A stretch of DNA of 64,000 nucleotides from Rhizobium album (GTDB lineage: Bacteria > Pseudomonadota > Alphaproteobacteria > Rhizobiales > Rhizobiaceae). Under the pieces are notes generated by a model. The model was not told the DNA's origin. It searched no databases and was given only the letters and a program-made list of their open reading frames with translations. This document shows, one piece after another, positions 1-64,000 of this stretch (position 1 is its first letter; every line of letters begins with the position of its first letter). The stretch covers positions 62,001 through 126,000 of the forward strand of contig NZ_QFBC01000019.1 in NCBI RefSeq assembly GCF_003122325.1, given 5' to 3'. The translations under genes and the position numbers were made by a program.

Positions 1-1
1 G

Positions 2-1522
2 CCCGAAAGCATGCACATGGTCATGTGGATCATGTCCGACAGGACGATCCCCCGCTCCTTCCGCTTCATGGAGGGCTTCGGCGTCCACACCTTCCGTTTC
101 GTCAACGAGAAGGACGAATCCACATTCGTGAAGTTCCACTGGAAGCCGAAGCTCGGCTTGCAGTCGGTCGCGTGGAACGAGGCCGTCAAGATCAATGGCG
201 CCGACCCCGACTTTCACCGGCGCGATCTCTGGCAGTCTATCCAGTCCGGCAATTTTCCGGAATGGGAGCTCTGCGTACAGCTTTTCGACCAGGAGTTCGC
301 CGACAGCTTCGATTTCGATATCCTCGACCCGACGAAGATCATTCCGGAGGAGGTCTTGCCTGTCAGGCCGATCGGTCGACTGGTACTCGACCGGATGCCG
401 GACAACTTCTTCGCAGAGACCGAGCAGGTCGCGTTCATGACGCAGAACGTGCCGCCTGGAATCGACTTCAGCAACGATCCGCTGCTGCAGGGCCGGAACT
501 TTTCCTACCTCGATACCCAGCTCAAGCGCCTTGGCGGCCCGAACTTCACGCACCTGCCGATCAACGCACCGAAGTGTCCCTTCCACAATTTTCAGCAGGA
601 CGGGCACATGGCGATGCGCAACCCGGTCGGCCGGGTGAACTACCAGCCGAACTCCTTTGGGGAAGGCCCACAAGAGTCCCCGTCGCGAGGTTATCGCCAC
701 TTCCCCTCCGAGGAGAACGGCCAGAAGGTCCGGCTGCGCCCGGAGAGCTTCGCCGACCACTACAGCCAGGCCCGCCAGTTCTTCCTCAGCCAGACGCCAC
801 CGGAGCAGCGGCACATTGCGATGGCGCTAACCTTCGAACTGAGCAAGGTCGAGACGGTCGCCATTCGGGAACGGATGATCTCGCACCTTCTCAACATTGA
901 TGAGACGCTCGCCACCACAGTCGGGCAGAAGCTCGGCATCCAGAACATGCCGAAGGCAGCGGACGCCGCCATGCCGACGCGTCAGGATCTCGAGCCCTCT
1001 CCGGCCCTCAGCATCGTTGAGCGTGGACCGAAGCGGTTCGAGGGTCGCAAGCTCGGCGTGCTTGTCGCGGACGGTGTCGATGCGAAGCTCTTGAAGGGGC
1101 TGAAGACGGCCATCGAGAAGGAGAAGGCTCTGGTCGAGCTCATAGCGCCCAAGGTCGGTGGGGTGACCGCATCGGACGGATCATGGATCGAGGCGCAGCA
1201 CATGATCGACGGCGGGCCGTCGGTGCTGTTCGACGCCGTCGCCGTTCTCGCCTCTCCGGCGGCAATCGACGATCTGGTGAAGGAGGCCACCGCGAGGGAT
1301 TTTGTGGCGGACGCATTCCAGCACTGCAAGTTCATCGGCTATGACGAGAGCGCCTTCCCGCTCCTTGCAAAGGCCGGGATCGCCGACGATCTCGACGAGG
1401 GCACGATGCCTCTTCCGGGTGAGGATGGACTTGCCGCGTTTGTATCCGAGCTCGGGAAGCTCCGTGTCTGGGGACGTGAACCCGCCCTTAAGCTCGGCAA
1501 GGCTTCACCGCCAGTCAAATGA
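2..1522 (+). CDS. katE: Large-subunit catalase, 5'-truncated by the window edge
   Basis: C-terminal part of a monofunctional haem catalase (hydrogen peroxide to water and oxygen) of the large HPII/KatE type. The frame is already open at base 2, so the N-terminus with the distal His lies outside the window. Visible are the catalase core, the proximal haem-ligand segment [10 protein letters not shown] with its Tyr, and, after a linker near residue 330, a C-terminal DJ-1/PfpI-like flavodoxin domain ([13 protein letters not shown]) that separates large-subunit from small-subunit catalases. The stop is followed within 8 nt by a GC-rich hairpin, and the next gene is convergent. It fits the stress-gene content of the following 20 kb. 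The family call is secure; the symbol is by family. Confidence 0.93.
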
Positions 1523-1529
1523 ACCGATA

Positions 1530-1553
1530 CGGGCGCGTCTCTCGGCGCGCCCG
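1530..1553 (+). terminator. Hairpin after katE
   Basis: Perfect 8-bp stem CGGGCGCG / CGCGCCCG with an 8-nt loop, 8 nt after the catalase stop and in front of the convergent YetF gene. There is no strong T-run, so it is a likely but not classical terminator. Confidence 0.5.
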
Positions 1554-1600
1554 GACACTTACTGGAAACGCGTCTCATGCGCCTCGTCTATCAGGAGCGG

Positions 1601-2047
1601 TCACGTTTCCCGCGGAATTATGCTAACGGCACCATCCGCTTCGAGTACAGCAGACTTGATTTGATCCAGGCGCTCCAGGCCCTGCTCGACCCTTGCAGTG
1701 GTTAGCACATCCTCCAGGCTCACGCGTGCTCGGGCGAATGCTCTGAGATCCGGTTTCCCATCGGAGATCAGCACGGTTGGCGTACCGTCGATTATCCTTC
1801 CAATCCTCGGCGCCCACTGCTTCACGTAGGAAAGGCCGATGTCGAGGCTAAACAGCACGATGATCAAAAGCGCTGCATTGATGAGGGAAAAATCGTCGCC
1901 AAGCAACGCTTGCTGCGTGGTTTCGGCGATGATGAGCAGAAGTACCAGGTCAAACGGTGTCATCTGAGCGACCGTGCGCCGGCCAGACAGCCGCAGTGCT
2001 ATCAGAAGAACAAAATAGATCGCAGCGCCGCGGATAACAGATTCCAT
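1601..2047 (-). CDS. YetF/DUF421 family membrane protein
   Basis: Small inner-membrane protein of about 149 aa. Two or three hydrophobic segments fill the N-terminal half (AAIYFVLLIALRL; FDLVLLLIIAETT; AALLIIVLFSLDIGLSYV). The cytoplasmic C-terminus resembles the DUF421/YetF domain (GRIIDGTPTVLISDGK, then a helical RVSLEDVLTTAR segment). The frame extends further upstream, but the ATG at 2047 is preceded by GAGGG at good spacing and begins the hydrophobic protein. It is the last gene of a minus-strand run with the proteins at 2055-6102. YetF proteins are linked to spore or envelope stress in other bacteria; the molecular function is unknown. Confidence 0.8.
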   Translation of the reverse strand: MESVIRGAAIYFVLLIALRLSGRRTVAQMTPFDLVLLLIIAETTQQALLGDDFSLINAALLIIVLFSLDIGLSYVKQWAPRIGRIIDGTPTVLISDGKPDLRAFARARVSLEDVLTTARVEQGLERLDQIKSAVLEADGAVSIIPRET

Positions 2048-2054
2048 AAGACCC

Positions 2055-2567
2055 TCACGGAAAGATGAAGCTGAACAGCGACACCAACTCGTCATCGACC
2101 ATGACATCGAAGTTTGCCGGTCCAGCAGCTTGCGCCCTCAGATGCAGTGTCACGACGCCGCCGCTTCTGGCAGGACTGTCGAAGAACAGGCGCTGTCCAT
2201 TGGCTTCAATGGTCGTTCGCACTGGCAAAGGCTGGATATCTTCAACTTGGAACACCTCAGCGAAGGCATTCGAGAGCAAAAGCGATCGCTCACTTGAGGC
2301 CGGGTCCGGTTTGAAACGGATAGCCATCTCGTCGGTGCCTTCCCAGCGACCGATGCGCGGATGCTCCACGACCGCCCGTTCCAGCTCGGAGACCTTCGTG
2401 GCGAGCGGACCGCCAGAACCAAACGCTCCGAGCAACGCGGCGAAGATAATAACCGCGAAGACGCCCCACGAGAACCGCTCGATTGTCCAGAACCGCTCCT
2501 GAAACCTCCGATGTTCCTCCAGCTGCAGGCCGTCCTTGCGGACAGCTGGTTTTTCGAGTGAACTCAT
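2055..2567 (-). CDS. Hypothetical membrane-anchored protein
   Basis: 170-aa protein, no family recognised. A charged N-terminus (about residues 1-30) is followed by one transmembrane helix (FSWGVFAVIIFAALLGAF, about 34-51). The rest is predicted to be extracytoplasmic and beta-rich (IEANGQRLFFDS; GGVVTLHLRAQAAGPANFDV). The ATG at 2567 has AGGAG upstream. It ends 7 nt before yetF, so the two are almost surely co-transcribed and may act together at the membrane. Confidence 0.72.
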   Translation of the reverse strand: MSSLEKPAVRKDGLQLEEHRRFQERFWTIERFSWGVFAVIIFAALLGAFGSGGPLATKVSELERAVVEHPRIGRWEGTDEMAIRFKPDPASSERSLLLSNAFAEVFQVEDIQPLPVRTTIEANGQRLFFDSPARSGGVVTLHLRAQAAGPANFDVMVDDELVSLFSFIFP

Positions 2568-2588
2568 GGCCGGGCTCCTGTAGCGAGT

Positions 2589-3425
2589 TTATCCATCTAG
2601 CTCGACCTTGAACACGTGCCCCGACAGGGGCGCGGAACTGCGCTCCTCGTCGCTCATCCCGTCAAAAGCTGTCGTGATAAACAGCGTTTTCTGCCCTGGG
2701 CCACCAACGCAGCAACTCGTCACGTTTGGCACCGGCAGGTCGATCTGGGTTATGACGTCGCCGCGCATCGAGAGAATACCGACTCGAGAGCCGCCGTAAA
2801 TCGCGGCATAAAGGTTGCCCAGGCTGTCGGCTTCAAGACCATCCGGGCTCCCATCTTCGATTTTGGCGAATACCCGCTTGTTCGAAATTTCACCTGTTGG
2901 ATTGTAGTCGTACACCCAGACAGTGTTGCGACCCGTATCCGCATGGAACATCAAGCCGCCGTCCGCACTCCAGGCCTTACCGTTTGCGTTCGTGTAGCCG
3001 CCTTCGATTTCAACCAGATGCCCCTCCTGTAGCTGATAAAGCGCAGCTGTTTCCGATGGCTCGGCGGCGGTATTGATCGTCCCGGCCCAAAGACACCCGG
3101 CGGGGTCCCGCTTTCCGTCGTTAAGGCGATGCTCGGCGGGCAGGTCGAGCAAAGCCACCGCTCGCTCCTCACCCGTCTCGCAATCGAAGAGGTAGACCCC
3201 ATTGCTGAGGCCGATCAGCAAAAGCCCATCAGCTTGCGGAAACACAAAGCTGACTTCCTTTGACGTCAGCCACGATCGGTGCTCTTTCCTCTCGGGATCA
3301 TAACGGTGGATCTGTCTCCCGGCGATATCCACCCACCACAGTAATGAGGTCTGGTCGTCCCAGTAGATGCCCTCGTCGAGCTGCGAGGCCGGGATATTGG
3401 TGTCGAGCAGAACAGCTTTGCTCAT
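2589..3425 (-). CDS. SMP-30/gluconolactonase/LRE family protein
   Basis: 278-aa six-bladed beta-propeller of the SMP-30/regucalcin family, whose members are metal-dependent sugar-acid lactonases. Typical features are the early glutamate of EGIYWDDQTSLLWWVDI (about residues 18-34), the HRLNDGKRDPAGCLWAGT block (about 113-130) carrying the conserved Asn and Asp metal ligands, YTNANGKAWSADG, and the SPDGLEADSLGNLYAA block near residue 190. The start overlaps the stop of the GH15 gene by 4 nt (ATGA), which indicates translational coupling. The real substrate is not shown by sequence. Confidence 0.88.
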   Translation of the reverse strand: MSKAVLLDTNIPASQLDEGIYWDDQTSLLWWVDIAGRQIHRYDPERKEHRSWLTSKEVSFVFPQADGLLLIGLSNGVYLFDCETGEERAVALLDLPAEHRLNDGKRDPAGCLWAGTINTAAEPSETAALYQLQEGHLVEIEGGYTNANGKAWSADGGLMFHADTGRNTVWVYDYNPTGEISNKRVFAKIEDGSPDGLEADSLGNLYAAIYGGSRVGILSMRGDVITQIDLPVPNVTSCCVGGPGQKTLFITTAFDGMSDEERSSAPLSGHVFKVELDG

Positions 3426-5203
3426 CGGTTTTCCTGTAGCGAAAAGATTGCGTGGAGAAGGGTGAGATGGCTAAGGCCTTGAGGCAGGTTACCGAGGCCC
3501 GCACCAGTTCGGGGATCGATCTGTTCACAGAGAATGCCGAAGTTGTTTCCAAGCGGCACGAGCAAATCCTTCAGCATCAGCTCGGCCTGCACAACCTCGC
3601 CGAGGAAAGCGAATGCTTCAACAAGCCAGCAGGAGCAGGCGACGAAGGTCCCTTCCTCGTCGGCGGCGCCGCTGTACCGATAAACGAGCGGGCCGATGGC
3701 GAGTTCACGCTGGATAGCATCGCGGGTCGTCCTAAGCCGGCCTCCATGCTCAAAACCAAACCGGGTCGTTAGCAGGAGAGCAGCATCCAGCTTCTCGGTG
3801 CCCGCATAGAATGTGTAAGCGTTCTTCGCCTCCGACCAGCAGTGGGTATCGACCCAATCGCGAACCTTAAGGCTTTCCGATAACCATCGATCCGCGTCTC
3901 CCTCAATGTGTCCATGCCGCGCGAGACGCGACGCTCGGTCGAGGGCAAGCCAGCAACCGATCTTGGAGAAGGTGTAGTGCTGCAAATTTTCGAGCTCCCA
4001 GAGCCCGGAATCCTTCTCTTGCCAGCGATCAACGACCTGATCAGCCATTCGTGCAATCAGTCGGGCGGTCGAGGGATCGAGGACATGCCCCATATCCGCA
4101 AACAGGGAGGCCGTCTCCAGCAAGTCGCCATAGCAACTGAGTTGGACCTGTGACTTGGCGCGATTTCCGGTGCGCACTGGGGACGATCCCCTGTAGCCGG
4201 GAACCTCGATAACCCGTTCATCAGGGACCTCGCCGCCGTTCAGGGTGTAGACGATTGATGGTGTCGGCCCATCCTCGTCAATCGTTCGGATCAACCAACC
4301 GAATGCCGCTATTGCCTCTGATAAGGCGCCGGCGCGGAGAAACGCCTTGATTGTATAGGCCGCATCACGGATCCAGGCATACCGATAATCATAGTTCTTG
4401 TCGCCGCCGATCCGTTCGGGAAGGCCTGATGTAGCTGCCGCAGCGATGGCGCCGGTTTTCGAATAGAGCAGAAATTTGAGAGACAGCGCGCAACGGACCA
4501 GATCAGGTTTGAAAGGTCCATCGTAAGAGAGATTTTCCGCCCAACGGCGCCATTCGTCATCGCTGAAATCTATTCGGCTGTCGATCTCCGGCAGTTCAGG
4601 GATCGCCAATGGTGCCTTGTCAGCGACAAGATAGCCGATGCAGATACGTGAACCCGCATCTGCGGCATACCGAGCTGTCGTTTGGTGATCGGAGTCCTCG
4701 ACAATCGAGACTTCATCAGGATGGCAGAACGTGGTCGTCAGATCTCCGATATAGCGGATGGCCGCATTCGGGTGGTTGACGCGACGGACCTTGCCTTGAG
4801 CACAAATCGGGCGGATGACGATCTCGAATTCCACCTGCCTCGACAGCCCCTCGATACGCCGGGCCAGTTCACACCAGGGTAAGCGGCCGCCGGCGCCGCT
4901 GTTGATCGATTCCGTCACACGAGCCTTCCCCGTCTCAGTGACGAAGACAGTCTCGAGCACGTTACTGTTAGGGCGATACCGCCGCTCGATCGAAAACGGC
5001 TGGGTTGGCGTCAGGGAAAAACGGCCGCCGTCAGGGTCATGCAGGCCGTTGAACAGGGGCGGACTATCCATGTCCGGTGCGCACCACCAGTCGATGGAGC
5101 CGTCGGCGCCGACCAGCGCAACGGACCGCCCCTCTCCTATCGCGGCGTAATGCTCGAGCGGTAGAAAGCCGCCCGAGCGCTGTGGCTGTAGCGCTTCCAG
5201 CAT
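3422..5203 (-). CDS. Glycoside hydrolase family 15 (glucoamylase/trehalase-like)
   Basis: 593-aa GH15 protein, expected to hydrolyse alpha-glucosidic bonds (glucoamylase, or trehalase as in mycobacterial and rhizobial homologues). The N-terminal GH15 domain begins with HYAAIGEGRSVALVGADGS and DWWCAPDMDSPP. The catalytic (alpha/alpha)6 barrel carries YAWIRDAAYTIKAFL (about residues 275-290) and, near residue 540, SGAADEEGTFVACSCW with the expected general-base glutamate. It overlaps its upstream SDR neighbour by 1 nt and the downstream lactonase by 4 nt, so it sits in the middle of a compact operon. Trehalose turnover under stress is plausible but inferred. Confidence 0.9.
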   Translation of the reverse strand: MLEALQPQRSGGFLPLEHYAAIGEGRSVALVGADGSIDWWCAPDMDSPPLFNGLHDPDGGRFSLTPTQPFSIERRYRPNSNVLETVFVTETGKARVTESINSGAGGRLPWCELARRIEGLSRQVEFEIVIRPICAQGKVRRVNHPNAAIRYIGDLTTTFCHPDEVSIVEDSDHQTTARYAADAGSRICIGYLVADKAPLAIPELPEIDSRIDFSDDEWRRWAENLSYDGPFKPDLVRCALSLKFLLYSKTGAIAAAATSGLPERIGGDKNYDYRYAWIRDAAYTIKAFLRAGALSEAIAAFGWLIRTIDEDGPTPSIVYTLNGGEVPDERVIEVPGYRGSSPVRTGNRAKSQVQLSCYGDLLETASLFADMGHVLDPSTARLIARMADQVVDRWQEKDSGLWELENLQHYTFSKIGCWLALDRASRLARHGHIEGDADRWLSESLKVRDWVDTHCWSEAKNAYTFYAGTEKLDAALLLTTRFGFEHGGRLRTTRDAIQRELAIGPLVYRYSGAADEEGTFVACSCWLVEAFAFLGEVVQAELMLKDLLVPLGNNFGILCEQIDPRTGAGLGNLPQGLSHLTLLHAIFSLQENR

Positions 5204-6102
5204 CAGGGCAGCGTATTGCCGCCGGTGACACCAAACACCTCACCGGTGATGTAACTGGACTCCTGAGACGCCAGGAACACGTAGAGGGGCGCGCATTCCG
5301 CCGGCTGTCCAGGCCGTTTCATGGGAACCTGACTGCCGAATTTGACGATTGCCTCCTGTGGTTGGCCGCCCGAGGTCTGTAGCGGCGTCCAGACCGGGCC
5401 CGGTGCGACGACGTTGACCCGCACACCTTGCTCGATAACCTGCTTCGAAAGCGCCTTGCTGAACGCCACAATCGACGACTTGGTCGGCGCATAGTCGAGC
5501 AGGCTTGCCGATGGTTCGTAGGCCTGGATGGAGGCGGTGTTGATAATGGTCGCCCCCTCCGGCAAGAGCGGAAGTGCCGCCTTGCAGATCCAGAACAGGG
5601 CATACACATTGGTCTTGAAAGTCTCGTCGAACTGTTCCGTGGTCAGGTCGGCAATGCTTTCGACCGCCTTCTGGCGGCCGGCAACGTTTGCAACCAGATC
5701 GAGACCGCCGAGTTCACTATGCGCCCTCTCGACAAGATCCTTGCAAAATTCTTCGCTTTTCAGGTCGCCGGGAATGGCGACGGCCTTGCGCCCTTCGGCT
5801 TCGATGAGCTTGATCACTTCATCAGCGTCGGACTGCTCTTCCGGAAGGTAGTTGATCGCAACGTCGGCGCCTTCCCGCGCAAACGCGATTGCCGCGGCCC
5901 TGCCGATGCCTGAGTCGCCACCTGTCACCAGCGCCTTGCGACCCTTCAGGCGGCCGAAACCCTTGTAGCTCTTTTCACCGTGATCCGGTACGGGCTGCAT
6001 TTTGCTCGCCAGACCGGGGACCGGCTGTGGCTGCTTCGGAAATTCAGGCTGGGGATACTGGGTCAATGGGTTTTGAATGTCGAACTGGTTGGCAGAAGCC
6101 AT
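5203..6102 (-). CDS. SDR family oxidoreductase, general-stress (YhdF-like) type
   Basis: 299-aa NAD(P)-dependent short-chain dehydrogenase with the roughly 45-residue N-terminal extension ([17 protein letters not shown]) typical of the YhdF/YghA stress-linked subgroup. It has the cofactor motif TGGDSGIG (about residues 60-67), the NVAG block, the catalytic Ser in [11 protein letters not shown], and Tyr-x3-Lys in DYAPTKSS. The C-terminus [15 protein letters not shown] is typical of the group. It is probably second in the operon that starts with the small protein at 6141-6500, 38 nt upstream. Substrate unknown. Confidence 0.9.
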
Positions 6103-6140
6103 GCTGTTATTTCCTTGATTTTTGCAGTGTTACGATAGGC

Positions 6141-6500
6141 CTAGAAACGGCTACCGACTTGGGTTGCAATAAGCGGCACGGCTGCCGCGCCCGGCGTTCC
6201 GAGCCTCAGCTTTTGCACAAGCCTGCCGAGAACGAAGGTGGCACCGACCGTAACGGCGATGCGGAGCCAGGGTCGATCCGCGATAGTTGGCTCCGGGATA
6301 CGCTCCGTATGACTGCGAATAGCTGCAAGCTGTTGACGCAGTTCGGCAATCTCTCTTCGGATTGCGGCAAGCTCATCATGAGGATGCTCCTCGCCCATTT
6401 GGAAACCGGCTTCTTCTTCCGTCCCTTCACCTTCAAGTTCTGCCAGATGCTCTTGAAGCTGAGCCGTAGTGTCGAAGCCTCTCGCCTTGATGTTTGTCAT
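6141..6500 (-). CDS. Hypothetical protein: coiled coil plus C-terminal membrane helix
   Basis: 119-aa protein. The N-terminal half is acidic and helical with a heptad-like segment (AAIRREIAELRQQLAAIR, about residues 45-62). One hydrophobic segment follows (LRIAVTVGATFVLGRLVQ, about 79-96). This layout recalls small stress proteins such as ElaB/YqjD, but I cannot assign it to a family. It is the first gene downstream of an EcfG-type promoter at 6638-6662 and lies 38 nt before the SDR gene, so it probably leads a six-gene stress operon down to yetF. Confidence 0.7.
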   Translation of the reverse strand: MTNIKARGFDTTAQLQEHLAELEGEGTEEEAGFQMGEEHPHDELAAIRREIAELRQQLAAIRSHTERIPEPTIADRPWLRIAVTVGATFVLGRLVQKLRLGTPGAAAVPLIATQVGSRF

Positions 6501-6538
6501 AACTACCTCGTGAAATAATGTTCAGGCCGTGGCACAGG

Positions 6539-6554
6539 CGCCAGTAAACTGGCG
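6539..6554. repeat. Perfect palindrome CGCCAGT-aa-ACTGGCG
   Basis: 7-bp arms around 2 nt, between the promoter at 6638 and the start codon at 6500, so inside the predicted leader. It could be a leader hairpin or an operator; no T-run follows on either strand. Confidence 0.4.
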
Positions 6555-6588
6555 GGTCGCCCGTGAGCAGCAGCGAGGATGTGAACAA

Positions 6589-6604
6589 CGACCGACCTCG
6601 GTCG
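6589..6604. repeat. Perfect palindrome CGACCGA-cc-TCGGTCG
   Basis: Second 7-2-7 palindrome in the same 233-nt gap, downstream of the mgtC stop at 6734. It may end mgtC transcription or bind a regulator. The sequence alone does not decide. Confidence 0.4.
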
Positions 6605-6637
6605 CGGTCCTTACAGTCCGCTTGCGACGAAAAATGA

Positions 6638-6662
6638 AACCGCTTCATGCAGAAGAGGTTCC
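6638..6662 (-). promoter_or_regulatory. EcfG (general stress sigma) type promoter
   Basis: On the minus strand GGAAC, 17 nt, GTTT, matching the alphaproteobacterial EcfG pattern (GGAAC, 16-17 nt, CGTT or GTT). It points at the gene starting at 6500, leaving a leader of about 130 nt. Confidence 0.6.
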
Positions 6663-6733
6663 ATGGCTTCCGATCGTGCGGCGAACGATTTGAGACTGTT
6701 TTCCAGCGTTGCGCCGGACCGATCGCAAGGCTG

Positions 6734-7204
6734 CTAAAGGTCGCTTTTCTGCGTGAGATTCTCATTCTTCTCAGATTTGAAGTTGGTCATCCACTTGAGC
6801 GTGGCAAAGGTGACGATCGAGAGGACGATCGCCGTGTCATATGACCCAAGGCCAACGGCGACGCCGATGGCCCCCGTCGCCCAGATGCTCGCGGCCGTCG
6901 CTGTTCCTCGTGTGCCAACCTTGCCAACAAGGATGGCGCCGCCGCCGATAAAACCCACGCCATTGATTAGCCCTTCGACGACCCGTGCGGTTGCCTCGGC
7001 ATTTCCCAATGTGATCGTTTCCGCAGCCTGGATGAACCCACAGGAGGCGATCGCGACGAGCGGGAATGTCCGCAGCCCGGCGCTTCGTTCATTGCGCTCG
7101 CGGTCCCAGCCTATCGGCAGCGCCAGAACGTATGCGATCAGCAGCGCGACGAGATGGGGAATGATGTTCAATTCCACCCCAAGAGAAGCAAGCCATTCGG
7201 TCAC
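6734..7204 (-). CDS. MgtC/SapB family membrane protein
   Basis: 156-aa MgtC/SapB-type protein with four hydrophobic segments. Diagnostic motifs are ALPIGWDRERNERSAGLRTF (about residues 28-47) and the glycine-rich NGVGFIGGGAILV followed by GTRGTATAASIWATGAIGVAVGLG (about 85-120). It has the membrane domain only and lacks the C-terminal ACT-like domain of virulence MgtC. The start overlaps the stop of the DedA gene by 4 nt, so both are made from one message. MgtC proteins modulate ATP synthase and Mg homeostasis in pathogens; the role here is inferred. Confidence 0.9.
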   Translation of the reverse strand: MTEWLASLGVELNIIPHLVALLIAYVLALPIGWDRERNERSAGLRTFPLVAIASCGFIQAAETITLGNAEATARVVEGLINGVGFIGGGAILVGKVGTRGTATAASIWATGAIGVAVGLGSYDTAIVLSIVTFATLKWMTNFKSEKNENLTQKSDL

Positions 7205-7803
7205 GTACGCTCCTCCTTAAAGGTCGCGACGCGATAAACGTAGACACCGACGAGCCCCACGAGAACTGCTGTGGAAATCGGATCGATATAGTCAGACACC
7301 GTTTCGTAGGCCTGCCCGAGCAGGTAGCCCGCCATCGCCAACGCCGTCGTCCACACAAACGTCCCAACGGTAGAAAAGAGAAGGAACCGGCCCAACGGCA
7401 TATTGGCAACGCCGGCCGGGACGGAGATCAAAGTTCTGACGGTCGGAATGAGCCGGCCAACGAGGACAGATGCATCGCCATGTCGTTTGAACCTCTCCGA
7501 AGCGGCATCAACGTCCGATGGATGCATCGTAAGCCAGCGGCCATGGCGGGAGGCGAACCTGCGAACGCCATCATGGCCGAGACGTTTGCCGAGATAATAC
7601 CACGGCAGGGTTCCAACAAGTGAGCCGAGCGTTCCGGCTATGACTACGATGGCGATGTTCATATCACCGCGCGTGGCCAGATACCCGGCGAGAGGCATGA
7701 TCAGTTCGGAGGGGATGGGCGGAAACACATTTTCCAGAAACATCAGGAGCCCGATCCCGACAGGGCCGAGCTTCTGCATCATCGATTCTACGAAAGCTTC
7801 CAT
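7201..7803 (-). CDS. DedA family membrane protein (undecaprenyl-phosphate/lipid flippase type)
   Basis: About 200-aa DedA/SNARE-associated (VTT) protein. Motifs are FLENVFPPIPSELIMPLAGY near the N-terminus, GSLVGTLPWYYLGKRLG, the conserved FxRHGRW-like segment FASRHGRWLTM, and GRLIPTVRTLISVPAG. The C-terminus is two hydrophobic helices. I start it at the ATG at 7803 because that matches the family start. The frame runs 38 codons further upstream through a terminator hairpin, which is unlikely to be coding. Family members recycle C55-P or phospholipids across the membrane. It is coupled to mgtC. Confidence 0.88.
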   Translation of the reverse strand: MEAFVESMMQKLGPVGIGLLMFLENVFPPIPSELIMPLAGYLATRGDMNIAIVVIAGTLGSLVGTLPWYYLGKRLGHDGVRRFASRHGRWLTMHPSDVDAASERFKRHGDASVLVGRLIPTVRTLISVPAGVANMPLGRFLLFSTVGTFVWTTALAMAGYLLGQAYETVSDYIDPISTAVLVGLVGVYVYRVATFKEERT

Positions 7804-7847
7804 CTGGGACTGCACTTTGAAATCTACGAGTAGGGGCAGCAGAAAAC

Positions 7848-7867
7848 GGCGGGCTTTCAAGCCCGCC
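7848..7867 (-). terminator. Rho-independent terminator of the 7874-8356 gene
   Basis: Read on the minus strand, GGCGGGCTT-ga-AAGCCCGCC is a perfect 9-bp stem followed directly by GTTTTCT. It begins 7 nt after the stop codon of the upstream pyridoxamine-oxidase-fold gene. Confidence 0.8.
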
Positions 7868-7873
7868 TCTTCG

Positions 7874-8356
7874 TTACATCTGAACCTTGGCGTTTTCGCC
7901 CAAGTCTGGCTTCGCACTTGTCACCGCAGCGGCCGCCATCTTGATATAGCTGATCACTGTGCCGGGACTATCCCAATATTCGGCTGAGGACGGCGTCACC
8001 TTGAGGATGCGGATCGATGGATCCTCTGCGCTATCCCACCAGGCTTTTGCCGGCGTTGCCCAAAGATCGCGGATCTTCTCGCGGTCATTCTGAACCTCGG
8101 CCACGCCTGAGATCGAAACGTATTTCTGGCCTTTCGAGTCGGCGAAGGCCAGACAGACATTCGGATGCCGCGACACCTCTTCATCTTTGTGGCTGGCGAC
8201 ATCGGTCAGAAAGTAAAAGGCATTCTCGTCGCGCTCCGCATGGGCGGACATCGGGCGGGCTTTCAACTCTGTGCCCGATTGGGTGGTGAGCATGCAAAAC
8301 CCGATCGAGTCTGCGAGTTTCCAAACCTTTTCATGATCTTCTTCGGCATGAGCCAT
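7874..8356 (-). CDS. Pyridoxamine 5'-phosphate oxidase-fold general stress protein
   Basis: 160-aa split-barrel flavin-binding protein of the general-stress-protein-26 type (COG3871). Typical segments are WKLADSIGFCMLTTQSG, the basic flavin-binding LKARPMSAH near residues 32-40, NAFYFLTDVASHKDEEV, VCLAFAD, YVSISGVAEV, and a C-terminal WDSPG. An almost perfect EcfG promoter lies 28 nt upstream and a strong terminator follows, so it is a one-gene unit. Members bind FMN or F420; the physiological substrate is unknown. Confidence 0.88.
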   Translation of the reverse strand: MAHAEEDHEKVWKLADSIGFCMLTTQSGTELKARPMSAHAERDENAFYFLTDVASHKDEEVSRHPNVCLAFADSKGQKYVSISGVAEVQNDREKIRDLWATPAKAWWDSAEDPSIRILKVTPSSAEYWDSPGTVISYIKMAAAAVTSAKPDLGENAKVQM

Positions 8357-8383
8357 GTGTGTTCTCCTTTATCGATCGGAGAA

Positions 8384-8408
8384 AACGGTGACCACCTGAT
8401 GAAGTTCC
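8384..8408 (-). promoter_or_regulatory. EcfG-type promoter
   Basis: Minus strand GGAAC, 16 nt, CGTT: an exact match to the EcfG consensus. The -10 element is 28 nt upstream of the start at 8356. Confidence 0.75.
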
Positions 8409-8482
8409 AGCCTAGAAAGCGGATGAGAGGGCGGCTGTTCGGTTAAACTGTGCAGCATGCTCGACGACCAGGTCATGGCCGA

Positions 8483-8992
8483 TCACCGCTTTATCTTTGG
8501 CCGGAAATTGACAAGGAGAGATTTCAGCTCGATCTCTCTCACGCGTCGAGCCGCCTCATCGGTCGAGACCCAGGCTGCTCGGCGCTGCCCTTTCTCCTTG
8601 AAGTCTAGCTCAACGCTCGTCGCTTCCAACTGGTAAAGCTCGACCATACAGGGAACGACCTCGCCGTCATCGAGGGATTTGAGATAGGTGTAGCGCCCCA
8701 CAGGTTTGCGACCGACGACCCCGCGGACCCCTGCTTCCTCCAGCGCTTCTATCGCTGCCGCTTGCCAGGGCTTCTTTCCCTTCATCGGCCAGCCCTTCGG
8801 AATGACCCACCGTCCCGTATCACGCGAGGTTATCACCAGGACGTCAACGGCCTCAGTCTCTGGGACGAAGCGAAAACATATCGCACCATATTGATGACGG
8901 AACCTGCGAGCGGCGAGTGTCCGGGGCGTTTGAGCGAGCTGCTTGAGGATGGTGGCTGGCTTGCGTGACTCGCGCCACCGTTTTTTTTTCAT
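8483..8992 (-). CDS. Nudix hydrolase
   Basis: 169-aa Nudix protein similar to the diphosphoinositol-polyphosphate or diadenosine-polyphosphate subgroup. The lead-in WVIPKGWPMKG is followed by a divergent Nudix box whose core AIEALEEAGV keeps the metal-binding glutamates and the final Gly, while the usual Arg is Ile and the early Glu is Lys. The basic N-terminus (KKKRWRESRK) is unusual. The substrate, probably a nucleoside diphosphate derivative, cannot be told from sequence. No EcfG-type site is visible upstream. Confidence 0.85.
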   Translation of the reverse strand: MKKKRWRESRKPATILKQLAQTPRTLAARRFRHQYGAICFRFVPETEAVDVLVITSRDTGRWVIPKGWPMKGKKPWQAAAIEALEEAGVRGVVGRKPVGRYTYLKSLDDGEVVPCMVELYQLEATSVELDFKEKGQRRAAWVSTDEAARRVREIELKSLLVNFRPKIKR

Positions 8993-9077
8993 TCATACCG
9001 TTAGTTTGCAGGTTTCGCCGGGTGAGGCAATCTGCCTGACTGCGACGGTCTAGAATGGTGGGCCAGACATGATTGTT

Positions 9078-9695
9078 TTAGCCTTTCTCGCCGGGGTACT
9101 GCGAGTTTCTTAAAAGAGTTGCCAGATGCGCTGTGTTGCGCGCGAGCATTGAGATCATCGTCTGAACCGCCTCCGGCGTTTTCTTGAGATCGACGAAGTT
9201 CGTCGAGCCCATCGCCTCGCCCACCCAGTATGCGACCGCGTTGGCCGGGATGGTAAAGCCGACATCGTTCAGGGCTTGATAGACTTCAGCCGAGACATGA
9301 TGTGCACCATCTTCATTGCCGACAACGGCCACGGCCGCCACCTTCCCGTAAGAAACCATGCGCCCTTCGTCGTCCGTCTCCTCGAGAAACGCATCCATAC
9401 GCTCAAGGGCTCGCTTGCACACGCTCGATGGCTGGCCGAGCCATATCGGGGTCCCGATCAGGAGGATGTCCGCCTGCAGAACCTTTTCACGAATTTCCGG
9501 CCAGGCATCGCCCTCGCCTTCGTCTGACGTCACACCGGGCTTGATATTGTGGTCAGCCAGGCGGATGGTCTCGAACTCAACGTCATGGTTCTTGAACTCT
9601 TCTGCGATGAGCTCCAGCAACTTTCCCGTCGACGAGGCTTCCGATGCTGTCGAGGATTTCAGGGTGCTGTTAAAGGCAAGGGCTTTCAGCGGCAT
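9078..9695 (-). CDS. Flavodoxin-fold NAD(P)H-dependent oxidoreductase
   Basis: 205-aa NADPH-dependent FMN reductase/flavodoxin-like protein. The N-terminal phosphate-binding loop is AFNSTLKSSTASEASSTGKL, and the isoalloxazine-contact segment is LLIGTPIWLGQPSSVCKRALERMD (quoted here only as a region, about residues 78-101). VAAVAVVGNEDGAHHV matches the third FMN contact. It is flanked by short gaps and probably transcribed alone. Likely role: reduction of quinones or other electrophiles with FMN; the substrate is inferred only. Confidence 0.82.
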   Translation of the reverse strand: MPLKALAFNSTLKSSTASEASSTGKLLELIAEEFKNHDVEFETIRLADHNIKPGVTSDEGEGDAWPEIREKVLQADILLIGTPIWLGQPSSVCKRALERMDAFLEETDDEGRMVSYGKVAAVAVVGNEDGAHHVSAEVYQALNDVGFTIPANAVAYWVGEAMGSTNFVDLKKTPEAVQTMISMLARNTAHLATLLRNSQYPGEKG

Positions 9696-9781
9696 AACAT
9701 TTTCCTTTTGTTAATGAGTGAATCAGTGCCAGTCATGATAATTCAGTCGATCTCAATCGGCTTTGGGATGTGCAACGATCC

Positions 9782-10372
9782 TTAGCCCTGTACCTCCGAA
9801 AGGAAGTTCTCAGTGGTCATAAGGTCGAGCTGGACAGAAAAGCGGTCCCCAAGCAGATCGACCGCGGCATCGTGTGTTTCGTCAGCGCCGCTGCAGACGG
9901 CGTCGCTCAGCATGATGACGTGAAATCCATGATCGATGGCGCCAAGCACGGTGGCAAGCACGCAGACGTCAGTCTCACCCCCGGTGACGACCACGGTCTG
10001 AACCGCGACGCTCCTAAGGTGAGACGCCAGTCTGCCGTCTACCCACGGCGAATAGGTCAACTTGTCGAATATGCGAGCCGGGGGAACAACGGCTTGCAAA
10101 GATGGCGCCAAACCGAACAGCTCTTTCGGGAGATGTTCGCCAGTCATCATCCACCACTTGCGGTAGTAATCCTTCCAACCGCCGACCGCGTCGTCAGCTT
10201 GGACCGGCGTGATGAAACGGGTAAATATCGTCCGCTCCGCGTGCCGACGTGAGACTTCTTCAAGCTGGGGCAGGACGCGCGCCATCCAGGGCACGTGCCA
10301 AGGGGTATCTTCGGCAAACATTCGCTGCGCATCCACGCAGATATGGCGCCAGTTTCCGATATCCCTCATCAT
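9782..10372 (-). CDS. Isochorismatase-family cysteine hydrolase
   Basis: 196-aa member of the isochorismatase-like hydrolase superfamily (nicotinamidase, isochorismatase, N-carbamoyl amidase). The catalytic triad is visible: Asp in CVDAQRMFAED near residue 14, Lys in FDKLTYSPW near residue 104, and the nucleophile Cys in GGETDVCVLATVLGA near residue 137, with the family cis-peptide before it. It sits directly downstream of NAD synthetase on the same strand, but has its own EcfG-type promoter. A nicotinamidase-like role in NAD metabolism is possible but unproven. Confidence 0.85.
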   Translation of the reverse strand: MMRDIGNWRHICVDAQRMFAEDTPWHVPWMARVLPQLEEVSRRHAERTIFTRFITPVQADDAVGGWKDYYRKWWMMTGEHLPKELFGLAPSLQAVVPPARIFDKLTYSPWVDGRLASHLRSVAVQTVVVTGGETDVCVLATVLGAIDHGFHVIMLSDAVCSGADETHDAAVDLLGDRFSVQLDLMTTENFLSEVQG

Positions 10373-10392
10373 ACCCTCCCTTCAAAACGAAA

Positions 10393-10417
10393 AACCTGCG
10401 GGAAGATCGGAAGTTCC
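10393..10417 (-). promoter_or_regulatory. EcfG-type promoter
   Basis: Minus strand GGAAC, 17 nt, GTTT, ending 21 nt before the start at 10372 and squeezed into the gap after nadE. Confidence 0.6.
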
Positions 10418-10420
10418 TCC

Positions 10421-12457
10421 TTAGTCATCATTGTCCTTCAACTCCTTGAGCCATACCCTCGCATTGCCGTCGGAGGGAGCACGCCAGTCTCCTCGAGGCG
10501 AAAGCGATCCTCCCGAGGTCACCTTCGGCCCGTTCGGTGATGCGGATCGCTTGAACTGACTGGTGGTGAAGAAGCGATACAGAAAGTGTTCAAGCCAGTG
10601 TTTGATGGCAGGCAGGTCGAACTCCCGCTTCTTCGTCTCAGGGAAGTGGCTCGGCCATAGCCCGCTCTCGCGGGAGCTCCAGGCGGCGTGTGCCAGGTAA
10701 GCCACCTTTGAAGGCTTCAGACCAAACCGTGTGATGTAGAACAAAAAGAAGTCGTGCAAATCATAGGGGCCGATCTTGTCTTCCGTGCTCTGGATATTGC
10801 CCTGGTCGTCGGCCGGTACAAGTTCTGGCGATATCACCGTGTCGAGAATGTTTTCGAGGGTCTCATCGGTCTGATCATCGAAAAGCTCGGACTTGATCAC
10901 CCAGCGGACGAGATGCTGGATCAGCGTCTTCGATACTGAAGCGTTGACGTTATAGTGGCTCATCTGATCGCCGACGCCATACGTCGACCAGCCCAAGGCA
11001 ATCTCCGAAAGATCGCCTGTTCCAAGCACCAGCGCACCACGCTGGTTAGCCGCGCGGAACAGAAAATCGGTGCGAAGTCCAGCCTGAACGTTCTCGAATG
11101 TGACATCGTAGACGGGCTCGCCTGCGGCGAAAGGATGCTTCAAGTCCTTCAGCAACTGGCTGGCAAGCGGCCTGATGTCAATTTCTTCAGCAGAAACGCC
11201 AAGGTTTCGCATCAGCGCCCAAGCGTTCGTTTTGGTTGCGTCACCTGTGGCAAAACCCGGCATCGTGAAACCAAGAATGTCTGACCGCGGCCAGGCCAAT
11301 TGGTCGAAAGCCCTGGCGGCTATCAGAAGAGCATGAGTGGAGTCGAGCCCACCGGAAACACCGATGCACAACCGCTTTATCCCGGTTGTCTTCAACCGCT
11401 TCATCAGGCCCTGCACCTGGATATTGAATGTCTCGTAGCAGTCCTGGTCGAGCCGCCTCGGATCGGCCGGAACGAACGGGTAGCGGGCAACGGGCCGGAT
11501 GAGGTCTGCACGCACACTCGGAGCATTGAAATCAAAATCTATTCGCCGGAACGGCTTGTCGCCGAGATTGAGAGTTGCCGCATCGTTGAAGGTTCCAGTG
11601 CGCATACGCTCGAGCCTCAGGCGCTGAAGATCGATGTCGGCAATGCACATCTGTGAACCCGTGGGAAACCGCGCGGTCTCGGCAAGCAACTCGCCGAGCT
11701 CGTAGATGCATGCCTGGCCGTCCCACGCGAGATCAGTGGTCGATTCACCGGGACCGGCTGCGGAATAGAGGTAAGCTGACCAGGTTCTTGCCGATTGAGC
11801 GGAGCAAAGCAGTTTGCGGACGACGGCCTTGCCGACAGTAATATTGCTTGCCGAGAGGTTGGCCAGAATAAGAGCACCGGCGAGAGCGCCGAAATCGCTG
11901 GGCGGCGCCGGCGCCCACAGATCCTCACAGATCTCGACGTGGAAGACGAAGTCAGGGACCTCTCGTGCTGCAAACAGCAGATCGATACCGAACGGCGCGA
12001 TATGCCCCCCAACCGAGATCTCGGCGTTTCGCACGCTACGACCGGATGCGAACCATCGCTTCTCGTAAAATTCCCGGTAGTTCGGCAGATGGGTTTTGGG
12101 GACAATGCCAAGGATTTTTCCTGAATGAATGGCTAAGGCACAATTAAAGAGACGGCCTTCATGTCGCAAAGGAGCGCCGATCAACAGCACCGGAGTGAGC
12201 TTCTCGCTGGCGGAGACGATCGTTGCGATCGACGCCTCAACCGCATCAAGAAGGGCGTCCTGGCCGAGTAGGTCGTCGATCGCATAGCCAGAGATGCAGA
12301 GCTCCGGAAAAACCATCAGTGCCACATCCTGATCGTGTCCGTCGCGAGCAAGGTCGATAACGGCCTGGGCGTTGAAATCTGGATCGGCGACCTCACACGC
12401 CGGTGTACAGGTGGCGCATCGGACAAAGCCATGACTGTACGGGGAATGAAACTCCAT
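10421..12457 (-). CDS. nadE: Glutamine-dependent NAD+ synthetase
   Basis: 678-aa two-domain enzyme making NAD+ from deamido-NAD+, ATP and glutamine. The N-terminal nitrilase-type glutaminase domain shows all three catalytic residues: Glu in VFPELCISGYA (about residue 52), Lys in VPKTHLPNYREFYEKRWF (about 121), and Cys in HVEICEDLWAP. The C-terminal synthetase has the PP-loop GVSGGLDSTHALLIA and GTGDLSEIALGWSTYGVGD. The length is typical of the long bacterial form. Two back-to-back EcfG-type promoters lie just upstream, an unusual control for a housekeeping enzyme, so this may be an extra stress copy. Confidence 0.94.
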   Translation of the reverse strand: MEFHSPYSHGFVRCATCTPACEVADPDFNAQAVIDLARDGHDQDVALMVFPELCISGYAIDDLLGQDALLDAVEASIATIVSASEKLTPVLLIGAPLRHEGRLFNCALAIHSGKILGIVPKTHLPNYREFYEKRWFASGRSVRNAEISVGGHIAPFGIDLLFAAREVPDFVFHVEICEDLWAPAPPSDFGALAGALILANLSASNITVGKAVVRKLLCSAQSARTWSAYLYSAAGPGESTTDLAWDGQACIYELGELLAETARFPTGSQMCIADIDLQRLRLERMRTGTFNDAATLNLGDKPFRRIDFDFNAPSVRADLIRPVARYPFVPADPRRLDQDCYETFNIQVQGLMKRLKTTGIKRLCIGVSGGLDSTHALLIAARAFDQLAWPRSDILGFTMPGFATGDATKTNAWALMRNLGVSAEEIDIRPLASQLLKDLKHPFAAGEPVYDVTFENVQAGLRTDFLFRAANQRGALVLGTGDLSEIALGWSTYGVGDQMSHYNVNASVSKTLIQHLVRWVIKSELFDDQTDETLENILDTVISPELVPADDQGNIQSTEDKIGPYDLHDFFLFYITRFGLKPSKVAYLAHAAWSSRESGLWPSHFPETKKREFDLPAIKHWLEHFLYRFFTTSQFKRSASPNGPKVTSGGSLSPRGDWRAPSDGNARVWLKELKDNDD

Positions 12458-12516
12458 GAAGACGCCCCTTCTTATTCGATGCGTCAGTCAAACGGCTGGT
12501 GCTTATTCGGGAACGA

Positions 12517-12541
12517 AACACCTGATCTCCCACACAGTTCC
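12517..12541 (-). promoter_or_regulatory. EcfG-type promoter for nadE
   Basis: Minus strand GGAAC, 17 nt, GTTT, about 60 nt upstream of the nadE ATG. Its -35 element lies 2 bp from that of the divergent element at 12543. Confidence 0.6.
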
Positions 12542-12542
12542 A

Positions 12543-12567
12543 GGAACTGATGTCCTGCCCGCCAGTT
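12543..12567 (+). promoter_or_regulatory. EcfG-type promoter for the 12598 operon
   Basis: Plus strand GGAAC, 17 nt, GTTA, 31 nt upstream of the ATG at 12598. It is back to back with the nadE promoter. Confidence 0.6.
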
Positions 12568-12597
12568 AAGGACGGCAACGCAAGTCGGAGCCCGCCC

Positions 12598-12894
12598 ATG
12601 GCGCATCTCGTTGAAATCCTCCTACCCTTGTCCGACGCACCGATGCAGCAGGCGCTTGAGGATATTCGGAATGAATTGACCGCTCGCTTCGGTGGCGCGA
12701 CGCTGCATATCAATGCCCCCGCCGAGGGCGCCTGGGCCGACAACGGCACGCTCGAACTCGATCGCATCGTGATTGCCGAAGTTATGACCGAAGGCCTCGA
12801 TCGCGATTGGTGGCGCGACTATCGTGAGCGACTTGAACGTCAACTCGCGCAGGACGAGATTGTCATTCGCGCAACACAGATCGACCGATTGTAA
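12598..12894 (+). CDS. Small hypothetical protein
   Basis: 98-aa acidic soluble protein, no family recognised. It begins AHLVEILLPLSDA, contains RNELTARFGGATLH and a WWRDYRERLERQL helix, and ends DEIVIRATQID. This alternation of strands and helices suggests a small alpha/beta ferredoxin-like fold. The frame opens earlier, but the ATG at 12598 has GGAG upstream at suitable spacing. It follows an EcfG-type promoter and is 15 nt before the LLM flavoprotein gene, so they are probably one stress-induced operon. Confidence 0.7.
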   Translation: MAHLVEILLPLSDAPMQQALEDIRNELTARFGGATLHINAPAEGAWADNGTLELDRIVIAEVMTEGLDRDWWRDYRERLERQLAQDEIVIRATQIDRL

Positions 12895-12909
12895 GAAGGA
12901 TTTTCCCTG

Positions 12910-13887
12910 TTGTTGGTTATTGGCTATCACGCGTCTCATGAGCAGTTCTCGCCAAGCCAGCTCCTGCTTTACGTCAGGCAGGCGGAAGCCGCCGGTTTTC
13001 ACGCCATCATGACCTCGGATCACATTACACCGTGGAGTAAAAGGCAAGGAAACTCAGGTAACAACTGGGCCTGGCTGGGAGCTGCCATGTCGAACACCTC
13101 GCTGCCGTTCGGTAGCCTCGCAATTCCGGGCGGGTGGAGATACCACCCGATTGTCCTTGCCCACATGATCGCGACGGTTTCGGAGATGTTTCCTGATCGT
13201 CTGCGCTGGATCGCTGCGGGGAGCGGCGAGGCAATGAATGAACACATCGTCGGCGAAGGCTGGCCGGATAAAGCAGAGCGCAATCAGCGCCTGCGCGCGG
13301 GCTGCGATATCATGCATGCCCTGATAAGGGGCGAAATGCTCACCACCGACGATACATGGTTCGCCGTTGATCGTGCCCAGCTTTGGTCGCGCCCGCAGAT
13401 GCCGCCCGTGATCTTTGGTGCAGCACTTTCCGACGACACCGCCGATTGGATGGGTGGCTGGACGGACGGACTTCTGACAGTCCGCAAGCCGAGGGGAGAA
13501 CTCACGAAAATGATCGACCGTTTCCGGGCGGGCGGTGGCGACGGTAAGCCTGTGGCGGTCCAACTTCAGTTGAGCTGGGGTCGGAGTAAAGAAGAGGCTC
13601 GAAACGCGGCGTGGGATCAGTGGCGCGTCGTGGCAGCCTCTCCTGACCGCCTGGCAAATTTGGAGACTGCACACGAATTCGACCGTGAGACCGAGGCGGT
13701 CTCGCCGGAGGAAATGGACGACGTCATTCCTCTGGTGACTACGGGCCAGGAGGTTCTCGATCTTATCGAGGACATGAAGTCCTGCCGGGTTGATGAGATC
13801 TACATTCACAACGTGTCGCGAGACCAGTCGGCATTTCTGGACTTCATGGCTTCAGAGGTCATGCCAGCGATCGACAGGACATCATGA
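12910..13887 (+). CDS. LLM-class flavin oxidoreductase (TIGR03885-like, non-F420 type)
   Basis: 325-aa luciferase-like monooxygenase-family TIM barrel, best matching the proteobacterial group that resembles F420-dependent glucose-6-phosphate dehydrogenases yet occurs in species without F420. Typical segments are IGYHASHEQFSPS, FHAIMTSDHITPW, LAHMIATVSEMFPDRL, the GSGEAMNEHI loop, and QLQLSWG. Translation starts at a TTG: AAGGA lies 9 nt upstream and no ATG is closer. The substrate is unknown, and FMN as the cofactor is inferred. Confidence 0.85.
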   Translation: MLVIGYHASHEQFSPSQLLLYVRQAEAAGFHAIMTSDHITPWSKRQGNSGNNWAWLGAAMSNTSLPFGSLAIPGGWRYHPIVLAHMIATVSEMFPDRLRWIAAGSGEAMNEHIVGEGWPDKAERNQRLRAGCDIMHALIRGEMLTTDDTWFAVDRAQLWSRPQMPPVIFGAALSDDTADWMGGWTDGLLTVRKPRGELTKMIDRFRAGGGDGKPVAVQLQLSWGRSKEEARNAAWDQWRVVAASPDRLANLETAHEFDRETEAVSPEEMDDVIPLVTTGQEVLDLIEDMKSCRVDEIYIHNVSRDQSAFLDFMASEVMPAIDRTS

Positions 13888-13919
13888 CGCCGCGCGTTCA
13901 ATGAAAAAAAGGACAGCTC

Positions 13920-14177
13920 ATGGATATTGCGCTGCTGGTAGGCTACCTCGCGTCCCTCTGCTCGGTAACCAGTTTCGTGCCGCAAGTCTGGAAAGTCGTT
14001 AGGACCGGCGATACAGCCGCGATCTCGGGTCGAATGTACACGTTCACGGTCATCGGCTTTGCCCTTTGGTCCGCCTTTGGCATTCTGAAGACCGAATGGC
14101 CCATCATCCTTACCAACTCGATCTGCTTCTGCCTTTCCGGCTATATCCTGATACGGAAGCTGCGAGCCAACGCGTAG
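13920..14177 (+). CDS. SemiSWEET sugar transporter
   Basis: 85-aa three-helix protein with the SemiSWEET/PQ-loop signature: LASLCSVTSFVPQVWKVVRTGDT (about residues 10-32; proline-glutamine then basic), and TAAISGRMYTFTVIGFALW in the second half. Such half-transporters dimerise in the inner membrane to carry sugars down a gradient. An AAAGGA ribosome-binding site precedes the ATG. It is 32 nt after the LLM gene and probably the last gene of that operon. Confidence 0.9.
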   Translation: MDIALLVGYLASLCSVTSFVPQVWKVVRTGDTAAISGRMYTFTVIGFALWSAFGILKTEWPIILTNSICFCLSGYILIRKLRANA

Positions 14178-14237
14178 AATCGACAGGATCTAATCCGGAG
14201 CGAAAATGGCGAGATACTGACCATGACGTTGTAAAAG

Positions 14238-14465
14238 ATGCCTCTGGAAGAATTGCTGTCTTCGGTCGGACGCGCCGAACCATCGATCGGCGGCAGTGCG
14301 GCATCACTGCTCGCCGCGCGATTTGGCATCTCTATGGTCCGAATGGCTTTCGCGGTGACCTCCAAGCATCAATCAGATCATGACTTGCCCATCGAAAAAC
14401 TGGATTCGTTGGCTGCTCGTCTCAACGATGCAACGGAGCATGACCGGGTGAATGCCCTCCGATAT
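14238..14465 (+). pseudogene. Remnant of a cyclodeaminase/cyclohydrolase (FTCD_C-like) gene
   Basis: The first 75 codons look like the N-terminus of formiminotransferase-cyclodeaminase family proteins: PLEELLSSVGRAEPSIGGSA (the usual glycine-rich P-GGGSA region), then AARFGISMVRMAFAVTSKH and a leucine-rich helix LDSLAARLNDATEHDR. Family members are about 200 aa. Here the frame stays open to 14750, but the remaining sequence is unlike the family and overlaps the separate gene at 14552. I read this as a gene that lost its 3' part by frameshift or deletion. A functional short protein is less likely. Confidence 0.45.
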
Positions 14466-14499
14466 GTTCAGAGCGATCGTCGATCTGAGGGTCAATTCC

Positions 14500-14524
14500 G
14501 GAACGATGGCGGCGCCCAACAGTT
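14500..14524 (+). promoter_or_regulatory. EcfG-type promoter
   Basis: Plus strand GGAAC, 17 nt, GTT, 28 nt upstream of the ATG at 14552. The element is nearly symmetrical and also matches on the minus strand. Confidence 0.55.
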
Positions 14525-14551
14525 CCTCCCGCTGAGACAAAGGAGACTGCA

Positions 14552-14782
14552 ATGGAAAATGCTTCAAAGGAGCTCGCGGACGAGTATCGGCGCCTCGGCG
14601 GTCGCCGTGTCGCTGTCATCGACGACAATCTCGGTTCATCGCGCGATTGGGACGGCGACCCGCCGGAAGCTGCCCGATTTTGGAGTGAACACATTGCCGT
14701 TCTACCCGACCGGGAGCGACGTGATGTGGAGACTTTCCTCCCCTCGTTGAACGACGAGAGCGACGAGCCGGCTTCACACTAG
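14552..14782 (+). CDS. Small hypothetical protein
   Basis: 76-aa soluble acidic protein, no family recognised. It contains KELADEYRRLGGRRVAVID and a tryptophan-rich centre (DWDGDPPEAARFW), and ends in a charged tail. Support for coding comes from a strong AAAGGAG ribosome-binding site, an EcfG-type promoter 28 nt upstream and close linkage (14 nt to the chosen start) with the cupin gene. It is probably a small general-stress protein. Confidence 0.65.
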   Translation: MENASKELADEYRRLGGRRVAVIDDNLGSSRDWDGDPPEAARFWSEHIAVLPDRERRDVETFLPSLNDESDEPASH

Positions 14783-14796
14783 AGGGGATGGCGACA

Positions 14797-15279
14797 ATGG
14801 ATGTCGATACGACGTTCTTCGAACCAAGTGACTGGATCCCCAATAATCATCGTCTGCCCGTGTTGCGCTACAATGTTGATCTTTCAGAAGGAGAGAGTTT
14901 CGAGACGCTATTTGCGAAGAATGGCTGGTCCGGCATCTGGACGGACGGCGTCTTCGATTATCACCACTACCACACCGGCGCTCATGAGGTCCTGGGCGTC
15001 AAAAGTGGGTCTGCGACCTTGCTTATAGGCGGGCCGGGGGGGCAGGAGTTCAGGGTTGTGAAGGGCTGTTGCCTGATCCTTCCTGCTGGTACCGGACACA
15101 AAAACCTCGGTAGCTCGAACGATTTCGCGGTTGTTGGTGCCTATCCCCCTGGTCAGCACGCTGACATCCAGACGTCGGCTGCGGACGCAGAAATGCTGTC
15201 GACGATCGCATCCCTGCCTTTGCCCCGCACTGACCCGGTTCTCGGTGAAGCCGGGCCTCTGGTCAAGGAGTGGCGCTGA
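14797..15279 (+). CDS. Cupin-domain protein (YjlB-like)
   Basis: 160-aa single-cupin protein. FDYHHYHTGAHEVLGVKSGS (about residues 47-66) holds the cupin motif 1 His cluster and Glu, and CLILPAGTGHKNLG matches motif 2 with its His. The family is conserved with unknown function, often a metal-dependent sensor or sugar-binding enzyme. An ATG 9 nt upstream (14788) is possible, but AGAGGGG is too close to it, so 14797 is preferred. It is probably co-transcribed with the 76-aa gene. Confidence 0.82.
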   Translation: MDVDTTFFEPSDWIPNNHRLPVLRYNVDLSEGESFETLFAKNGWSGIWTDGVFDYHHYHTGAHEVLGVKSGSATLLIGGPGGQEFRVVKGCCLILPAGTGHKNLGSSNDFAVVGAYPPGQHADIQTSAADAEMLSTIASLPLPRTDPVLGEAGPLVKEWR

Positions 15280-15351
15280 TGCTCGTTCGGTACGCACGAC
15301 CGAAAGTGTGCTCGTGCGCCTGCGCTACGTTCGTTTCGAGTGCGCGCGTGC

Positions 15352-15897
15352 TCATTGCGCTGAGATCAACATCTTCACATGAGAGAGATGTGTCTCAAGG
15401 CGCGGCAAGGTTTCCTTTGCAAAGCCGACGAGCGACTGGTCATCGCCTGAGCCAGCATAGGTTCGAAACAGGGCAACTGCTTCCATATGCGCTTGCGCCT
15501 GCATGTCGATATAGAGCGCGTCGAAATCCTTACCCTTTGCCCCTTCCAGTTGCTCCAGCATTTTCTGGTGCTTGGGGGCCAGTTTGACCGGCTCAGCCGC
15601 TGAAGCGTTTCTTGCGGCAAGCGTCGCCTTCAACTTTTCGCCAGCCTTGGTGTGATCGGCAATGATCATCTCCGCCATTTTTTTAATGCGGTCAGTCCCG
15701 GCATTTTGTTTTGCCAACTCGCTGGAGCGGATCTCGAACTCGTTCGAGCTGGAAACCACTTTGACGAATGTTGGTCGATCAACCACCATCATCGGCGCGG
15801 CATCCCCGGCAGGCTTCGGCTTGAGCTCTTGAGCTACAATCGGCTGCGCGAAGAGCAGTGCCGAAACAGCAACCATGTGCGTTTTTGAAATTTTCAT
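15352..15897 (-). CDS. DUF4142 domain periplasmic protein
   Basis: 181-aa exported protein. A cleavable signal peptide (MKISKTHMVAVSALLFAQPI, cut near VAQ) is followed by a DUF4142 helical bundle (NEFEIRSSELAKQN; IKKMAEMIIADHTKAGEKLK; ALYIDMQAQAHMEAVALFR). DUF4142 proteins are ferritin-like bundles common in soil bacteria and linked to envelope stress, with no proven activity. It is last in a minus-strand set after the esterase (21-nt gap), probably driven from the EcfG-type promoter at 18837. Confidence 0.88.
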   Translation of the reverse strand: MKISKTHMVAVSALLFAQPIVAQELKPKPAGDAAPMMVVDRPTFVKVVSSSNEFEIRSSELAKQNAGTDRIKKMAEMIIADHTKAGEKLKATLAARNASAAEPVKLAPKHQKMLEQLEGAKGKDFDALYIDMQAQAHMEAVALFRTYAGSGDDQSLVGFAKETLPRLETHLSHVKMLISAQ

Positions 15898-15918
15898 CGA
15901 GGTGCTCCCTGGCAGCGG

Positions 15919-16968
15919 TTACTTGTTCTTCGCAAAAGCTTTGGTGAGATCGGCGTTGGCGGCATCTACGGCAGCTTTCGCCTTGTCAACGACCTTGGCC
16001 ATCCCGAAAAATTCGTGCGTGACGCCCTCGTAATTAATGAGGTTCACCGCGACGCCCGCAGCCTTCATCTTTTCAGCATAGGACTGGCCCTCTGAACGGA
16101 GCGGATCGATCTGCGCCGTGATAACTGTCGCCGACGGAAGGCCATTCAGATCATTGCGGCCAACGAGATTGATGCGCGGGTCCGCCGTTTGGTCTTTGGA
16201 TTTAAACACATGGCTGATGAACCATTCCATGTCCGCCTTGCCAAGCGGAGAGGCATTTGCGTTCTCCTGGTAGGACGGCGTGTTCATATCGTTGCCCGCG
16301 ATCGGATAAACCAGCAGCTGGTGGACTGGCATGGTGGTCTTTTTCGCCTTTGCCATCAGAGCGACATTCGCTGCGAGATTCGCCCCGGCACTTTCGCCGG
16401 CAACCGCTATCCGGCTTGCATCACCGTTGAGTGTGTGGACGTTTTCGACGGTCCAGGTATAGGCTGCCCATGCATCGTCGTGTTGCGCCGGAAACTTGCT
16501 CTCCGGCGCGTGGTGATAATCTGCCGACACGACAATGGCCTTGGCGCCAAGAGCCAAAGCCCTCGGTGTCGCATCATAGGTGTTGATGTCGGCAACCACC
16601 CATCCGCCGCCATGAAAATAGAGCACGACGGGAAACGGCCCCTGTCCTTCCGGGATGTAGACGCGTGCAGGCAGAGCGCCGGCGGCCGTCGGAATGGCTA
16701 TATCCCTGGTTGCGACCTTCGCCTCCGGCAAAGCAGAGATTTTCTGGTCACGCTGGACGGTTCGCGCCGCGTCGGCAGCACTGGCCTGCGTGCGAGCATC
16801 TGGGACGCTTAACGTATGGAGTGGCTTGGCATCAAGGCTCTTAAGAGCGTCGAGCACCGCCTGCATCTGGGGATCCGTCTGCGCTTGTTGGGCCTGCGCA
16901 ACCATCGCTGTCGAGCTGATGACGAGCGCGAGACCGGCGACTCTTACGGTCTTGAAAAGAACGAACAT
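15919..16968 (-). CDS. Exported alpha/beta hydrolase, HSL-type esterase
   Basis: 349-aa hydrolase with a signal peptide (VRVAGLALVISSTAMVAQAQ). It has the oxyanion-hole motif YFHGGGWVVAD (about residues 118-128), nucleophile elbow GESAGANLAANV, the acid Asp in QIDPLRSEG and the catalytic His in VTHEFFGMAK. This is the hormone-sensitive-lipase (family IV) pattern, so short-chain acyl esters are likely substrates. It lies between the PQQ-dehydrogenase fusion and the DUF4142 gene on the same strand. The periplasmic location is inferred from the signal. Confidence 0.9.
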   Translation of the reverse strand: MFVLFKTVRVAGLALVISSTAMVAQAQQAQTDPQMQAVLDALKSLDAKPLHTLSVPDARTQASAADAARTVQRDQKISALPEAKVATRDIAIPTAAGALPARVYIPEGQGPFPVVLYFHGGGWVVADINTYDATPRALALGAKAIVVSADYHHAPESKFPAQHDDAWAAYTWTVENVHTLNGDASRIAVAGESAGANLAANVALMAKAKKTTMPVHQLLVYPIAGNDMNTPSYQENANASPLGKADMEWFISHVFKSKDQTADPRINLVGRNDLNGLPSATVITAQIDPLRSEGQSYAEKMKAAGVAVNLINYEGVTHEFFGMAKVVDKAKAAVDAANADLTKAFAKNK

Positions 16969-17011
16969 GACTATTCCTGAATTGAGAGCAATCGGACGCT
17001 ATGAGCTGAGG

Positions 17012-18808
17012 TCATTGTTTCGGCGGTTCGATCTTCTGTTGATAAAGACCAACGAGTTCACCCTTCGCCAGTACGTGAACCGAAATAGCGGCAAGGAAAG
17101 CGTCACGGTCGGATGTGGCTGGGATATCGAGCATCGTGTCCAGCGCCAGGACCTGGAAGTGATAATGATGAGCCGCGTCGCCAACGGGCGGCTTCGGCCC
17201 GAAATACCCATGCGTTCCCGAGCTGTTTCGGCCCTGCAGCACGCCTTCCGGCTCTACCAGCCTCAGCTGCTCCTGGAGTCCCTCCGGTAAGCTCGTGACT
17301 GATCCGGGGATGTTCCACGCCACCCAATGCACAAAAGGCTTGATCGGATCAGAGTCCGGATCTTCCATGACGATTGCATAGGAAGCTGCACCGGGTACGC
17401 TTTTCCACTTTAGCGCGGGCGAAACGCCATCGGCATATTCGCTGTGTTCTTGCGGGATGGAACCGTTTGAGGCGAAGGCGTCAGAGGAAACCTCGAGTGC
17501 TGCCTTTGCATCCGTCTCTGGCCGGTCCTTGGCGAGTGGCACGCCAACACCTTTTTCGGCCTGGGCTTTCATCGCCTCGGCGGGCACAGACTTCGTGTCA
17601 GCAATCTTTTGGGCATCGCCGATGTAAGCGATGCGGTAGATCACGCCATTGGTGTCATCGGCCATCAGCAGAGATCCGTCCTTCGCGACGGCCAAGCCGA
17701 CCGGACGAGCGAAGTGGGTTTTGCCGCCATCGGTCAAAAAACCTGTTAGAAAGGGTTCGATCGACTTCGGCTCGCCGTTCTCGAAATGGATCCGAACGAT
17801 TTCATAGCCCGACGCCGGGTTACGGTTCCAGGAACCGCGCATAGTAGCGAAAGCGTCTCCCGCGTATTCCGCCGGAAAGGCTGTGCCACTGTAGAATTTC
17901 ATCTGCATCGGTGCGGCGTGCGCGGTGTAACCGATCACCATGGCCTCGCTTTGGTCGCGCCATTGCTCCTTCGTTACCCCGCCGACCGGCGTCGATTGCG
18001 GGTACAGGTCGCCCTCGCCAAAGACGTGCGGCCAACCGTACTGCTTGCCTTGTTCAAGCCGATTGAGTTCCTCGGGCTGGACCTCGTCACCTAGCAAATC
18101 AATCCCGTGATCGACCCCCCATAGCTCGCCTGTTTCACGGTTCCAGTCAAAGCCGATCGTATTGCGCAGGCCTGAGGCGAAGATCGTGCGGCTTTTCCCG
18201 TCGGGCGTCGCACGCAGTACCGTCGCATTTTCGGCGTTGCTCTCGTTACATGCGTTGCAGGTCGAACCGACGCTGATATACAGCATGCCATCGGGGCCGA
18301 AGGCCATCACCCGGTTCGGATGCTGGCCGGAATCCGGAAGATCGCCAATGATCAGTGTGAGTGGCCCCAGCGTCCCGTCCTGCTTGATATCAGCGACGAA
18401 AACTTCTTTGACGGTGACGAGGTAGAGCTTGTTGTCTTTGATGGCCAGACCGTGAGCCTGCGCTCGGGCCGCGACCTGCACCGGTGCTCTGTCGACCTTG
18501 CCGTCGCCATCCTCGTCCTTCAGCAGCAGAACATCGCCTTCCTCGCGCCGACTGACATAAACATAGCCTTGGTCCGAAACAGCGATGATCCGGCTGTTGC
18601 CGAGACCCTGAGCGAATGGCTGCACAGTAAAGCCTTCAGGAACTTTCAATTGCCCGATGCGATCGCTTGTTGCGGCCACCTTGTTCGGCTTGAAGATGTT
18701 CGTGGTAATCTGGACGTCGGTCCCGTCGCCCTGCTGCGCATTGACGATATTGGCCGGCAGGATAAGAGCGCCCGCGAATAGCGCAGCGCGTGTCAGTCCA
18801 GATTTCAT
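17012..18808 (-). CDS. PQQ-type sugar dehydrogenase fused to a PEBP/YbhB domain
   Basis: 598-aa exported fusion. After a signal peptide (LTRAALFAGALILPANIVNA) comes a six-bladed propeller of the soluble glucose/sorbosone dehydrogenase type (VPEGFTVQPFAQGLG; HPNRVMAFGPDGMLYISVGS; FASGLRNTIGFDWN; ELWGVDHGIDLLGDEVQPEE). From about residue 440 there is a phosphatidylethanolamine-binding-protein domain (SPALKWKSVPGAASYAIVME; DPIKPFVHWVAWNIPG; GTHGYFGPKPP). Start 18808 has GGGAGAG upstream; the frame runs 21 codons further without a site. An EcfG-type promoter is 29 nt upstream. The propeller probably oxidises sugars in the periplasm if PQQ is available. Confidence 0.87.
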   Translation of the reverse strand: MKSGLTRAALFAGALILPANIVNAQQGDGTDVQITTNIFKPNKVAATSDRIGQLKVPEGFTVQPFAQGLGNSRIIAVSDQGYVYVSRREEGDVLLLKDEDGDGKVDRAPVQVAARAQAHGLAIKDNKLYLVTVKEVFVADIKQDGTLGPLTLIIGDLPDSGQHPNRVMAFGPDGMLYISVGSTCNACNESNAENATVLRATPDGKSRTIFASGLRNTIGFDWNRETGELWGVDHGIDLLGDEVQPEELNRLEQGKQYGWPHVFGEGDLYPQSTPVGGVTKEQWRDQSEAMVIGYTAHAAPMQMKFYSGTAFPAEYAGDAFATMRGSWNRNPASGYEIVRIHFENGEPKSIEPFLTGFLTDGGKTHFARPVGLAVAKDGSLLMADDTNGVIYRIAYIGDAQKIADTKSVPAEAMKAQAEKGVGVPLAKDRPETDAKAALEVSSDAFASNGSIPQEHSEYADGVSPALKWKSVPGAASYAIVMEDPDSDPIKPFVHWVAWNIPGSVTSLPEGLQEQLRLVEPEGVLQGRNSSGTHGYFGPKPPVGDAAHHYHFQVLALDTMLDIPATSDRDAFLAAISVHVLAKGELVGLYQQKIEPPKQ

Positions 18809-18836
18809 CAGAAGCTCTCCCGTTAGTTCGACTGCA

Positions 18837-18861
18837 AACCTCCGGGGATGTTGTTTGTTCC
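18837..18861 (-). promoter_or_regulatory. EcfG-type promoter
   Basis: Minus strand GGAAC, 17 nt, GTTT, 29 nt upstream of the start at 18808. It probably also drives the esterase and DUF4142 genes. Confidence 0.65.
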
Positions 18862-19214
18862 GAAGATGCAAAACAAAGGTGCAGAGCCAGGGTCAGGGAA
18901 GAAGGCGCTTCAGCGCCGATCCGTAACTCCAGCAGCAGCTCTCCGTGTCCTTATGTTGAACGTCAAACTTGCTCATTCCGGTGCACCGGTTGCGCGGTGC
19001 TATGAATCACTACGGCTGAATGTGGTTCTCTTGGGTAGGTAGCAAGTTTCCATCTGCTTGCCCGCCAGATGTGGGGGACGAGCGAAGCTTCGGCGCAGCC
19101 TTTCCGGAGACGATACCTGCTCCGCTTCCTCAGAGGAGGCTTAATGCCGACGCCCGGGTAAAATTTGTGCGTTGGGTCATCCCGGACCTGCAATCCCTTC
19201 TCTTTGACCACGTC

Positions 19215-19239
19215 GGAACACATCAGCAATTGCGGCGTT
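19215..19239 (+). promoter_or_regulatory. EcfG-type promoter
   Basis: Plus strand GGAAC, 16 nt, CGTT, an exact consensus match 40 nt upstream of the ATG at 19279. Confidence 0.72.
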
Positions 19240-19278
19240 ACCGTGGCAATCACGCTCCCGTGATCGAAAGGATGCACT

Positions 19279-20190
19279 ATGACCGAACCTGTCTCCCTCC
19301 ACGTTTCCCGCGATGCAGCTTATGTGGACCCCTCGCTTACAGCCACTTTGCATAAGGTGTCATGGGGCGCGATTTTCGCTGGGGTCGTTCTTGCACTCGC
19401 CGTTCAGTTCCTACTCAATCTCCTGGGCGTAGGCATCGGTGCTGCTGTCATTGATCCAGCGACCTATGACAACCCGAACGCGAGCACCTTCTCAATCGCC
19501 GGCGGCGCATGGTTCGTTGTGGCCGGCATCATTGCTTCGTTCGTTGGCGGTTATGCCGCAAGTCGCCTTTCCGGCCGTCCAAGCAAATCGACCGGCGGGT
19601 ACCAGGGCGTGACCACATGGGCCGTCACAACCTTGGTGATCCTTTATCTGCTGACCACGTCGGTCGGTGCTCTCATCGGCGGCGCATTCAGCGGTCTGTC
19701 CAGCATTGTCGGCGGAGTTGGCCAGACGGCCGCGACTGCGACCACGGCTGCAGCCCCTGCCCTTGCGACCTCTGCAGACCCGATGGCCGGTATCGAGCAG
19801 CAGATCCGTGATGCATCTGGCGGTAACGACCCGGCAGCCTTGCGTGATGCCGCAGTGTCGGCCGTTCAAGCTGCCGTGACCGGTGACCAGGCAACAGCTG
19901 CAGATGCCCGCAATCGTGCAGCTGACGCGATCGCCAGGGCTCAGAACATTCCGGTCGATCAGGCCCGCGCTCAGGTGGAGCAATACGAGAAGACGTACCG
20001 CGATAACATTGCTGCTGCCAAGCAGCAGGCGATCGATGCTGCCCAGACGGCCACCAAAGCTGTCTCCGCCGGCGCGATCCTCGGCTTCATCGCTCTTCTG
20101 CTCGGGGCTGTCGCTGCCTGGTTCGGTGGCTCCTTCGGTACGAAGAAGGCTCTGCTCCTGGCAGAGACCACGACGCGCCGCACCCTCTAA
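19279..20190 (+). CDS. Conserved membrane protein (PhnA-like, alphaproteobacterial)
   Basis: 303-aa membrane protein with a first hydrophobic helix at about residues 28-50 (GAIFAGVVLALAVQFLLNLL), a second pair around 75-130 (FVVAGIIASFVGGYAASR; TTLVILYLLTTSVGALIGG), an alanine-rich soluble segment (about 145-260, with AADARNRAADAIARAQ helices) and a last helix (GAILGFIALLLGAVAAWFGG). Rhizobial homologues are often labelled PhnA-like, but there is no tie to phosphonate use. An EcfG promoter precedes it and a terminator follows, so it is a single stress-induced gene. Function unknown. Confidence 0.82.
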   Translation: MTEPVSLHVSRDAAYVDPSLTATLHKVSWGAIFAGVVLALAVQFLLNLLGVGIGAAVIDPATYDNPNASTFSIAGGAWFVVAGIIASFVGGYAASRLSGRPSKSTGGYQGVTTWAVTTLVILYLLTTSVGALIGGAFSGLSSIVGGVGQTAATATTAAAPALATSADPMAGIEQQIRDASGGNDPAALRDAAVSAVQAAVTGDQATAADARNRAADAIARAQNIPVDQARAQVEQYEKTYRDNIAAAKQQAIDAAQTATKAVSAGAILGFIALLLGAVAAWFGGSFGTKKALLLAETTTRRTL

Positions 20191-20194
20191 AATC

Positions 20195-20221
20195 AAGGCC
20201 GCCGGGACCTGCGGCCTTTCT
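20195..20221 (+). terminator. Rho-independent terminator
   Basis: AAGGCCGC / GCGGCCTT perfect 8-bp stem with an 8-nt loop, then TTTCT, 5 nt after the stop of the membrane-protein gene. Confidence 0.8.
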
Positions 20222-20293
20222 CCCGAGACATGATCTTTATTCAGAGGCCTCTCCGCCGCCATGTGGAGAGGCTTTCAGCAACCGGTAGCCTCC

Positions 20294-21274
20294 ATGAAGA
20301 ATGCCCTTCGGTACCTTACACTGGCCGCCGCCCTGACGCTCTGTTCTCAGGCCTTGGCAGCACCGATCGACGCACAAGCCGTCAATACCTCCGCCATTGC
20401 TTCCCTTCCGATCGAGGCGCCAGCTGAAAAACAGACGGAGCCCAATCCAGCCATCGTGCACCTGCAGGTCCTGCTCGACCGCGCCGGATCATCTCCCGGT
20501 GTCATCGACGGATATTTTGGCGACAACCTGTCGAAAGCGATCGCCGGTTTTGAGGCGCTTCAGCGCCTGCCGGTGGACGGGAAGCTCGATCCCGACATAC
20601 TTGGTCGTCTGGCCGATGATGCTCCGGCTATCCAGGCCTATGCCATCACCGAGGAAGACGGGAAGGATCTCGTCGAGAGCATTCCAAAGGACTATGCCGA
20701 GCAGGCCAAGATGGATCATCTCGGCTATACCAGCACGGCAGAAAAACTGGCTGAACGTTTCCACATGCATATCGCGCTGATCAAGGCACTCAACCCGACG
20801 GCGGCCTTCAAGCCGGGCGAGACGATCGCTGTCGCCATCCCCGGTGCCAGCAGGACTGGCTTGGTCAAGCGGATCGAGGTTCACCGCAAGGCGGCGCAGG
20901 TCTTCGCCTTCGCCGAGGACGGGTCGCTGCTTGCGGTTTACCCAGCGACGATCGGGAGTGAGGATTCTCCTTCCCCGACCGGGACGCATAAGGTCAAGGG
21001 CGTATCGCGTATGCCGACATACACCTACAATCCGAAGATCAATTTCCAGCAGGGCAATAATAAGAAAATCCTTGAACTGCCGAGCGGGCCGAACGGTCCT
21101 GTAGGCACCGTGTGGATCGACCTGACCGAGCCGACCTACGGCATCCACGGCACACCAGAACCGGAGCTGATCGGCAAAGTCGGTTCGCATGGGTGCGTGC
21201 GGCTGTCGAATTGGGATGTCGAGGAACTGAGCGGAATGGTCAAGCCGGGCGTTGTGGCGGACTTTGTCGAGTGA
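20294..21274 (+). CDS. Exported L,D-transpeptidase (YkuD) with peptidoglycan-binding domain
   Basis: 326-aa cell-wall cross-linking enzyme. A signal peptide (YLTLAAALTLCSQALA) is followed by a peptidoglycan-binding domain (LQVLLDRAGSSPGVIDGYFG), a LysM-like stretch (AERFHMHIALIKALNP) and a C-terminal YkuD catalytic domain with HGTPEPELIGKVGSHGCVRL, including the conserved His and nucleophile Cys, then NWDVEEL. Such enzymes make 3-3 cross-links or attach outer-membrane proteins to peptidoglycan. The frame opens 11 codons earlier, but the ATG at 20294 fits the signal peptide best. Confidence 0.9.
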   Translation: MKNALRYLTLAAALTLCSQALAAPIDAQAVNTSAIASLPIEAPAEKQTEPNPAIVHLQVLLDRAGSSPGVIDGYFGDNLSKAIAGFEALQRLPVDGKLDPDILGRLADDAPAIQAYAITEEDGKDLVESIPKDYAEQAKMDHLGYTSTAEKLAERFHMHIALIKALNPTAAFKPGETIAVAIPGASRTGLVKRIEVHRKAAQVFAFAEDGSLLAVYPATIGSEDSPSPTGTHKVKGVSRMPTYTYNPKINFQQGNNKKILELPSGPNGPVGTVWIDLTEPTYGIHGTPEPELIGKVGSHGCVRLSNWDVEELSGMVKPGVVADFVE

Positions 21275-21505
21275 CCCGTGCTGGAAACCGCTGTCTAGGA
21301 TCGCGCACAAGTCTTGGTCCCTCACTCCGCCCCTACACACGCCGCGTTCGAGCTGCTCGGACACATATCGAACTTTGACATTATCACTGACAGTGACGCT
21401 GTTTCTTGGGGATGATGCCATAAGCACCATCCCCTTCCACCAAAGCGGATTTCACTTACCCTAGGCTCTCGATGCCTCTGCAGTGCTTGGGAGACCTTTT
21501 TGGTC

Positions 21506-22300
21506 TCAAGCGACGACCTTGAAGCGGGGAGCCGAATGGGTTGCGGAAAGCTGCGGGCCGAGTGCACGGCGGGCGGCCTCGAACGCATCCCACAATTCGA
21601 TGTCCTTAAGCGCTGGTATCGTATTGGTTTCGCCCTGATCGAACCCAGCAAGGGCGGCGTCGACCATGTCCTCTGCCTGCATGACGATCTCGGTCGGGAG
21701 ATGTTCAACCGGCAGGCCACCAAGTGCCCAGAAATCTGTCCGGGTGGCGCCCGGCAGAACTGCTTGTGCGCGAATGCCTTTATCTGCCAGTTCATGGTTC
21801 AGCGACGTGGTGAAGGCCTGAACGAAGGCCTTTGTCCCGCCGTAGACGCCGTTGAGCAACTCCGGCGCAACAGCGACAATGGATGCAATATTGATAATGG
21901 TACCGCCGCCACGGACGACAAAGCCGGGGACAGCGGCATAGGTCAAGCGCATCAATGCAGTGACATTGAGGCGGATCATCGCCTCCATCCGCTCCACATC
22001 GCTTTCCAGCAGGGAAGTATGCGTGCCGATCCCGGCGTTGTTCACCAGCGCAGTGATGCTTGCGTCCTCGCGCAGCACCTTTTCGACTGCGGCAAGATCA
22101 GTCGCATTGCCGAGGTCTGCGGCCAAAACTTCGACCGCCCGCCCCGTCCGGTCCGAAATCGATGAGGCGAGTGACTGGAGCTTATCCTTGTTGCGGGCAA
22201 CGAGGATAAGGTCGTAGCCGCGTGTGGCAAGCCGGTCGGCGTAGATTGCACCGATCCCCGTTGAAGCACCTGTGATGAGGGCAGTTCCCTTGGTCGTCAT
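21506..22300 (-). CDS. SDR family oxidoreductase
   Basis: 264-aa short-chain dehydrogenase. It has cofactor motif TGASTGIG (about residues 10-17), LVNNAGIG, the Ser in IINIASIVA and Tyr-x3-Lys in GVYGGTKAF. The Arg after the first strand (LVARNKDKL) suggests an NADP preference. It is divergent from an AraC/GlxA-type regulator across 125 nt, the usual arrangement of a regulator and its target. Substrate unknown. Confidence 0.9.
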   Translation of the reverse strand: MTTKGTALITGASTGIGAIYADRLATRGYDLILVARNKDKLQSLASSISDRTGRAVEVLAADLGNATDLAAVEKVLREDASITALVNNAGIGTHTSLLESDVERMEAMIRLNVTALMRLTYAAVPGFVVRGGGTIINIASIVAVAPELLNGVYGGTKAFVQAFTTSLNHELADKGIRAQAVLPGATRTDFWALGGLPVEHLPTEIVMQAEDMVDAALAGFDQGETNTIPALKDIELWDAFEAARRALGPQLSATHSAPRFKVVA

Positions 22301-22362
22301 TGGTCGGTTCCTTCCTTGATGATGAGAGCGTCGTCGCTCTCGATAAGGATGTTATGGACCGA

Positions 22363-22407
22363 ATGACCGTTGTCCGATATGACGTATAAACTACGTTTTT
22401 CGGTCAT
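22363..22407. promoter_or_regulatory. Nested dyads between divergent SDR and AraC genes
   Basis: ATGACCG (22363-22369) pairs with CGGTCAT (22401-22407), and inside it ACGTA (22382-22386) pairs with TACGT (22392-22396). Its position between divergent starts suggests an operator for the AraC-type protein. Confidence 0.4.
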
Positions 22408-22425
22408 CGCGTTGTGGAGGGCGAC

Positions 22426-23367
22426 ATGCCTCATGTTTCCATGGTTTTGACACAGGGCTTCCAATTCCTAGCGCTGGGCGTGCAGGCAGCCTTCGAGTTG
22501 GCGAATGGATTGAAAGGGGAAGATTTTTATACGCTGTCGATTTCTTCCGTCGAAGGCGGCCCAATCATTTCCTCCAGCGGCTTTGCTGTTCCGACAGTCA
22601 AGTTGGGAGAGGTCGGTCCCGTCGACACGCTGCTGCTGTTGGCTGGCCTTGTGCCGCCTCCGCAGCAAGCAGAGGAAACATTGGCGATCCTGCGGGATCT
22701 GGCGAAGCAATCCCGGAGGGTTGCGGGCCTGTGCACCGGTTCGTTCCTTCTTGGCCAGATGGGCTTGCTCGATGGACGCCGCGCAACCACGCACTGGTCT
22801 TATGCACACGAGATGCGCAAGGCGTTTCCAAACGTACGCGTGGAGGATGACCGCATCTTCATCAATGAGGGGCCAGTCTGGACATCAGCGGGTCTTACTG
22901 CCGGGCTGGATCTTGCCGTGGCCTTGATTGAGAAAGACCTCGGGCGGAATGTGGCAGGCGCAATCGCACGTCGGCTGGTCATGCACCATCGCCGCGGCGG
23001 GGGCCAGTCCCAGCATTCGGAATTACTGCAGCTTGCGCCGAGCAGCGATCGTATCCAGAAGGCGCTGATCCATGCTAAATCTCATCTCTCCAACACGCTC
23101 ACTGTTGACGAACTGGCAGAAGTCGCGGCGCTATCGCCACGTCAGTTCAGCCGTGCATTTCGTTCGGAAACCGGCCAAACGCCGGCCAAGGCTGTTGAAC
23201 AGATGCGTCTTGAAGCTGCTCGATTGATGTTGGAAGAGACACGCCATCCGATGGACCGAATTGCGCAGGAGACTGGCTTTACCGACCTTCGCCGCATGCG
23301 CGAAGCGTTCATGCGGCAATATGGGCAGCCCCCGCAGACAATCCGGCGGCTCGCGCGAGTTGCTTGA
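22426..23367 (+). CDS. GlxA/AraC family transcriptional regulator
   Basis: About 313-aa regulator with an N-terminal DJ-1/PfpI-like (GATase1-like) domain (FQFLALGVQAAFELANGL; AGLCTGSFLLGQMGLLDGRR; TTHWSYAHEMRKAFP) and a C-terminal AraC-type double helix-turn-helix (LTVDELAEVAALSPRQFSRA; HPMDRIAQETGFTDLRRMRE). I start at ATG 22426, which has GGAGG 5 nt upstream; a GTG 12 nt earlier is also open. It is divergent from the SDR gene and probably controls it. Members of this subgroup sense small electrophiles or amines. Confidence 0.9.
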   Translation: MPHVSMVLTQGFQFLALGVQAAFELANGLKGEDFYTLSISSVEGGPIISSSGFAVPTVKLGEVGPVDTLLLLAGLVPPPQQAEETLAILRDLAKQSRRVAGLCTGSFLLGQMGLLDGRRATTHWSYAHEMRKAFPNVRVEDDRIFINEGPVWTSAGLTAGLDLAVALIEKDLGRNVAGAIARRLVMHHRRGGGQSQHSELLQLAPSSDRIQKALIHAKSHLSNTLTVDELAEVAALSPRQFSRAFRSETGQTPAKAVEQMRLEAARLMLEETRHPMDRIAQETGFTDLRRMREAFMRQYGQPPQTIRRLARVA

Positions 23368-23381
23368 TAGTTGGACGCTAA

Positions 23382-23411
23382 GCTCTTGAAGGGATGTGAA
23401 CCGGCGGCCCG
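23382..23411. repeat. Copy A of a 30-bp imperfect repeat (also at 36599)
   Basis: 26 of 30 bases match the copy at 36599-36628, including an unbroken GCTCTTGAAGGGAT. Read on the minus strand it resembles the T-arm and acceptor end of a tRNA, but no tRNA body is present. Confidence 0.45.
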
Positions 23412-23440
23412 AGAGATCTAAATGCATAACTATCTAAAAC

Positions 23441-23688
23441 ATCGACCAAGCGTTCAACATACTCGGACTTGGCGTCACGATGATCGCCAAGCCGGATGCC
23501 CGGCCCTATCTGGAACGGGGGGAACTTATCCGGCTCCTGCCGGCTGGTGGGTCGATGCCGGTCCCATCTCGATCTATGATGCAAACTGAGCCCTGCTCCC
23601 CTCAAAGACACGCGTCTTCATCGACTTTGTCGCCGAGGTGTTTCAGCGGGAAAATTATGCAGAACGCTTCGCCGGAAGCCTGGGATGA
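23441..23688 (+). pseudogene. LysR-type regulator remnant (C-terminal part, frameshifted)
   Basis: Three successive frames give pieces of one LysR substrate-binding domain C-terminus: GLGVTMIAKPDARPYLERGE with LIRLLP in the first, then WVDAGPISIYDAN in the second, ended by a TGA, and LLPSKTRVFIDFVAEVF with QRENYAERFAGSLG before a final stop in the third. The order and spacing match an intact protein, so two frameshifts and loss of the N-terminal two-thirds (including the HTH) are evident. It lies between the AraC gene and a convergent SDR. The rest of the 489-nt gap holds no other credible gene. Confidence 0.7.
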
Positions 23689-23856
23689 GGGACAGATGAT
23701 CGATGCCCTCCTGGAGTATGTGGAACTGGCGAATTGCATCGCGACAAACCAAAGATTGCCTGCCGGTAAGTTTTGCCGAGCAGAATCTTGCAGGAGGAAA
23801 ATGCGGGAGTAGTGGACAGGGCCGCTGCGAGCGGCCCTAGCCCTGGAGCGTTGACT

Positions 23857-24588
23857 TTATAGCGTCCAGCCCCCGTCGATTGTAAGGCTCGATCCGGTCA
23901 TGAAGGACGTGTCGGGACCTGTGAGATAGGACACCATCCCGGCAATCTCCTTGGGATCGGCAACGCGCTTCAACGGGCTGCGGTCAGACAACATCTCAAT
24001 GGCACCGGCGTTCATGTCAGTGTCCGTCGGACCTGGCTGGATGTTGTTGACGGTGATGCGCCGTGGAGCGAGATCAAGTGCCAAGCCTTTCACCATCGCT
24101 GCGACCGCAGCCTTGGAGAACTGGTAGACGCTTGCTCCCGGCATTCCTGTCCGTTCTGCCGTGTTCGACCCGATTGTGATAATGCGGCCGCCATCCTTCA
24201 TGTGGGGCACTGCGGACTGGATGGACAGGAAAACGCCTCGAATATTGATGTCGATCATCAGATCCAGTTCTTCGAGACTAACCGCATCCACTGTGTTGAG
24301 GCGCAAAATCCCTGCATTGACGACGACAGCGTCGAGCGGCCCAAAGACATCTACCGTCTTGGCCACCGCCCCACGAAGGGCGTTAGCATCTGCGCTGTCG
24401 GCTTGGATGGCTAGGGCGCGGCGCCCGCTCTTCTCGATCTCGGCAACGAGCGCCTGTGCGCTGTCCGGTCGCGAAACATATGTGAAGGCAACATCGTACC
24501 CCTCTTTTGCAAGTCTTTCGACTGCAGCGGCGCCGATGCCACGGGCACCTCCAAACACGAGGGCGGTCTTGCATTCTTCGATCGTCAT
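23857..24588 (-). CDS. SDR family oxidoreductase
   Basis: 243-aa short-chain dehydrogenase, NADP type by similarity. It has cofactor motif FGGARGIG (about residues 12-19), VVNAGIL, the Ser in ITIGSNTAER and Tyr-x3-Lys in VYQFSKAA. The end SFMTGSSLTIDGGWTL is typical. A 22-bp TetR-type operator lies 15-36 bp upstream and the TetR gene follows upstream on the same strand, so repression by that TetR is likely. Substrate unknown. Confidence 0.9.
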   Translation of the reverse strand: MTIEECKTALVFGGARGIGAAAVERLAKEGYDVAFTYVSRPDSAQALVAEIEKSGRRALAIQADSADANALRGAVAKTVDVFGPLDAVVVNAGILRLNTVDAVSLEELDLMIDINIRGVFLSIQSAVPHMKDGGRIITIGSNTAERTGMPGASVYQFSKAAVAAMVKGLALDLAPRRITVNNIQPGPTDTDMNAGAIEMLSDRSPLKRVADPKEIAGMVSYLTGPDTSFMTGSSLTIDGGWTL

Positions 24589-24602
24589 TGGAATTTCCTT
24601 TC

Positions 24603-24624
24603 TTGACAGACCTGTCCATAATTA
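24603..24624. promoter_or_regulatory. TetR-type operator, copy 1
   Basis: 22-mer starting TTGACAGACCTGTCC, with GACAG / CTGTC half-sites, 15 bp upstream of the SDR start. 19 of 22 bases match the site at 25254-25275, which lies upstream of the TetR gene in the opposite orientation. Confidence 0.65.
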
Positions 24625-24658
24625 GGCAAATAAAATGCCCCCATCTGTGGAGGCCGCG

Positions 24659-25240
24659 TTAAGGCTTTAGGCGCTGCGTTGCAAAACGTGCCATCGCCTT
24701 CAGATCAGAAGCGTTTGCGCCGCCGCGCGCAGCCACTTGCAGGCCGGTCATCGTCATCTGAATGAATGAAGCAGTTTCTTCAGCGTCAAGAGCCGGATTG
24801 ATTTCTCCTGAACGTTGGCCGTCCAACACTCTCTCAAATATACGTCGACCGAGCGCAGCACTTGCAGCGCCGCGGCGCGCATTGATTTCAGGGTCGGTCA
24901 CACCAAACTCGCCGACGGATCCCACCCCCATGCATCCAAGTGTCCGCTCGCAATCGTCTTCCGACACAAGACCGACAAGCAGATCCTCGATGCCCCGTAT
25001 AGGCGATGCCGGGGCGCTTAGCCTCTTGACGTGGCCAGTGTTCGTCCGTTGCTGATAGGTATCCAGCGCCTCCAGGTAAAGTGTACGCTTATCGCCGAAG
25101 GCGCTGTAGAGGCTTTGTCTGCCAATGCCCATCGCCTCACGCAGATCATCGGTGGAGGTCGCCGCAAATCCCTTCGCCCAGAACACCCTAAGTGCTTTCT
25201 CTAACGCTGCGTCTCGGTCGAATTCTCTCGGTCTGGCCAT
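24659..25240 (-). CDS. TetR family transcriptional regulator
   Basis: 193-aa repressor. The N-terminal HTH is typical (REFDRDAALEKALRVFWAKG; ATSTDDLREAMGIGRQSLYS, then FGDKRTLYLEAL). The C-terminal domain resembles the TetR_C_6/YcdC-like group (CERTLGCMGVGSVGEFG). An operator-like 22-mer found both before this gene and before the downstream SDR gene indicates autoregulation together with control of the SDR. The ligand is unknown. Confidence 0.9.
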   Translation of the reverse strand: MARPREFDRDAALEKALRVFWAKGFAATSTDDLREAMGIGRQSLYSAFGDKRTLYLEALDTYQQRTNTGHVKRLSAPASPIRGIEDLLVGLVSEDDCERTLGCMGVGSVGEFGVTDPEINARRGAASAALGRRIFERVLDGQRSGEINPALDAEETASFIQMTMTGLQVAARGGANASDLKAMARFATQRLKP

Positions 25241-25253
25241 ACAAACGACGTAA

Positions 25254-25275
25254 CAATTATGGACAGATCAGTCAA
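25254..25275. promoter_or_regulatory. TetR-type operator, copy 2
   Basis: Minus strand TTGACTGATCTGTCC plus seven more bases, matching copy 1 at 19 of 22 positions. It is 14 bp upstream of the TetR start and contains a -35-like TTGACT, so binding would block its own promoter. Confidence 0.65.
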
Positions 25276-25441
25276 TAATAAAATTCCCCTTGCAGCAGAG
25301 ATGCGTCGGGGGCGCTGGCACAACATCCTCCGGCGTTAACAAGTAGTCCCCGAACTTCCTGCCCATGACGAGGCGCCCGGCTGGCTAACTCCTGTGTCTG
25401 ATCCGAGATCCAAAATTTCGGACCGACCTCACGAACAGGGA

Positions 25442-25486
25442 TTGACTTGCTCCTAATCATAGATATTTATTGTCCACGATTAGGAG
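25442..25486 (+). promoter_or_regulatory. Promoter and inverted-repeat operator of the Rrf2 operon
   Basis: TTGACT (25442-25447), 16 nt, TATTTA (25464-25469) forms a good sigma70-type promoter. A perfect 9-bp inverted repeat CTCCTAATC (25450-25458) / GATTAGGAG (25478-25486) brackets the -10 and includes the Shine-Dalgarno, as expected for an autoregulatory operator. Confidence 0.6.
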
Positions 25487-25493
25487 ATGCAAC

Positions 25494-26006
25494 ATGAAAC
25501 TGAGCGAAGGCGTAGAGCAGGCCATCCACTGCACGGCATTCCTGGCGGGTCTGTCGGAAGACGGCGTACTGTCGGCGGCAGCCCTGGCCGAACTCCACGG
25601 CGTGTCGACGAGCTATCTGCTGAAGCACCTGCAGGCGCTGTCCGGCGCCGGGATCGTCTCAACGACGCCGGGTCCGAAGGGCGGCTATCGGCTGGCGAAA
25701 GCGCCAAAGGACATCAGCCTCCTCGACATCGTCCTCGCGGTCGAAGGACCGGCGCCCGCCTTCCGCTGCGCGGAGATCCGCCAGCGGGGGCCGAACCCAT
25801 TGCCGCAGCGCTACTTCACCAAACCCTGCCAGATCAACGCCGCGATGCTGAAGGCCGAGAAGGCCTATCGCGCAGAACTCGCCAAGGTGTCTGTCGCGGA
25901 TCTTCTGGCGGATCTCGGCGCAGCCGACGACGGCGGTATCGCCGCACGAGGATGCGCCTTCCTTGAACTCCACGAACGCAAGACGGGCAATCGCGCCTCG
26001 TCATAG
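25494..26006 (+). CDS. Rrf2 family transcriptional regulator
   Basis: 170-aa Rrf2-type winged-helix regulator: KLSEGVEQAIHCTAFLAGL, the recognition region LAELHGVSTSYLLKHLQALS, and the wing GPKGGYRLAKAPKDISLLDI. Two cysteines (FRCAEI, TKPCQI) lie in the region where IscR-like relatives bind a cluster, but the three-cysteine pattern is absent, so it may be a redox or ligand sensor without iron-sulphur. The ATG at 25494 follows AGGAG; the frame starts 8 codons earlier inside the operator. It is first in a four-gene operon. Confidence 0.9.
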   Translation: MKLSEGVEQAIHCTAFLAGLSEDGVLSAAALAELHGVSTSYLLKHLQALSGAGIVSTTPGPKGGYRLAKAPKDISLLDIVLAVEGPAPAFRCAEIRQRGPNPLPQRYFTKPCQINAAMLKAEKAYRAELAKVSVADLLADLGAADDGGIAARGCAFLELHERKTGNRASS

Positions 26007-26017
26007 GAGAAAGCACC

Positions 26018-26770
26018 ATGACCAAGATGAAGAAGGTCGTCGTCATCGGCGGCACGGGCCTGATTGGCTCAAAGGCAGTGAAACTGCTTCAGGACGCAGG
26101 CCACGAGGCCGTCGCCGCAAGCTCCAGCAACGGCATCAATGCCTATACGGGAGAAGGACTGGCCGATGCGCTAGCGGGCGCCGACGCCGTCATCGACGTT
26201 TCAAACATGATGTCGTTCGACAAGGCCGTGATCGCCGACTTCTTTGGAACGTCGAGCCGGAACTTGACGAGCGCCGAACGGGCCGCAGGCGTGCGCCATC
26301 ACGTCGTCCTCTCGATCGTCAATGCCGATCAGCTCTCGGCCAATCCTTACATGGCAGGTAAGCTGGCGCAGGAGGAGGCCGTCGCTACCTCGGGCCAGGC
26401 CTTCACGATCGTTCGGGCCACACAATTCCATGAATTCACGGAGACGCTGGTGGACGCGTACTCGGCCGACGGCGCCGTGAAAGTGCCGGATATCGACTTC
26501 CAACCGATCGCGGCCAATGACGTCGCCGCTGCTTTGGTGGAAGCCGCGCTCGGCGAGCCGAAGAACGGATTCGTCGATCTTGCCGGGCCCGAACGGGGAC
26601 CGTTCGGATCCTTCATCCGGACCTATCTCGATGCCAAGAGCGACGTTCGTCCGGTCAACGCTGACGCGGCCGTCGAATACTTCGGCGCTCCGGTTGTCGC
26701 CGGCTCACTGGTTCCCGGCGGAGACTACATCAAGGGCGCGATCACGGTCGCCGAATGGCTCAAGGCATAG
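26018..26770 (+). CDS. NAD(P)-binding NmrA/atypical SDR protein
   Basis: 250-aa atypical SDR. The N-terminal Rossmann motif is VVVIGGTGLIGSKAVKLL (about residues 7-24), with AGADAVIDVSNMMS, a basic HHVVLSIVNAD strand and FTIVRATQFHEF. There is no classical active-site Tyr-x3-Lys spacing, as is usual for NmrA/NAD(P)H-quinone-reductase-like members. It sits 11 nt after the Rrf2 gene, so it is translated from the same message. Likely an NAD(P)H-dependent redox sensor or reductase. Confidence 0.87.
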   Translation: MTKMKKVVVIGGTGLIGSKAVKLLQDAGHEAVAASSSNGINAYTGEGLADALAGADAVIDVSNMMSFDKAVIADFFGTSSRNLTSAERAAGVRHHVVLSIVNADQLSANPYMAGKLAQEEAVATSGQAFTIVRATQFHEFTETLVDAYSADGAVKVPDIDFQPIAANDVAAALVEAALGEPKNGFVDLAGPERGPFGSFIRTYLDAKSDVRPVNADAAVEYFGAPVVAGSLVPGGDYIKGAITVAEWLKA

Positions 26771-26785
26771 AAAGAGCGCACGATC

Positions 26786-27223
26786 ATGAAGATCATTGCA
26801 TATGCGGCTGCGGCACTCGCGGCCACCCTTGCCACCGCGTCCGCTCACGATGTCGCTAAGCCAGGACTCGCCCACGATACGAAGGACGCCAAGGTGACGC
26901 TCGTCTACGAGCATCCCCTGCCCGATGTCCCTGGCAAGAGCGTCAAGGGCGTCCTCGTCGAGTACGGCCCCGGCGGCTACAGCTCCGCCCACACGCATGC
27001 GAAGTCTGCGCTGATCTATGCCACGGTCCTAGAAGGCGCGATCCAGAGCGCCGTGAATGGTGGCGAGACGAAGACCTTTACCGCCGGTCAGAACTTCACC
27101 GAGCTGCCAGGCGACCGCCATGACGTCAGCGCCAATGCAAGCAAGACCGAGCCGGCGAAGCTGCTCGCCGTCTTCGTCGTCGATACCGACGACGCCGTCC
27201 TGACGACGCCGCGCAAGCCGTAG
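26786..27223 (+). CDS. Exported cupin-domain protein
   Basis: 145-aa cupin. A signal peptide (KIIAYAAAALAATLATASA) is followed by motif 1, GPGGYSSAHTHAKSALIYA with metal-binding His residues, and motif 2, FTELPGDRHDVSANAS. The exported location is unusual for cupins but seen in small quercetinase-like proteins. It is third in the Rrf2 operon, 15 nt after the NmrA gene. Activity unknown. Confidence 0.85.
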   Translation: MKIIAYAAAALAATLATASAHDVAKPGLAHDTKDAKVTLVYEHPLPDVPGKSVKGVLVEYGPGGYSSAHTHAKSALIYATVLEGAIQSAVNGGETKTFTAGQNFTELPGDRHDVSANASKTEPAKLLAVFVVDTDDAVLTTPRKP

Positions 27224-27315
27224 CGCTACCTACCAGATCCACCCCCTCACCTACCGCACAAGCAACGATGGTTTCACCGGCGAACGGAGAACCGCGTCCA
27301 CAAGAAAGGAACAAT

Positions 27316-27762
27316 ATGTCCCGCATGAACTGGTCCGAAGTCGCCCCCGAGGGTGCCAAGGCGCTCTTCGGCGTCCATCAATACGTCACCAAGAAAACGA
27401 ACCTACCTGAAGAGCTGATTCATCTCGTCTTCCTGCGCGTGTCGCAGATCAACGGCTGCGCCCATTGCATCGACATGCATAGTCGCGATCTGCGCAAGAC
27501 GATGTCCGTAGACAAGATCACTCTGCTGCCGGTCTGGGACGAGGTGCCTCACCTGTTCAGCGAGCAGGAACGAGCAGCGCTGGCCTGGGCTGAAGAAGTC
27601 ACGAATGTCAGCCAGACCCACGCCTCCGACAAGGCCTATGCCGCCGCCGCCGGCGTATTCGAACCGAAGGATCTCGTCGATCTGACGATCACCATCGCCG
27701 CGATGAACGCCTTCAACCGGCTCGGCGCCCCGTTCCGGCTTCCGGTGGCGGCCAAGGCCTGA
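27316..27762 (+). CDS. AhpD-like carboxymuconolactone decarboxylase family protein
   Basis: 148-aa alkylhydroperoxidase-type protein with the redox motif GCAHCIDMHSRDL (two Cys and a His at about residues 53-59) preceded by the conserved Glu in PEELIHLVFLRVS. AAMNAFNRLGAPFRLP is the family end. Such proteins reduce peroxides through the CxxC pair. The frame opens 16 codons earlier, but AAAGGAA just before the ATG at 27316 sets the start. It closes the Rrf2 operon, which supports a peroxide or electrophile response. Confidence 0.9.
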   Translation: MSRMNWSEVAPEGAKALFGVHQYVTKKTNLPEELIHLVFLRVSQINGCAHCIDMHSRDLRKTMSVDKITLLPVWDEVPHLFSEQERAALAWAEEVTNVSQTHASDKAYAAAAGVFEPKDLVDLTITIAAMNAFNRLGAPFRLPVAAKA

Positions 27763-28031
27763 TCGCGCTAGCTGCGCAACGCATAGACACCTCCCTGCCG
27801 GGCCGTCGAGGTCCGACAGGGTATTTCGGCCTGCAGTGGCGATGCGACCATCCGCGTCGCCATCTCCTAGAGGCGACAAGGCATTATCCGGATCGACCAC
27901 GTCATTAGGTTTTTGAAGGTAGGCCGCTGTTTTACCTCTGCGTGATACCGACCGACCAGGACGTAGCCGGTCTTCGACAGCCCGAATTCCTCGCCCTGGC
28001 AACCGCAAAACGCTCCTGTGCCGATATGTGC

Positions 28032-29009
28032 TCAGCCTCGACGATCACCTACTGACAAGCCGGTCAACTGTTCCGAAAGCAGCCACAGCCGTTCAGCAGC
28101 CTGTGGATCCATGGCCCAAGGCGCCACACCTCTAGTCCCATCCGTCTCCGTCTGCGGCAGGGCGACTTCGCAATCTTCGCAGTAGACGCCGCCGATACCG
28201 TCGAGTTCGGGCCGCGTTGCTGCCCAGACGCTTGTTGCTGCGCCTTGTTCCGGCGTCTTGAGGTCACGTGCGGGGTCGACCCGACGATTGCCATTCTCGT
28301 CATAGACATCGAAAGAATTGATCTCGTCTTCGCTGAGATGGCGGGCGAGATCGGTCAGGATGACGCCGGGGTGCAACGAAAATGCCCGCACGCCAAGCGC
28401 GGCTCCAAGCCGATCAAGTTCAAGCGCGAACAGAGCATTTGCCGTCTTTGCCTGGCCATAGGCCTGCCACTTGTCATAGGGGCGCGTCCGGAAATCGATA
28501 TCGTCGAAATCGACTGGACCAATTTGATGGCCACGCGACGATACAGAGATCACCCGTGCGTTGCCCGCTTTGACCAGTACAGGCCACAGACCTGCAACCA
28601 GCCGGAAATGGCCGAGATGATTGGTGGCAAACTGGCTCTCGTGCCCAGCCTCATCACGGGCAAGCGGCGTCGCCATGATGCCGGCGCTGTTGACCAGGAT
28701 TGAGATCGGCATGCCCGCCGCAACGATCCTGTCAACAAAGGCGGCAACCGATGCGGGATCCGCAAGATCCATCGCTTCGATAACAACATTGTCGATACCG
28801 GCAAGTGTGCGTTCGGCCTTTTCGCGATTGCGGGCCGGTACGATGACACGAGCACCAGCACCTGCTAGCGCCCGCGTCGTCTCGACGCCGAGACCGGAAT
28901 AGCCGCCGGTGACAATCGCCGTCTTGCCGGAAAGAGCGATACCCTCGGTGACCTCGCGTGCCGTGCTGGATGCGCTGAAACGAGATCCAATAGGTTTCTG
29001 TTCGGACAT
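28032..29009 (-). CDS. SDR family oxidoreductase (retinol-dehydrogenase-like)
   Basis: 325-aa short-chain dehydrogenase of the WW-domain/retinol-dehydrogenase-like group. It has TGGYSGLGVETTRALA (about residues 34-49), ILVNSAGIMATP, the Ser in ISVSSRGHQIGP and Tyr-x3-Lys in AYGQAKTANALFA, then SLHPGVILTDLARHL. The N-terminal extension of about 28 residues is common in this group. It is divergent from an AraC-type regulator over 91 nt, so that regulator probably controls it. Confidence 0.9.
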   Translation of the reverse strand: MSEQKPIGSRFSASSTAREVTEGIALSGKTAIVTGGYSGLGVETTRALAGAGARVIVPARNREKAERTLAGIDNVVIEAMDLADPASVAAFVDRIVAAGMPISILVNSAGIMATPLARDEAGHESQFATNHLGHFRLVAGLWPVLVKAGNARVISVSSRGHQIGPVDFDDIDFRTRPYDKWQAYGQAKTANALFALELDRLGAALGVRAFSLHPGVILTDLARHLSEDEINSFDVYDENGNRRVDPARDLKTPEQGAATSVWAATRPELDGIGGVYCEDCEVALPQTETDGTRGVAPWAMDPQAAERLWLLSEQLTGLSVGDRRG

Positions 29010-29100
29010 GTTGTTACTCCTTCATTTGTGACTCTGGTGTCCGTCCCCTATATCGGGTAGTTTCTCGGAGTCCCCAGCCTGCAGGATCCGGATTTCTGTC

Positions 29101-30042
29101 GTGATCGTCCAAAACATCCAGGATCCCCTGTCCGACGTGCTTAGTGCCATCAATGCGCGGGCGCTGTTCTCCGTGCGTTTTGCAGCCGGAGGCGCGTGGT
29201 CTGTTGCTTTTCCACCACCGGGCTACCTGAAGTTCAATGCGATCCGCGAAGGCGGTGCCTGGCTTATCTCGGAGGGAGAGGCGCCGTTGCGCATTGAGGC
29301 CGGCGATTGTCTGGTGGTCAGCGGCAAGGCCTTTACGCTTTGCAGCGATCCCAACGTGAAGCCGATCGCGGCGGCAGAGGTATTCGCCGGAGGAAATCTC
29401 GATGTCTCAGTGGGCGATGGTCGGGATTTCGTGCTCCTCGGCGGCAGCGTCAACCTCGATACCGTCGATGGCTCACTCCTCACCGAGGCCCTGCCGCCTG
29501 TTGTAGTGATTGAGCACGAAGAGGCCGGACCGATTGGATGGCTGCTCGAACAGTTGGACCTGGAGTGGAACAGCGCAGCACCGGGCGCTCGCATCGCCTG
29601 CAACGACCTGCTGCGGCTGGTGTTTATCCATGTACTACGTGCTTACATGGCACGCCAGACAGCCCAGCATCCCGGCTGGCTCGCCGGCCTCGCGGATGCC
29701 CGTCTGGGGCCGGCACTGCGGGCCATCCACGCCGATCCATCGCGCCGCTGGACGGTAGAGGCGCTGGCGTCTCTTGCCGGCCAGTCCCGCTCCGGATTTG
29801 CCGATAGATTTCGCGCCACCGTCGGAACGTCACCGATAGACTATCTTTTGGGCTGGCGGATGCGGCTTGCGGCCGCCCGGCTGAGGCGTGGAAACGAGCC
29901 ACTGCCAAAGATCGCTCAATCTCTCGGCTACGCGTCCGACAGTGCTTTTGCGGCGAGCTTCCGCCGTACGCTCGGCCAATCGCCTGCGCGTTATCGTGCC
30001 TTACATCGCGACGATAAACAGCGTGAGTTGGTCAACGCATGA
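29101..30042 (+). CDS. AraC family regulator with cupin-type sensor domain
   Basis: 313-aa regulator. The N-terminal AraC-binding cupin (Cupin_6) has WSVAFPPPGYLKFNAIREGG and APLRIEAGDCLVVSGKAFTL. The C-terminal HTH pair is WTVEALASLAGQSRSGFADR and LPKIAQSLGYASDSAFAASF, ending RYRALHRD. Translation starts at GTG. Members of this group usually activate a neighbouring oxidoreductase, here the divergent SDR gene at 28032-29009. Confidence 0.9.
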   Translation: MIVQNIQDPLSDVLSAINARALFSVRFAAGGAWSVAFPPPGYLKFNAIREGGAWLISEGEAPLRIEAGDCLVVSGKAFTLCSDPNVKPIAAAEVFAGGNLDVSVGDGRDFVLLGGSVNLDTVDGSLLTEALPPVVVIEHEEAGPIGWLLEQLDLEWNSAAPGARIACNDLLRLVFIHVLRAYMARQTAQHPGWLAGLADARLGPALRAIHADPSRRWTVEALASLAGQSRSGFADRFRATVGTSPIDYLLGWRMRLAAARLRRGNEPLPKIAQSLGYASDSAFAASFRRTLGQSPARYRALHRDDKQRELVNA

Positions 30043-30287
30043 AAGCTTACCTGTCGATTGGCCCGTCGCGGGTGTCGGGGCACGCCACGGCAAAACAAGT
30101 CACCATGATCTTTCACCGCTTCCAGTCTTCTCCTCTTAGCCGCATCATCGCTCATGATGGGATTCGAACTTGCGGCCCACAATGTGATCGATGTCAGCCT
30201 GCTGAAGTACATGAGAATGTGCTTTATGACGTCTGGAGCCCTCCGGAGGAGCACACTCGGAAATTGCTCCCGCCCGCAGCTTGTACT

Positions 30288-31460
30288 TCAACCATTGTGG
30301 CGACCGGCTGCCATTGCAGCGCAGAGACCCAGGGTTGCAGCAAATCCTCCGATCAAGAAAACCGAGGAATATCCCGCGTAGTCGGCAAGTACTCCGACAA
30401 CGGGCGCGGTTGCACCGTATGCCAGATCCTGAAAGGCCGCGAAGCCACCGATTGCTGTTCCCCGAAGCTGAGGCGGCACCTGCTTGATCACGACGGATCC
30501 CATCGATGGGAAGACCATAGAGCAACCAATACCGGTCAAAAGAGCGCCCGCAAGAGCCGCATACGGCCCAGGCGCAAGCCAGATGAGATATTGGCCAAAA
30601 GCTTCCACCACGAGAGAGACGGCCGCAACGCGTGCGCCTCCCATCCGGTCCGGCAAATGCCCGCAGAGCAGCCGCATCGCGACAAAGCCAGTGCCGAAGA
30701 ACGTGAGGCCAAGTCCGGCCTGATGCCAGCCCTTGCTTAGGAAGTAGAGCGGGAAGAAGGCGCCGAGCGCGGCAAAGCCGACCCCTTGCAAACCCACTGC
30801 CGCACCGGGGAGCCAGATCCGTCCGACCATGCGCCAGATGGACTCGGGTGGACCAGCATGAGGTTCTACGGCCGGGACCGATCGGATGATGATTAGTCCC
30901 ACCATTGGCAGGACACTGCATACACCCATCAAACCCACAAAACCGATCCGGTCAAGCAAGGTCAACCCTAGCGGGCCACCAGCGGCAAACGCGCCATACA
31001 TGCCCATGCCGACAAGGGAGATGACACGTCCCGACCGTGCCTGTCCCGTGAGGCCGATCGCCCAGCCCATCATGCCCACCAAGGCAAGGCTCTCGCCCAG
31101 GCCGAGCACGAGTCTGCCGACGAGGAGCAGCATGTAGCTTTGTTTAACCGAGAGGTCAGGCCAGGCAGCCAGGGCGCAAACGAGGCCGGCAGCACCGTAG
31201 ATGAGCAAGCCGTATTGCATCGCGAGCTTTCCGCCGACCCGGTCGCTCCATGCACCGGCATGCCCCCGTGTGAGGATCGTGGAGAGGAAGGCGATGCCGA
31301 CCGCAAGGCCGCCCCATGTATTGTCGAGGCCGAGACCTTCGACAACATGAACCGGTATGGCCGGCAGAGCCATGGCAACGGTGAGATAGGAGAGAAACAG
31401 GGCGACAGTCAGGACGACCACACGCGGATAGCCAGGCGTGGCTTCAGTGATATCAGTCAT
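30288..31460 (-). CDS. MFS transporter (YhhS-like)
   Basis: 390-aa major facilitator with about 12 hydrophobic segments. Characteristic loops are GAWSDRVGGKLAMQYG (between helices 2 and 3, the MFS A-like motif) and CGHLPDRMGGARVAAVSLV in the second half. LVLGLGESLALVGMMGWAIG and GRVISLVGMGMYGAFAAGGP fit the YhhS/AraJ-like efflux group. I start at the ATG at 31460; an ATG three codons upstream is also possible. It could export small metabolites made by the surrounding redox enzymes. Substrate unknown. Confidence 0.88.
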   Translation of the reverse strand: MTDITEATPGYPRVVVLTVALFLSYLTVAMALPAIPVHVVEGLGLDNTWGGLAVGIAFLSTILTRGHAGAWSDRVGGKLAMQYGLLIYGAAGLVCALAAWPDLSVKQSYMLLLVGRLVLGLGESLALVGMMGWAIGLTGQARSGRVISLVGMGMYGAFAAGGPLGLTLLDRIGFVGLMGVCSVLPMVGLIIIRSVPAVEPHAGPPESIWRMVGRIWLPGAAVGLQGVGFAALGAFFPLYFLSKGWHQAGLGLTFFGTGFVAMRLLCGHLPDRMGGARVAAVSLVVEAFGQYLIWLAPGPYAALAGALLTGIGCSMVFPSMGSVVIKQVPPQLRGTAIGGFAAFQDLAYGATAPVVGVLADYAGYSSVFLIGGFAATLGLCAAMAAGRHNG

Positions 31461-31549
31461 GTAACGCACTCTTTTTGGTGATTTTGGGTGCGTTGGTTGA
31501 CGTCAACGCTTACGGTTCCAGCGATCAGCAGAACATGGAAGGAACTTGG

Positions 31550-31933
31550 TCAGGCCGCTCCGAGGGCTTCGGTCTTGTAGTGTTTGGCGTATTCGTTCTC
31601 GATCGCGGGAATGATCTTCTCGATCGTGAAGTAGCTGCTCCAGAACTTGGTCTCACGAAGATCATTGACCACGCCGTTGTAGTGCTCGAGATCGGTTACG
31701 GTCCAGACCATGATGTCGGTGCAATCGGCGGTGAATGCCTCGCTGTCAAAGAATGCCATTCTGGCGCCTGGGTAACGGGCCAGGATCGGGTTGAGCACGG
31801 TCTTGCCGAACGCAAACCGACCTCCTTCCCCCTGCGGCGGGAGTTGTAGCCATTCGGGCGTTGTTTTGATGAGCCAAAATATGGTCAACGGGTTGGTCGC
31901 AAGGTCGTACTGTGATCCAGCGGTGTCCATCAT
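31550..31933 (-). CDS. Darcynin-like small protein
   Basis: 127-aa soluble protein that resembles the darcynin family (domain of unknown function). Features are the LTIFWLIKTTPEWLQLP strand-helix, FAFGKTVLNPILARYPGARM, FDSEAFTADCTDIMVWTV and a C-terminal YFTIEKIIPAIENEYAKHY. The pattern suggests a dimeric ferredoxin-like alpha/beta barrel. It ends a run with the NmrA gene, 9 nt apart. Family assignment is from memory of the motif pattern and is moderately sure; the function is unknown. Confidence 0.6.
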   Translation of the reverse strand: MMDTAGSQYDLATNPLTIFWLIKTTPEWLQLPPQGEGGRFAFGKTVLNPILARYPGARMAFFDSEAFTADCTDIMVWTVTDLEHYNGVVNDLRETKFWSSYFTIEKIIPAIENEYAKHYKTEALGAA

Positions 31934-31942
31934 AACTCTCCG

Positions 31943-32824
31943 TTATAAGGCAAACACGGGCTTCAGGTTTTCTTCGCAGAATGCCCGGAAGCTGGTGTGG
32001 CCAGTTGTTTCAGGTGTGCGGGCCGCAGTATTGTCGATGCCCTGTTCCTTCGCCCGGTACATATCGACATAACCCTGAGCGACGGATTCGCTTGTGCCTC
32101 GGGCCAGGAACTGCTGCTTGAACTGGTCATAGGAAATCTGCTGGTAACGCACAGTATGGCCAGTCACGTCGGAAATGATCGCCGCCTGGTCGTCGAACGA
32201 CAGATCTTCGGGGCCCAACACCGGCACCTCTTGCTGCCCGCTCCAGCCATGAGCAGCAAGCAGACGGGCCGCCGCCGCAGCCATGTCCCGCGTTGCCGTA
32301 AACGGCAGCTTCCGGTCGGAAGCAATCGGACCGAAGAACATGCCCTTCTCCTTCATGACACCGACCTGACGGGCCGTGTTTTCCATGAACGAGGGCATGG
32401 CCAGTGCACGGAATGCTGCGCCCGTCTCCATCAAAAGGTCGTCCATCCGGATCGAGGCCGTGACCGGCCCTGCCCGATCCTGCCAGTCCGTTCCCCGGCC
32501 GATCGCGGTGATCGACAGGAGGCGCGGGACGGAATGGCGGCGGATCGCCTCGGCCGCCGGTCTGGTGAAAGCGAGGTAGGCATCCTCCAGGGACTGCGCC
32601 CATGGGGGCGGTGCCAACCAGAACACGGCGTCGGCACCTTCGAAAGCGCGGTCGACAACGGAGGCGTCACCGTGGGATCCGAGGACGATTTCCGCTCGAT
32701 CGCGAACATGTTCGGGCAGCTTGTCAGCATCGCGGACGATCAGACGAAGCGGAGCGTCTGCTTCGATGAGCGTGTTGACAACCTGTCTGCCAATTTGGCT
32801 GGTTGGGGCAGTGATAACAATCAT
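31943..32824 (-). CDS. NmrA family NAD(P)-binding protein
   Basis: 293-aa atypical SDR with the N-terminal motif VITAPTSQIGRQVVNTL (glycine-rich loop variant), ADAVFWLAPPPWAQS, RLLSITAIGRGTDW and the family strand LPFTATRDMAAAAARLL. It resembles QOR2/NmrA-like quinone reductases that use NADPH. It shares its direction with the darcynin-like gene (9-nt gap) and lies 57 nt after the O-methyltransferase, so all three may be one operon. Substrate unknown. Confidence 0.88.
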   Translation of the reverse strand: MIVITAPTSQIGRQVVNTLIEADAPLRLIVRDADKLPEHVRDRAEIVLGSHGDASVVDRAFEGADAVFWLAPPPWAQSLEDAYLAFTRPAAEAIRRHSVPRLLSITAIGRGTDWQDRAGPVTASIRMDDLLMETGAAFRALAMPSFMENTARQVGVMKEKGMFFGPIASDRKLPFTATRDMAAAAARLLAAHGWSGQQEVPVLGPEDLSFDDQAAIISDVTGHTVRYQQISYDQFKQQFLARGTSESVAQGYVDMYRAKEQGIDNTAARTPETTGHTSFRAFCEENLKPVFAL

Positions 32825-32881
32825 GATGAGCTTCTTTCATTCTGTTGAGGGATTGGTGGTCGCAGGCAGCAGTTCTTCGGT

Positions 32882-33535
32882 TCACAGGCGGATCGAAAGT
32901 TCGATGTCGTCGGCAACCGCTACCGACAGATAATTGCCGTGTGCCGTGCGCATGTGCTCAAGGTAATCGGGGCACAGATCTGCGTTATCCGCGATGATCA
33001 GAGCACCGGGCCGGAGGCTGTTTTCCACCAGGCGCAGGACGTCCGCGTAGAGCGGCTTTGCGCCATCGAGCAGCACGAGATCGACCTGGTCCGGCAGGCC
33101 GACGCTCAACGTCTGAAGGGCATCCCCTTCCCGGATTTCGACAAGATCAATCAGGCCGCCTTCCGTAAGGTGCTCGCGGGCTTTTGCGACCTTGGAAACC
33201 TCGAACTCGGTAGTGATGAGGCGTCCACCGCCATTGTCGCGCAGCGCTGACGCCAGAAACAGCGTTGAGATTCCAAATGACGTCCCGAATTCGATAACGG
33301 TCTTTGCCCCGATGCTGCGCGCCAGCATGTAGAGGAGCCTTCCCGTTTCCGGCGAGACCGGAAGCCAAAGGTCCTTCATCAGCGAGTAGAGCTGAAGATA
33401 TTCTGTTTTGCTATCCAAGAGACGCGCCCGTTCGCTTCCCGATAGACTGCGAAAGATCGGGCTGGTTGCGGTGTCAGCTTCAGTGAAGAGCCGATCCAAA
33501 AGCGGCGCAACGCGCGAATTCTGTAAGGTAGTCAT
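32882..33535 (-). CDS. Class I SAM-dependent O-methyltransferase
   Basis: 217-aa methyltransferase of the O-methyltransferase family 3 (catechol/caffeoyl-CoA OMT-like). It has the SAM motif I region VIEFGTSFGISTLFLASALR, the acidic end of strand 2 in LITTEFEVSKVAKAREHL, and VDLVLLDGAKPLYADVLRLV containing the metal-site Asp. It is divergent from a TetR gene across 91 nt. Probably methylates a phenolic or small hydroxylated compound; the substrate is inferred only. Confidence 0.87.
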   Translation of the reverse strand: MTTLQNSRVAPLLDRLFTEADTATSPIFRSLSGSERARLLDSKTEYLQLYSLMKDLWLPVSPETGRLLYMLARSIGAKTVIEFGTSFGISTLFLASALRDNGGGRLITTEFEVSKVAKAREHLTEGGLIDLVEIREGDALQTLSVGLPDQVDLVLLDGAKPLYADVLRLVENSLRPGALIIADNADLCPDYLEHMRTAHGNYLSVAVADDIELSIRL

Positions 33536-33626
33536 CGTCTTCCAATCAAGTTGAGGTCGTGTTTTGGATGAGCTATAATGCGACTAATCCGTCACATTTC
33601 GCAATTCGCGTTCTGAAAGACACTTG

Positions 33627-34259
33627 ATGCCCAAACGCGCAAGTCCCCGAATTTCTTCGAGAAAACAGCCCAGGCAAGCGCGTTCAGAAGGGCTGGTTGC
33701 GGCAATCCTCGAAGCCGCTATTCGCGTTCTGGCGGAGGAAGGAGCGCAACGATTTACAACCGCACGCGTCGCGGAGAGGGCCGGGGTCAGTGTTGGTTCG
33801 CTGTATCAGTACTTTCCAAACAAGGCATCGATCCTCTACCGCTTGCAGCGCGACGAATGGAGACAGACGACTGAACAATGGCGCATCATTCTGACGGATC
33901 AGGCGCGGCCACCCACTGACCGCTTGCGACAGCTAGTGCATTCGTTCTTGCGTTCCGAGGTCGAAGAAGCCGAAGTCCGTCTGGCGCTTGATGATGCCGC
34001 GCCACTCTATCGTGACGCCGTCGAGGCCCGAGAAATTCACGCTGAAGGCGACCGCATCATCGAGGCATTCATGGCCGAGGCGCTGCCAGAGGTTCAGGAC
34101 ACAAAGCGACAACGCGCAGGCGATCTAATCGTGATGACGATGACTGCGGTTGGAAAGGAACTGACAGAGACGCCGCGCGAAAGCTCAGAGATTGATGCTT
34201 ATGCAGATGCCATGTCAGACATGTTCATCGCTTATTTGGAAAAGGTACAATCGGTTTGA
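33627..34259 (+). CDS. TetR family transcriptional regulator
   Basis: 210-aa repressor. The N-terminus is basic (KRASPRISSRKQPRQARSEG), then comes the HTH FTTARVAERAGVSVGSLYQY with FPNKASILYRL, and the C-terminal ligand domain has EVRLALDDAAPLYRDAVEAR. A TTG one codon earlier is also open. It is divergent from the O-methyltransferase gene and probably controls the methyltransferase-NmrA-darcynin unit. Ligand unknown. Confidence 0.9.
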   Translation: MPKRASPRISSRKQPRQARSEGLVAAILEAAIRVLAEEGAQRFTTARVAERAGVSVGSLYQYFPNKASILYRLQRDEWRQTTEQWRIILTDQARPPTDRLRQLVHSFLRSEVEEAEVRLALDDAAPLYRDAVEAREIHAEGDRIIEAFMAEALPEVQDTKRQRAGDLIVMTMTAVGKELTETPRESSEIDAYADAMSDMFIAYLEKVQSV

Positions 34260-34634
34260 CTGAGGGTCAGGGCGATCTGCATACCTTTCCGGCTGTGCTG
34301 GCGAATCTTCTCGAGCAGTCAGGGCCTTGCCGGGCAACAACGGGCGATCGCGCATCGCACGATCTTGCAAGGCAGTGGAAATGTACCAGCGACCTAGTCA
34401 TCATGATCCTCGCCTGGGTTCGCGATCCCGTTGGGTTCAGCTGACGTCGGTTGTCTCTAAATGCAATGGCTCTTTGGGCACTGCGGCGGCCTTCAGCACC
34501 AGGTCAGCATGCTGCAGCGTGGCCATTCGAAGCTGCCGTTCGCTGCGGATGCCAGACCCGGAGAGGTAGAAGTTCAGCACCGAGCACAAGGCGGACCGTC
34601 ACTCCAAGATCCTGCTTCCAGCTGCTGAAGGCCC
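34260..34634. other. Gap without a confident gene; possible decayed frame
   Basis: 375 nt between the TetR and VOC genes. On the minus strand 34437-34598 a 53-codon frame reads protein-like (VLNFYLSGSGIRSERQLRMA; LVLKAAAVPKEPLHLETTDV) but lacks a good start and follows a stop directly. It may be the tail of a lost gene. Nothing else seen. Confidence 0.3.
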
Positions 34635-35018
34635 TCATGCAGGGCCCTGAAACACCGCTTCAACGTTGTTTCCGGCTGGGTCTATGACGAAGGCCGCATA
34701 ATAATTTTCATGATACTTCGGGCGTATGCCCGGTGCGCCGTTGTCCGTTCCGCCGGCCGTCAGGGCAGCGGCATGAAATTCCTCCACCTCTTCGCGGTTC
34801 TTGGCACGAAAGGCCACGTGAACTGGAGTCGGCTCTGGTCCCTGCACCCCGCCGATGAAAAGCTCGACGCGCTCGCGTCCAAAGCCGGCAACACCACCCT
34901 CTTCACGCTCCACATAGAACCTCTTGTTTATGCCCAAGGCCGCGAGGGCCGCTTCGTAGAACCCCTGCGTTTCTTCCAGACGGGTCGTCTTGAGGCTGAC
35001 ATGATCGAAAATGCTCAT
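34635..35018 (-). CDS. VOC family (glyoxalase/dioxygenase-fold) protein
   Basis: 127-aa vicinal-oxygen-chelate protein. The start FDHVSLKTTRLEETQGFYEA has the first metal His, and the second half has TPVHVAFRAKNREEVEEFHA and the C-terminal YYAAFVIDPAGNNVEAV with the closing Glu. The length fits one two-module VOC domain that dimerises. It lies 44 nt after the SDR gene on the same strand, so they are probably co-transcribed. Could act on methylglyoxal-type or aromatic substrates; not decidable. Confidence 0.88.
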   Translation of the reverse strand: MSIFDHVSLKTTRLEETQGFYEAALAALGINKRFYVEREEGGVAGFGRERVELFIGGVQGPEPTPVHVAFRAKNREEVEEFHAAALTAGGTDNGAPGIRPKYHENYYAAFVIDPAGNNVEAVFQGPA

Positions 35019-35062
35019 TCGGGTTTCCTTTCATTTATTGCCTTGATTGTCCGCAGGCCCCG

Positions 35063-35869
35063 TCAGATGGTCGGCAGCATTCCTCCGTCCAGGCGAAGGT
35101 TTGAGCCGGTGATGTAAGCGGCGCGCGGACTGGCGAGGAAGGCGACGGCGTCCGCGATCTCTTCTACTGTGCCAACCCGTCCCATGGGGACGCTCGCGAA
35201 AAGTGGAAGAACTTCCGCTTCTACCTCTTCCCACGGGGCATCCGGCGCAATACCGCGCTGCTGCGCGACCTCGCGGAACTTGCGCTCGAGCTTCTCGCTG
35301 CGGATGGTGCCGGGCGAAACCGTACTTACGGTCACTCCATCGGCCGCAACGGCTTTGGCCATGGAGGCAGACATCGCCAGCATCGCGGCCTTAGCCGCCG
35401 AATAGTCGGGGTTGCCAGCGGGAGGCATCAGCGCGGCGAGGCTGGAAATGTTGATGATCCGTCCCCACCCGGCTTGGCGCATCTGCGGCAGGACCGCCTT
35501 CGCCATTCGCATTGCCGCCAGTACGTTGGCATCATAGGTCGATGCCCATGCACCGACCTCCGTCGTGCTCCAATCCGAGTTACCGGCCGAGCCGCCCGCG
35601 TTGTTGACGAGGATGTCAATGTCTCCAAGGACGCGCACCTCGGCTAGCAGCGCATCGACCTCCGCCTCGTCTGTCAGATCCCCTGTCACGACATGCGCCG
35701 TCCGACCTTCCTGCCCGATTTGCCGCGCCACGGCGTTGGCTTGCCCCCGGTCGCGCCCGTGAACCATCACCGCTGCGCCTTCGCGTGCCAGTCCACGAGC
35801 AATACCGGCGCCGATGCCCTTGCTGCTCCCGGTCACCAGAGCAATCTTGCCGTCGAGATGTAGATTCAT
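35063..35869 (-). CDS. SDR family oxidoreductase
   Basis: 268-aa short-chain dehydrogenase. It has cofactor motif TGSSKGIGAGIARGLA (about residues 13-28), ILVNNAGGSAGN, the Ser in IINISSLAALMP, Tyr-x3-Lys in DYSAAKAAM and the end ITGSNLRLDGGMLPT. The frame extends 44 codons upstream into the divergent HxlR gene. The ATG at 35869 has AAGGAG and fits the family start, so I use it. The adjacent HxlR regulator probably represses it. Confidence 0.9.
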   Translation of the reverse strand: MNLHLDGKIALVTGSSKGIGAGIARGLAREGAAVMVHGRDRGQANAVARQIGQEGRTAHVVTGDLTDEAEVDALLAEVRVLGDIDILVNNAGGSAGNSDWSTTEVGAWASTYDANVLAAMRMAKAVLPQMRQAGWGRIINISSLAALMPPAGNPDYSAAKAAMLAMSASMAKAVAADGVTVSTVSPGTIRSEKLERKFREVAQQRGIAPDAPWEEVEAEVLPLFASVPMGRVGTVEEIADAVAFLASPRAAYITGSNLRLDGGMLPTI

Positions 35870-35911
35870 GGTCGGGCTCCTTTTATGGTGAAGACGTGAT
35901 GTAGGAGCGAC

Positions 35912-36346
35912 ATGATGGACCCCGCAAGAACGCACCAAAAAGTGCCTGTGACCGACCTCGACCGCAGCGCCTGCCTCGGACCGGATGGCGCGGTAATGCA
36001 TGTCACACGGTGCCTAAAGATGATCAGCGGAAGATGGAAACTGCCAATCCTGTTCCGACTTTATGCCGATGGGATGCAGCGCAGCTCTCTGCTCTTGCGC
36101 GACATCTCCGACGTTTCGCAGAAGATGCTGACCCAGCATCTACGCGAACTCGAGGCCGACCGGCTGATCCGGCGGATAGATTTCGGTGAGACTCCTCCTC
36201 GGGTAGAGTACCGCCTGACTGACCGCGGCGAAGCACTGATGCCGGTGCTGCTTGCCGCACGCCAATTCTCGGAGGATCACGATCAAGCGTCTGATCGCGC
36301 TGGGGACCGCTTGCGGGCTCACGGGTCGTTTAGACCCCGTGGATGA
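35912..36346 (+). CDS. HxlR family transcriptional regulator
   Basis: 144-aa winged-helix regulator with the HxlR signature: HVTRCLKMISGRWKLPILFR (residues about 29-48), then DISDVSQKMLTQHLRELEAD (recognition helix) and PPRVEYRLTDRGEALMPVL (wing and dimer helix). AGGAG precedes the start. The last 30 residues (DHDQASDRAGDRLRAHG) do not look like the family and may reflect a small frameshift or rearrangement near the junction with the following region. HxlR proteins often sense electrophiles or aldehydes; the target is probably the divergent SDR. Confidence 0.85.
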   Translation: MMDPARTHQKVPVTDLDRSACLGPDGAVMHVTRCLKMISGRWKLPILFRLYADGMQRSSLLLRDISDVSQKMLTQHLRELEADRLIRRIDFGETPPRVEYRLTDRGEALMPVLLAARQFSEDHDQASDRAGDRLRAHGSFRPRG

Positions 36347-36598
36347 CGTGCTTTGCGAACGGCCACCTGACTATGTCCGGTTGGGCTTTGGAGCGGGGTT
36401 CGGCAGCGCAGAAAAAACCCAATCTTGGTCGCCTGAATGGCGGCTTCATCTTTGTTAGGTAATCGGATTGTCACGGCGGCGAGGATCCGGCTTCCGCCAT
36501 TTTCAGACCTTCATTTGACTCGCAACGAACGGTCGCTCTTTACACCGGGTAATGAACCACCGCCAATCGAAATGAGGGCACAAAGCGGTCATAGCCTC

Positions 36599-36628
36599 GC
36601 TCTTGAAGGGATCTGAACCATCGACCCG
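36599..36628. repeat. Copy B of the 30-bp imperfect repeat (also at 23382)
   Basis: GCTCTTGAAGGGAT, one mismatch, TGAACC, then further matches; 26 of 30 positions agree with copy A, in the same orientation. The two copies bracket 13.2 kb. Confidence 0.45.
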
Positions 36629-36649
36629 TCGATTGTCTTTTTTTGCGCA

Positions 36650-36685
36650 ACCCCTAAACCTTTGAAAGCTGTTATTTTTAGGGGT
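36650..36685. promoter_or_regulatory. 9-bp inverted repeat upstream of the AAA/HNH pair
   Basis: ACCCCTAAA and TTTAGGGGT are perfect complements separated by 18 nt, about 105 nt before the ATPase start. It may be an operator or a leader hairpin. Confidence 0.4.
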
Positions 36686-36791
36686 GCTTCGGGAGTTCGT
36701 GTGAGATATTCCGCGTACTTTCGATCGTTGCCGACGGCTCTTGGCCTCTCACGTTTTTGGTGTAAAACTGAAGCGCCAATAGTTAGTATGG

Positions 36792-38471
36792 ATGATATAT
36801 CGTCACAAAATGCAAATCACAGTCGTTGAACCTCGGAAAGCGCCGCCGCGTTCATTTCCCACCACTTTTGTCCTAAAGAAAGACACCTTCAACGACTACG
36901 GATTTCAGACGCGCTACCAACTCTACCGCGAAAGCTCTGCCTACAAGGAGGAGCCTTTTTTTGTTGGCACCGTCAAAATACTGCGACGCGGTCAAACTGC
37001 TGCAGACGGGCTTCAGATTTCATCCGACATCACTGAGCCGCTTGGAGACAACTATTGTTCGGTCGGGGATTCCCTGGACTACTACGAGCGGTTAAATACC
37101 CTGTCGAGAGATGAGCGTGATGACCTGCTCGCAACGCTGAGGGATGTCGCGGCTAACCCCGCATTGATCGATACTTTCTCTGCTGAAGAAGGATGGACCA
37201 CTTCGCTCTTCAGGGGCAACAGAGAGTGGCAGACGTTTCTCGCTGATGCGACAGCTCTTTATAAGGGGAACTTCGATACTCTATCAGACGTCGATACGGT
37301 TTTCTCCTTTTTTCCACGCAATAGCAGAGATGAAATCAGGTTCGAGCTAAGTGCTCCTCTTCCAGAGTATTACTCCGGACCCTACCGCAGAATTGGGCCT
37401 AAGCGGCAACGCTCTGTGCTGCCAGATCGAATTATGGTTTTGATCGGCCGCAATGGCGCGGGGAAAAGCACTCTCCTCGCGGATATCGCTCACGTGGCTT
37501 TCGCAACGCCCGAGCAACGTTTGCGGAAAAGCGTTCGGCAGAAAGGGCAGCTTGACCCGAACGGTATCGGCTTTTTGCGTGTAATAACAATTTCCTACAG
37601 CGCCTTTGACAGCTTCACGCTTCCTGGAGTGTCAGACGCTGATTTCGTACAAATCGCCAATGACGTGACGAAAGGGGAAGGTCGGTTCGTCTATTGCGGG
37701 CTCCGAGATATCGCCGCCGAAGCCAAGCATGACCTAGAAGCTCGGGAACACGATGATGAGCAGATTGGCCCGATCAAGGACCCGGCGCGTCGACACACGA
37801 CCGCCCTAAAGTCGGTCGATCAACTGGCCGACGAGTACGAGCGGTTATTGGCAAGCGTCAATGCGTCGCCCGAAAAACGGACTTTGCTCGATGCTGCAAT
37901 GCAGCCGCTCGCCGCTGATCCGTCTTTCGCAGGCTTGGATCTCGACGAAGCACTTGGGACAACAACCGGGCGTGAGTTGTTTTTGAGATGGAGCACCGGG
38001 CACAAGATTGCGCTTCACGTAATCCTTTCCCTCGTCACGCACGTCTCGCGTAATGCTCTCGTCCTATTCGACGAACCGGAAATGCATCTCCATCCTCCGC
38101 TTACAGCTGCGTTGATGCATGCTGTCCGTATTGTGCTGATGGAGACAAACGCGTTTTGCATTGTTGCGACTCATTCTCCGGTTGTACTGCAGGAGACTCT
38201 CGCTCGACACGTTAGGTTCATCGAACGCACGGACGACGAGATTAGCGTGTCCGAACCGACAAGAGAGACTTTCGGCGAGAACGTTGGTCTGCTCTCCTAC
38301 GACGCCTTTGGCCTGACGGCCGCCGCGACCGATTTCCATGAAACCTTGGATCTTTTGGTCCGAAGCGGCGAGGAATTTTCCGAGATAGAGGCGCTCTTTA
38401 CAAACGGTCTGAGCAGTCAAGCGCGTGCCTATGTTTTGGCGAAGCTCGCATCAAAGGACAAGCCGGCGTGA
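36792..38471 (+). CDS. AAA/ABC-type ATPase of a Septu-like defence pair
   Basis: 559-aa SMC/ABC-related ATPase (AAA_21-like). Walker A is MVLIGRNGAGKSTLLADIA near residues 216-234. A long insertion precedes the signature-like region ELFLRWSTGHKIALHVILSL, then Walker B ALVLFDEPEMHLHPPL (about 424) and the switch His in CIVATHSPVVLQE. This is the pattern of PtuA/OLD-type defence ATPases. Its stop overlaps the start of an HNH nuclease gene (GTGA), matching Septu PtuA-PtuB order. A second ATG at 36810 is an alternative start, and neither has a strong ribosome-binding site. The first 200 residues are not recognised. Confidence 0.82.
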   Translation: MIYRHKMQITVVEPRKAPPRSFPTTFVLKKDTFNDYGFQTRYQLYRESSAYKEEPFFVGTVKILRRGQTAADGLQISSDITEPLGDNYCSVGDSLDYYERLNTLSRDERDDLLATLRDVAANPALIDTFSAEEGWTTSLFRGNREWQTFLADATALYKGNFDTLSDVDTVFSFFPRNSRDEIRFELSAPLPEYYSGPYRRIGPKRQRSVLPDRIMVLIGRNGAGKSTLLADIAHVAFATPEQRLRKSVRQKGQLDPNGIGFLRVITISYSAFDSFTLPGVSDADFVQIANDVTKGEGRFVYCGLRDIAAEAKHDLEAREHDDEQIGPIKDPARRHTTALKSVDQLADEYERLLASVNASPEKRTLLDAAMQPLAADPSFAGLDLDEALGTTTGRELFLRWSTGHKIALHVILSLVTHVSRNALVLFDEPEMHLHPPLTAALMHAVRIVLMETNAFCIVATHSPVVLQETLARHVRFIERTDDEISVSEPTRETFGENVGLLSYDAFGLTAAATDFHETLDLLVRSGEEFSEIEALFTNGLSSQARAYVLAKLASKDKPA

Positions 38472-39358
38472 AAAATCTGCAGTTGCCGTCTCGTGCAGAG
38501 GTACGAGCTGATCTCGAAAAGGCACTTTCCAACTACCAATATCGCAATCAAACAAGGGGCTATCAAGCAACAGCGGCCGAGATCGATGGGTTAATGGCAA
38601 TTTACGACATCTACGATGTGGCCCTAGGCGCCCCCTCGTCTACCCTAGAGGGGTTGACGCTAGGTGAAGACTTGCGCGCAGCCACTTACAACGCTTTTGA
38701 TCAGCTAACCGACCGGCGTCGGCTTGCTTACATTCGCAAAGCGCTGAAGCATAATGTTGACCGCTGCCCCATCTGCGGGATCTCCCCTGCGTGGGAATTA
38801 GATCATTTTCTTCCGCGCTCGAAATACAATCCGCTATCAATCTATCGAAGAAACCTGATCCCACTCTGTCACGATTGCAACAATATCAAGTCCGATCGAA
38901 CCGGCGACGATGATGCGGCAAACTTCGTGCACGCATATTTCGATGCGCTTCCGGATCTCGACCTGATAAATGCGACCGCGACGATTGCTGGCGACGCTCT
39001 CACTATTGAGTTTCAAGTCACAGACGACGATCAGGTTGACGCGATATTGCTTGGCAAACTTCGATATCAGCTTGGAAAGTTGAGATTGCCCGAGCGGTTT
39101 ACGCGCGAAATCAACAATTACCTTTCGAGCCACACTCAAAGCCTTCACCTCCTTTGGCAGGTGAAGGGTGAGACTGGTGTGCGCCTTTTCCTTGATCGGC
39201 AAATCATAACGGAAACGGCAAACCACCACCGAAACGACTGGAGGGTGGCGACGCTTAGGGCGCTGGCGAACCATGCCGACTTTTGCAATGGGGCATTTCA
39301 ACAAGTGTTACCGCTCCCGCCCGAACTGCACGGAGCGCTTGCAATCGCTTTCGTCTAG
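38468..39358 (+). CDS. HNH endonuclease of a Septu-like pair
   Basis: 296-aa nuclease with a full HNH/zinc centre: C100-x2-C103, D112-H113 (ELDHFLPRSKYNP), Asn in YRRNLIPLC, C134-x2-C137 and the final Asn-x2-Lys (NNIKSD). Both Cys pairs are present, so the structural zinc site is intact. GTG start overlapping the ATPase stop by 4 nt shows translational coupling. It is larger than typical PtuB, and the C-terminal half (about residues 160-296) is unassigned. With the ATPase it probably cuts DNA or RNA on phage sensing. Confidence 0.83.
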   Translation: MKNLQLPSRAEVRADLEKALSNYQYRNQTRGYQATAAEIDGLMAIYDIYDVALGAPSSTLEGLTLGEDLRAATYNAFDQLTDRRRLAYIRKALKHNVDRCPICGISPAWELDHFLPRSKYNPLSIYRRNLIPLCHDCNNIKSDRTGDDDAANFVHAYFDALPDLDLINATATIAGDALTIEFQVTDDDQVDAILLGKLRYQLGKLRLPERFTREINNYLSSHTQSLHLLWQVKGETGVRLFLDRQIITETANHHRNDWRVATLRALANHADFCNGAFQQVLPLPPELHGALAIAFV

Positions 39359-39724
39359 GAAGGACACTTGGCTTGCCGGGATATCCTTCGGCTTCCCGCC
39401 TGCCTTTCTTCAGATTTTAATCCAGGGGCCCCACCCCTGTCCCCTTTAAAACCCCAGAAGCACGTCGAGCACAGCGGAGTACGGCCAGCACCGGATTACT
39501 CGGAGCACACCGAAAAGAATTTAAGCCATTGAAATAAAGTGCGAACTTTAGGATTTCTGCGCGGTTTCGCGCAATATAGATGTTTCCTGAGCGCTAAATC
39601 AGGCGTATAGAGATTGCCTAATCGCCGGCTTCGCCATATTGTATCGCGCGGAGCTGGGCGTATCGTATCCTTGTCTTCGACGCCAGGCTGGATCACTGTC
39701 GGCGCTATCGAAAAGGAGATAGGC
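39359..39724. other. Intergenic region
   Basis: 366 nt. It holds a possible terminator CAGGGG-cccca-CCCCTG (39423-39439) for the HNH gene and a TGCGCG-gttt-CGCGCA hairpin near 39556-39571. Otherwise AT-richer sequence, likely carrying the promoter of the next gene. Confidence 0.4.
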
Positions 39725-40363
39725 ATGGCGAATGGCAGGCAGGCGAGTGCGAAGCGCCTCAAGATGGCGGACCGGGCACAGCAGCAGATGGAAGTTCATT
39801 TCCCCGGATTTAATCCGGCATGGATCTGGACGCGGAAAACAAACGACGGCTTCTTCACTGTCCCGCGAACGCTCCCGATCGTGATGCAGATCATCGATGC
39901 GCAGACAAAGGGCCAACCCGCAGGACACACACTCTTTTGTTTGTGGGCACGATCGCCTGACCACCCTGTTATCACCATCGAAAATCCCGCCACATTTGCG
40001 GCAGAAGCAGGTTTCATTGGTGAGCGTGCTGTAGACACATGGCGCAAACGTATGCGCCAACTCAGGGACCTTTGGTTCATTCGGACTAAGCCAGGCGCCA
40101 CCGGAGAGTTTCACTATGTCCTGTTGATCAACCCGAATGCCACTGTCGAATGGCTGCGAACCCAAAACCGCGTTCAGGACCTGCTTTATTCGAGATTTGT
40201 AGATCGAATGATGGAAGTCGGTGCCTACGGTGAGATTGAAGCAGTTCGGGAAGTTTGGAAGGCGGAGGAAATGGCGAGGCAGGCTGCAGCGGCCGCTGCA
40301 AGTGCGGCGGCCGCAGTACCGGTTCCCCCTCCTCCTTCGGCAAACAAGGAACCGGCAGAATGA
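39725..40363 (+). CDS. Conserved hypothetical protein, possible winged-helix
   Basis: 212-aa protein, no named family. It starts after a clear AAAAGGAG site. The centre carries FPGFNPAWIWTRKTNDGFFT, then a region suggesting a winged helix: VPRTLPIVMQIIDAQTKGQP, ITIENPATFAAEAGF, VDTWRKRMRQLRDLWFIRTK, EFHYVLLINPN. The C-terminal tail is rich in Ala and Pro (about residues 185-212). Similar proteins occur on rhizobial and sphingomonad plasmids. It overlaps the next gene by 4 nt. DNA binding is inferred from the fold pattern only. Confidence 0.72.
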   Translation: MANGRQASAKRLKMADRAQQQMEVHFPGFNPAWIWTRKTNDGFFTVPRTLPIVMQIIDAQTKGQPAGHTLFCLWARSPDHPVITIENPATFAAEAGFIGERAVDTWRKRMRQLRDLWFIRTKPGATGEFHYVLLINPNATVEWLRTQNRVQDLLYSRFVDRMMEVGAYGEIEAVREVWKAEEMARQAAAAAASAAAAVPVPPPPSANKEPAE

Positions 40364-40551
40364 GTTGGTTTTCTGTTCTTTCGCGAATGCCGGTTCTCCC
40401 CGTCGCAATGCCCATCGCAATTGTGGCCGCGATTTGGATCGCCGCGGTATACGGCTATCGTCTGGAGATCGATGCGATCGGGCTTCGCTTTGATAAGCCG
40501 GTTGTCAGCTCATCTGTAAAGGCGATCGCAATCAATCGGGTCCAGCCTTGA
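40360..40551 (+). CDS. Small membrane protein coupled to the upstream gene
   Basis: 63-aa protein whose ATG overlaps the upstream stop (ATGA). One transmembrane helix (LPVAMPIAIVAAIWIAAVYGY, about residues 13-32) is followed by a short soluble tail (LEIDAIGLRFDKPVV). Coding is supported by the coupling and by a sensible hydrophobic pattern. Partner of the 212-aa protein; function unknown. Confidence 0.6.
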   Translation: MSWFSVLSRMPVLPVAMPIAIVAAIWIAAVYGYRLEIDAIGLRFDKPVVSSSVKAIAINRVQP

Positions 40552-40791
40552 GCCTATTAAACGAATGTCGATTTCGACGGGAAACCTGTCGGTCGGAGCG
40601 GCCTCGGTTGCGAAATCGACCTGAACTAGTTGTTGCCGACTAAGGGTAGCTAGATTTGGCTCAGTTTCCCGATTCGCGAGAACGACCAGCTTCCGATTAG
40701 CTGAAAGTTCAACCTGAGCTGCAACTGCTTCCTCCGCAAACCACTGTTCGTGAAAACTGCACCAATCAGGCCCTACATCTGCGTCTGGCAA
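40510..40791 (-). pseudogene. Possible degraded or orphan coding frame
   Basis: A minus-strand frame, open without an ATG from about 40880 and with a TTG at 40791, reads protein-like (GPDWCSFHEQWFAEEAVAAQ; KLVVLANRETEPNLATLSRQ). It overlaps the 3' end of the small membrane-protein gene. No ribosome-binding site is seen. A gene remnant is more likely than an active gene. The rest of the 40552-41176 gap contains nothing I can support. Confidence 0.25.
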
Positions 40792-41176
40792 TGTAGCAAA
40801 CGAGCGCGATGATTGTGAGCGGGCGGTGGCTTCAACGTATCCATGGTAAAGACATTCAGGAATAATTCAACTCGGCCGTCGCTATACCAAACACCAAGCA
40901 TTTAAATCGAGACGACGTCACCTCTCGACAATGTGGGAAACAACATCGATCGATGTCACTGCCGCTTGGCAACGCCTGTGGGATTAGCCCCCGCGATCGT
41001 TCGTCGCGATTCATTACCCGCGACGTTTCCGCGGCCATTCGAGCACGGCCACGCGCCCTGCCGATTTATCGGCATGTCCGTCGAACCGAGGAAGCATACC
41101 TTTCTCATCTCGCGGATGGTGCACCGAAAAATTCGAGCGGCACGACTTGGCGTTGCAACCTTTCCACGGAGACGAT

Positions 41177-42475
41177 ATGCAGTCCTTGGGAGAGGGCAAA
41201 GTGCTACCAAAAATCCGGCTGCTGCAGATTGGCGACGTTCATCTTGTGTCGAACGCTGGCAACAAGGCCTTCGTGGACGACAAGGACACTACGTTTCCGC
41301 TGAATCTGAAGAACATCATCTCGCGAAGCCCGATTAAGACCGTTTTTCGTCGCATCTTCGAGATCATCAATGAACAGAATATCGACGCGGTCCTGTTCAT
41401 GGGCGACCTCACCGACTACGGCAAGCTCGACGGCTATGCGGCCTGTTCGAACTACATTGCAAGCGCGCTGCAGATAGGCTCGAAGGGCCTTTACCGCGAC
41501 ATCCCTGTCGGCATCGTTCCCGGCAACCATGACATCAACCGCGACTTGGCCCGCAAGCCCGGCATCAGCACGAAGTTCACCCCCCTGGCGGAGGCCTTGA
41601 CCAATGCGGGACTTCCGGCCCTGCCGATCAGCAAGGCGATGCACCGCTCGGTTGTGAAAAACAATGCGCGGATCGAGCTCTTTCTTCTCAACAGCTGCTG
41701 GGGCTGCGGTGAAGAAAGCTACATTCCCCCCGAGTTCCGTGGCCAGATCGCCGCGGCGATTGAAGCCGTTATGAGCGGGCCGGATTCCGACACGGCCATC
41801 CGCGCCTATTACGATCGCCAACTCGACACGCCGGCGATCTCGGAGGAAACGATCGAGAGCGTTGTTACGAAAATGGAATCCCTGTCCGGTGCTTCTATGC
41901 CGGTGCTCGTCGCCCACCACAATCTGCTGCCGCAGCGACGGCCGCGGCTTGCACCCTATACCGAGCTCGTCAACGGCGGCGCATTGCGCGGCGCGCTCGG
42001 CGAGCTCGGACGGCCAGTGATCTACCTGCATGGTCACATCCACGAGGATCCCGTTGAAGTCCTGCAGCTTCCTGGAGGGTTCCCCGTGGTCTCGATTAGC
42101 TCCCCAGATATTCCAAAGGGCTTCAACCTGGTCGACATACTCTTCGGAGAAAACGCGGTCCCACTTGCCTGTCACATAATTCCTTACAGGGTCGACAAGT
42201 CAGGAATCCTGAAGCGAGAGCCAACGATATCGATTGCCCTAAACAACGGACGCAAACGCAGTTCCGACCGCAACACCGGTATCCTTTATGGAAAGGTCCT
42301 TGAGGCCGGCCAAGTCTATTGGCCAGAATTGACCAGGCAGTTCCTCGACGAGGCCCACGGAATGGATGAAGAGCGTCTGACGATCATCGTCGAACAGTTG
42401 CAAGCCGAAGGCAGCATTACGATCGATAATTATGATCTGTCGCCGGCACATTGGATTTTGAGGGCGGAGAAGTAG
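41177..42475 (+). CDS. Calcineurin-like metallophosphoesterase (cassette gene 1)
   Basis: 432-aa phosphoesterase with all metal-site motifs: IGDVH (D20, H22), FMGDLTDYG, VPGNHDIN, AHHN and LHGHIHED. The catalytic domain fills residues 10-330. The C-terminal roughly 100 residues contain a winged-helix-like end (DEERLTIIVEQLQAEGSITI). Such enzymes cleave phosphodiesters, nucleotides or nucleic acids with two metals. The start follows GGAG at 41177; a TTG ten codons earlier is open. Its stop directly abuts the ATPase start with no gap, so both are co-translated. In this context it may be the effector or an off-switch of a defence module. Confidence 0.86.
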   Translation: MQSLGEGKVLPKIRLLQIGDVHLVSNAGNKAFVDDKDTTFPLNLKNIISRSPIKTVFRRIFEIINEQNIDAVLFMGDLTDYGKLDGYAACSNYIASALQIGSKGLYRDIPVGIVPGNHDINRDLARKPGISTKFTPLAEALTNAGLPALPISKAMHRSVVKNNARIELFLLNSCWGCGEESYIPPEFRGQIAAAIEAVMSGPDSDTAIRAYYDRQLDTPAISEETIESVVTKMESLSGASMPVLVAHHNLLPQRRPRLAPYTELVNGGALRGALGELGRPVIYLHGHIHEDPVEVLQLPGGFPVVSISSPDIPKGFNLVDILFGENAVPLACHIIPYRVDKSGILKREPTISIALNNGRKRSSDRNTGILYGKVLEAGQVYWPELTRQFLDEAHGMDEERLTIIVEQLQAEGSITIDNYDLSPAHWILRAEK

Positions 42476-44575
42476 ATGGTGGCCGTTGTCAATCCATTCC
42501 GGCCAACGCGGTGGGAACATGATAGTTCGGGCTCGCCGCTGATCTGGTTCACCCCGACGGCCACGCTTCTGGCGGCAGACAAGTCGGTGTTCGTTTACGG
42601 CAGCAGGGGCAGCGGCAAGACCACGCTGTTAAGGAGCATTTGCTGGGAGGACCTATTGTCCAATCCCTCCCTTCAAATCCAGAAGAGAATAACCGACTTC
42701 AATCATATCGGCGTTTACATACGTCTGCCGGACCACGTTTCGGGGTCCATGGGCTACATGCGCTGGTCCGAGATCTTCCCGGATTCGCAGCGACCGGACC
42801 ACGAATTCTTCCGCTTCTATTCCCTGGCACTCGAACTGATCGCCGTCGAGAAGGCGCTTTCGGCTGCTCACACTTTGCGGATTGAGGGTGTGGTGACATT
42901 GTCGGCGAGCAGCGAAATCTCGATCGTTGCGAGCACCCTGGCCGAATTTCCGGAGATATTGTTTTTTACCGAACAGTCGCCCAAGACGTTCGTCGATCTG
43001 TCCCGAGCCCTTCGCAGCATGGTCAGACGCATGAACGAGGCTTGTGGTCGCGGCTACGTCAAGAGTCTCGTCGACAAACTTCCTGCATGCGAGCCGCATG
43101 AGTTCCTGTCCTTCGTGATCGAACGGCTTTCGCGATCTATCGCGCACGGCAAGCTTGCCAATGACCAGAGGCTAGGCTTCAAGTTTTGCCTCGACGACTG
43201 CGAGGTGATGAGTCCGCTCCAGAGAAAATCGGTCAACACGCTGGTGCGCAAGAGCCGGTTTCCGGTCTCCTGGGTCATTTGTTCCGTTGGAGAGGCGATC
43301 GAGGCCGGAGAGACGTTTATCGATCAGCAGCCGCTAACCGACGCTGATAGGCGCGTCGTGTCTCTCGACGACAGAGATCGGCCGGAATTTCAGGCTCTGT
43401 GCGAAGCTGTCGCGAGCTTGCGGGTATATTTTTCGTTGGATCAGGATCGCCGTCCGGCTGTGACCGGTCCGGAGGTCGAACGTTATTTTTCGCTTAAAAC
43501 CAGACTCGGCACAGTTGTGGTCAACGACATCATCGAAACAATGATTTCGCGCTCAACGAGCCCGCTTGCGCGGCAGCTGCGCGAAGCGGCGCAGTTCCTT
43601 CACGGTCTCAATCTCGGCCATTACGGTCTTGACCTGACGCCGAACGGGGCCCTGCCCTATTACCAGGCTTACGTTCTCTGGCACTGGACGGGCCAAAAGG
43701 AGAATTTCTCGCCGGTTTCTCGCCCGGAGGACTTTGGCAGGATTGAGAAGAACGCGAAAGCGATGAGGGCTAAGAGCCAACAGGCCTGGATGCGGCGCAA
43801 GAGCGTCGGCGCCATGCTACATATCGCAAACAGGCTCGGGTTCCGCAGACTGCCTATGTCCGGCGTGAGCGTGGTCACTTCCCTTGCCGACGGCTCGATC
43901 CGCGACTTCCTGGAGATCATGGCGGAGATCTTCGACCGTTTCGCAAAAGACCGCGGCACTCTCACCCCCGATGAAGTCCTAGAGAAATTTGCCCTGTCGA
44001 GGACAAAGATCGCAGCCAAGACGCAAACCGACGGCATCTATGCGTCGAGCGAGGCGTTCTACGACGGTATCGGCATCCTGACGGATTCTAATGCCGAAGC
44101 GGTAATGCGCTTCATCACGGTTCTTGGACGTCTCACCCACCATCTCCAGGCCAATTTCGAAGACCCTTCGTCGCTTGCAACGGCAGAGCGCGGCCTTTTC
44201 TTCATCGATCCGGCCCGCAGCTATCCGGCCAATGCTCTCCAGATTGAGTTGGTCAATCAGATCGTCCATCGCGCCGAACTGTCAGGGTATCTGCGTGCCA
44301 CGACATCGAAACGGGGCGCAAATGTTGGAGAGGACAATGAGGCTCCGAAGATCTCCGGCTTTCGCCTGCACCGGCGCTTTGCGCCCCGATTCATGTTCTC
44401 CTACCGAGGCGCATACGAGCCGGTCAAACTGACAGAAGATATCCTTTACCAGGTCTGCATCGGTTCGCCCGACATCAATGCAGATGACTGGGCCAAGCAG
44501 TATGCACGGCGACCGGCCTCGAGTTCCCAGCTCACGCTTCCCCTCATGCACGAGGCTCCGCTTTCGGATGACTGA
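42476..44575 (+). CDS. P-loop ATPase, ORC/CDC6-like (cassette gene 2)
   Basis: 699-aa ATPase. Walker A GSRGSGKTT lies at residues 42-50. A Walker B-like strand FKFCLDDCEVMS (about residue 240) has two acidic residues, followed by a sensor-like VSWVICSVGEA, the order seen in ORC/CDC6-STAND-type AAA proteins. The remaining 400 residues are helical with an ELSGYLRAT segment near the C-terminus and could be a sensor array. Adjacent to the phosphoesterase (0 nt) and overlapping the next gene by 8 nt. The family label is moderately sure; the role is unknown. Confidence 0.72.
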   Translation: MVAVVNPFRPTRWEHDSSGSPLIWFTPTATLLAADKSVFVYGSRGSGKTTLLRSICWEDLLSNPSLQIQKRITDFNHIGVYIRLPDHVSGSMGYMRWSEIFPDSQRPDHEFFRFYSLALELIAVEKALSAAHTLRIEGVVTLSASSEISIVASTLAEFPEILFFTEQSPKTFVDLSRALRSMVRRMNEACGRGYVKSLVDKLPACEPHEFLSFVIERLSRSIAHGKLANDQRLGFKFCLDDCEVMSPLQRKSVNTLVRKSRFPVSWVICSVGEAIEAGETFIDQQPLTDADRRVVSLDDRDRPEFQALCEAVASLRVYFSLDQDRRPAVTGPEVERYFSLKTRLGTVVVNDIIETMISRSTSPLARQLREAAQFLHGLNLGHYGLDLTPNGALPYYQAYVLWHWTGQKENFSPVSRPEDFGRIEKNAKAMRAKSQQAWMRRKSVGAMLHIANRLGFRRLPMSGVSVVTSLADGSIRDFLEIMAEIFDRFAKDRGTLTPDEVLEKFALSRTKIAAKTQTDGIYASSEAFYDGIGILTDSNAEAVMRFITVLGRLTHHLQANFEDPSSLATAERGLFFIDPARSYPANALQIELVNQIVHRAELSGYLRATTSKRGANVGEDNEAPKISGFRLHRRFAPRFMFSYRGAYEPVKLTEDILYQVCIGSPDINADDWAKQYARRPASSSQLTLPLMHEAPLSDD

Positions 44576-45593
44576 CGAGACCCCTATCGGGACATTGAGC
44601 ATATCGCAGAATATCCTTGAGGATCACGGTACTCTAAGCGAACGGTACGATCTCGTCGTCGCTGCCGTCAGCTGGGAAAGCCGCTGCCATGCTGTCAGCG
44701 CACTACTTTCGGGACGAAGCGATGAAGTACTGATTATCCATTTCGCGTCTTCCGATACCGAGATGGAGAACCGAAAGACCGGTCACCGCGCAACGATCGC
44801 CGGGACAATTGCTAATTGCCGGTTTCTTGACCTGCAGCGGTCGGCGGAATTCACCGAAAACGCCGAAAAGTTGGAGCAGGAGATTTTCCGGGTCGCGCGG
44901 ATGAAAGGCCGCGCGCTGCGTGTGCTGATGGACATGACCTGCATTCCAAAGCGCTATCTGCTTTTTTTGCTAGGACTGGGATTTCGCCGCGAACTCTTCA
45001 CCTCAATAGATCTTCTTTACGCGGAGGCCGAACGATACGAGATGGGCGTTGCGTCCATCGACGCCGCCCGGCCGCTCGGTCTGATCTCCGAGGGCGAGTG
45101 GACGACGTCTCAAATTCCATACCTGGAGTCAGAGGACTACGTGCCCGATCGACGGAACCTCTATATCTCGGTTGGGGCCGAAATCACCCAAGCAAGTCCG
45201 ATCGTCGACCGTTTCGAGCCGAACGGCCTCGTACTGTACCACATCACCGAGGGGCATCGTCGACTGCCTTCATCGGTGATTGACAGGGAACGGCCGGCCC
45301 TTCAACAACTGGCTGCGTTCCCTGGCGTCCGGCAGGAACAATTCGAGCTACACGAGGTCGCTGCCGTCGCGCTCAGCGTTCTTCGGAACCGTTCCGCCGG
45401 AACGACGTGTTTTGCTATCGGGCCAAAGACCCATGCTGTGGCGTTCGCTATTGCCGCACTCGCGGACGATCAAATTCAGGTCGTTTGCCGCACTCCGACC
45501 ACTTATGTTGTCAACGAGGTGAAGGCTTCCGGAAGGACCTATTTCTATCGCATCAAGGATCGCTTCGATCCTGCTTCGTTCTGGAGTGAGTGA
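44568..45593 (+). CDS. Protein of unknown function (cassette gene 3)
   Basis: 341-aa protein, not recognised. The N-terminal half looks Rossmann-like: YDLVVAAVSWESRCHAVSAL, EVLIIHFASSDTEMENR, a helix, then ALRVLMDMTCIPKRYLLFLL with a conserved-looking DMTC-PK motif. The C-terminal half is alpha/beta (NLYISVGAEITQASPIVDRF; TTCFAIGPKTHAVAFAIAAL). Start at ATG 44568 overlaps the ATPase stop by 8 nt; the frame is open 30 codons earlier inside that gene. Tight coupling implies one complex with the ATPase and phosphoesterase. It could be the sensor or an effector. Confidence 0.7.
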   Translation: MTDETPIGTLSISQNILEDHGTLSERYDLVVAAVSWESRCHAVSALLSGRSDEVLIIHFASSDTEMENRKTGHRATIAGTIANCRFLDLQRSAEFTENAEKLEQEIFRVARMKGRALRVLMDMTCIPKRYLLFLLGLGFRRELFTSIDLLYAEAERYEMGVASIDAARPLGLISEGEWTTSQIPYLESEDYVPDRRNLYISVGAEITQASPIVDRFEPNGLVLYHITEGHRRLPSSVIDRERPALQQLAAFPGVRQEQFELHEVAAVALSVLRNRSAGTTCFAIGPKTHAVAFAIAALADDQIQVVCRTPTTYVVNEVKASGRTYFYRIKDRFDPASFWSE

Positions 45594-45663
45594 GGCAAAC
45601 GCGTGACGACTTCCCTCACCGTTAGATGTGGATAAGGTGGCTGCAGCTTGCAGGAGTTCCAAA

Positions 45664-46602
45664 ATGACCAACCTCACAGATCAACAGTCGCTCGATATCA
45701 AGGCCGCCCGCGAGGCGGTGCAACCGACGCGGCGCACGGTATCCAAGGGTCTTGAAGACATCCTATACGAGGCAATCCCGGTTCTCGATCATGGATTCAT
45801 TCGGGTCATCGATTACATGGGCGATGATGGGGCCGTTGTGCAGGCCGCTCGCGTTTCTTACGGCCGGGGCACTAAAAAGGTCTCCGAAGATAGAGGGCTC
45901 ATCCACTATCTGCTTCGACATTGGCACACGACGCCATTCGAAATGGCGGAGATTAAGCTCCATGTAAAGCTGCCGATATTCGTAGCCCGGCAGTGGATCC
46001 GCCACCGTATGGCCAACGTCAATGAGTATTCGGCGCGCTATTCTATCCTCGACCGCGAATTCTACATTCCCTCCCCCGAAAATCTGGCGGCGCAGTCGGT
46101 CCAGAATCGCCAGGGGCGCGGCGAGGTCGTTGGGACCGAGGAGGCGGAGCGGGTGTTGCGGGTCCTCCGCGATGACTCGCAACAGAGCTACGATCACTAC
46201 CTCGATCTGTTGAATCAAGACGATACCGGCCGGCAAATTCGCGACGAGGAACGCGGACTTGCGCGCGAGCTCGCGCGCATGAACCTGTCGCTCAATTTCT
46301 ATACCCAGTGGTATTGGAAAACGGACCTCCACAATCTTATGAATTTTCTTCGCCTGCGCGCTGATCCACATGCGCAGTACGAGATCAGGGCCTATGCCCA
46401 GGTAATGCTGGACATCCTCAAAAAATGGGTTCCGCACACCTATGAAGCATTTCGCGAACATCGGCTGGAATCGGCCATTTTTTCCGGAGAAGCGATCAAG
46501 GCCCTGCGCCGGATGCTGGCCGGCGAGCGCGTCGAGCACGCTGATACCAAAATGTCGAAGCGCGAGTGGGACGAATTCGTCAGGACATTGCAAATCTCGT
46601 AG
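45664..46602 (+). CDS. thyX: Flavin-dependent thymidylate synthase (accessory copy)
   Basis: 312-aa ThyX, which makes dTMP from dUMP using FAD, NADPH and methylene-THF. The signature [15 protein letters not shown] matches RHR-x7-S, and [20 protein letters not shown] is the FAD/substrate helix. Start at ATG 45664 follows AGGAG; the open frame begins 12 codons earlier. Rhizobial genomes normally carry a chromosomal thymidylate synthase, so this is probably an extra copy. It lies 70 nt after the three-gene cassette on the same strand and could belong to it or be an independent insertion. Confidence 0.92.
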
Positions 46603-46823
46603 CATCGCAGCAGCTCGCTTCGGCACGGCGCGGTTAACCCGCAATCCGTGCTTACATGTCATACCCAACGCCAACCATTAGTGTTGCACACTCGGTTTAG
46701 TGTTAAGCGGATGTTTGATATCTTCCCGAGGGGATGATTCGCATGGACAGGAGCGCGATTTGGCCGGAGTTTTATACCTTCGACATGCATGTGGTTGCGC
46801 CCTAGTCTTGGCGAGCTAGAACC

Positions 46824-49800
46824 GTGAGCATACAGATCTCGGGTCGGCAACTTCTGGACAAGGTCTATTCGCTTTTCGGTGGCGCAGCCAACGGCCTAAT
46901 TCCGGCAACCTCCGTCCCCATGCCTGGCGACGAGCCCGGCAGATGGACGGATATCGGCGAATGGACGACCTTGGCTTCTCGTCTGGGCGCAGAAATGTTG
47001 CTCTTCGTCCAGAATGATCCTGTTTTCATCTTCTCGTCGATTGCAGGTCCGCTAGACGATGATCTTATCTACGAGGCCTACCGTCGTGCATGGTGTATGT
47101 CAGGGCCGTTCTGCCTCTTTCTGGCACTTCCGAACGCTCTCCACGTCTACGCTCTAACGACGCCGCCATTACAGTCCGAAATAGCCGCACTTGATCCCCT
47201 AATAATCTTTGAACGGCTTGATCAGGTTGATGAGGCCCTCGGTGGTCTTTCCCCCGCCGGAATAATCGAGAAGCTAGCAGCCGGCGCCGAGCGTTCGCAA
47301 ACCGGGCGGGCCGACATTCGTCTGGTCAATGACCTGAAACGGGTGCGGCAAGCCCTGATTTCGTCGGGGATGGCGGCGTCGGCGGCACATTCATTGATCG
47401 GGCGCAGCATTCTCATTCGCTATCTCGAGGATCGGCAAATTATTGGCGGAAAATATTTCCGTCAGGTTGCTGGCGAAAATTCCGAGTGGTTGAGGCTTCT
47501 GTCGACGCCGCCTGAGAGGCCGGTTTTCGGCGCCACTGCCCGTGATCGTCTTTTTGACCGCGTACTGCTTGATGCTAAATTTACGCTGGCTTTCTTCGAT
47601 CGTCTGGCAAAGGATTTCAACGGCGATCTTTTCGCGATCGGCGAAAAAGGAAATTCCTTCAAAACCGAACATTTGCTGGAAATGCGAAAATTTCTGCTTG
47701 GCGATACCGATAAGGAGCAGCCGGAGCTGTTTTTCTGGGCCTATGATTTCGAAATCGTCCCGCTTTCGCTGATCAGCAGCATCTATGAAGAATTTTACCA
47801 TGCGGTGCCGCTCGAAGAACAGACGGCAGGCGCGCTTGACGACAACACCCATTTTACTCCGATCACACTCGTTCAGGACGTTCTAGATCGCCTTTTGCCT
47901 GTGTCGGTGCTTGAGACGCGGCCGAGGATCCTCGATCCGGCTTGCGGTTCCGGAATTTTTCTGGTCGAAGCTTTCAAGCGCATGGTCCGCTTCGAGGTCT
48001 CCAGCCGGCAGCGGAAGCTCACCTCAAGCGAGCTACGCTTGATATTGCAGAATCAGATCTGTGGGGTCGAACTGCGGCAGGAAGCAGCGCGCGTCGCAGC
48101 CTTCAGCTTATACTTGGCCTTGCTAGATAGTCAGGACCCGTCCGACATTCTGGCTGCCGGACCGATGCCTCACCTGATTGGTGGCGCCGTCCGCGATGAT
48201 CTTCATTTCGGAACGGTTCTGGTGGCGAACGCATTCGATCTAATGGCGCACGAGCGAGAAGAGATCGATGCGTTCAACAATCTGCGGAAGCGGTATGCCG
48301 GCAAGGCAGATGTTGTCGAACTCCTCGCGGCCGGGACTTTAGATCTTCGACCTAATTCGTTCGACGTCATCGTCGGCAACCCGCCGTGGCAGGAGGCAGC
48401 CGACTATGTCATCGAAGACGGCAAGGAAGCCCTTCGGAAGAAGGGGGGGGCCGCCAGAGTGGCTCTGCTTTGGGCCCAGCGATATGGCTACCTTATCGGA
48501 GACAAGAGCTATTCGCAGCTCTTCCTCTATCGCTGCCTGTCATTGCTGAAGCCCAAAGGTCGATGTGGGCTCCTCGTGAGCGCGAAGGTTCTATGGAACG
48601 CGCGCGACACAAGCCGGGCGTTTCGCCGTCAATTTCTCGGACAAGTAAATGTTCATGAAGTCGTAAACTATACGCATGTCAGGCGGCTGCTTTTTGCGGA
48701 GGCAACGGCGCCCTTCATGTTCCTGCACTACAGTGCACGTGAGGAAACGTCTCGAAGCGGCATGGTATCCTATTGGAGCGCGCGCCGGACAAGCCTCGTC
48801 GAAAAGACGCGGACCATCGGACTGATGCAGATGGAGCGCCACTTCGTAAGACAGACAGACCTTGAGGCCTTTGATTATCTCTGGAAGACTTATTGGTGGG
48901 GAAATCATCGCGATGCTGCTCTCATCGGCCGCCTTGGTATGGAGAGGCCGCTATCCGATTTCCTCAACAAGGATGGGTGCCTGCCCGGCTATGGCTGGCA
49001 GAAGGGATCTAAGCCCGCGCGAGGAGATCTCGCGACTCTACGAGAGCTCTCGAGCAGAGCGATAGAACCGTTTGGTCCATCGAAGGAGAATTGGTTCGGT
49101 GATCCGCCGAAAGGTGTTGGCCGCCAGCCTGACGAACGACTCTATCGTGGTATGCGATTGTTGACGAAGACCGGTATTTCTGAGCCGCAAGGTACAGTCA
49201 GCCGCCTTGAGACCGCACCGTTTTCGTTCCGCCACACGGTCTACTGCGTTCCTCTCGACGGGTGGAAAGAGAGAGACGGAAAGATCGCAATCGGCGTGTT
49301 CTGGTCGTCGCTCGGTCGCTACCGTCTCTTCATGACGGCGGGATCTTGGGGCGGCTGGTTCGACAAGGTAACTGGGGAGGATATCTTGAGCATGCCCCTT
49401 CGACTCGAAGCCTCGTGGGGAATGCCGAAGGCGGAATTCGAAGCAGCCGCAGAAACAATCGCAAAATCAGTTACCTTCCTCCAAGAGTTCGAGCTCAAGA
49501 ACAACGAGTTAACAGATCCGAGCGTTCCAAGCGCGGAAGAGCAATTGGAGATGCTCACTGAAGTGCGCCAAGAGCTCGACAGGGCGGTCTATGATCTCTT
49601 CGAGCTCAGTGAGCCGGAGCGCAACCTTATTGACGACTTCTGGAAGAACGAACACGATTTCTTCTGGAAAGGTCCTGACTCAACCGCGCTCTTGGGGCTA
49701 GAGAGACCTGAGATTGGGTCGTCGACGACGATCGGTCCTGACTCGGGAGCAGGCGCTTTCTCGCGCTACATTTCCGCTTTCGCTGAGGAGCTTTCCCAGC

Positions 49801-50138
49801 GTTTGAGCAAACCTATCAGACTGTCTTGGTCGATCACGGGACCGGAGACTTTTGATATCGTCGGAATCCGGTTCAATGTCACAGGCGCTACCCAAAAGCA
49901 TCCACAAGGCCTTCAAAGCGATCCTGCTTGGGAAAGCGTCTTAGAGAGGATGCGCCCGAAACAAGCGCAGGACGATCACCGGTCATTCTTCGACAATCGG
50001 CCAATAAGAATCTCGGACAATAGCGGGTTCATGATCGTGAAATCAAACAAGCAACGAAATTGGACCGCCACACGCGCGCGCGAAGACGCGGAGGCAGTAA
50101 ACGTGAGCTTTCTCCGTGCCGGGCAAAATCTACAATGA
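46824..50138 (+). CDS. N6-adenine DNA methyltransferase (Eco57I/PglX-like)
   Basis: 1104-aa protein. Methylase motif I is ILDPACGSGIFLVEAF (about residues 367-382) and motif IV is DVIVGNPPWQEA with NPPW near 517, typical of type IIG/PglX N6-adenine methylases. The N-terminal 340 residues contain a helical module (DLKRVRQALISSGMAASAAH) rather than an obvious PD-(D/E)xK nuclease. The C-terminal 500 residues would be target recognition. It starts at GTG and overlaps the next, nuclease-like gene by 4 nt, so this looks like the modification and specificity subunit of a restriction system. Confidence 0.85.
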   Translation: MSIQISGRQLLDKVYSLFGGAANGLIPATSVPMPGDEPGRWTDIGEWTTLASRLGAEMLLFVQNDPVFIFSSIAGPLDDDLIYEAYRRAWCMSGPFCLFLALPNALHVYALTTPPLQSEIAALDPLIIFERLDQVDEALGGLSPAGIIEKLAAGAERSQTGRADIRLVNDLKRVRQALISSGMAASAAHSLIGRSILIRYLEDRQIIGGKYFRQVAGENSEWLRLLSTPPERPVFGATARDRLFDRVLLDAKFTLAFFDRLAKDFNGDLFAIGEKGNSFKTEHLLEMRKFLLGDTDKEQPELFFWAYDFEIVPLSLISSIYEEFYHAVPLEEQTAGALDDNTHFTPITLVQDVLDRLLPVSVLETRPRILDPACGSGIFLVEAFKRMVRFEVSSRQRKLTSSELRLILQNQICGVELRQEAARVAAFSLYLALLDSQDPSDILAAGPMPHLIGGAVRDDLHFGTVLVANAFDLMAHEREEIDAFNNLRKRYAGKADVVELLAAGTLDLRPNSFDVIVGNPPWQEAADYVIEDGKEALRKKGGAARVALLWAQRYGYLIGDKSYSQLFLYRCLSLLKPKGRCGLLVSAKVLWNARDTSRAFRRQFLGQVNVHEVVNYTHVRRLLFAEATAPFMFLHYSAREETSRSGMVSYWSARRTSLVEKTRTIGLMQMERHFVRQTDLEAFDYLWKTYWWGNHRDAALIGRLGMERPLSDFLNKDGCLPGYGWQKGSKPARGDLATLRELSSRAIEPFGPSKENWFGDPPKGVGRQPDERLYRGMRLLTKTGISEPQGTVSRLETAPFSFRHTVYCVPLDGWKERDGKIAIGVFWSSLGRYRLFMTAGSWGGWFDKVTGEDILSMPLRLEASWGMPKAEFEAAAETIAKSVTFLQEFELKNNELTDPSVPSAEEQLEMLTEVRQELDRAVYDLFELSEPERNLIDDFWKNEHDFFWKGPDSTALLGLERPEIGSSTTIGPDSGAGAFSRYISAFAEELSQRLSKPIRLSWSITGPETFDIVGIRFNVTGATQKHPQGLQSDPAWESVLERMRPKQAQDDHRSFFDNRPIRISDNSGFMIVKSNKQRNWTATRAREDAEAVNVSFLRAGQNLQ

Positions 50139-50827
50139 ATATTCACATTGATAGCGCTGCAGCTTGGACCTCGCATGTCGCAAAGGTTGAAGCGATCCTT
50201 CGCATCGCGCTGCGACAACTTCGCGACGACGGGCTGAGCGGGAATGAAACCTATCTGAACCGAGAACTCTATTTTCGCATCCTGCGTGCGAACAAGGAAA
50301 TCTACCGCGTTACGCCAGAACAAGCATTCTCGATGCCTCCTGTTCCGGAAGCACAGAACACGCCCTCGCGCGACGATGACGAACGGGATCCGAGAACGAA
50401 GAAAATTCCAGACTTCCAGTGGAACTACATCGACCATGAGGCTGCCGACCCTGAGAGGTCCGTTTGCACCTATGTCATTGAATGCAAAAAACTTGGTACA
50501 CCGACCAGGGCCGACTGGAACTTCAATTCAAACTACGCTGAACATGGAGTCCGGCGTTTCGTCGATCCAAGTCATCTGTATGGCAAGGACGCGGTCGGAG
50601 GTGCCATGATAGGTTATGTTTTGTCCATGGAGTTGCCGGAAATTCATGACGAGGTTGATGCTGCTGTAGTGGTGAATTCGATCGCCGCGGTTCCTACCCC
50701 AGCTGCGGGTTGGCAAGTTGGGGACCTGTCCGAAATCAGGCATACGCTGGCCAGAACACAGGGAGTATCGCCCTATCAGCTCACCCATTTCTGGATAGAC
50801 ATGCGTACGGCGCCAGAGCCGCAGTAA
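50135..50827 (+). CDS. PD-(D/E)xK nuclease-like protein, partner of the methyltransferase
   Basis: 230-aa protein. P92-D93-F94 (KKIPDFQWNYID) followed 22 residues later by E116-C117-K118 (CTYVIECKKLG) is a good PD-(D/E)xK catalytic core. The N-terminal helix LRIALRQLRDDGLSGNETYL and the C-terminus are unassigned. ATGA overlap with the methyltransferase gene implies co-translation, as in restriction-modification pairs. It probably cleaves unmodified DNA; the overall family is not one I recognise. Confidence 0.72.
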   Translation: MNIHIDSAAAWTSHVAKVEAILRIALRQLRDDGLSGNETYLNRELYFRILRANKEIYRVTPEQAFSMPPVPEAQNTPSRDDDERDPRTKKIPDFQWNYIDHEAADPERSVCTYVIECKKLGTPTRADWNFNSNYAEHGVRRFVDPSHLYGKDAVGGAMIGYVLSMELPEIHDEVDAAVVVNSIAAVPTPAAGWQVGDLSEIRHTLARTQGVSPYQLTHFWIDMRTAPEPQ

Positions 50828-50902
50828 TGTAATCGCTGCCCCGTCACCATGGCATTGGCCTTGCGCCCGGAGCTGATGTAGCCAGCGCGACTGGCGTTGA
50901 CC

Positions 50903-52048
50903 TTACAGGATACCCCATGCCCGAAACCTCCCCCTGCCCGTCATCTCCCTGAGGCCAAGTTCCAAAACGATCCGCCGCGCCGCCTGCGGAGTGACGTCCA
51001 GCATCTTCGCCACCATCCCGGCCGACACCAGTGGTTTCGCCATGACCAGCTCAACCAGCTCCGGCAGTTTTGACGACGTCCGCCGTCCTTCCAACTTTCG
51101 GTCCATCATCGTCTTCGCCAGCATCAGCCTGTCATGTTCTTTCATCCCGATCTCGGTGGTCGCGATCAGACCATGAACAATGGCGAGCAACCGGGTTTCC
51201 CGATCACGATGACGGCGTCGATCGACGGGAATGGTTTTCAGGCCGAGGTTGAAGGCCGCCAAATGCGCGCCTGACGTAATGCCGGCCTCCCGCAAAATCG
51301 AGGCGGCGAACAATCTGCCAAGCCAGGGCGCGTGCTGAAGGACGGCCAGCTCGTTCCAGGCATCGAGGGCGACGATCGCCTGCAGCGCTGCCGGCAAATT
51401 TTCGGACTGACGCATCGCGCCGCGCCATTCGTCGAGCCGGGCATCCTCGTCCCAGTCGAGATCATAGACGAGAGGGTCTCGTTCCCGAGCATCCGCCGAA
51501 GCCCGTCCGGGCTTCCTGGCTTGTTCGATCGCAGCGTCCGATCGCGCGAGCAGCGCATCGATGGCGTCATAGTCGACGCCGGGAAGCCCGTCGGCTTCGT
51601 CGATGTCCCACCCCTCCCCTTCCGCATCTGCCGCGACTGCGGGCCGGATGGCGCCAGCGGACCCAACCGCATCAACGCCGACTGGAGTGACGTCCGCTGT
51701 TTTTCGCAACGCCCGAATGCCTTCGGCCGACAACGCCCAGTCCGGCGACTGCGCGGCAATACGCCGGCGCGTGCGAAGAACGTCGCGAGCGATGGTGAGT
51801 TCGTGGGTGGGCGTGCGGGTATCGCGAAAGGCGTCGTGGAGGACGAGGTCCTCGAGATGGACCAGTTCGCCGTCGATCCACAGCGATGCGCAGGCGTCGG
51901 CGAAATTCTGGCGTTCGAGAAAGCCCGCGCCGACCGGCGAGCGTGCAATCCGCTCGTCGAGACGAGTGAGCGCGATGCCGGCGTCGAACGCCGGCCGCAT
52001 CAGGGCTGAAATGCTTATTTTCGAGAGATCGTAAGCCATTGAAATCAT
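50903..52048 (-). CDS. RHE_PE00001/DUF1612 family protein with HTH
   Basis: 381-aa protein of a family that is common on rhizobial repABC plasmids. The N-terminal domain includes [20 protein letters not shown]-like sequence (residues 6-30) and [20 protein letters not shown]. The DUF1612 part is in the centre, and there is a C-terminal helix-turn-helix ([20 protein letters not shown]) ending [21 protein letters not shown] binding is likely. ATGs at 52048 and 52039 are both possible. It lies divergent from the integrase pair with a perfect palindrome in between, so regulation of, or cooperation with, the recombinase is plausible. Confidence 0.78.
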
Positions 52049-52123
52049 GGTAAATGACTTACTAAAGGAACTCTAGTCTAATATTAATGTTCCTCACATG
52101 GTACGGTCTTGAGTTGGGTTATA

Positions 52124-52152
52124 ACCATCGATAAGTAACCCTTATCGATGGT
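52124..52152. other. Candidate recombinase core site or operator
   Basis: Perfect inverted repeat: 12-bp arms ACCATCGATAAG and CTTATCGATGGT around TAACC. The 12-5-12 layout resembles tyrosine-recombinase core sites. It lies between the HTH-protein and the recombinase pair, 66 bp before the latter. Confidence 0.5.
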
Positions 52153-52217
52153 AGATCGACAGGAGTCGCAAATCACTCTATCGTCGCGCAATCCACCGTC
52201 CGCAAAGGGTCAATCCC

Positions 52218-52505
52218 ATGGAAGATCGCGTCCGCTTCGCCCTCGAAAAGCTCCTCAACGTCGCTAACGGTGACACCGGCCAGGGCCGGCGCGTCGCCAA
52301 CTTCATTCTCGCCTGGTGGAACGCCGGCGAGCATGGCGGCTTCGATCTCACGGATCTCGCCAATGTCGATAGTGAGGTCGCCGAGGATATGGCGACCGTC
52401 TTCACCTGGCTGGCCCGCGAGGAGGACCTTCACTACCCCCATGACTATCGCGGCGAGATCGAGCAGATTATCGCGCGCTGGCGGCCACAGGCAGAGACCG
52501 CCTGA
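52218..52505 (+). CDS. DUF7673-like small protein
   Basis: 95-aa acidic soluble protein: VRFALEKLLNVANGDTGQGR, RVANFILAWWNAGEHGGFDL, then VAEDMATVFTWLAREEDLHY. Its pattern matches small proteins found beside plasmid integrases in rhizobia (DUF7673 type; assignment from memory). It overlaps the recombinase start by 1 nt (TGATG), so it is translated with it and may be an accessory factor. Confidence 0.68.
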   Translation: MEDRVRFALEKLLNVANGDTGQGRRVANFILAWWNAGEHGGFDLTDLANVDSEVAEDMATVFTWLAREEDLHYPHDYRGEIEQIIARWRPQAETA

Positions 52506-53659
52506 TGGTTTCCGCCAGAAAAGCTGCCAGCCTTTCCGGAATCGAGCGCCGCGCCGTCGAGCTCGACACGATTGCATCGGTGCTGCCGATCGACCGCCGC
52601 GATGAGCTGGCCGAGCTGCTCACCGATCACGATATCGAAACGCTGCGCCATCTCGTCAACGAGGGCATGGGCGCCAACACTTTACGCGCCATCACCTCCG
52701 ACCTCGCCTATCTCGAAGCCTGGGCGCTGGCGGCGACAAAGCGGTCCCTGCCCTGGCCGGCGCCCGAGGCGCTGCTGTTAAAATTCGTCGCACAGCATCT
52801 GTGGGATCCACAGAAACGCATCAGCGATCCCGATCACGGCATGCCGGCCGAGGTCGATGACAATCTGCGCGCCCAAGGTTTCCTCAAATCGACCGGTCCG
52901 CATGCGCCAGCCACCGTGCGACGGCGGCTGGCCAACTGGTCGACACTGACGAAATGGCGTGGGCTCGATGGCGCCTTCGCCTCCCCTCCTCTCAAATCCG
53001 CCATTCGGCTCGCCGTGCGCGCCACGCCGCGGAAGCGTCACCGGAAGAGCGCCAAGGCGGTCACCGGCGATGTGTTGGCCAAATTGCTGGCGACGTGCTC
53101 GACCGACAGTCTCCGCGATCTGCGGGATCGGGCGCTCCTGATGGTGGCCTTTGCCTCCGGCGGCCGCCGGCGCAGCGAGATCGCCGGATTGCGCGTCGAG
53201 CAACTGACGGCAGAGCCGCCGATCGAGGTGGCCGACGGCCCTCCCCTCCCCTCTCTCGCCATCCATCTCGGCCGGACCAAGACGACCAACGGCGAACAGG
53301 ATGATGTCGTCTATCTGACCGGGCGACCGGTGGATGCGCTGAACGACTGGATCGCCGCGGCCAAGATCGAGAGCGGCAGCGTGTTTCGGGGGATCGGGCG
53401 TTGGGGCACGGTCTCGAAGCGCTCGCTGGATCCGCAGTCGGTCAATGCGATCTTGAAACAGCGGGTGGAAATGGCGGGGTTGGTGGCTGGGGAGTTTTCG
53501 GCGCACGGGTTGCGGTCGGGATATCTGACTGAGGCTGCCAACCGCGGTATCCCCCTCCCCGAGGCGATGGAGCAGTCGCGTCACCGGTCTGTTCAACAGG
53601 CCTCCAGCTACTACAATAGTGCCGCACGGCGGAGTGGGCGCGCAGCCCGCCTGCTTTAG
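52505..53659 (+). CDS. Tyrosine recombinase/integrase
   Basis: 384-aa integrase. The N-terminal SAM-like core-binding domain (TLRAITSDLAYLEAWALAAT) is followed by the catalytic domain with Arg I in ASGGRRRSEIAGLRVEQL, the HGLRSG box (His and Arg II) and MEQSRHRSVQQASSYYN (final His and nucleophile Tyr). The complete R-H-R-H-Y set means it is probably active. It is likely used for plasmid multimer resolution or cassette integration, acting on the inverted repeat at 52124. Coupled to the small upstream gene. Confidence 0.9.
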   Translation: MVSARKAASLSGIERRAVELDTIASVLPIDRRDELAELLTDHDIETLRHLVNEGMGANTLRAITSDLAYLEAWALAATKRSLPWPAPEALLLKFVAQHLWDPQKRISDPDHGMPAEVDDNLRAQGFLKSTGPHAPATVRRRLANWSTLTKWRGLDGAFASPPLKSAIRLAVRATPRKRHRKSAKAVTGDVLAKLLATCSTDSLRDLRDRALLMVAFASGGRRRSEIAGLRVEQLTAEPPIEVADGPPLPSLAIHLGRTKTTNGEQDDVVYLTGRPVDALNDWIAAAKIESGSVFRGIGRWGTVSKRSLDPQSVNAILKQRVEMAGLVAGEFSAHGLRSGYLTEAANRGIPLPEAMEQSRHRSVQQASSYYNSAARRSGRAARLL

Positions 53660-53689
53660 GGCGGCGAGCCGCATTTTGAGGGACGCAGG

Positions 53690-54610
53690 TTGGGGCAGTT
53701 AAGTCAGTTTTTTCAGCCGCCTTTGGATTGGCAGCAATTTGAAGAGCTCACACGGGGATTGGTGGATCAACTCTACAACACTCAATCGTCGATGATAGGC
53801 CGCTCGGGTCAAGCCCAAGACGGTGTTGACATCTATGCAAGGACACAAGCCGTGGGCCACCTCGGCGTTCAATGCAAACGACTCTCTATCCGGGATGATA
53901 ACAACAATCTCCTCGCAAACGCGGTAATCTCACCTGCGATGCTTAAGGAAGAGGCCGAAATAGCGCTGAATTTCAGGCCTACGCTCAATACGTGGGTTCT
54001 TGCAACAACCGCAAAGCGAGACGCTAGAATTCAAAAGAGTGCTCGCAACCTGACCGAGGCTTTTGAGAAACGCGGCGTCGGAGTTCGGGTCCAAGCGTGG
54101 TTTTGGGACGACTACGTCTCTTGGCTTAACCTCTTTCCCGATCTTCAGCGGTGGTATTATGACAAGGTGATACACATTCGCAGCTCGTCCGAACAAGACG
54201 AGCTCATTCTAAGCTTGATCGCGACTGCATTTCACAGACCCGCATTCAGTGACCCTTTGTATAGCGAGAATGCCGACGACCTCCTACAGGCGATCAAGGA
54301 CACCCATATGGCGTTGCGAACTGGGGAACTCGTCGATCGCAAAAGCAAGCACGTCATCCAGAAAGCAATAGGCGGTTGGCGCAGCCTCTCCAACTCAGCT
54401 TGGAAGGCAGAACTCAAGGGCCTTGAGAGCGATTTGCAAACGCTCAAGATCAAAATGATGGAGGCAATTAAGGAGAAATTGATTGTTCAGCATTCGAACT
54501 ACCTAGAAATTCGCGACCCACAGTTGGTTGAAGACCTAGAGTACATGCGCGCGAGCTGCGTCAGGAGGCTCAATATCATCCTGTTGGATGGCAAACTTGA
54601 AGAGATCTGA
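53690..54610 (+). CDS. Mrr-like restriction-endonuclease-fold protein
   Basis: 306-aa protein with a PD-(D/E)xK core of the Mrr type at the N-terminus: E18/E19 (WQQFEELTRGL), GRSGQAQDGVDIYA with D47, and LGVQCKRL giving Q61-x-K63. The rest (about residues 110-306) is helical (GWRSLSNSAWKAELKGLESD) and unassigned. It starts at TTG, 30 nt after the recombinase stop. The QxK motif is typical of type IV enzymes and of nuclease effectors in NTPase defence proteins, but no NTPase partner is adjacent. Confidence 0.75.
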   Translation: MGQLSQFFQPPLDWQQFEELTRGLVDQLYNTQSSMIGRSGQAQDGVDIYARTQAVGHLGVQCKRLSIRDDNNNLLANAVISPAMLKEEAEIALNFRPTLNTWVLATTAKRDARIQKSARNLTEAFEKRGVGVRVQAWFWDDYVSWLNLFPDLQRWYYDKVIHIRSSSEQDELILSLIATAFHRPAFSDPLYSENADDLLQAIKDTHMALRTGELVDRKSKHVIQKAIGGWRSLSNSAWKAELKGLESDLQTLKIKMMEAIKEKLIVQHSNYLEIRDPQLVEDLEYMRASCVRRLNIILLDGKLEEI

Positions 54611-54639
54611 GAGAGATTTTTGTTTCTGGTATCGTCAGA

Positions 54640-55374
54640 TCAGCCGATCGTAGGCCTGACCGACGTTACCTGGCCACCGCCCAAAGTCCGCCCCTCGGCT
54701 CTGAACTTTTCCAACGCGGCTTGACGCTCTGCCGGCTGTGGGCGAGTTTGGAGAAAATCGCGGAGTAAATCTCGCGTCATTCGTAGTGCGATGTAAAAAG
54801 TATCGACGAGATGGTGGTACTGCTCATCCGGCCGATTACGATCGATGCCGTTGAGGTTGTAATAGCCACCACTGTCGAGCCATGTAACTTTGAACCCGAT
54901 GTTTACTCGATCCAAATGCACAAAAGCCGAAGCATCTTCATAAGCCTCGGATACCCAGGCATAGAGCTTCGCGAGCTCTTGGTGCAGGAGCTTGTCTACC
55001 AGCCTCGTGCGACCGTCTCGCATCCGCAGTGCCGAGTACTTTTCACCGTTCATCAGCATGGCTCCGGCCTCTTCCACGTCCTCGACAAGCGTCAAACCGA
55101 ACATTCGCATGGCCGTTTCGATCTGCATCCTTATCAGAGCTGATGCCGCAATCGTGTTCCGGCTCTCTACCAGGAGCCCAAAAGCATGCGCGTTTGAGGT
55201 GGTTTTCACAACGGCCGCGAGAGAGAACCATTCTACGGGGGCAAGAAAGCTTCCAATTGGAGCGTAAGTCTCGTCAGGGAGTCGCTCGACCTCCAACGCC
55301 ATACCACGGACACGTTCGAGGCGATCAGCCAAGTTCGGTAGATCCTCCAACTGGATATCCATCGTTTCTCGCAT
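54640..55374 (-). CDS. Hypothetical helical protein
   Basis: 244-aa protein, not recognised. Mostly helical: LPNLADRLERVRGMALEVER, then SLAAVVKTTSNAHAFGLLVE, ASALIRMQIETAMRMFGLTL, LVDKLLHQELAKLYAWVSEA. This resembles proteins of the DUF5677/HEPN-like kind without a clear active motif. I start at ATG 55374 after GGAAGGAG; the frame extends 27 codons upstream. It is convergent with the Mrr-like gene and lies downstream of repC on the same strand, separated by a parS-like palindrome. Confidence 0.6.
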   Translation of the reverse strand: MRETMDIQLEDLPNLADRLERVRGMALEVERLPDETYAPIGSFLAPVEWFSLAAVVKTTSNAHAFGLLVESRNTIAASALIRMQIETAMRMFGLTLVEDVEEAGAMLMNGEKYSALRMRDGRTRLVDKLLHQELAKLYAWVSEAYEDASAFVHLDRVNIGFKVTWLDSGGYYNLNGIDRNRPDEQYHHLVDTFYIALRMTRDLLRDFLQTRPQPAERQAALEKFRAEGRTLGGGQVTSVRPTIG

Positions 55375-55466
55375 CAAATCATAGCTCCTTCCCTGCAGTA
55401 ACTGGACATATCGCTTGGCACCACACTGGCTAAGGCGACACGTAAGGAAACTCAATCACTTAACCC

Positions 55467-55482
55467 GTAGTCAGCTGACTAC
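55467..55482. other. parS-like centromere site, perfect palindrome
   Basis: GTAGTCAGCTGACTAC, a perfect 16-bp palindrome 45 bp past the end of repC. A 15/16 copy lies between repA and repB. RepB (ParB-type) sites of repABC plasmids are 16-bp palindromes in such positions. Confidence 0.7.
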
Positions 55483-55527
55483 ACACTCCGAAATAGACAA
55501 ACGTTCAAGCGAAGTTACACCCGCCCT

Positions 55528-56739
55528 TCAAGCCCGCTTCGCCTCCTGCCCGCTTGCGCGAAGCAACGCCATCAGAACGGGACCTAGCGAGAATTCGCCG
55601 CGGCGCGCCTTCCCCGTCAGATCCCTCAGATAGCCGCCAGGAGATGAAATATGGCCCACCCTCTCAAGGATTGCTGCCATCGTGGCGGCGGCATTCTCAG
55701 GCCCCATGACCTCGCAAGCGTCCTGGTAGGCTGACGGGCTCACCCCGAGCATAGATCGCACCACCACGGCGGCGAACATCAGATCGCGCCAGCTCTCGAT
55801 ATTGCCTCCCGGGCCATACATCGCGATCTCCGGGCATGCACGAAGAACCATGCCCAATGGGAAAGCCTTTATCGGCTCGATCTTACGTTCAATATCCGGC
55901 CTCGGCTTCTCGCCCAGCTCGTTTCTGGAGCTAGGTTCAAGTTCAATGATAGATTCGGTATTTGAATTCTGTATGTGCTGCCGGATATCGGCATCATTGG
56001 TGTCGGTTTTTTCTGTAATTATCAGGGTTTCCAACTGGTTGATTACTTCTTCTCGTAACAGCTCGAGTTCCTCCAGCAATCCTTCGAAGGCTTCGGTGGT
56101 CTTTGCCGCCCGCAGACGGGCCATGAGGGCGACGTAAAGCGATTCGACCGTCTCCCAGTTGCCCGACACCCCGTCCTCGATCGCCGCCGAAAGCAGCTTA
56201 CGGACGTCTCGTCTCGCGATCGTTATGCGCTCTTTCACAAACTTCAGATGCCGCTGGGTCGCCGCGACTTGCTGGGCCAGTAGGGCGAGCTCCTCAGAGC
56301 GTGCGAGAAGCGGCGAAAGACTAAAGCCGTATGCTGTCTCAATGGCGCCGTCAGTTCCTTTCCGGGCATAGCGCTTCCCATTGGGGCTATCACAGCGCTG
56401 GATAAGGCCTGCCTCAACGAGATGCGCGAGGTTTTCTCGCAAGGTTGAACCAGCGATCCCGTTTGCCCGAGCCGTTAGCTGGGCATTCGAGGGAAAGACA
56501 ATCAGATTGCTCTCGTCACTCAACGACGCCTCTGGGTAAAAAGTCAAAAGCGCATTGAGAACAGCGAGCGCTCGGTCACGTAGGCCCAGCAGCGAACGTG
56601 CATCGCAAGCGTCCCTGAAGATTTTCCACTTGTCTATCTGCTTCCCCGGTTCGATCTGCGAAGCTCGCATTTGCGATCTGACCAAGGCAAGCGTCATCGG
56701 CCGCCGCCCAAAGGGCGTCGTGACATTTCCAACCTGCAT
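55528..56739 (-). CDS. repC: Plasmid replication initiator RepC
   Basis: 403-aa initiator of the repABC family. The N-terminal winged-helix DNA-binding domain begins TTPFGRRPMTLALVRSQM and contains KIFRDACDARSLLGLRDRAL and FPSNAQLTARANGIAGSTLR. The central coiled region and C-terminal conserved block (RDLMFAAVVVRSMLGVSPSA; GGYLRDLTGKARRGEFSLGP) are complete. It is the essential replication protein and binds oriV inside its own gene. Start at 56739 has AAGGAAA; expression should be limited by the antisense RNA in the 167-nt repB-repC gap. Confidence 0.97.
   Translation of the reverse strand: MQVGNVTTPFGRRPMTLALVRSQMRASQIEPGKQIDKWKIFRDACDARSLLGLRDRALAVLNALLTFYPEASLSDESNLIVFPSNAQLTARANGIAGSTLRENLAHLVEAGLIQRCDSPNGKRYARKGTDGAIETAYGFSLSPLLARSEELALLAQQVAATQRHLKFVKERITIARRDVRKLLSAAIEDGVSGNWETVESLYVALMARLRAAKTTEAFEGLLEELELLREEVINQLETLIITEKTDTNDADIRQHIQNSNTESIIELEPSSRNELGEKPRPDIERKIEPIKAFPLGMVLRACPEIAMYGPGGNIESWRDLMFAAVVVRSMLGVSPSAYQDACEVMGPENAAATMAAILERVGHISSPGGYLRDLTGKARRGEFSLGPVLMALLRASGQEAKRA
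55941..56050. other. Probable oriV (AT-rich segment within repC)
   Basis: A roughly 110-bp stretch inside repC is clearly AT-richer than its surroundings (for example TTTTTTCTGTAATTATC). In studied repABC plasmids the origin lies in such a central repC segment. Positional inference only. Confidence 0.4.
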
Positions 56740-56832
56740 TTTCCTTCACCTTTCAAAAGGCAAAAGAAATTCGCTCACCAAAACGGTGCCAAAGACTCTT
56801 GACTGCGATTCACGGAAATGCGATTCTCAGGT

Positions 56833-56886
56833 TGCTTACACCTTTGAGAGAGGCTTCCATGACGGCAACGTTTGGGGGCCTTTTTC
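56833..56886 (+). ncRNA. Predicted counter-transcribed RNA (antisense to the repC leader)
   Basis: In the repB-repC gap and opposite to rep transcription: TTGACT (56799-56804), 17 nt, GATTCT (56822-56827) as promoter. Then comes a terminator stem AGGCTTCC (56851-56858) / GGGGGCCT (56874-56881) followed by TTTTTCTTTT. The product would be about 50 nt, the size and place of the known repABC ctRNA that controls repC and copy number. The start is estimated from the promoter. Confidence 0.7.
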
Positions 56887-56906
56887 TTTTGCTACTGCCT
56901 TCCGAT

Positions 56907-57914
56907 TTAGTCCTCTGTTGACGGAGCATTGCTCCGAAATTTGGCGTAGAGTTCAGGAAGCTTTTCCATCAAGTATGATGCAAAGGCTTCATCCTGCTCT
57001 CGATTAATCTGAATTTTGCAGAGCTTTCCCGTCAACGATAGGGTCGCGATTTCCTTGCCATCAGATGATCTTGCGACAGCCGGGGCTTTCGGCTTTGCCG
57101 AGTTACCGACATCGCCCGTCTTCGCAGCCCTCAGCACGACCGAAAAGCGATCGTCGGAATCCTTGTGAGCGAAGGAATTGTCTTCCGTTGCCTTATGCGC
57201 CTTTTTTGCAGCGCCGGCGATCTTGAGGCTCTCGACAAGATCGAGCCACCTCGGCCGTCCGATCTTTGGCGCACGCCCGATTGCATCAATCAGCGAACGA
57301 GGCACACCGCGAGCGACACTCAGGAGCTTCTGGGCTTCTTGGCGGTCAACAGACAGAGCGGTCTGGATCAGCGATCGCTGGATGCCGCCGTCCTCGAGCT
57401 TCAAGGCAAACATTGCCCGCTCGATGAAAGTCAGGTCTTCGCGCGCCGAATTCTCCACACCCTGGGCAACGACGAGACGATCGTCATCCAGCTCGCGGAC
57501 GTAGGCTTTGACCGCAATGCCGAGTTCGGACGCTGCACGCACCCGCCGGTGACCATAGGCAATCTGATAGCGGCCAGGCGCAGAGGGATGAACCCGCACA
57601 AGGATAGGGATTTCTTGTCCATGTTCGCTCAGCGAAGTCTTCAGCGCTTCGACTGCCGCCAGATCCTGATCGACGAAGCGGTCAGCAAAGGGGGAGGGGT
57701 CGAGCAAGCCGGGATCGAGTTCAACGGGCAGGGCGCCACTTGCGACTTGCTGCTTCAGTTCCTCGTAATCACGTTCAACTTCGGAAAAGGTGTCCTTGAG
57801 CGACCGGACCGCACCTGAAGCAACACGCTGTATGGGTTGCCGCGCTTCATCGGCCGGCGCGTCTTCGGTACCGCCGGCAAAAAGAGAGCGGATTGATTGT
57901 GTTCGCTTGCTCAC
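56907..57914 (-). CDS. repB: Plasmid partitioning protein RepB
   Basis: 335-aa ParB-type centromere-binding protein. The N-terminus KRTQSIRSLFAGGTEDAPAD is typical of RepB. The ParB/Srx domain has DPSPFADRFVDQDLAAVEAL, HGQEIPILVRVHP and YQIAYGHRRVRAASELG, with the NSAREDLTFIERAMFALKLE helix before the HTH SLIQTALSVDRQEAQKLL. The C-terminal dimer domain follows. GTG start with GGGGAGG upstream. Works with RepA in segregation and in autoregulation of the operon. Confidence 0.96.
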   Translation of the reverse strand: MSKRTQSIRSLFAGGTEDAPADEARQPIQRVASGAVRSLKDTFSEVERDYEELKQQVASGALPVELDPGLLDPSPFADRFVDQDLAAVEALKTSLSEHGQEIPILVRVHPSAPGRYQIAYGHRRVRAASELGIAVKAYVRELDDDRLVVAQGVENSAREDLTFIERAMFALKLEDGGIQRSLIQTALSVDRQEAQKLLSVARGVPRSLIDAIGRAPKIGRPRWLDLVESLKIAGAAKKAHKATEDNSFAHKDSDDRFSVVLRAAKTGDVGNSAKPKAPAVARSSDGKEIATLSLTGKLCKIQINREQDEAFASYLMEKLPELYAKFRSNAPSTED

Positions 57915-57955
57915 GCAGGGACCTCCCCATCACGGCCGGTCTCATGAACCGAGAT

Positions 57956-57971
57956 GTAGTCAGCTGACCAC
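57956..57971. other. parS-like site between repA and repB
   Basis: GTAGTCAGCTGACCAC, 15 of 16 identical to the perfect palindrome at 55467. The repA-repB gap is a known parS location in repABC operons. Confidence 0.65.
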
Positions 57972-58008
57972 ATGTTAAGTGTCTGAATTTTATCGATAGA
58001 GGTTGAGA

Positions 58009-59217
58009 TCATCGCTGCCAGACCTCGTTTAGAAGCGCGACAACCTCCTGGTTGACGGCATTGATCGATTCCATCGCGCGATCGTATGTGGACCGGCCAA
58101 CGGCACCTCTCGTCAGCTCGTAAAGAGATTGCTTGGTCAGTCCTGCATTGGCGATTGCAGTCGATTTCCAAGCGGTCGCAGCCATTACATCCGATCCGAA
58201 CACATCGCGCATCAATCCGACGATCTCTTGCTCCGGAACATCGCGAGGATCGTGCCGGGTCACGAGAAAACGCAGGAAGTCGTAATCAAGACGGCCACCG
58301 GCCTCCTCGATGACGGATACGAGGTCCGAGGTCATCAGAAGGAACTGGCTCATTGATGCAACGTCGACCATTTGTGGGTGGACGGTGACGATCATGCCCG
58401 TCGCGGCGTTCAGAGCGCCCATGGTTAGAAAGCCCAATTGGGGTGGGCAATCTACGACGACAACGTCGAAGTCGTCTTCGACCTGGGCGATTGCGCCGGC
58501 GACCCTTCTGAAGAACAGATCCTCCGGCCGACCACGATTTTGCAGCATGAAGCGCGGGGTTTGATGCTCAAACTCCATGAGCTCGAGATTACCGGGAACG
58601 ATGCTGATCCCTGTAAAATATGTCGGGCGGATAACGTCCTTCATTGTGACGCGCTGATCGTCATAACGAATGGCGCCATAGAGGGTGGTGTTTTCGGCGA
58701 CATCGAACTCGGGCTGATAACCGAACATGGCCGAGAGCGAAGCCTGCGGATCGAGATCGATCGCCAAAACGCGATAACCCTGCAGCGCAAGCCCTTGAGC
58801 TAGATAAAGCGAGGTGGTGGTTTTTGCGGATCCGCCTTTGAAATTGGCAACCGTAATGACCTGCAGCTTTTCACCATCACGCCGACGTGGAAAAAACCTT
58901 GTCGCTTCCTTAGGGCGAGCGCTCGCTAGATACTGCCGCAGCTCGTTAATTTGCTCGAGCGAATAGGATCGCCGTCCGCCATTTCCAAGATCCGGCGTCG
59001 GACCTAGACCGTCGATTGATAGTTGGCGCAGGTAGCCGTCCGAAACGCCGACGATCTCCGCGACTTCGCCTGACGAGAACGACCGAAGTGTTTTCTGCGC
59101 GGTCGGCGGGAATGCGCGTTCGCCAACTGCACGCAAGCGGGCAGACAGCGCTTCGGCCCGCTGTGTGATATGGGCAGAAGTCGATGCCTTTAGGATGTGC
59201 CGGTCGATCACGTTCAC
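58009..59217 (-). CDS. repA: Plasmid partitioning ATPase RepA
   Basis: 402-aa ParA-type ATPase. An N-terminal HTH (FSSGEVAEIVGVSDGYLRQL) precedes the deviant Walker A NFKGGSAKTTTSLYLAQGL (about residues 125-143), then LAIDLDPQASLSAMFGY and VVVDCPPQLGFLTMGAL. It represses the operon and segregates plasmid copies with RepB. The start codon is GTG at 59217, with GAGG upstream and no usable ATG nearby. First gene of the operon; its promoter lies in the 371-nt gap shared with traI. Confidence 0.97.
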   Translation of the reverse strand: MNVIDRHILKASTSAHITQRAEALSARLRAVGERAFPPTAQKTLRSFSSGEVAEIVGVSDGYLRQLSIDGLGPTPDLGNGGRRSYSLEQINELRQYLASARPKEATRFFPRRRDGEKLQVITVANFKGGSAKTTTSLYLAQGLALQGYRVLAIDLDPQASLSAMFGYQPEFDVAENTTLYGAIRYDDQRVTMKDVIRPTYFTGISIVPGNLELMEFEHQTPRFMLQNRGRPEDLFFRRVAGAIAQVEDDFDVVVVDCPPQLGFLTMGALNAATGMIVTVHPQMVDVASMSQFLLMTSDLVSVIEEAGGRLDYDFLRFLVTRHDPRDVPEQEIVGLMRDVFGSDVMAATAWKSTAIANAGLTKQSLYELTRGAVGRSTYDRAMESINAVNQEVVALLNEVWQR

Positions 59218-59428
59218 ATTAGCCTCTGTTCTCAGACGGTTTATTGGCGTCAGACGCGCTATTACCGTCTCAAGCTAAGCCACGATTCTAACCATGCCGC
59301 AAGAGAAATAGGGTTAACAAGACCTTAACATGCACAAGCTGAGGATACTGCTCCCGCTCACATTCAACATTTTATCGAACAATATCAGATTCTTGCGGCT
59401 CATCTCGCTCTATCGGGCCATTTGGCCA

Positions 59429-59446
59429 ACTAACACTTTTGCTAGT
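59429..59446. promoter_or_regulatory. Lux/tra-box-like element 1
   Basis: ACTAACACTTTTGCTAGT: 18-bp imperfect dyad (6 of 9 base pairs symmetrical), the form of LuxR-family operators. It lies 160 bp before traI. Confidence 0.6.
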
Positions 59447-59508
59447 TAATGCCGTGGCTTGAGCGGCATCTGGCGCACAAGAAAGTCGAGGCTCAGCTAG
59501 AATCACCC

Positions 59509-59526
59509 GCTAACACTTTTGGCAGT
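59509..59526. promoter_or_regulatory. Lux/tra-box-like element 2
   Basis: GCTAACACTTTTGGCAGT: direct repeat of element 1 (15 of 18 identical), exactly 80 bp downstream. A TSS near 59560 would put it at about -42, the usual activating position for TraR. Confidence 0.6.
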
Positions 59527-59555
59527 AGATCGAACTCCTTAGCCCCGTCAAACCT

Positions 59556-59576
59556 CCTTGCGTCACCAACGCAAGG
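59556..59576 (+). promoter_or_regulatory. Leader hairpin masking the traI ribosome-binding site
   Basis: CCTTGCGT-cacca-ACGCAAGG, a perfect 8-bp stem whose 3' arm overlaps the AAGGGAG Shine-Dalgarno sequence 8 nt before the traI ATG. Confidence 0.5.
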
Positions 59577-59588
59577 GAGATTTGCTCG

Positions 59589-60215
59589 ATGCGCGTCGTC
59601 GCCATCAAGAACCCAAAGAGCGAAACTGAGCACCGCCTCATCCACGAAATGCACCGGCTCCGCGCCCGCATTTTCCGCGGTCGCCTGGCATGGACAGTTC
59701 GTTGCACCTCCGGCCTGGAGATGGACGGCTTCGACAAGCTAAGCCCGACATACGTCCTTTGCATTGACCATTCGGACGCAGTGATCGGATGCGCGCGGCT
59801 ATTGCCGGCGTCTGGCGGGACAATGCTGGAGAAGGTATTCCCCCAACTCTTGGAAACGGGACAGCTCCATACGCATCATAGGATGATCGAAAGCTCCCGG
59901 TTCTGCGTCGATACAAACGCGGTCGGCGAGCGGGAGCAGGCAGGCCTGCATTCGGCCACGCTCGCGATGTTCGCCGGTATCGTCGAGTGGAGCGTCGTCA
60001 ATGGCTATCGGGAAATCGTCACGGCCACAGATGTCAGACTTGAGCGCATCCTTCGTCGGGCGGGCTGGCCCCTGAGCCGGCTCGGCTCACCTTCCCAGAT
60101 CAACGAGACGAAGAGCGTCGCCGGCCTGCTCCCGGCAGACTGGCTGAGCTTTGATCGACTTCGCCCCAGCACCTATTCCTCAAGTTTCTCACTCCATCAC
60201 AAGGAAGCGGCCTGA
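59589..60215 (+). CDS. traI: Acyl-homoserine-lactone synthase TraI
   Basis: 208-aa LuxI-type autoinducer synthase. Conserved residues are seen in HRLRARIFRGRLAWTV (Arg, Phe, Trp near residues 25-35), FDKLSPTYVL, CARLLP and the ESSRFCVD motif (about 100-107). It uses SAM and acyl-ACP to make the quorum signal for conjugation. It heads the trb operon, 2 nt before trbB, as in Ti and symbiotic plasmids. Two lux-box-like elements upstream suggest feedback by a TraR not present in the window. Confidence 0.95.
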   Translation: MRVVAIKNPKSETEHRLIHEMHRLRARIFRGRLAWTVRCTSGLEMDGFDKLSPTYVLCIDHSDAVIGCARLLPASGGTMLEKVFPQLLETGQLHTHHRMIESSRFCVDTNAVGEREQAGLHSATLAMFAGIVEWSVVNGYREIVTATDVRLERILRRAGWPLSRLGSPSQINETKSVAGLLPADWLSFDRLRPSTYSSSFSLHHKEAA

Positions 60216-60217
60216 TC

Positions 60218-61189
60218 ATGCTCAGTACCCAAAACCGCTCACTCCCACGTCTCGTCAGCAAGCTGCAAAACGCATTGGGAGATCATTTGTGCGTCGCGCT
60301 CGAAGACCCGAGCGTCGTCGAGATCATGCTCAATCCGGATGGTCGTCTGTTCATAGAGCGACTCGGCCACGGCATGGCCGCAGCTGGAGAGATGACCCGC
60401 TCCGCCGCTGAAACAGTGATCGGAAGCGTCGCCCATGTTCTGAACTCGGAAGTCGATGACGATCGGCCGATCGTTTCAGGAGAACTGCCTATCGGCGGGC
60501 ATCGTTTTGAGGGACTGCTGCCACCGGTAGTTTCTGGACCATCCTTCACTATCCGTCGTCGAGCAACACGCCTCATCCCCCTGGATGACTACGTGTCGAG
60601 CAAGGTGATGACCGCAAAGCATGCCGAGATCATCCGCAGCGCTATCGCCTCAAAACTCAACATTCTCGTTGCCGGTGGTACGGGATCGGGCAAGACGACC
60701 CTCACCAACGCAATCCTTGCGGAGATCGTATCGAGCTCTCCCGACGATCGCCTCGTCATCCTGGAAGACACAGCCGAGATTCAATGCGCAGCGGACAACG
60801 CAGTCAGCCTGCACACAAGCGATGCCGTCGACATGTCGCGTCTCCTGAAGAGCACGATGCGCCTTCGCCCTGATCGTATCATCGTCGGCGAGGTCCGCGA
60901 TGGTGCAGCGCTCACCATGCTCAAGGCCTGGAACACCGGACACCCCGGTGGCGTCGCAACGATCCACTCAAACAGCGCCCGCTCCGCACTTCAGCGCCTT
61001 GAGCAGCTGACCGCCGAGGCCAGTCACCAGCCGATGCAGGCGGTGATCGGCGATGCGGTCGATCTGATCATCTCGATCGAACGAACGGCCAAGGGCCGGC
61101 GCATCAGCGAAATCCTTCACGTCACCCGCTTTGCAGGCGGCCAGTACCAGACGGAACCCTATGCAGAGGAGAGCCGAGATGCAGCATAA
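60218..61189 (+). CDS. trbB: Conjugal transfer ATPase TrbB
   Basis: 323-aa VirB11-type secretion ATPase for mating-pair formation. The N-terminal domain has [20 protein letters not shown]. Walker A is [17 protein letters not shown] (about residues 147-163), then an Asp box ([12 protein letters not shown]), [18 protein letters not shown] (Walker B) and a conserved His box [14 protein letters not shown]. Full length. It is 2 nt after traI and overlaps trbC by 11 nt. Confidence 0.96.
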
Positions 61190-61556
61190 GAGATCACTAC
61201 TGGCCCTTGCCGTGATGGCTTTCTCGATTATCGCCGCTGCATCGCCAGCTTTCGCCAGCTCCGGCGGCAGTCTTCCATGGGAAGGGCCGCTCGAGCAGAT
61301 CCAGGAATCCATCACTGGTCCTGTCGCTGGCTACATCGCGCTGGCAGCCGTCGCAATCGCCGGCGGTATGCTGATCTTCGGCGGCGAGCTCAACGATTTC
61401 GCCCGCAGGCTAATGTATGTCGTACTTGTCGCCGGCATTCTGCTGGGTGCGACGACAATCGTCGGCCTCTTTGGCGCAACCGGTGCATCGATCGGCGTGC
61501 CGGCAGAGCAGTTCACACGGATCGATACGAACGCGGAAGGGCGGGGGGCGTCATGA
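61179..61556 (+). CDS. trbC: Conjugal transfer pilin TrbC
   Basis: 125-aa pre-pilin (VirB2 type). A signal-like helix ([20 protein letters not shown]) is followed by mature protein with two hydrophobic segments ([38 protein letters not shown]). The ATG at 61179 has GAGGAG upstream and overlaps the trbB stop by 11 nt; the frame is open further up. Forms the conjugative pilus subunit. Confidence 0.93.
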
Positions 61557-61837
61557 GCCTCCACCGCAATCGCATCCATCGGGCGCTGTCGCGTCCGAAC
61601 CTACTGATGGGCGCCGACCGCGAACTGGTGCTGATCACCGGGCTTGCCGCCGTGATCCTTATCTTCGTCGTGCTGACGATCTATTCGGCGCTCTTCGGTG
61701 TGGCTGTCTGGATCGTCATCGTTGGCCTGCTTCGCATGATGGCCAAGTCCGACCCGCTGATGCGGCAAGTCTATGCCCGTCACATTTCCTACAAGCCCCA
61801 CTACCGGCCAACGGCCGCACCGTGGCGAAGATACTAG
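61553..61837 (+). CDS. trbD: Conjugal transfer protein TrbD
   Basis: 94-aa VirB3-like inner-membrane protein. [20 protein letters not shown], then the hydrophobic [19 protein letters not shown] and [19 protein letters not shown], and the conserved end [16 protein letters not shown]. Its ATG overlaps the trbC stop (ATGA). Works with the TrbE ATPase in assembling the transfer channel. Confidence 0.95.
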
Positions 61838-61847
61838 AGGAGTCAAA

Positions 61848-64000
61848 ATGGCCGCCCTCAAACGTTTCCGCGCGACCGGTCCCTCATTCGCTGATCTCGT
61901 TCCCTATGCTGGCCTGGTCGACAACGGTGTTCTGCTCCTGAAGGACGGCAGCCTGATGGCCGGCTGGTATTTCGCGGGTCCAGACTCCGAAAGCGCCACC
62001 GATCTTGAGCGCAACGAACTGTCCCGGCAGATCAATTCCATTCTGTCACGACTGGGGACGGGGTGGATGATCCAAGTCGAGGCGATCCGGGTGCCAACGG
62101 TCGAGTATCCCACACCGGACCAGTGCTATTTTCCGGACCCTGTCACCCGCGCGATCGATGCGGAGCGCCGGGCCCATTTCGGGCGCGAGCAGGGGCATTT
62201 CGAGAGCAAGCATGCGATCATTCTGACATACCGGCCACTCGAGTCGAAGAAGACGGCGCTCAGCAAGTACATCTATTCGGACGAGGAGAGCCGTAAGAAA
62301 TCCTATGCAGACACTGTCCTGTTCGTGTTCCGCAATGCGATCCGGGAAATCGAACAATACCTTGCCAACACCCTGTCGATTGCCCGCATGCAGACCCGCG
62401 AGGTCCGCGAAAGAGGAGGGGAGCGGGTCGCGCGCTATGACGACCTCCTGCAGTTCGTGCGATTTTGCATTACGGGGGAGAGCCATCCGGTCCGGCTGCC
62501 CGAGGTCCCGATGTATCTCGACTGGCTGGCGACCGCGGAGCTGGAGCATGGTCTGACGCCAAAGGTCGAGAGCCGCTTTCTCGCTGTCGTGGCTATCGAC
62601 GGGCTGCCGGCAGAGAGCTGGCCCGGCATCCTCAACAATCTCGACCTGATGCCACTGACTTATCGTTGGTCGTCCCGCTTCATTTTCCTCGATGCGGAAG
62701 AGGCGCGCCAGAAGCTCGAACGCACACGAAAGAAATGGCAGCAGAAGGTCCGCCCCTTTTTCGATCAGCTCTTCCAGACGCAAAGCCGATCGGTCGATCA
62801 GGATGCCATGACGATGGTCGCCGAGACCGAGGACGCCATCGCCCAGGCGTCCTCCCAACTTGTTGCCTACGGCTATTACACCCCGGTCGTCGTCCTGTTC
62901 GATGAGGACCGCGACGCCCTGCAGGAGAAGGCGGAGGCCATCCGTCGGCTGGTCCAAGCAGAGGGGTTTGGAGCACGCGTCGAGACCTTGAACGCGACGG
63001 ATGCGTTTCTCGGCAGCCTGCCGGGAAACTGGTACGCCAATATCCGTGAGCCACTGATCAATACGAGCAATCTGGCGGACCTCGTTCCGCTGAACTCGGT
63101 CTGGTCGGGCAATCCGGTGGCGCCGTGCCCATTCTATCCCCCGAACTCGCCGCCGTTGATGCAGGTTGCGTCGGGGTCGACGCCGTTTCGCCTGAACCTA
63201 CATGTCGATGATGTCGGCCACACCCTGATCTTCGGACCGACCGGCTCGGGCAAGTCGACGCTGCTCGCGCTGATCGCTGCACAATTCCGTCGGTACGAGT
63301 TTGCGCAGATCTTCGCCTTCGATAAAGGCAACTCACTCCTCCCGCTGACGCTTGCCGCCGCCGGCGATCTTTACGAGATCGGCAATGACCAGAACGGGGA
63401 GGGGAGGGCGCTCGCATTCTGCCCGCTGTTCGATCTTTCGACAGATGGCGATCGGGCCTGGGCGACTGAGTGGATCGAAATGCTCGTTGCCTTGCAGGGC
63501 GTCACCATCACGCCCGACCATCGTAATGCGATCTCGCGCCAGATCGGGCTGATGGCGACAGCGCCCGGAAAGTCGCTCTCGGACTTTGTCAGCGGCGTGC
63601 AGATGCGCGAAATCAAGGACGCGCTCCATCATTATACCGTCGATGGTCCCATGGGTCAGCTTCTCGACGCGGAAGAGGACGGCCTGACGCTTCGAGCGTT
63701 CCAGTGCTTCGAGATCGAGCAGTTGATGAACATGGGCGAGCGCAATCTTGTGCCGGTCCTCACCTATCTCTTCCACCGGATCGAGAAGCGGCTAGATGGG
63801 TCCCCGAGCCTCATCCTCCTCGACGAAGCCTGGCTGATGCTCGGTCACCCGGTGTTTCGCGACAAGATCAGGGAATGGCTGAAGGTGCTCCGTAAGGCCA
63901 ATTGCGCTGTCGTACTCGCGACCCAATCGATCTCCGACGCCGAGCGTTCGGGCATCATCGACGTGCTGAAAGAATCCTGCCCGACAAAGATCTGCCTACC
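61848..64000 (+). CDS. trbE: Conjugal transfer ATPase TrbE, 3'-truncated by the window edge
   Basis: First 717 codons of a VirB4-type ATPase; the frame is still open at the last base. ATG 61848 follows GAGGAG and is 10 nt after trbD. It begins AALKRFRATGPSFADLVPYA, has the conserved N-terminal GWYFAGPDSESATDLERNEL region, and Walker A is IFGPTGSGKSTLLALIA (about residues 463-479). Walker B is LILLDEAWLMLGHP near the end. Typical TrbE is about 815 aa, so roughly 100 residues are missing. Energises pilus assembly. Confidence 0.95.
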   Translation, partial: MAALKRFRATGPSFADLVPYAGLVDNGVLLLKDGSLMAGWYFAGPDSESATDLERNELSRQINSILSRLGTGWMIQVEAIRVPTVEYPTPDQCYFPDPVTRAIDAERRAHFGREQGHFESKHAIILTYRPLESKKTALSKYIYSDEESRKKSYADTVLFVFRNAIREIEQYLANTLSIARMQTREVRERGGERVARYDDLLQFVRFCITGESHPVRLPEVPMYLDWLATAELEHGLTPKVESRFLAVVAIDGLPAESWPGILNNLDLMPLTYRWSSRFIFLDAEEARQKLERTRKKWQQKVRPFFDQLFQTQSRSVDQDAMTMVAETEDAIAQASSQLVAYGYYTPVVVLFDEDRDALQEKAEAIRRLVQAEGFGARVETLNATDAFLGSLPGNWYANIREPLINTSNLADLVPLNSVWSGNPVAPCPFYPPNSPPLMQVASGSTPFRLNLHVDDVGHTLIFGPTGSGKSTLLALIAAQFRRYEFAQIFAFDKGNSLLPLTLAAAGDLYEIGNDQNGEGRALAFCPLFDLSTDGDRAWATEWIEMLVALQGVTITPDHRNAISRQIGLMATAPGKSLSDFVSGVQMREIKDALHHYTVDGPMGQLLDAEEDGLTLRAFQCFEIEQLMNMGERNLVPVLTYLFHRIEKRLDGSPSLILLDEAWLMLGHPVFRDKIREWLKVLRKANCAVVLATQSISDAERSGIIDVLKESCPTKICL

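Follow-up and report, generated by a model that had tools for sequence, protein, structure and literature searches.

A palindromic site beside an IntA-type tyrosine recombinase on a repABC replicon of Rhizobium album is probably the core of a plasmid cointegration and resolution module

Core sites of tyrosine recombinases consist of conserved arms placed around a variable, asymmetric overlap. Xer/dif systems combine a tyrosine recombinase with a short core made of inverted arms and a central region, while in Cre/loxP and Flp/FRT a simple palindrome surrounds a spacer that is asymmetric. The closest described system is that of Rhizobium etli, in which the recombinase IntA recombines attA of plasmid p42a with attD of plasmid p42d in both directions, a reaction that amounts to plasmid cointegration and its reversal (PMC4928290). 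The accessible portion of that work, which also names Cre/loxP and Flp/FRT, deals with one strain and two named sites, and states that recombination requires a 23-bp sequence in which a divergent centre separates the two arms of a palindrome (PMC4928290). In the sequence records, the p42a core (2595-2617, about 108 bp from the intA start) reads TCCGATAAG-CAGTA-CTTATCGGA, and the p42d core reads TCCGATAAG-CATTA-CTTATCGGA. The sequence labelled attA in the accessible portion of PMC4928290 corresponds to the p42d record (attD), the centre of the p42a record being CAGTA. An exact copy of the attA 23-mer also lies on a third replicon of the same strain, p42f (NC_007766, L278, 101656-101678), in front of an RHE_PE00001-family gene; an IntA-homologue fragment flanks it on the other side.

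Here we describe a 64,000-nucleotide stretch of Rhizobium album DNA (hereafter the window; contig NZ_QFBC01000019.1, positions 62,001 to 126,000) that carries a palindrome between a tyrosine recombinase gene and a divergent helix-turn-helix (HTH) gene (Table 1). A first-pass annotation made from the sequence had proposed that the palindrome is a recombinase core site within a plasmid-resolution or integration module, with an operator for the HTH protein as the alternative. The recombinase next to the palindrome is intact, as that annotation held, and aligns with R. etli p42a IntA over 359 aa. Residues R221-R223, K259, H334, R337, H360 and Y370, to which we presume the catalytic roles fall, are invariant in 70 aligned homologues (107 were collected). 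The HTH neighbour was likewise correctly recognized as RHE_PE00001-type, scoring 526.7 bits against a curated cut-off of 250 for this family (NF040876). The supposed recombinase pair, by contrast, is one recombinase and one small DUF7673 protein. The presence of repC, repB and repA makes the replicon a repABC plasmid or chromid; 1,131 plasmid records matched the query in part, and 201 of these did so over at least 80% of its length at a single location.

Table 1. Features of the window around the palindrome (window coordinates)
Feature	Coordinates	Strand	Remark
RHE_PE00001-family protein (DUF1612 + HTH_13)	50903..52048	-	Divergent from the recombinase
Second inverted repeat, GGAAC-N17-GTTCC	52067..52093	.	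Upstream of the HTH gene; candidate operator
Palindromic, putative recombination core (att-like)	52124..52152	.	Arms ACCATCGATAA / TTATCGATGGT flanking the 7-bp overlap
Putative 7-bp overlap, GTAACCC (toward the HTH gene: GGGTTAC)	52135..52141	.	Variable part of the core; cleavage positions predicted
CGCAAATCA	52167..52175	+	Recombinase side; partly conserved, weakly to moderately in the profile
DUF7673 small protein	52218..52505	+	Found in part of the relatives only
Tyrosine recombinase, IntA homologue (probable orthologue)	52505..53659	+	PF00589; 79% identity to p42a IntA
repC-repB-repA replication and partition genes	55528..59217	-	Same replicon as the palindrome

Two further reading frames of the neighbourhood deserve mention. 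Directly downstream of the recombinase, positions 53690-54610 encode a protein with a weak, sub-threshold match to Mrr_cat. On the far side of the HTH gene, positions 46824-50138 hold a 1,104-aa open reading frame with an NPPW motif, which we take to resemble an adenine-specific DNA methyltransferase or a restriction-modification fusion.

The palindrome is present exactly as first reported, as a perfect 12-5-12 inverted repeat of sequence ACCATCGATAAG-TAACC-CTTATCGATGGT. Allowing up to three arm mismatches, the 29-mer has a single match in the window (none in 100 shuffles) and a single match in the 6.86-Mb, 62-contig genome assembly, so the suggested search for additional copies returned this one alone. 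The window contains no other perfect inverted repeat with arms of at least 10 bp and a gap of 3-20; in 20 first-order Markov controls the mean was 1.1 repeats with arms of at least 10. A palindromic form taken by itself would also suit a chance repeat or a transcription terminator, but the same controls produced on average 0.05 repeats with arms of at least 12, and both the position and the arms are conserved in dozens of relatives, which makes such an explanation extremely improbable.

Comparison with R. etli places the window with the IntA/att system. Like attA and attD, the window core is a palindrome with inner arms CGATAAG...CTTATCG and a divergent centre; the recombinases are closely similar (Table 1), the core lies just upstream of the recombinase gene in the window as on p42a, and the host is a large conjugative plasmid. 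The two differ at the 2 outermost of 9 arm positions (ATCG... in the window versus TCCG..., AT for TC), in the overlap (GTAACCC versus GTACTGC/GTAATGC on one strand), and in the HTH and DUF7673 genes that adjoin the window core and are absent beside attA. Thus the exact 23-bp attA/attD sequence does not occur in the window, the outer two arm bases and the overlap being different; because arm variants are frequent among relatives, we did not take the exact 23-mer as defining the family. On these sequence grounds, the window belongs to an already known kind of rhizobial plasmid recombination system. More distant systems share general features. The window resembles Xer/dif in pairing a tyrosine recombinase with a short core of inverted arms and a central region, but differs in its single plasmid-borne recombinase and variable overlap. 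Identity as XerC or XerD was rejected, since the recombinase scores 34.4 bits against a family cut-off of 335.15 and 33.7 bits against 329.6. The cores of Cre/loxP and Flp/FRT are comparably simple palindromes whose spacer is asymmetric; the window spacer differs in its predicted length of 7 bp. The window recombinase matched no solved-structure sequence at E<=0.01.

The proposed 12-5-12 geometry holds for the window copy and gives way, in relatives, to a core of the general form ACCATCGATAA-N7-TTATCGATGGT with conserved arms and a variable 7-bp overlap. A spacer of 7 bp follows from the many relatives in which pairing stops at ...CGATAA / TTATCG..., their arms being one base shorter; the 12-5-12 form is limited to the window copy and to others with a G...C overlap, and the pairing of the outermost spacer G and C in the window is an accident. 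Among 85 unique core-to-ATG segments we counted 42 overlap types. A profile of 64 unique loci sharing one core-HTH distance extends the outer arms as ACCAT/ATGGT, which lie outside the selection rule, whereas the invariance of the inner CGATAA/TTATCG is a consequence of that rule. The overlap is weakly conserved in this profile except for T (95%) and A (80%) at positions 5 and 6 toward the HTH gene.

An exact CGATAA-N7-TTATCG core lies within 2.2 kb upstream of the recombinase, the arrangement seen in the window, in 62 of 80 IntA-homologue loci (the best 80 of 393 from named genomes). The remaining 18 of these best 80 include two with a one-mismatch core and four whose start is no more than 160 bp from the end of a contig. 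The distance from core to recombinase ranges from 90 to 1,221 bp in the 62 core-bearing loci, and DUF7673 or toxin-antitoxin genes occupy this interval in some relatives. On the recombinase side of the core, a CGCAAATCA-type motif also adjoins attA and attD, and it may possibly be an accessory or promoter element. Five IntA homologues that are 82-84% identical to that of the window (L088, L091, L107, L111 and L128) have upstream regions that contain neither a core nor an HTH match and that look alike by eye.

The alternative already raised by the first-pass annotation is that the palindrome is primarily an operator, through which the RHE_PE00001-family HTH protein represses its own gene and the recombinase. 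The palindrome does lie between two divergent genes, and its distance to the HTH start codon is 81 bp in 75 and 80 bp in 5 of the 85 segments; this near-constant spacing, set against the 90-1,221 bp to the recombinase, ties the core more rigidly to the HTH gene. The two also co-occur: an HTH match is found within 2.6 kb in 46 of the 62 core-bearing IntA loci and in 2 of the 18 loci without an exact core. Cores nevertheless exist apart from the HTH gene. There is no HTH match within 2.6 kb upstream in 16 of the 62 core-bearing loci (two of them, L078 and L142, with a short upstream stretch), no RHE_PE00001 gene in the 9 kb fetched around attA on p42a, and neither a recombinase nor an RHE_PE00001 gene in the 12 kb fetched around attD on p42d.

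The HTH gene, conversely, exists apart from the core. The RHE_PE00001 gene of p42e is reported to be essential in R. etli in the accessible portions of PMC3898782 and PMC9022086. It adjoins repC and lacks an IntA-type core, and the 15 kb fetched contain no annotated recombinase. Relatives at about 43-45% identity also lack such a core, though others at 47-51% have one, and HTH-family genes with neither recombinase nor core occur among the fetched stretches. No rate is given for the HTH upstream regions that lack an exact core, 21 in our collection, as some have mis-anchored starts or near cores (e.g., L067). Several core-less RHE_PE00001 relatives (p42e, L175 1-176; L040; L047) carry a different inverted repeat, GAAG...CTTC, which ends 19 bp before the start codon and is possibly their own operator.

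A separate sequence in the window would serve an HTH operator better. The second inverted repeat ends 18 bp ahead of the HTH start codon, closer than the palindrome, and covaries among relatives, with paired variants GGAAC/GTTCC, CGGAC/GTCCG, CGAAC/GTTCG and CGAAT/ATTCG. It is fully paired in 34 of 85 segments, where 2,000 shuffles averaged 17.7 and never exceeded 29, a contrast that is not a strict probability because neighbouring offsets score nearly equally and the loci are related. This repeat therefore appears to be the better operator candidate for the RHE_PE00001-family protein, which provides the family with a candidate operator and a genetic context. Taken with the cores that lack an HTH gene, with attA as a published recombination site (in the accessible portion of PMC4928290) and with the natural junction described below, which switches at the core, it leaves a primary operator role for the palindrome very unlikely.

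A milder form of the same idea is dual use, in which the HTH protein would also bind the core, or would act as a directionality or accessory factor at fixed phase. The near-fixed core-HTH spacing and the conserved block that includes the second inverted repeat suggest such a role, and the accessible portion of PMC11963761 describes a Mesorhizobium ICE whose tyrosine recombinase has a winged-HTH directionality factor. Against it stand the HTH-family genes that have neither recombinase nor core in the fetched stretches, the 23-bp sequence as the stated requirement for IntA recombination (PMC4928290, accessible portion), and attA itself, without an HTH gene in its fetched 9 kb. Dual use is compatible with a recombination core, so its likelihood overlaps with that reading, and we consider it possible but on the doubtful side.

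Natural junctions in relatives bear indirectly on recombination at the core. One genome (G457) holds four sites with a single overlap, of which three were fetched and the fourth lies at a contig end. In 50-column windows, locus L254 is 94-100% identical to L253 on the recombinase side, whereas on the HTH side it is 95-100% identical to L252; the opposite comparisons are weak or unrelated, and the switch in identity falls at the core. A mere assembly join is unlikely, because L254 and L253 still differ on the side that they share.

A second case comes from Pseudorhizobium banfieldiae NT-26, whose closed plasmid NT26_p1 (NZ_FO082821.1; 322,264 bp; L279 and L280) has two replicon types and two direct cores at 110,700 and 313,544. 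The spacing of these cores, 202,844 bp, is exactly the length of the separate plasmid 2 of strain NT-25 (comparison loci L281 and L282), which also has a plasmid 4 of 118,955 bp. In a comparison that covered two probes and the site flanks, a 20-kb probe from between the cores was 100% identical to NT-25 plasmid 2, and a 21-kb probe from outside them was 100% identical to NT-25 plasmid 4. On the recombinase side of NT-26 site 1, the 5,700 bp leading up to the core match plasmid 4 at 100% identity; on the HTH side, 5,000 bp match plasmid 2 at 100% identity. Informative differences confine the change-over to a 23-bp stretch of the core. Both NT-25 plasmids have the overlap GCATTAC, that of plasmid 4 with one arm base changed (TTATCA). 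NT26_p1 thus resembles two NT-25-like plasmids joined into one. Unlike the outcome of a simple fusion, both sides of NT-26 site 2 match plasmid 2 and the reciprocal junction is absent; with the HTH side of plasmid 4 missing there, a later rearrangement must be assumed, for which an ISL3-family element near site 2 is a possible cause. Fusion in NT-26 and resolution in NT-25 are both compatible with the junctions.

Taken together, the homology to IntA and attA, the architecture of conserved arms around a variable overlap, and the natural junctions of relatives, in which identity changes over at the core, argue for the core-site reading first proposed, and make an HTH operator less likely. We consider it very probable, from these sequence comparisons, that the neighbouring IntA-type tyrosine recombinase of this repABC replicon has the palindrome as its core recombination site, and the window module is most likely a plasmid cointegration and resolution module. 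In such a module, each of the two inverted arms would be bound by a recombinase protomer; the pair would cleave at the edges of the 7-bp overlap and swap strands with another site whose overlap is compatible. Sites on two plasmids would yield a cointegrate, and direct repeats would be resolved. The window protein would act on its own site, and the divergent HTH protein would regulate the module from its separate operator.

Many Rhizobiaceae genomes carry an IntA-type core, its geometry refined as above to conserved arms and a variable 7-bp overlap. A first survey of 394 Rhizobiaceae genomes, one per species, gave matches in 45 (a reversed-pattern control in 2) and retained 54 of 62 sites, the eight others being dropped because neither end of their 5-mer was TA. 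This survey and its repeat cover overlaps of the form G-N5-C. In the 11 multi-site genomes, 10 of 19 pairs had identical overlaps against 2.2 expected, in counts whose contigs are not always distinct replicons. A within-genus shuffle gave 3.0 for the same 10 of 19 pairs (P about 5e-5), and 2.8 for the 6 genomes concerned (P 0.008). The repeat survey took other genomes of three genera, one of them covered up to genome G546, and kept 130 of 143 sites among the matches listed, dropping 13 for lack of a TA. Among the matches listed, 51 of 86 pairs were identical against 17.8 expected, a number reached in 0 of 5,000 shuffles, and 22 of 33 genomes had such a pair against 10.4; ignoring the overlap centre, a choice made after the fact, raised the pairs to 60 of 86 against 28.3. 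One dropped pair (G536) had identical overlaps. The genus of G389, with 7 genomes all already in the set, was left out of the repeat.

Recent duplication is not the whole explanation of this sharing, given that, where pairs with an identical overlap had their flanks compared, most flanks were 72-93% alike or gave no match. Exceptions in which one side is at least 98% alike were found in G457 and G427, and over short stretches in G412, G522 and G452; these sides would fit exchange at the core. More generally, the sharing may stem from selection that favours compatible sites, from exchange that homogenises them, or from a common ancestry of the replicons. We had entertained the opposite expectation, that co-resident sites should differ so as to avoid fusion, and the family-wide data run against it, although the present genome and 6 of 7 same-genome pairs among the named loci (within the best 80 of 393) do differ, the one pair with an identical overlap being L103/L110. 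The three IntA-type cores of this genome read GGGTTAC (window, contig C11), GGGATAC (C16) and ACGTTTG (C6).

The sharing also bears on whether dimer resolution of its own plasmid might be the main role of the module, with cointegration as a side effect. Such a role is compatible with a recombination core, so that the two likelihoods overlap, and it would suit a module that has a simple core and one recombinase and that stands beside repABC genes in the window and in some relatives. Overlaps common to different contigs of one genome point the other way, as do the apparently fused plasmid with direct cores in NT-26 and a recombinase far below the XerC/XerD family cut-offs. We regard dimer resolution as the main role as rather unlikely.

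Returning to cointegration, we hypothesize that the 7-bp overlap is a compatibility code and that the IntA family forms a standing plasmid-fusion network, which carries replicons along in conjugation and exchanges half-modules; we hold the chances of this proposal to be evenly balanced. Fusion of the window replicon with C16 is predicted because their overlaps differ only at the centre, as those of attA and attD do, and attA recombines with attD, whereas fusion with C6 is not predicted under a compatibility code. Should the code hold, sequence would predict which symbiotic, catabolic and accessory plasmids fuse and enter a recipient. We did not find the 7-bp overlap reading of IntA cores, the sharing of overlaps within genomes, the NT-26/NT-25 junction or the third exact attA 23-mer on p42f in the open-licence literature searched, and subscription papers may contain some of them.

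A second module of similar build occurs among the loci examined. It likewise has a divergent accessory gene, here DUF1403, a tyrosine recombinase and, between them, a core of the form TCCGATAA-N7-TTATCGGA (L149 346-2557, L203, L230 and others). It differs from the IntA type in its recombinase, which shares about 28-31% identity with IntA across the aligned portion, and in its recurrent overlaps, e.g., TCCGATAA-TGCAAGA-TTATCGGA. We dropped the claim that DUF1403 is a clear homologue of the HTH protein, the C-terminal profile match being weak (probability 37%). The present genome has cores with the overlap TGCTCGC on two other contigs (L231, G000:C17; L232, G000:C33); the stretches fetched around them hold no match to any recombinase or accessory gene tried, and they are possible orphan sites of the DUF1403-type module. 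At two loci (L008 and L024), a DUF1403-type module lies about 1.4 kb from an IntA-type core.
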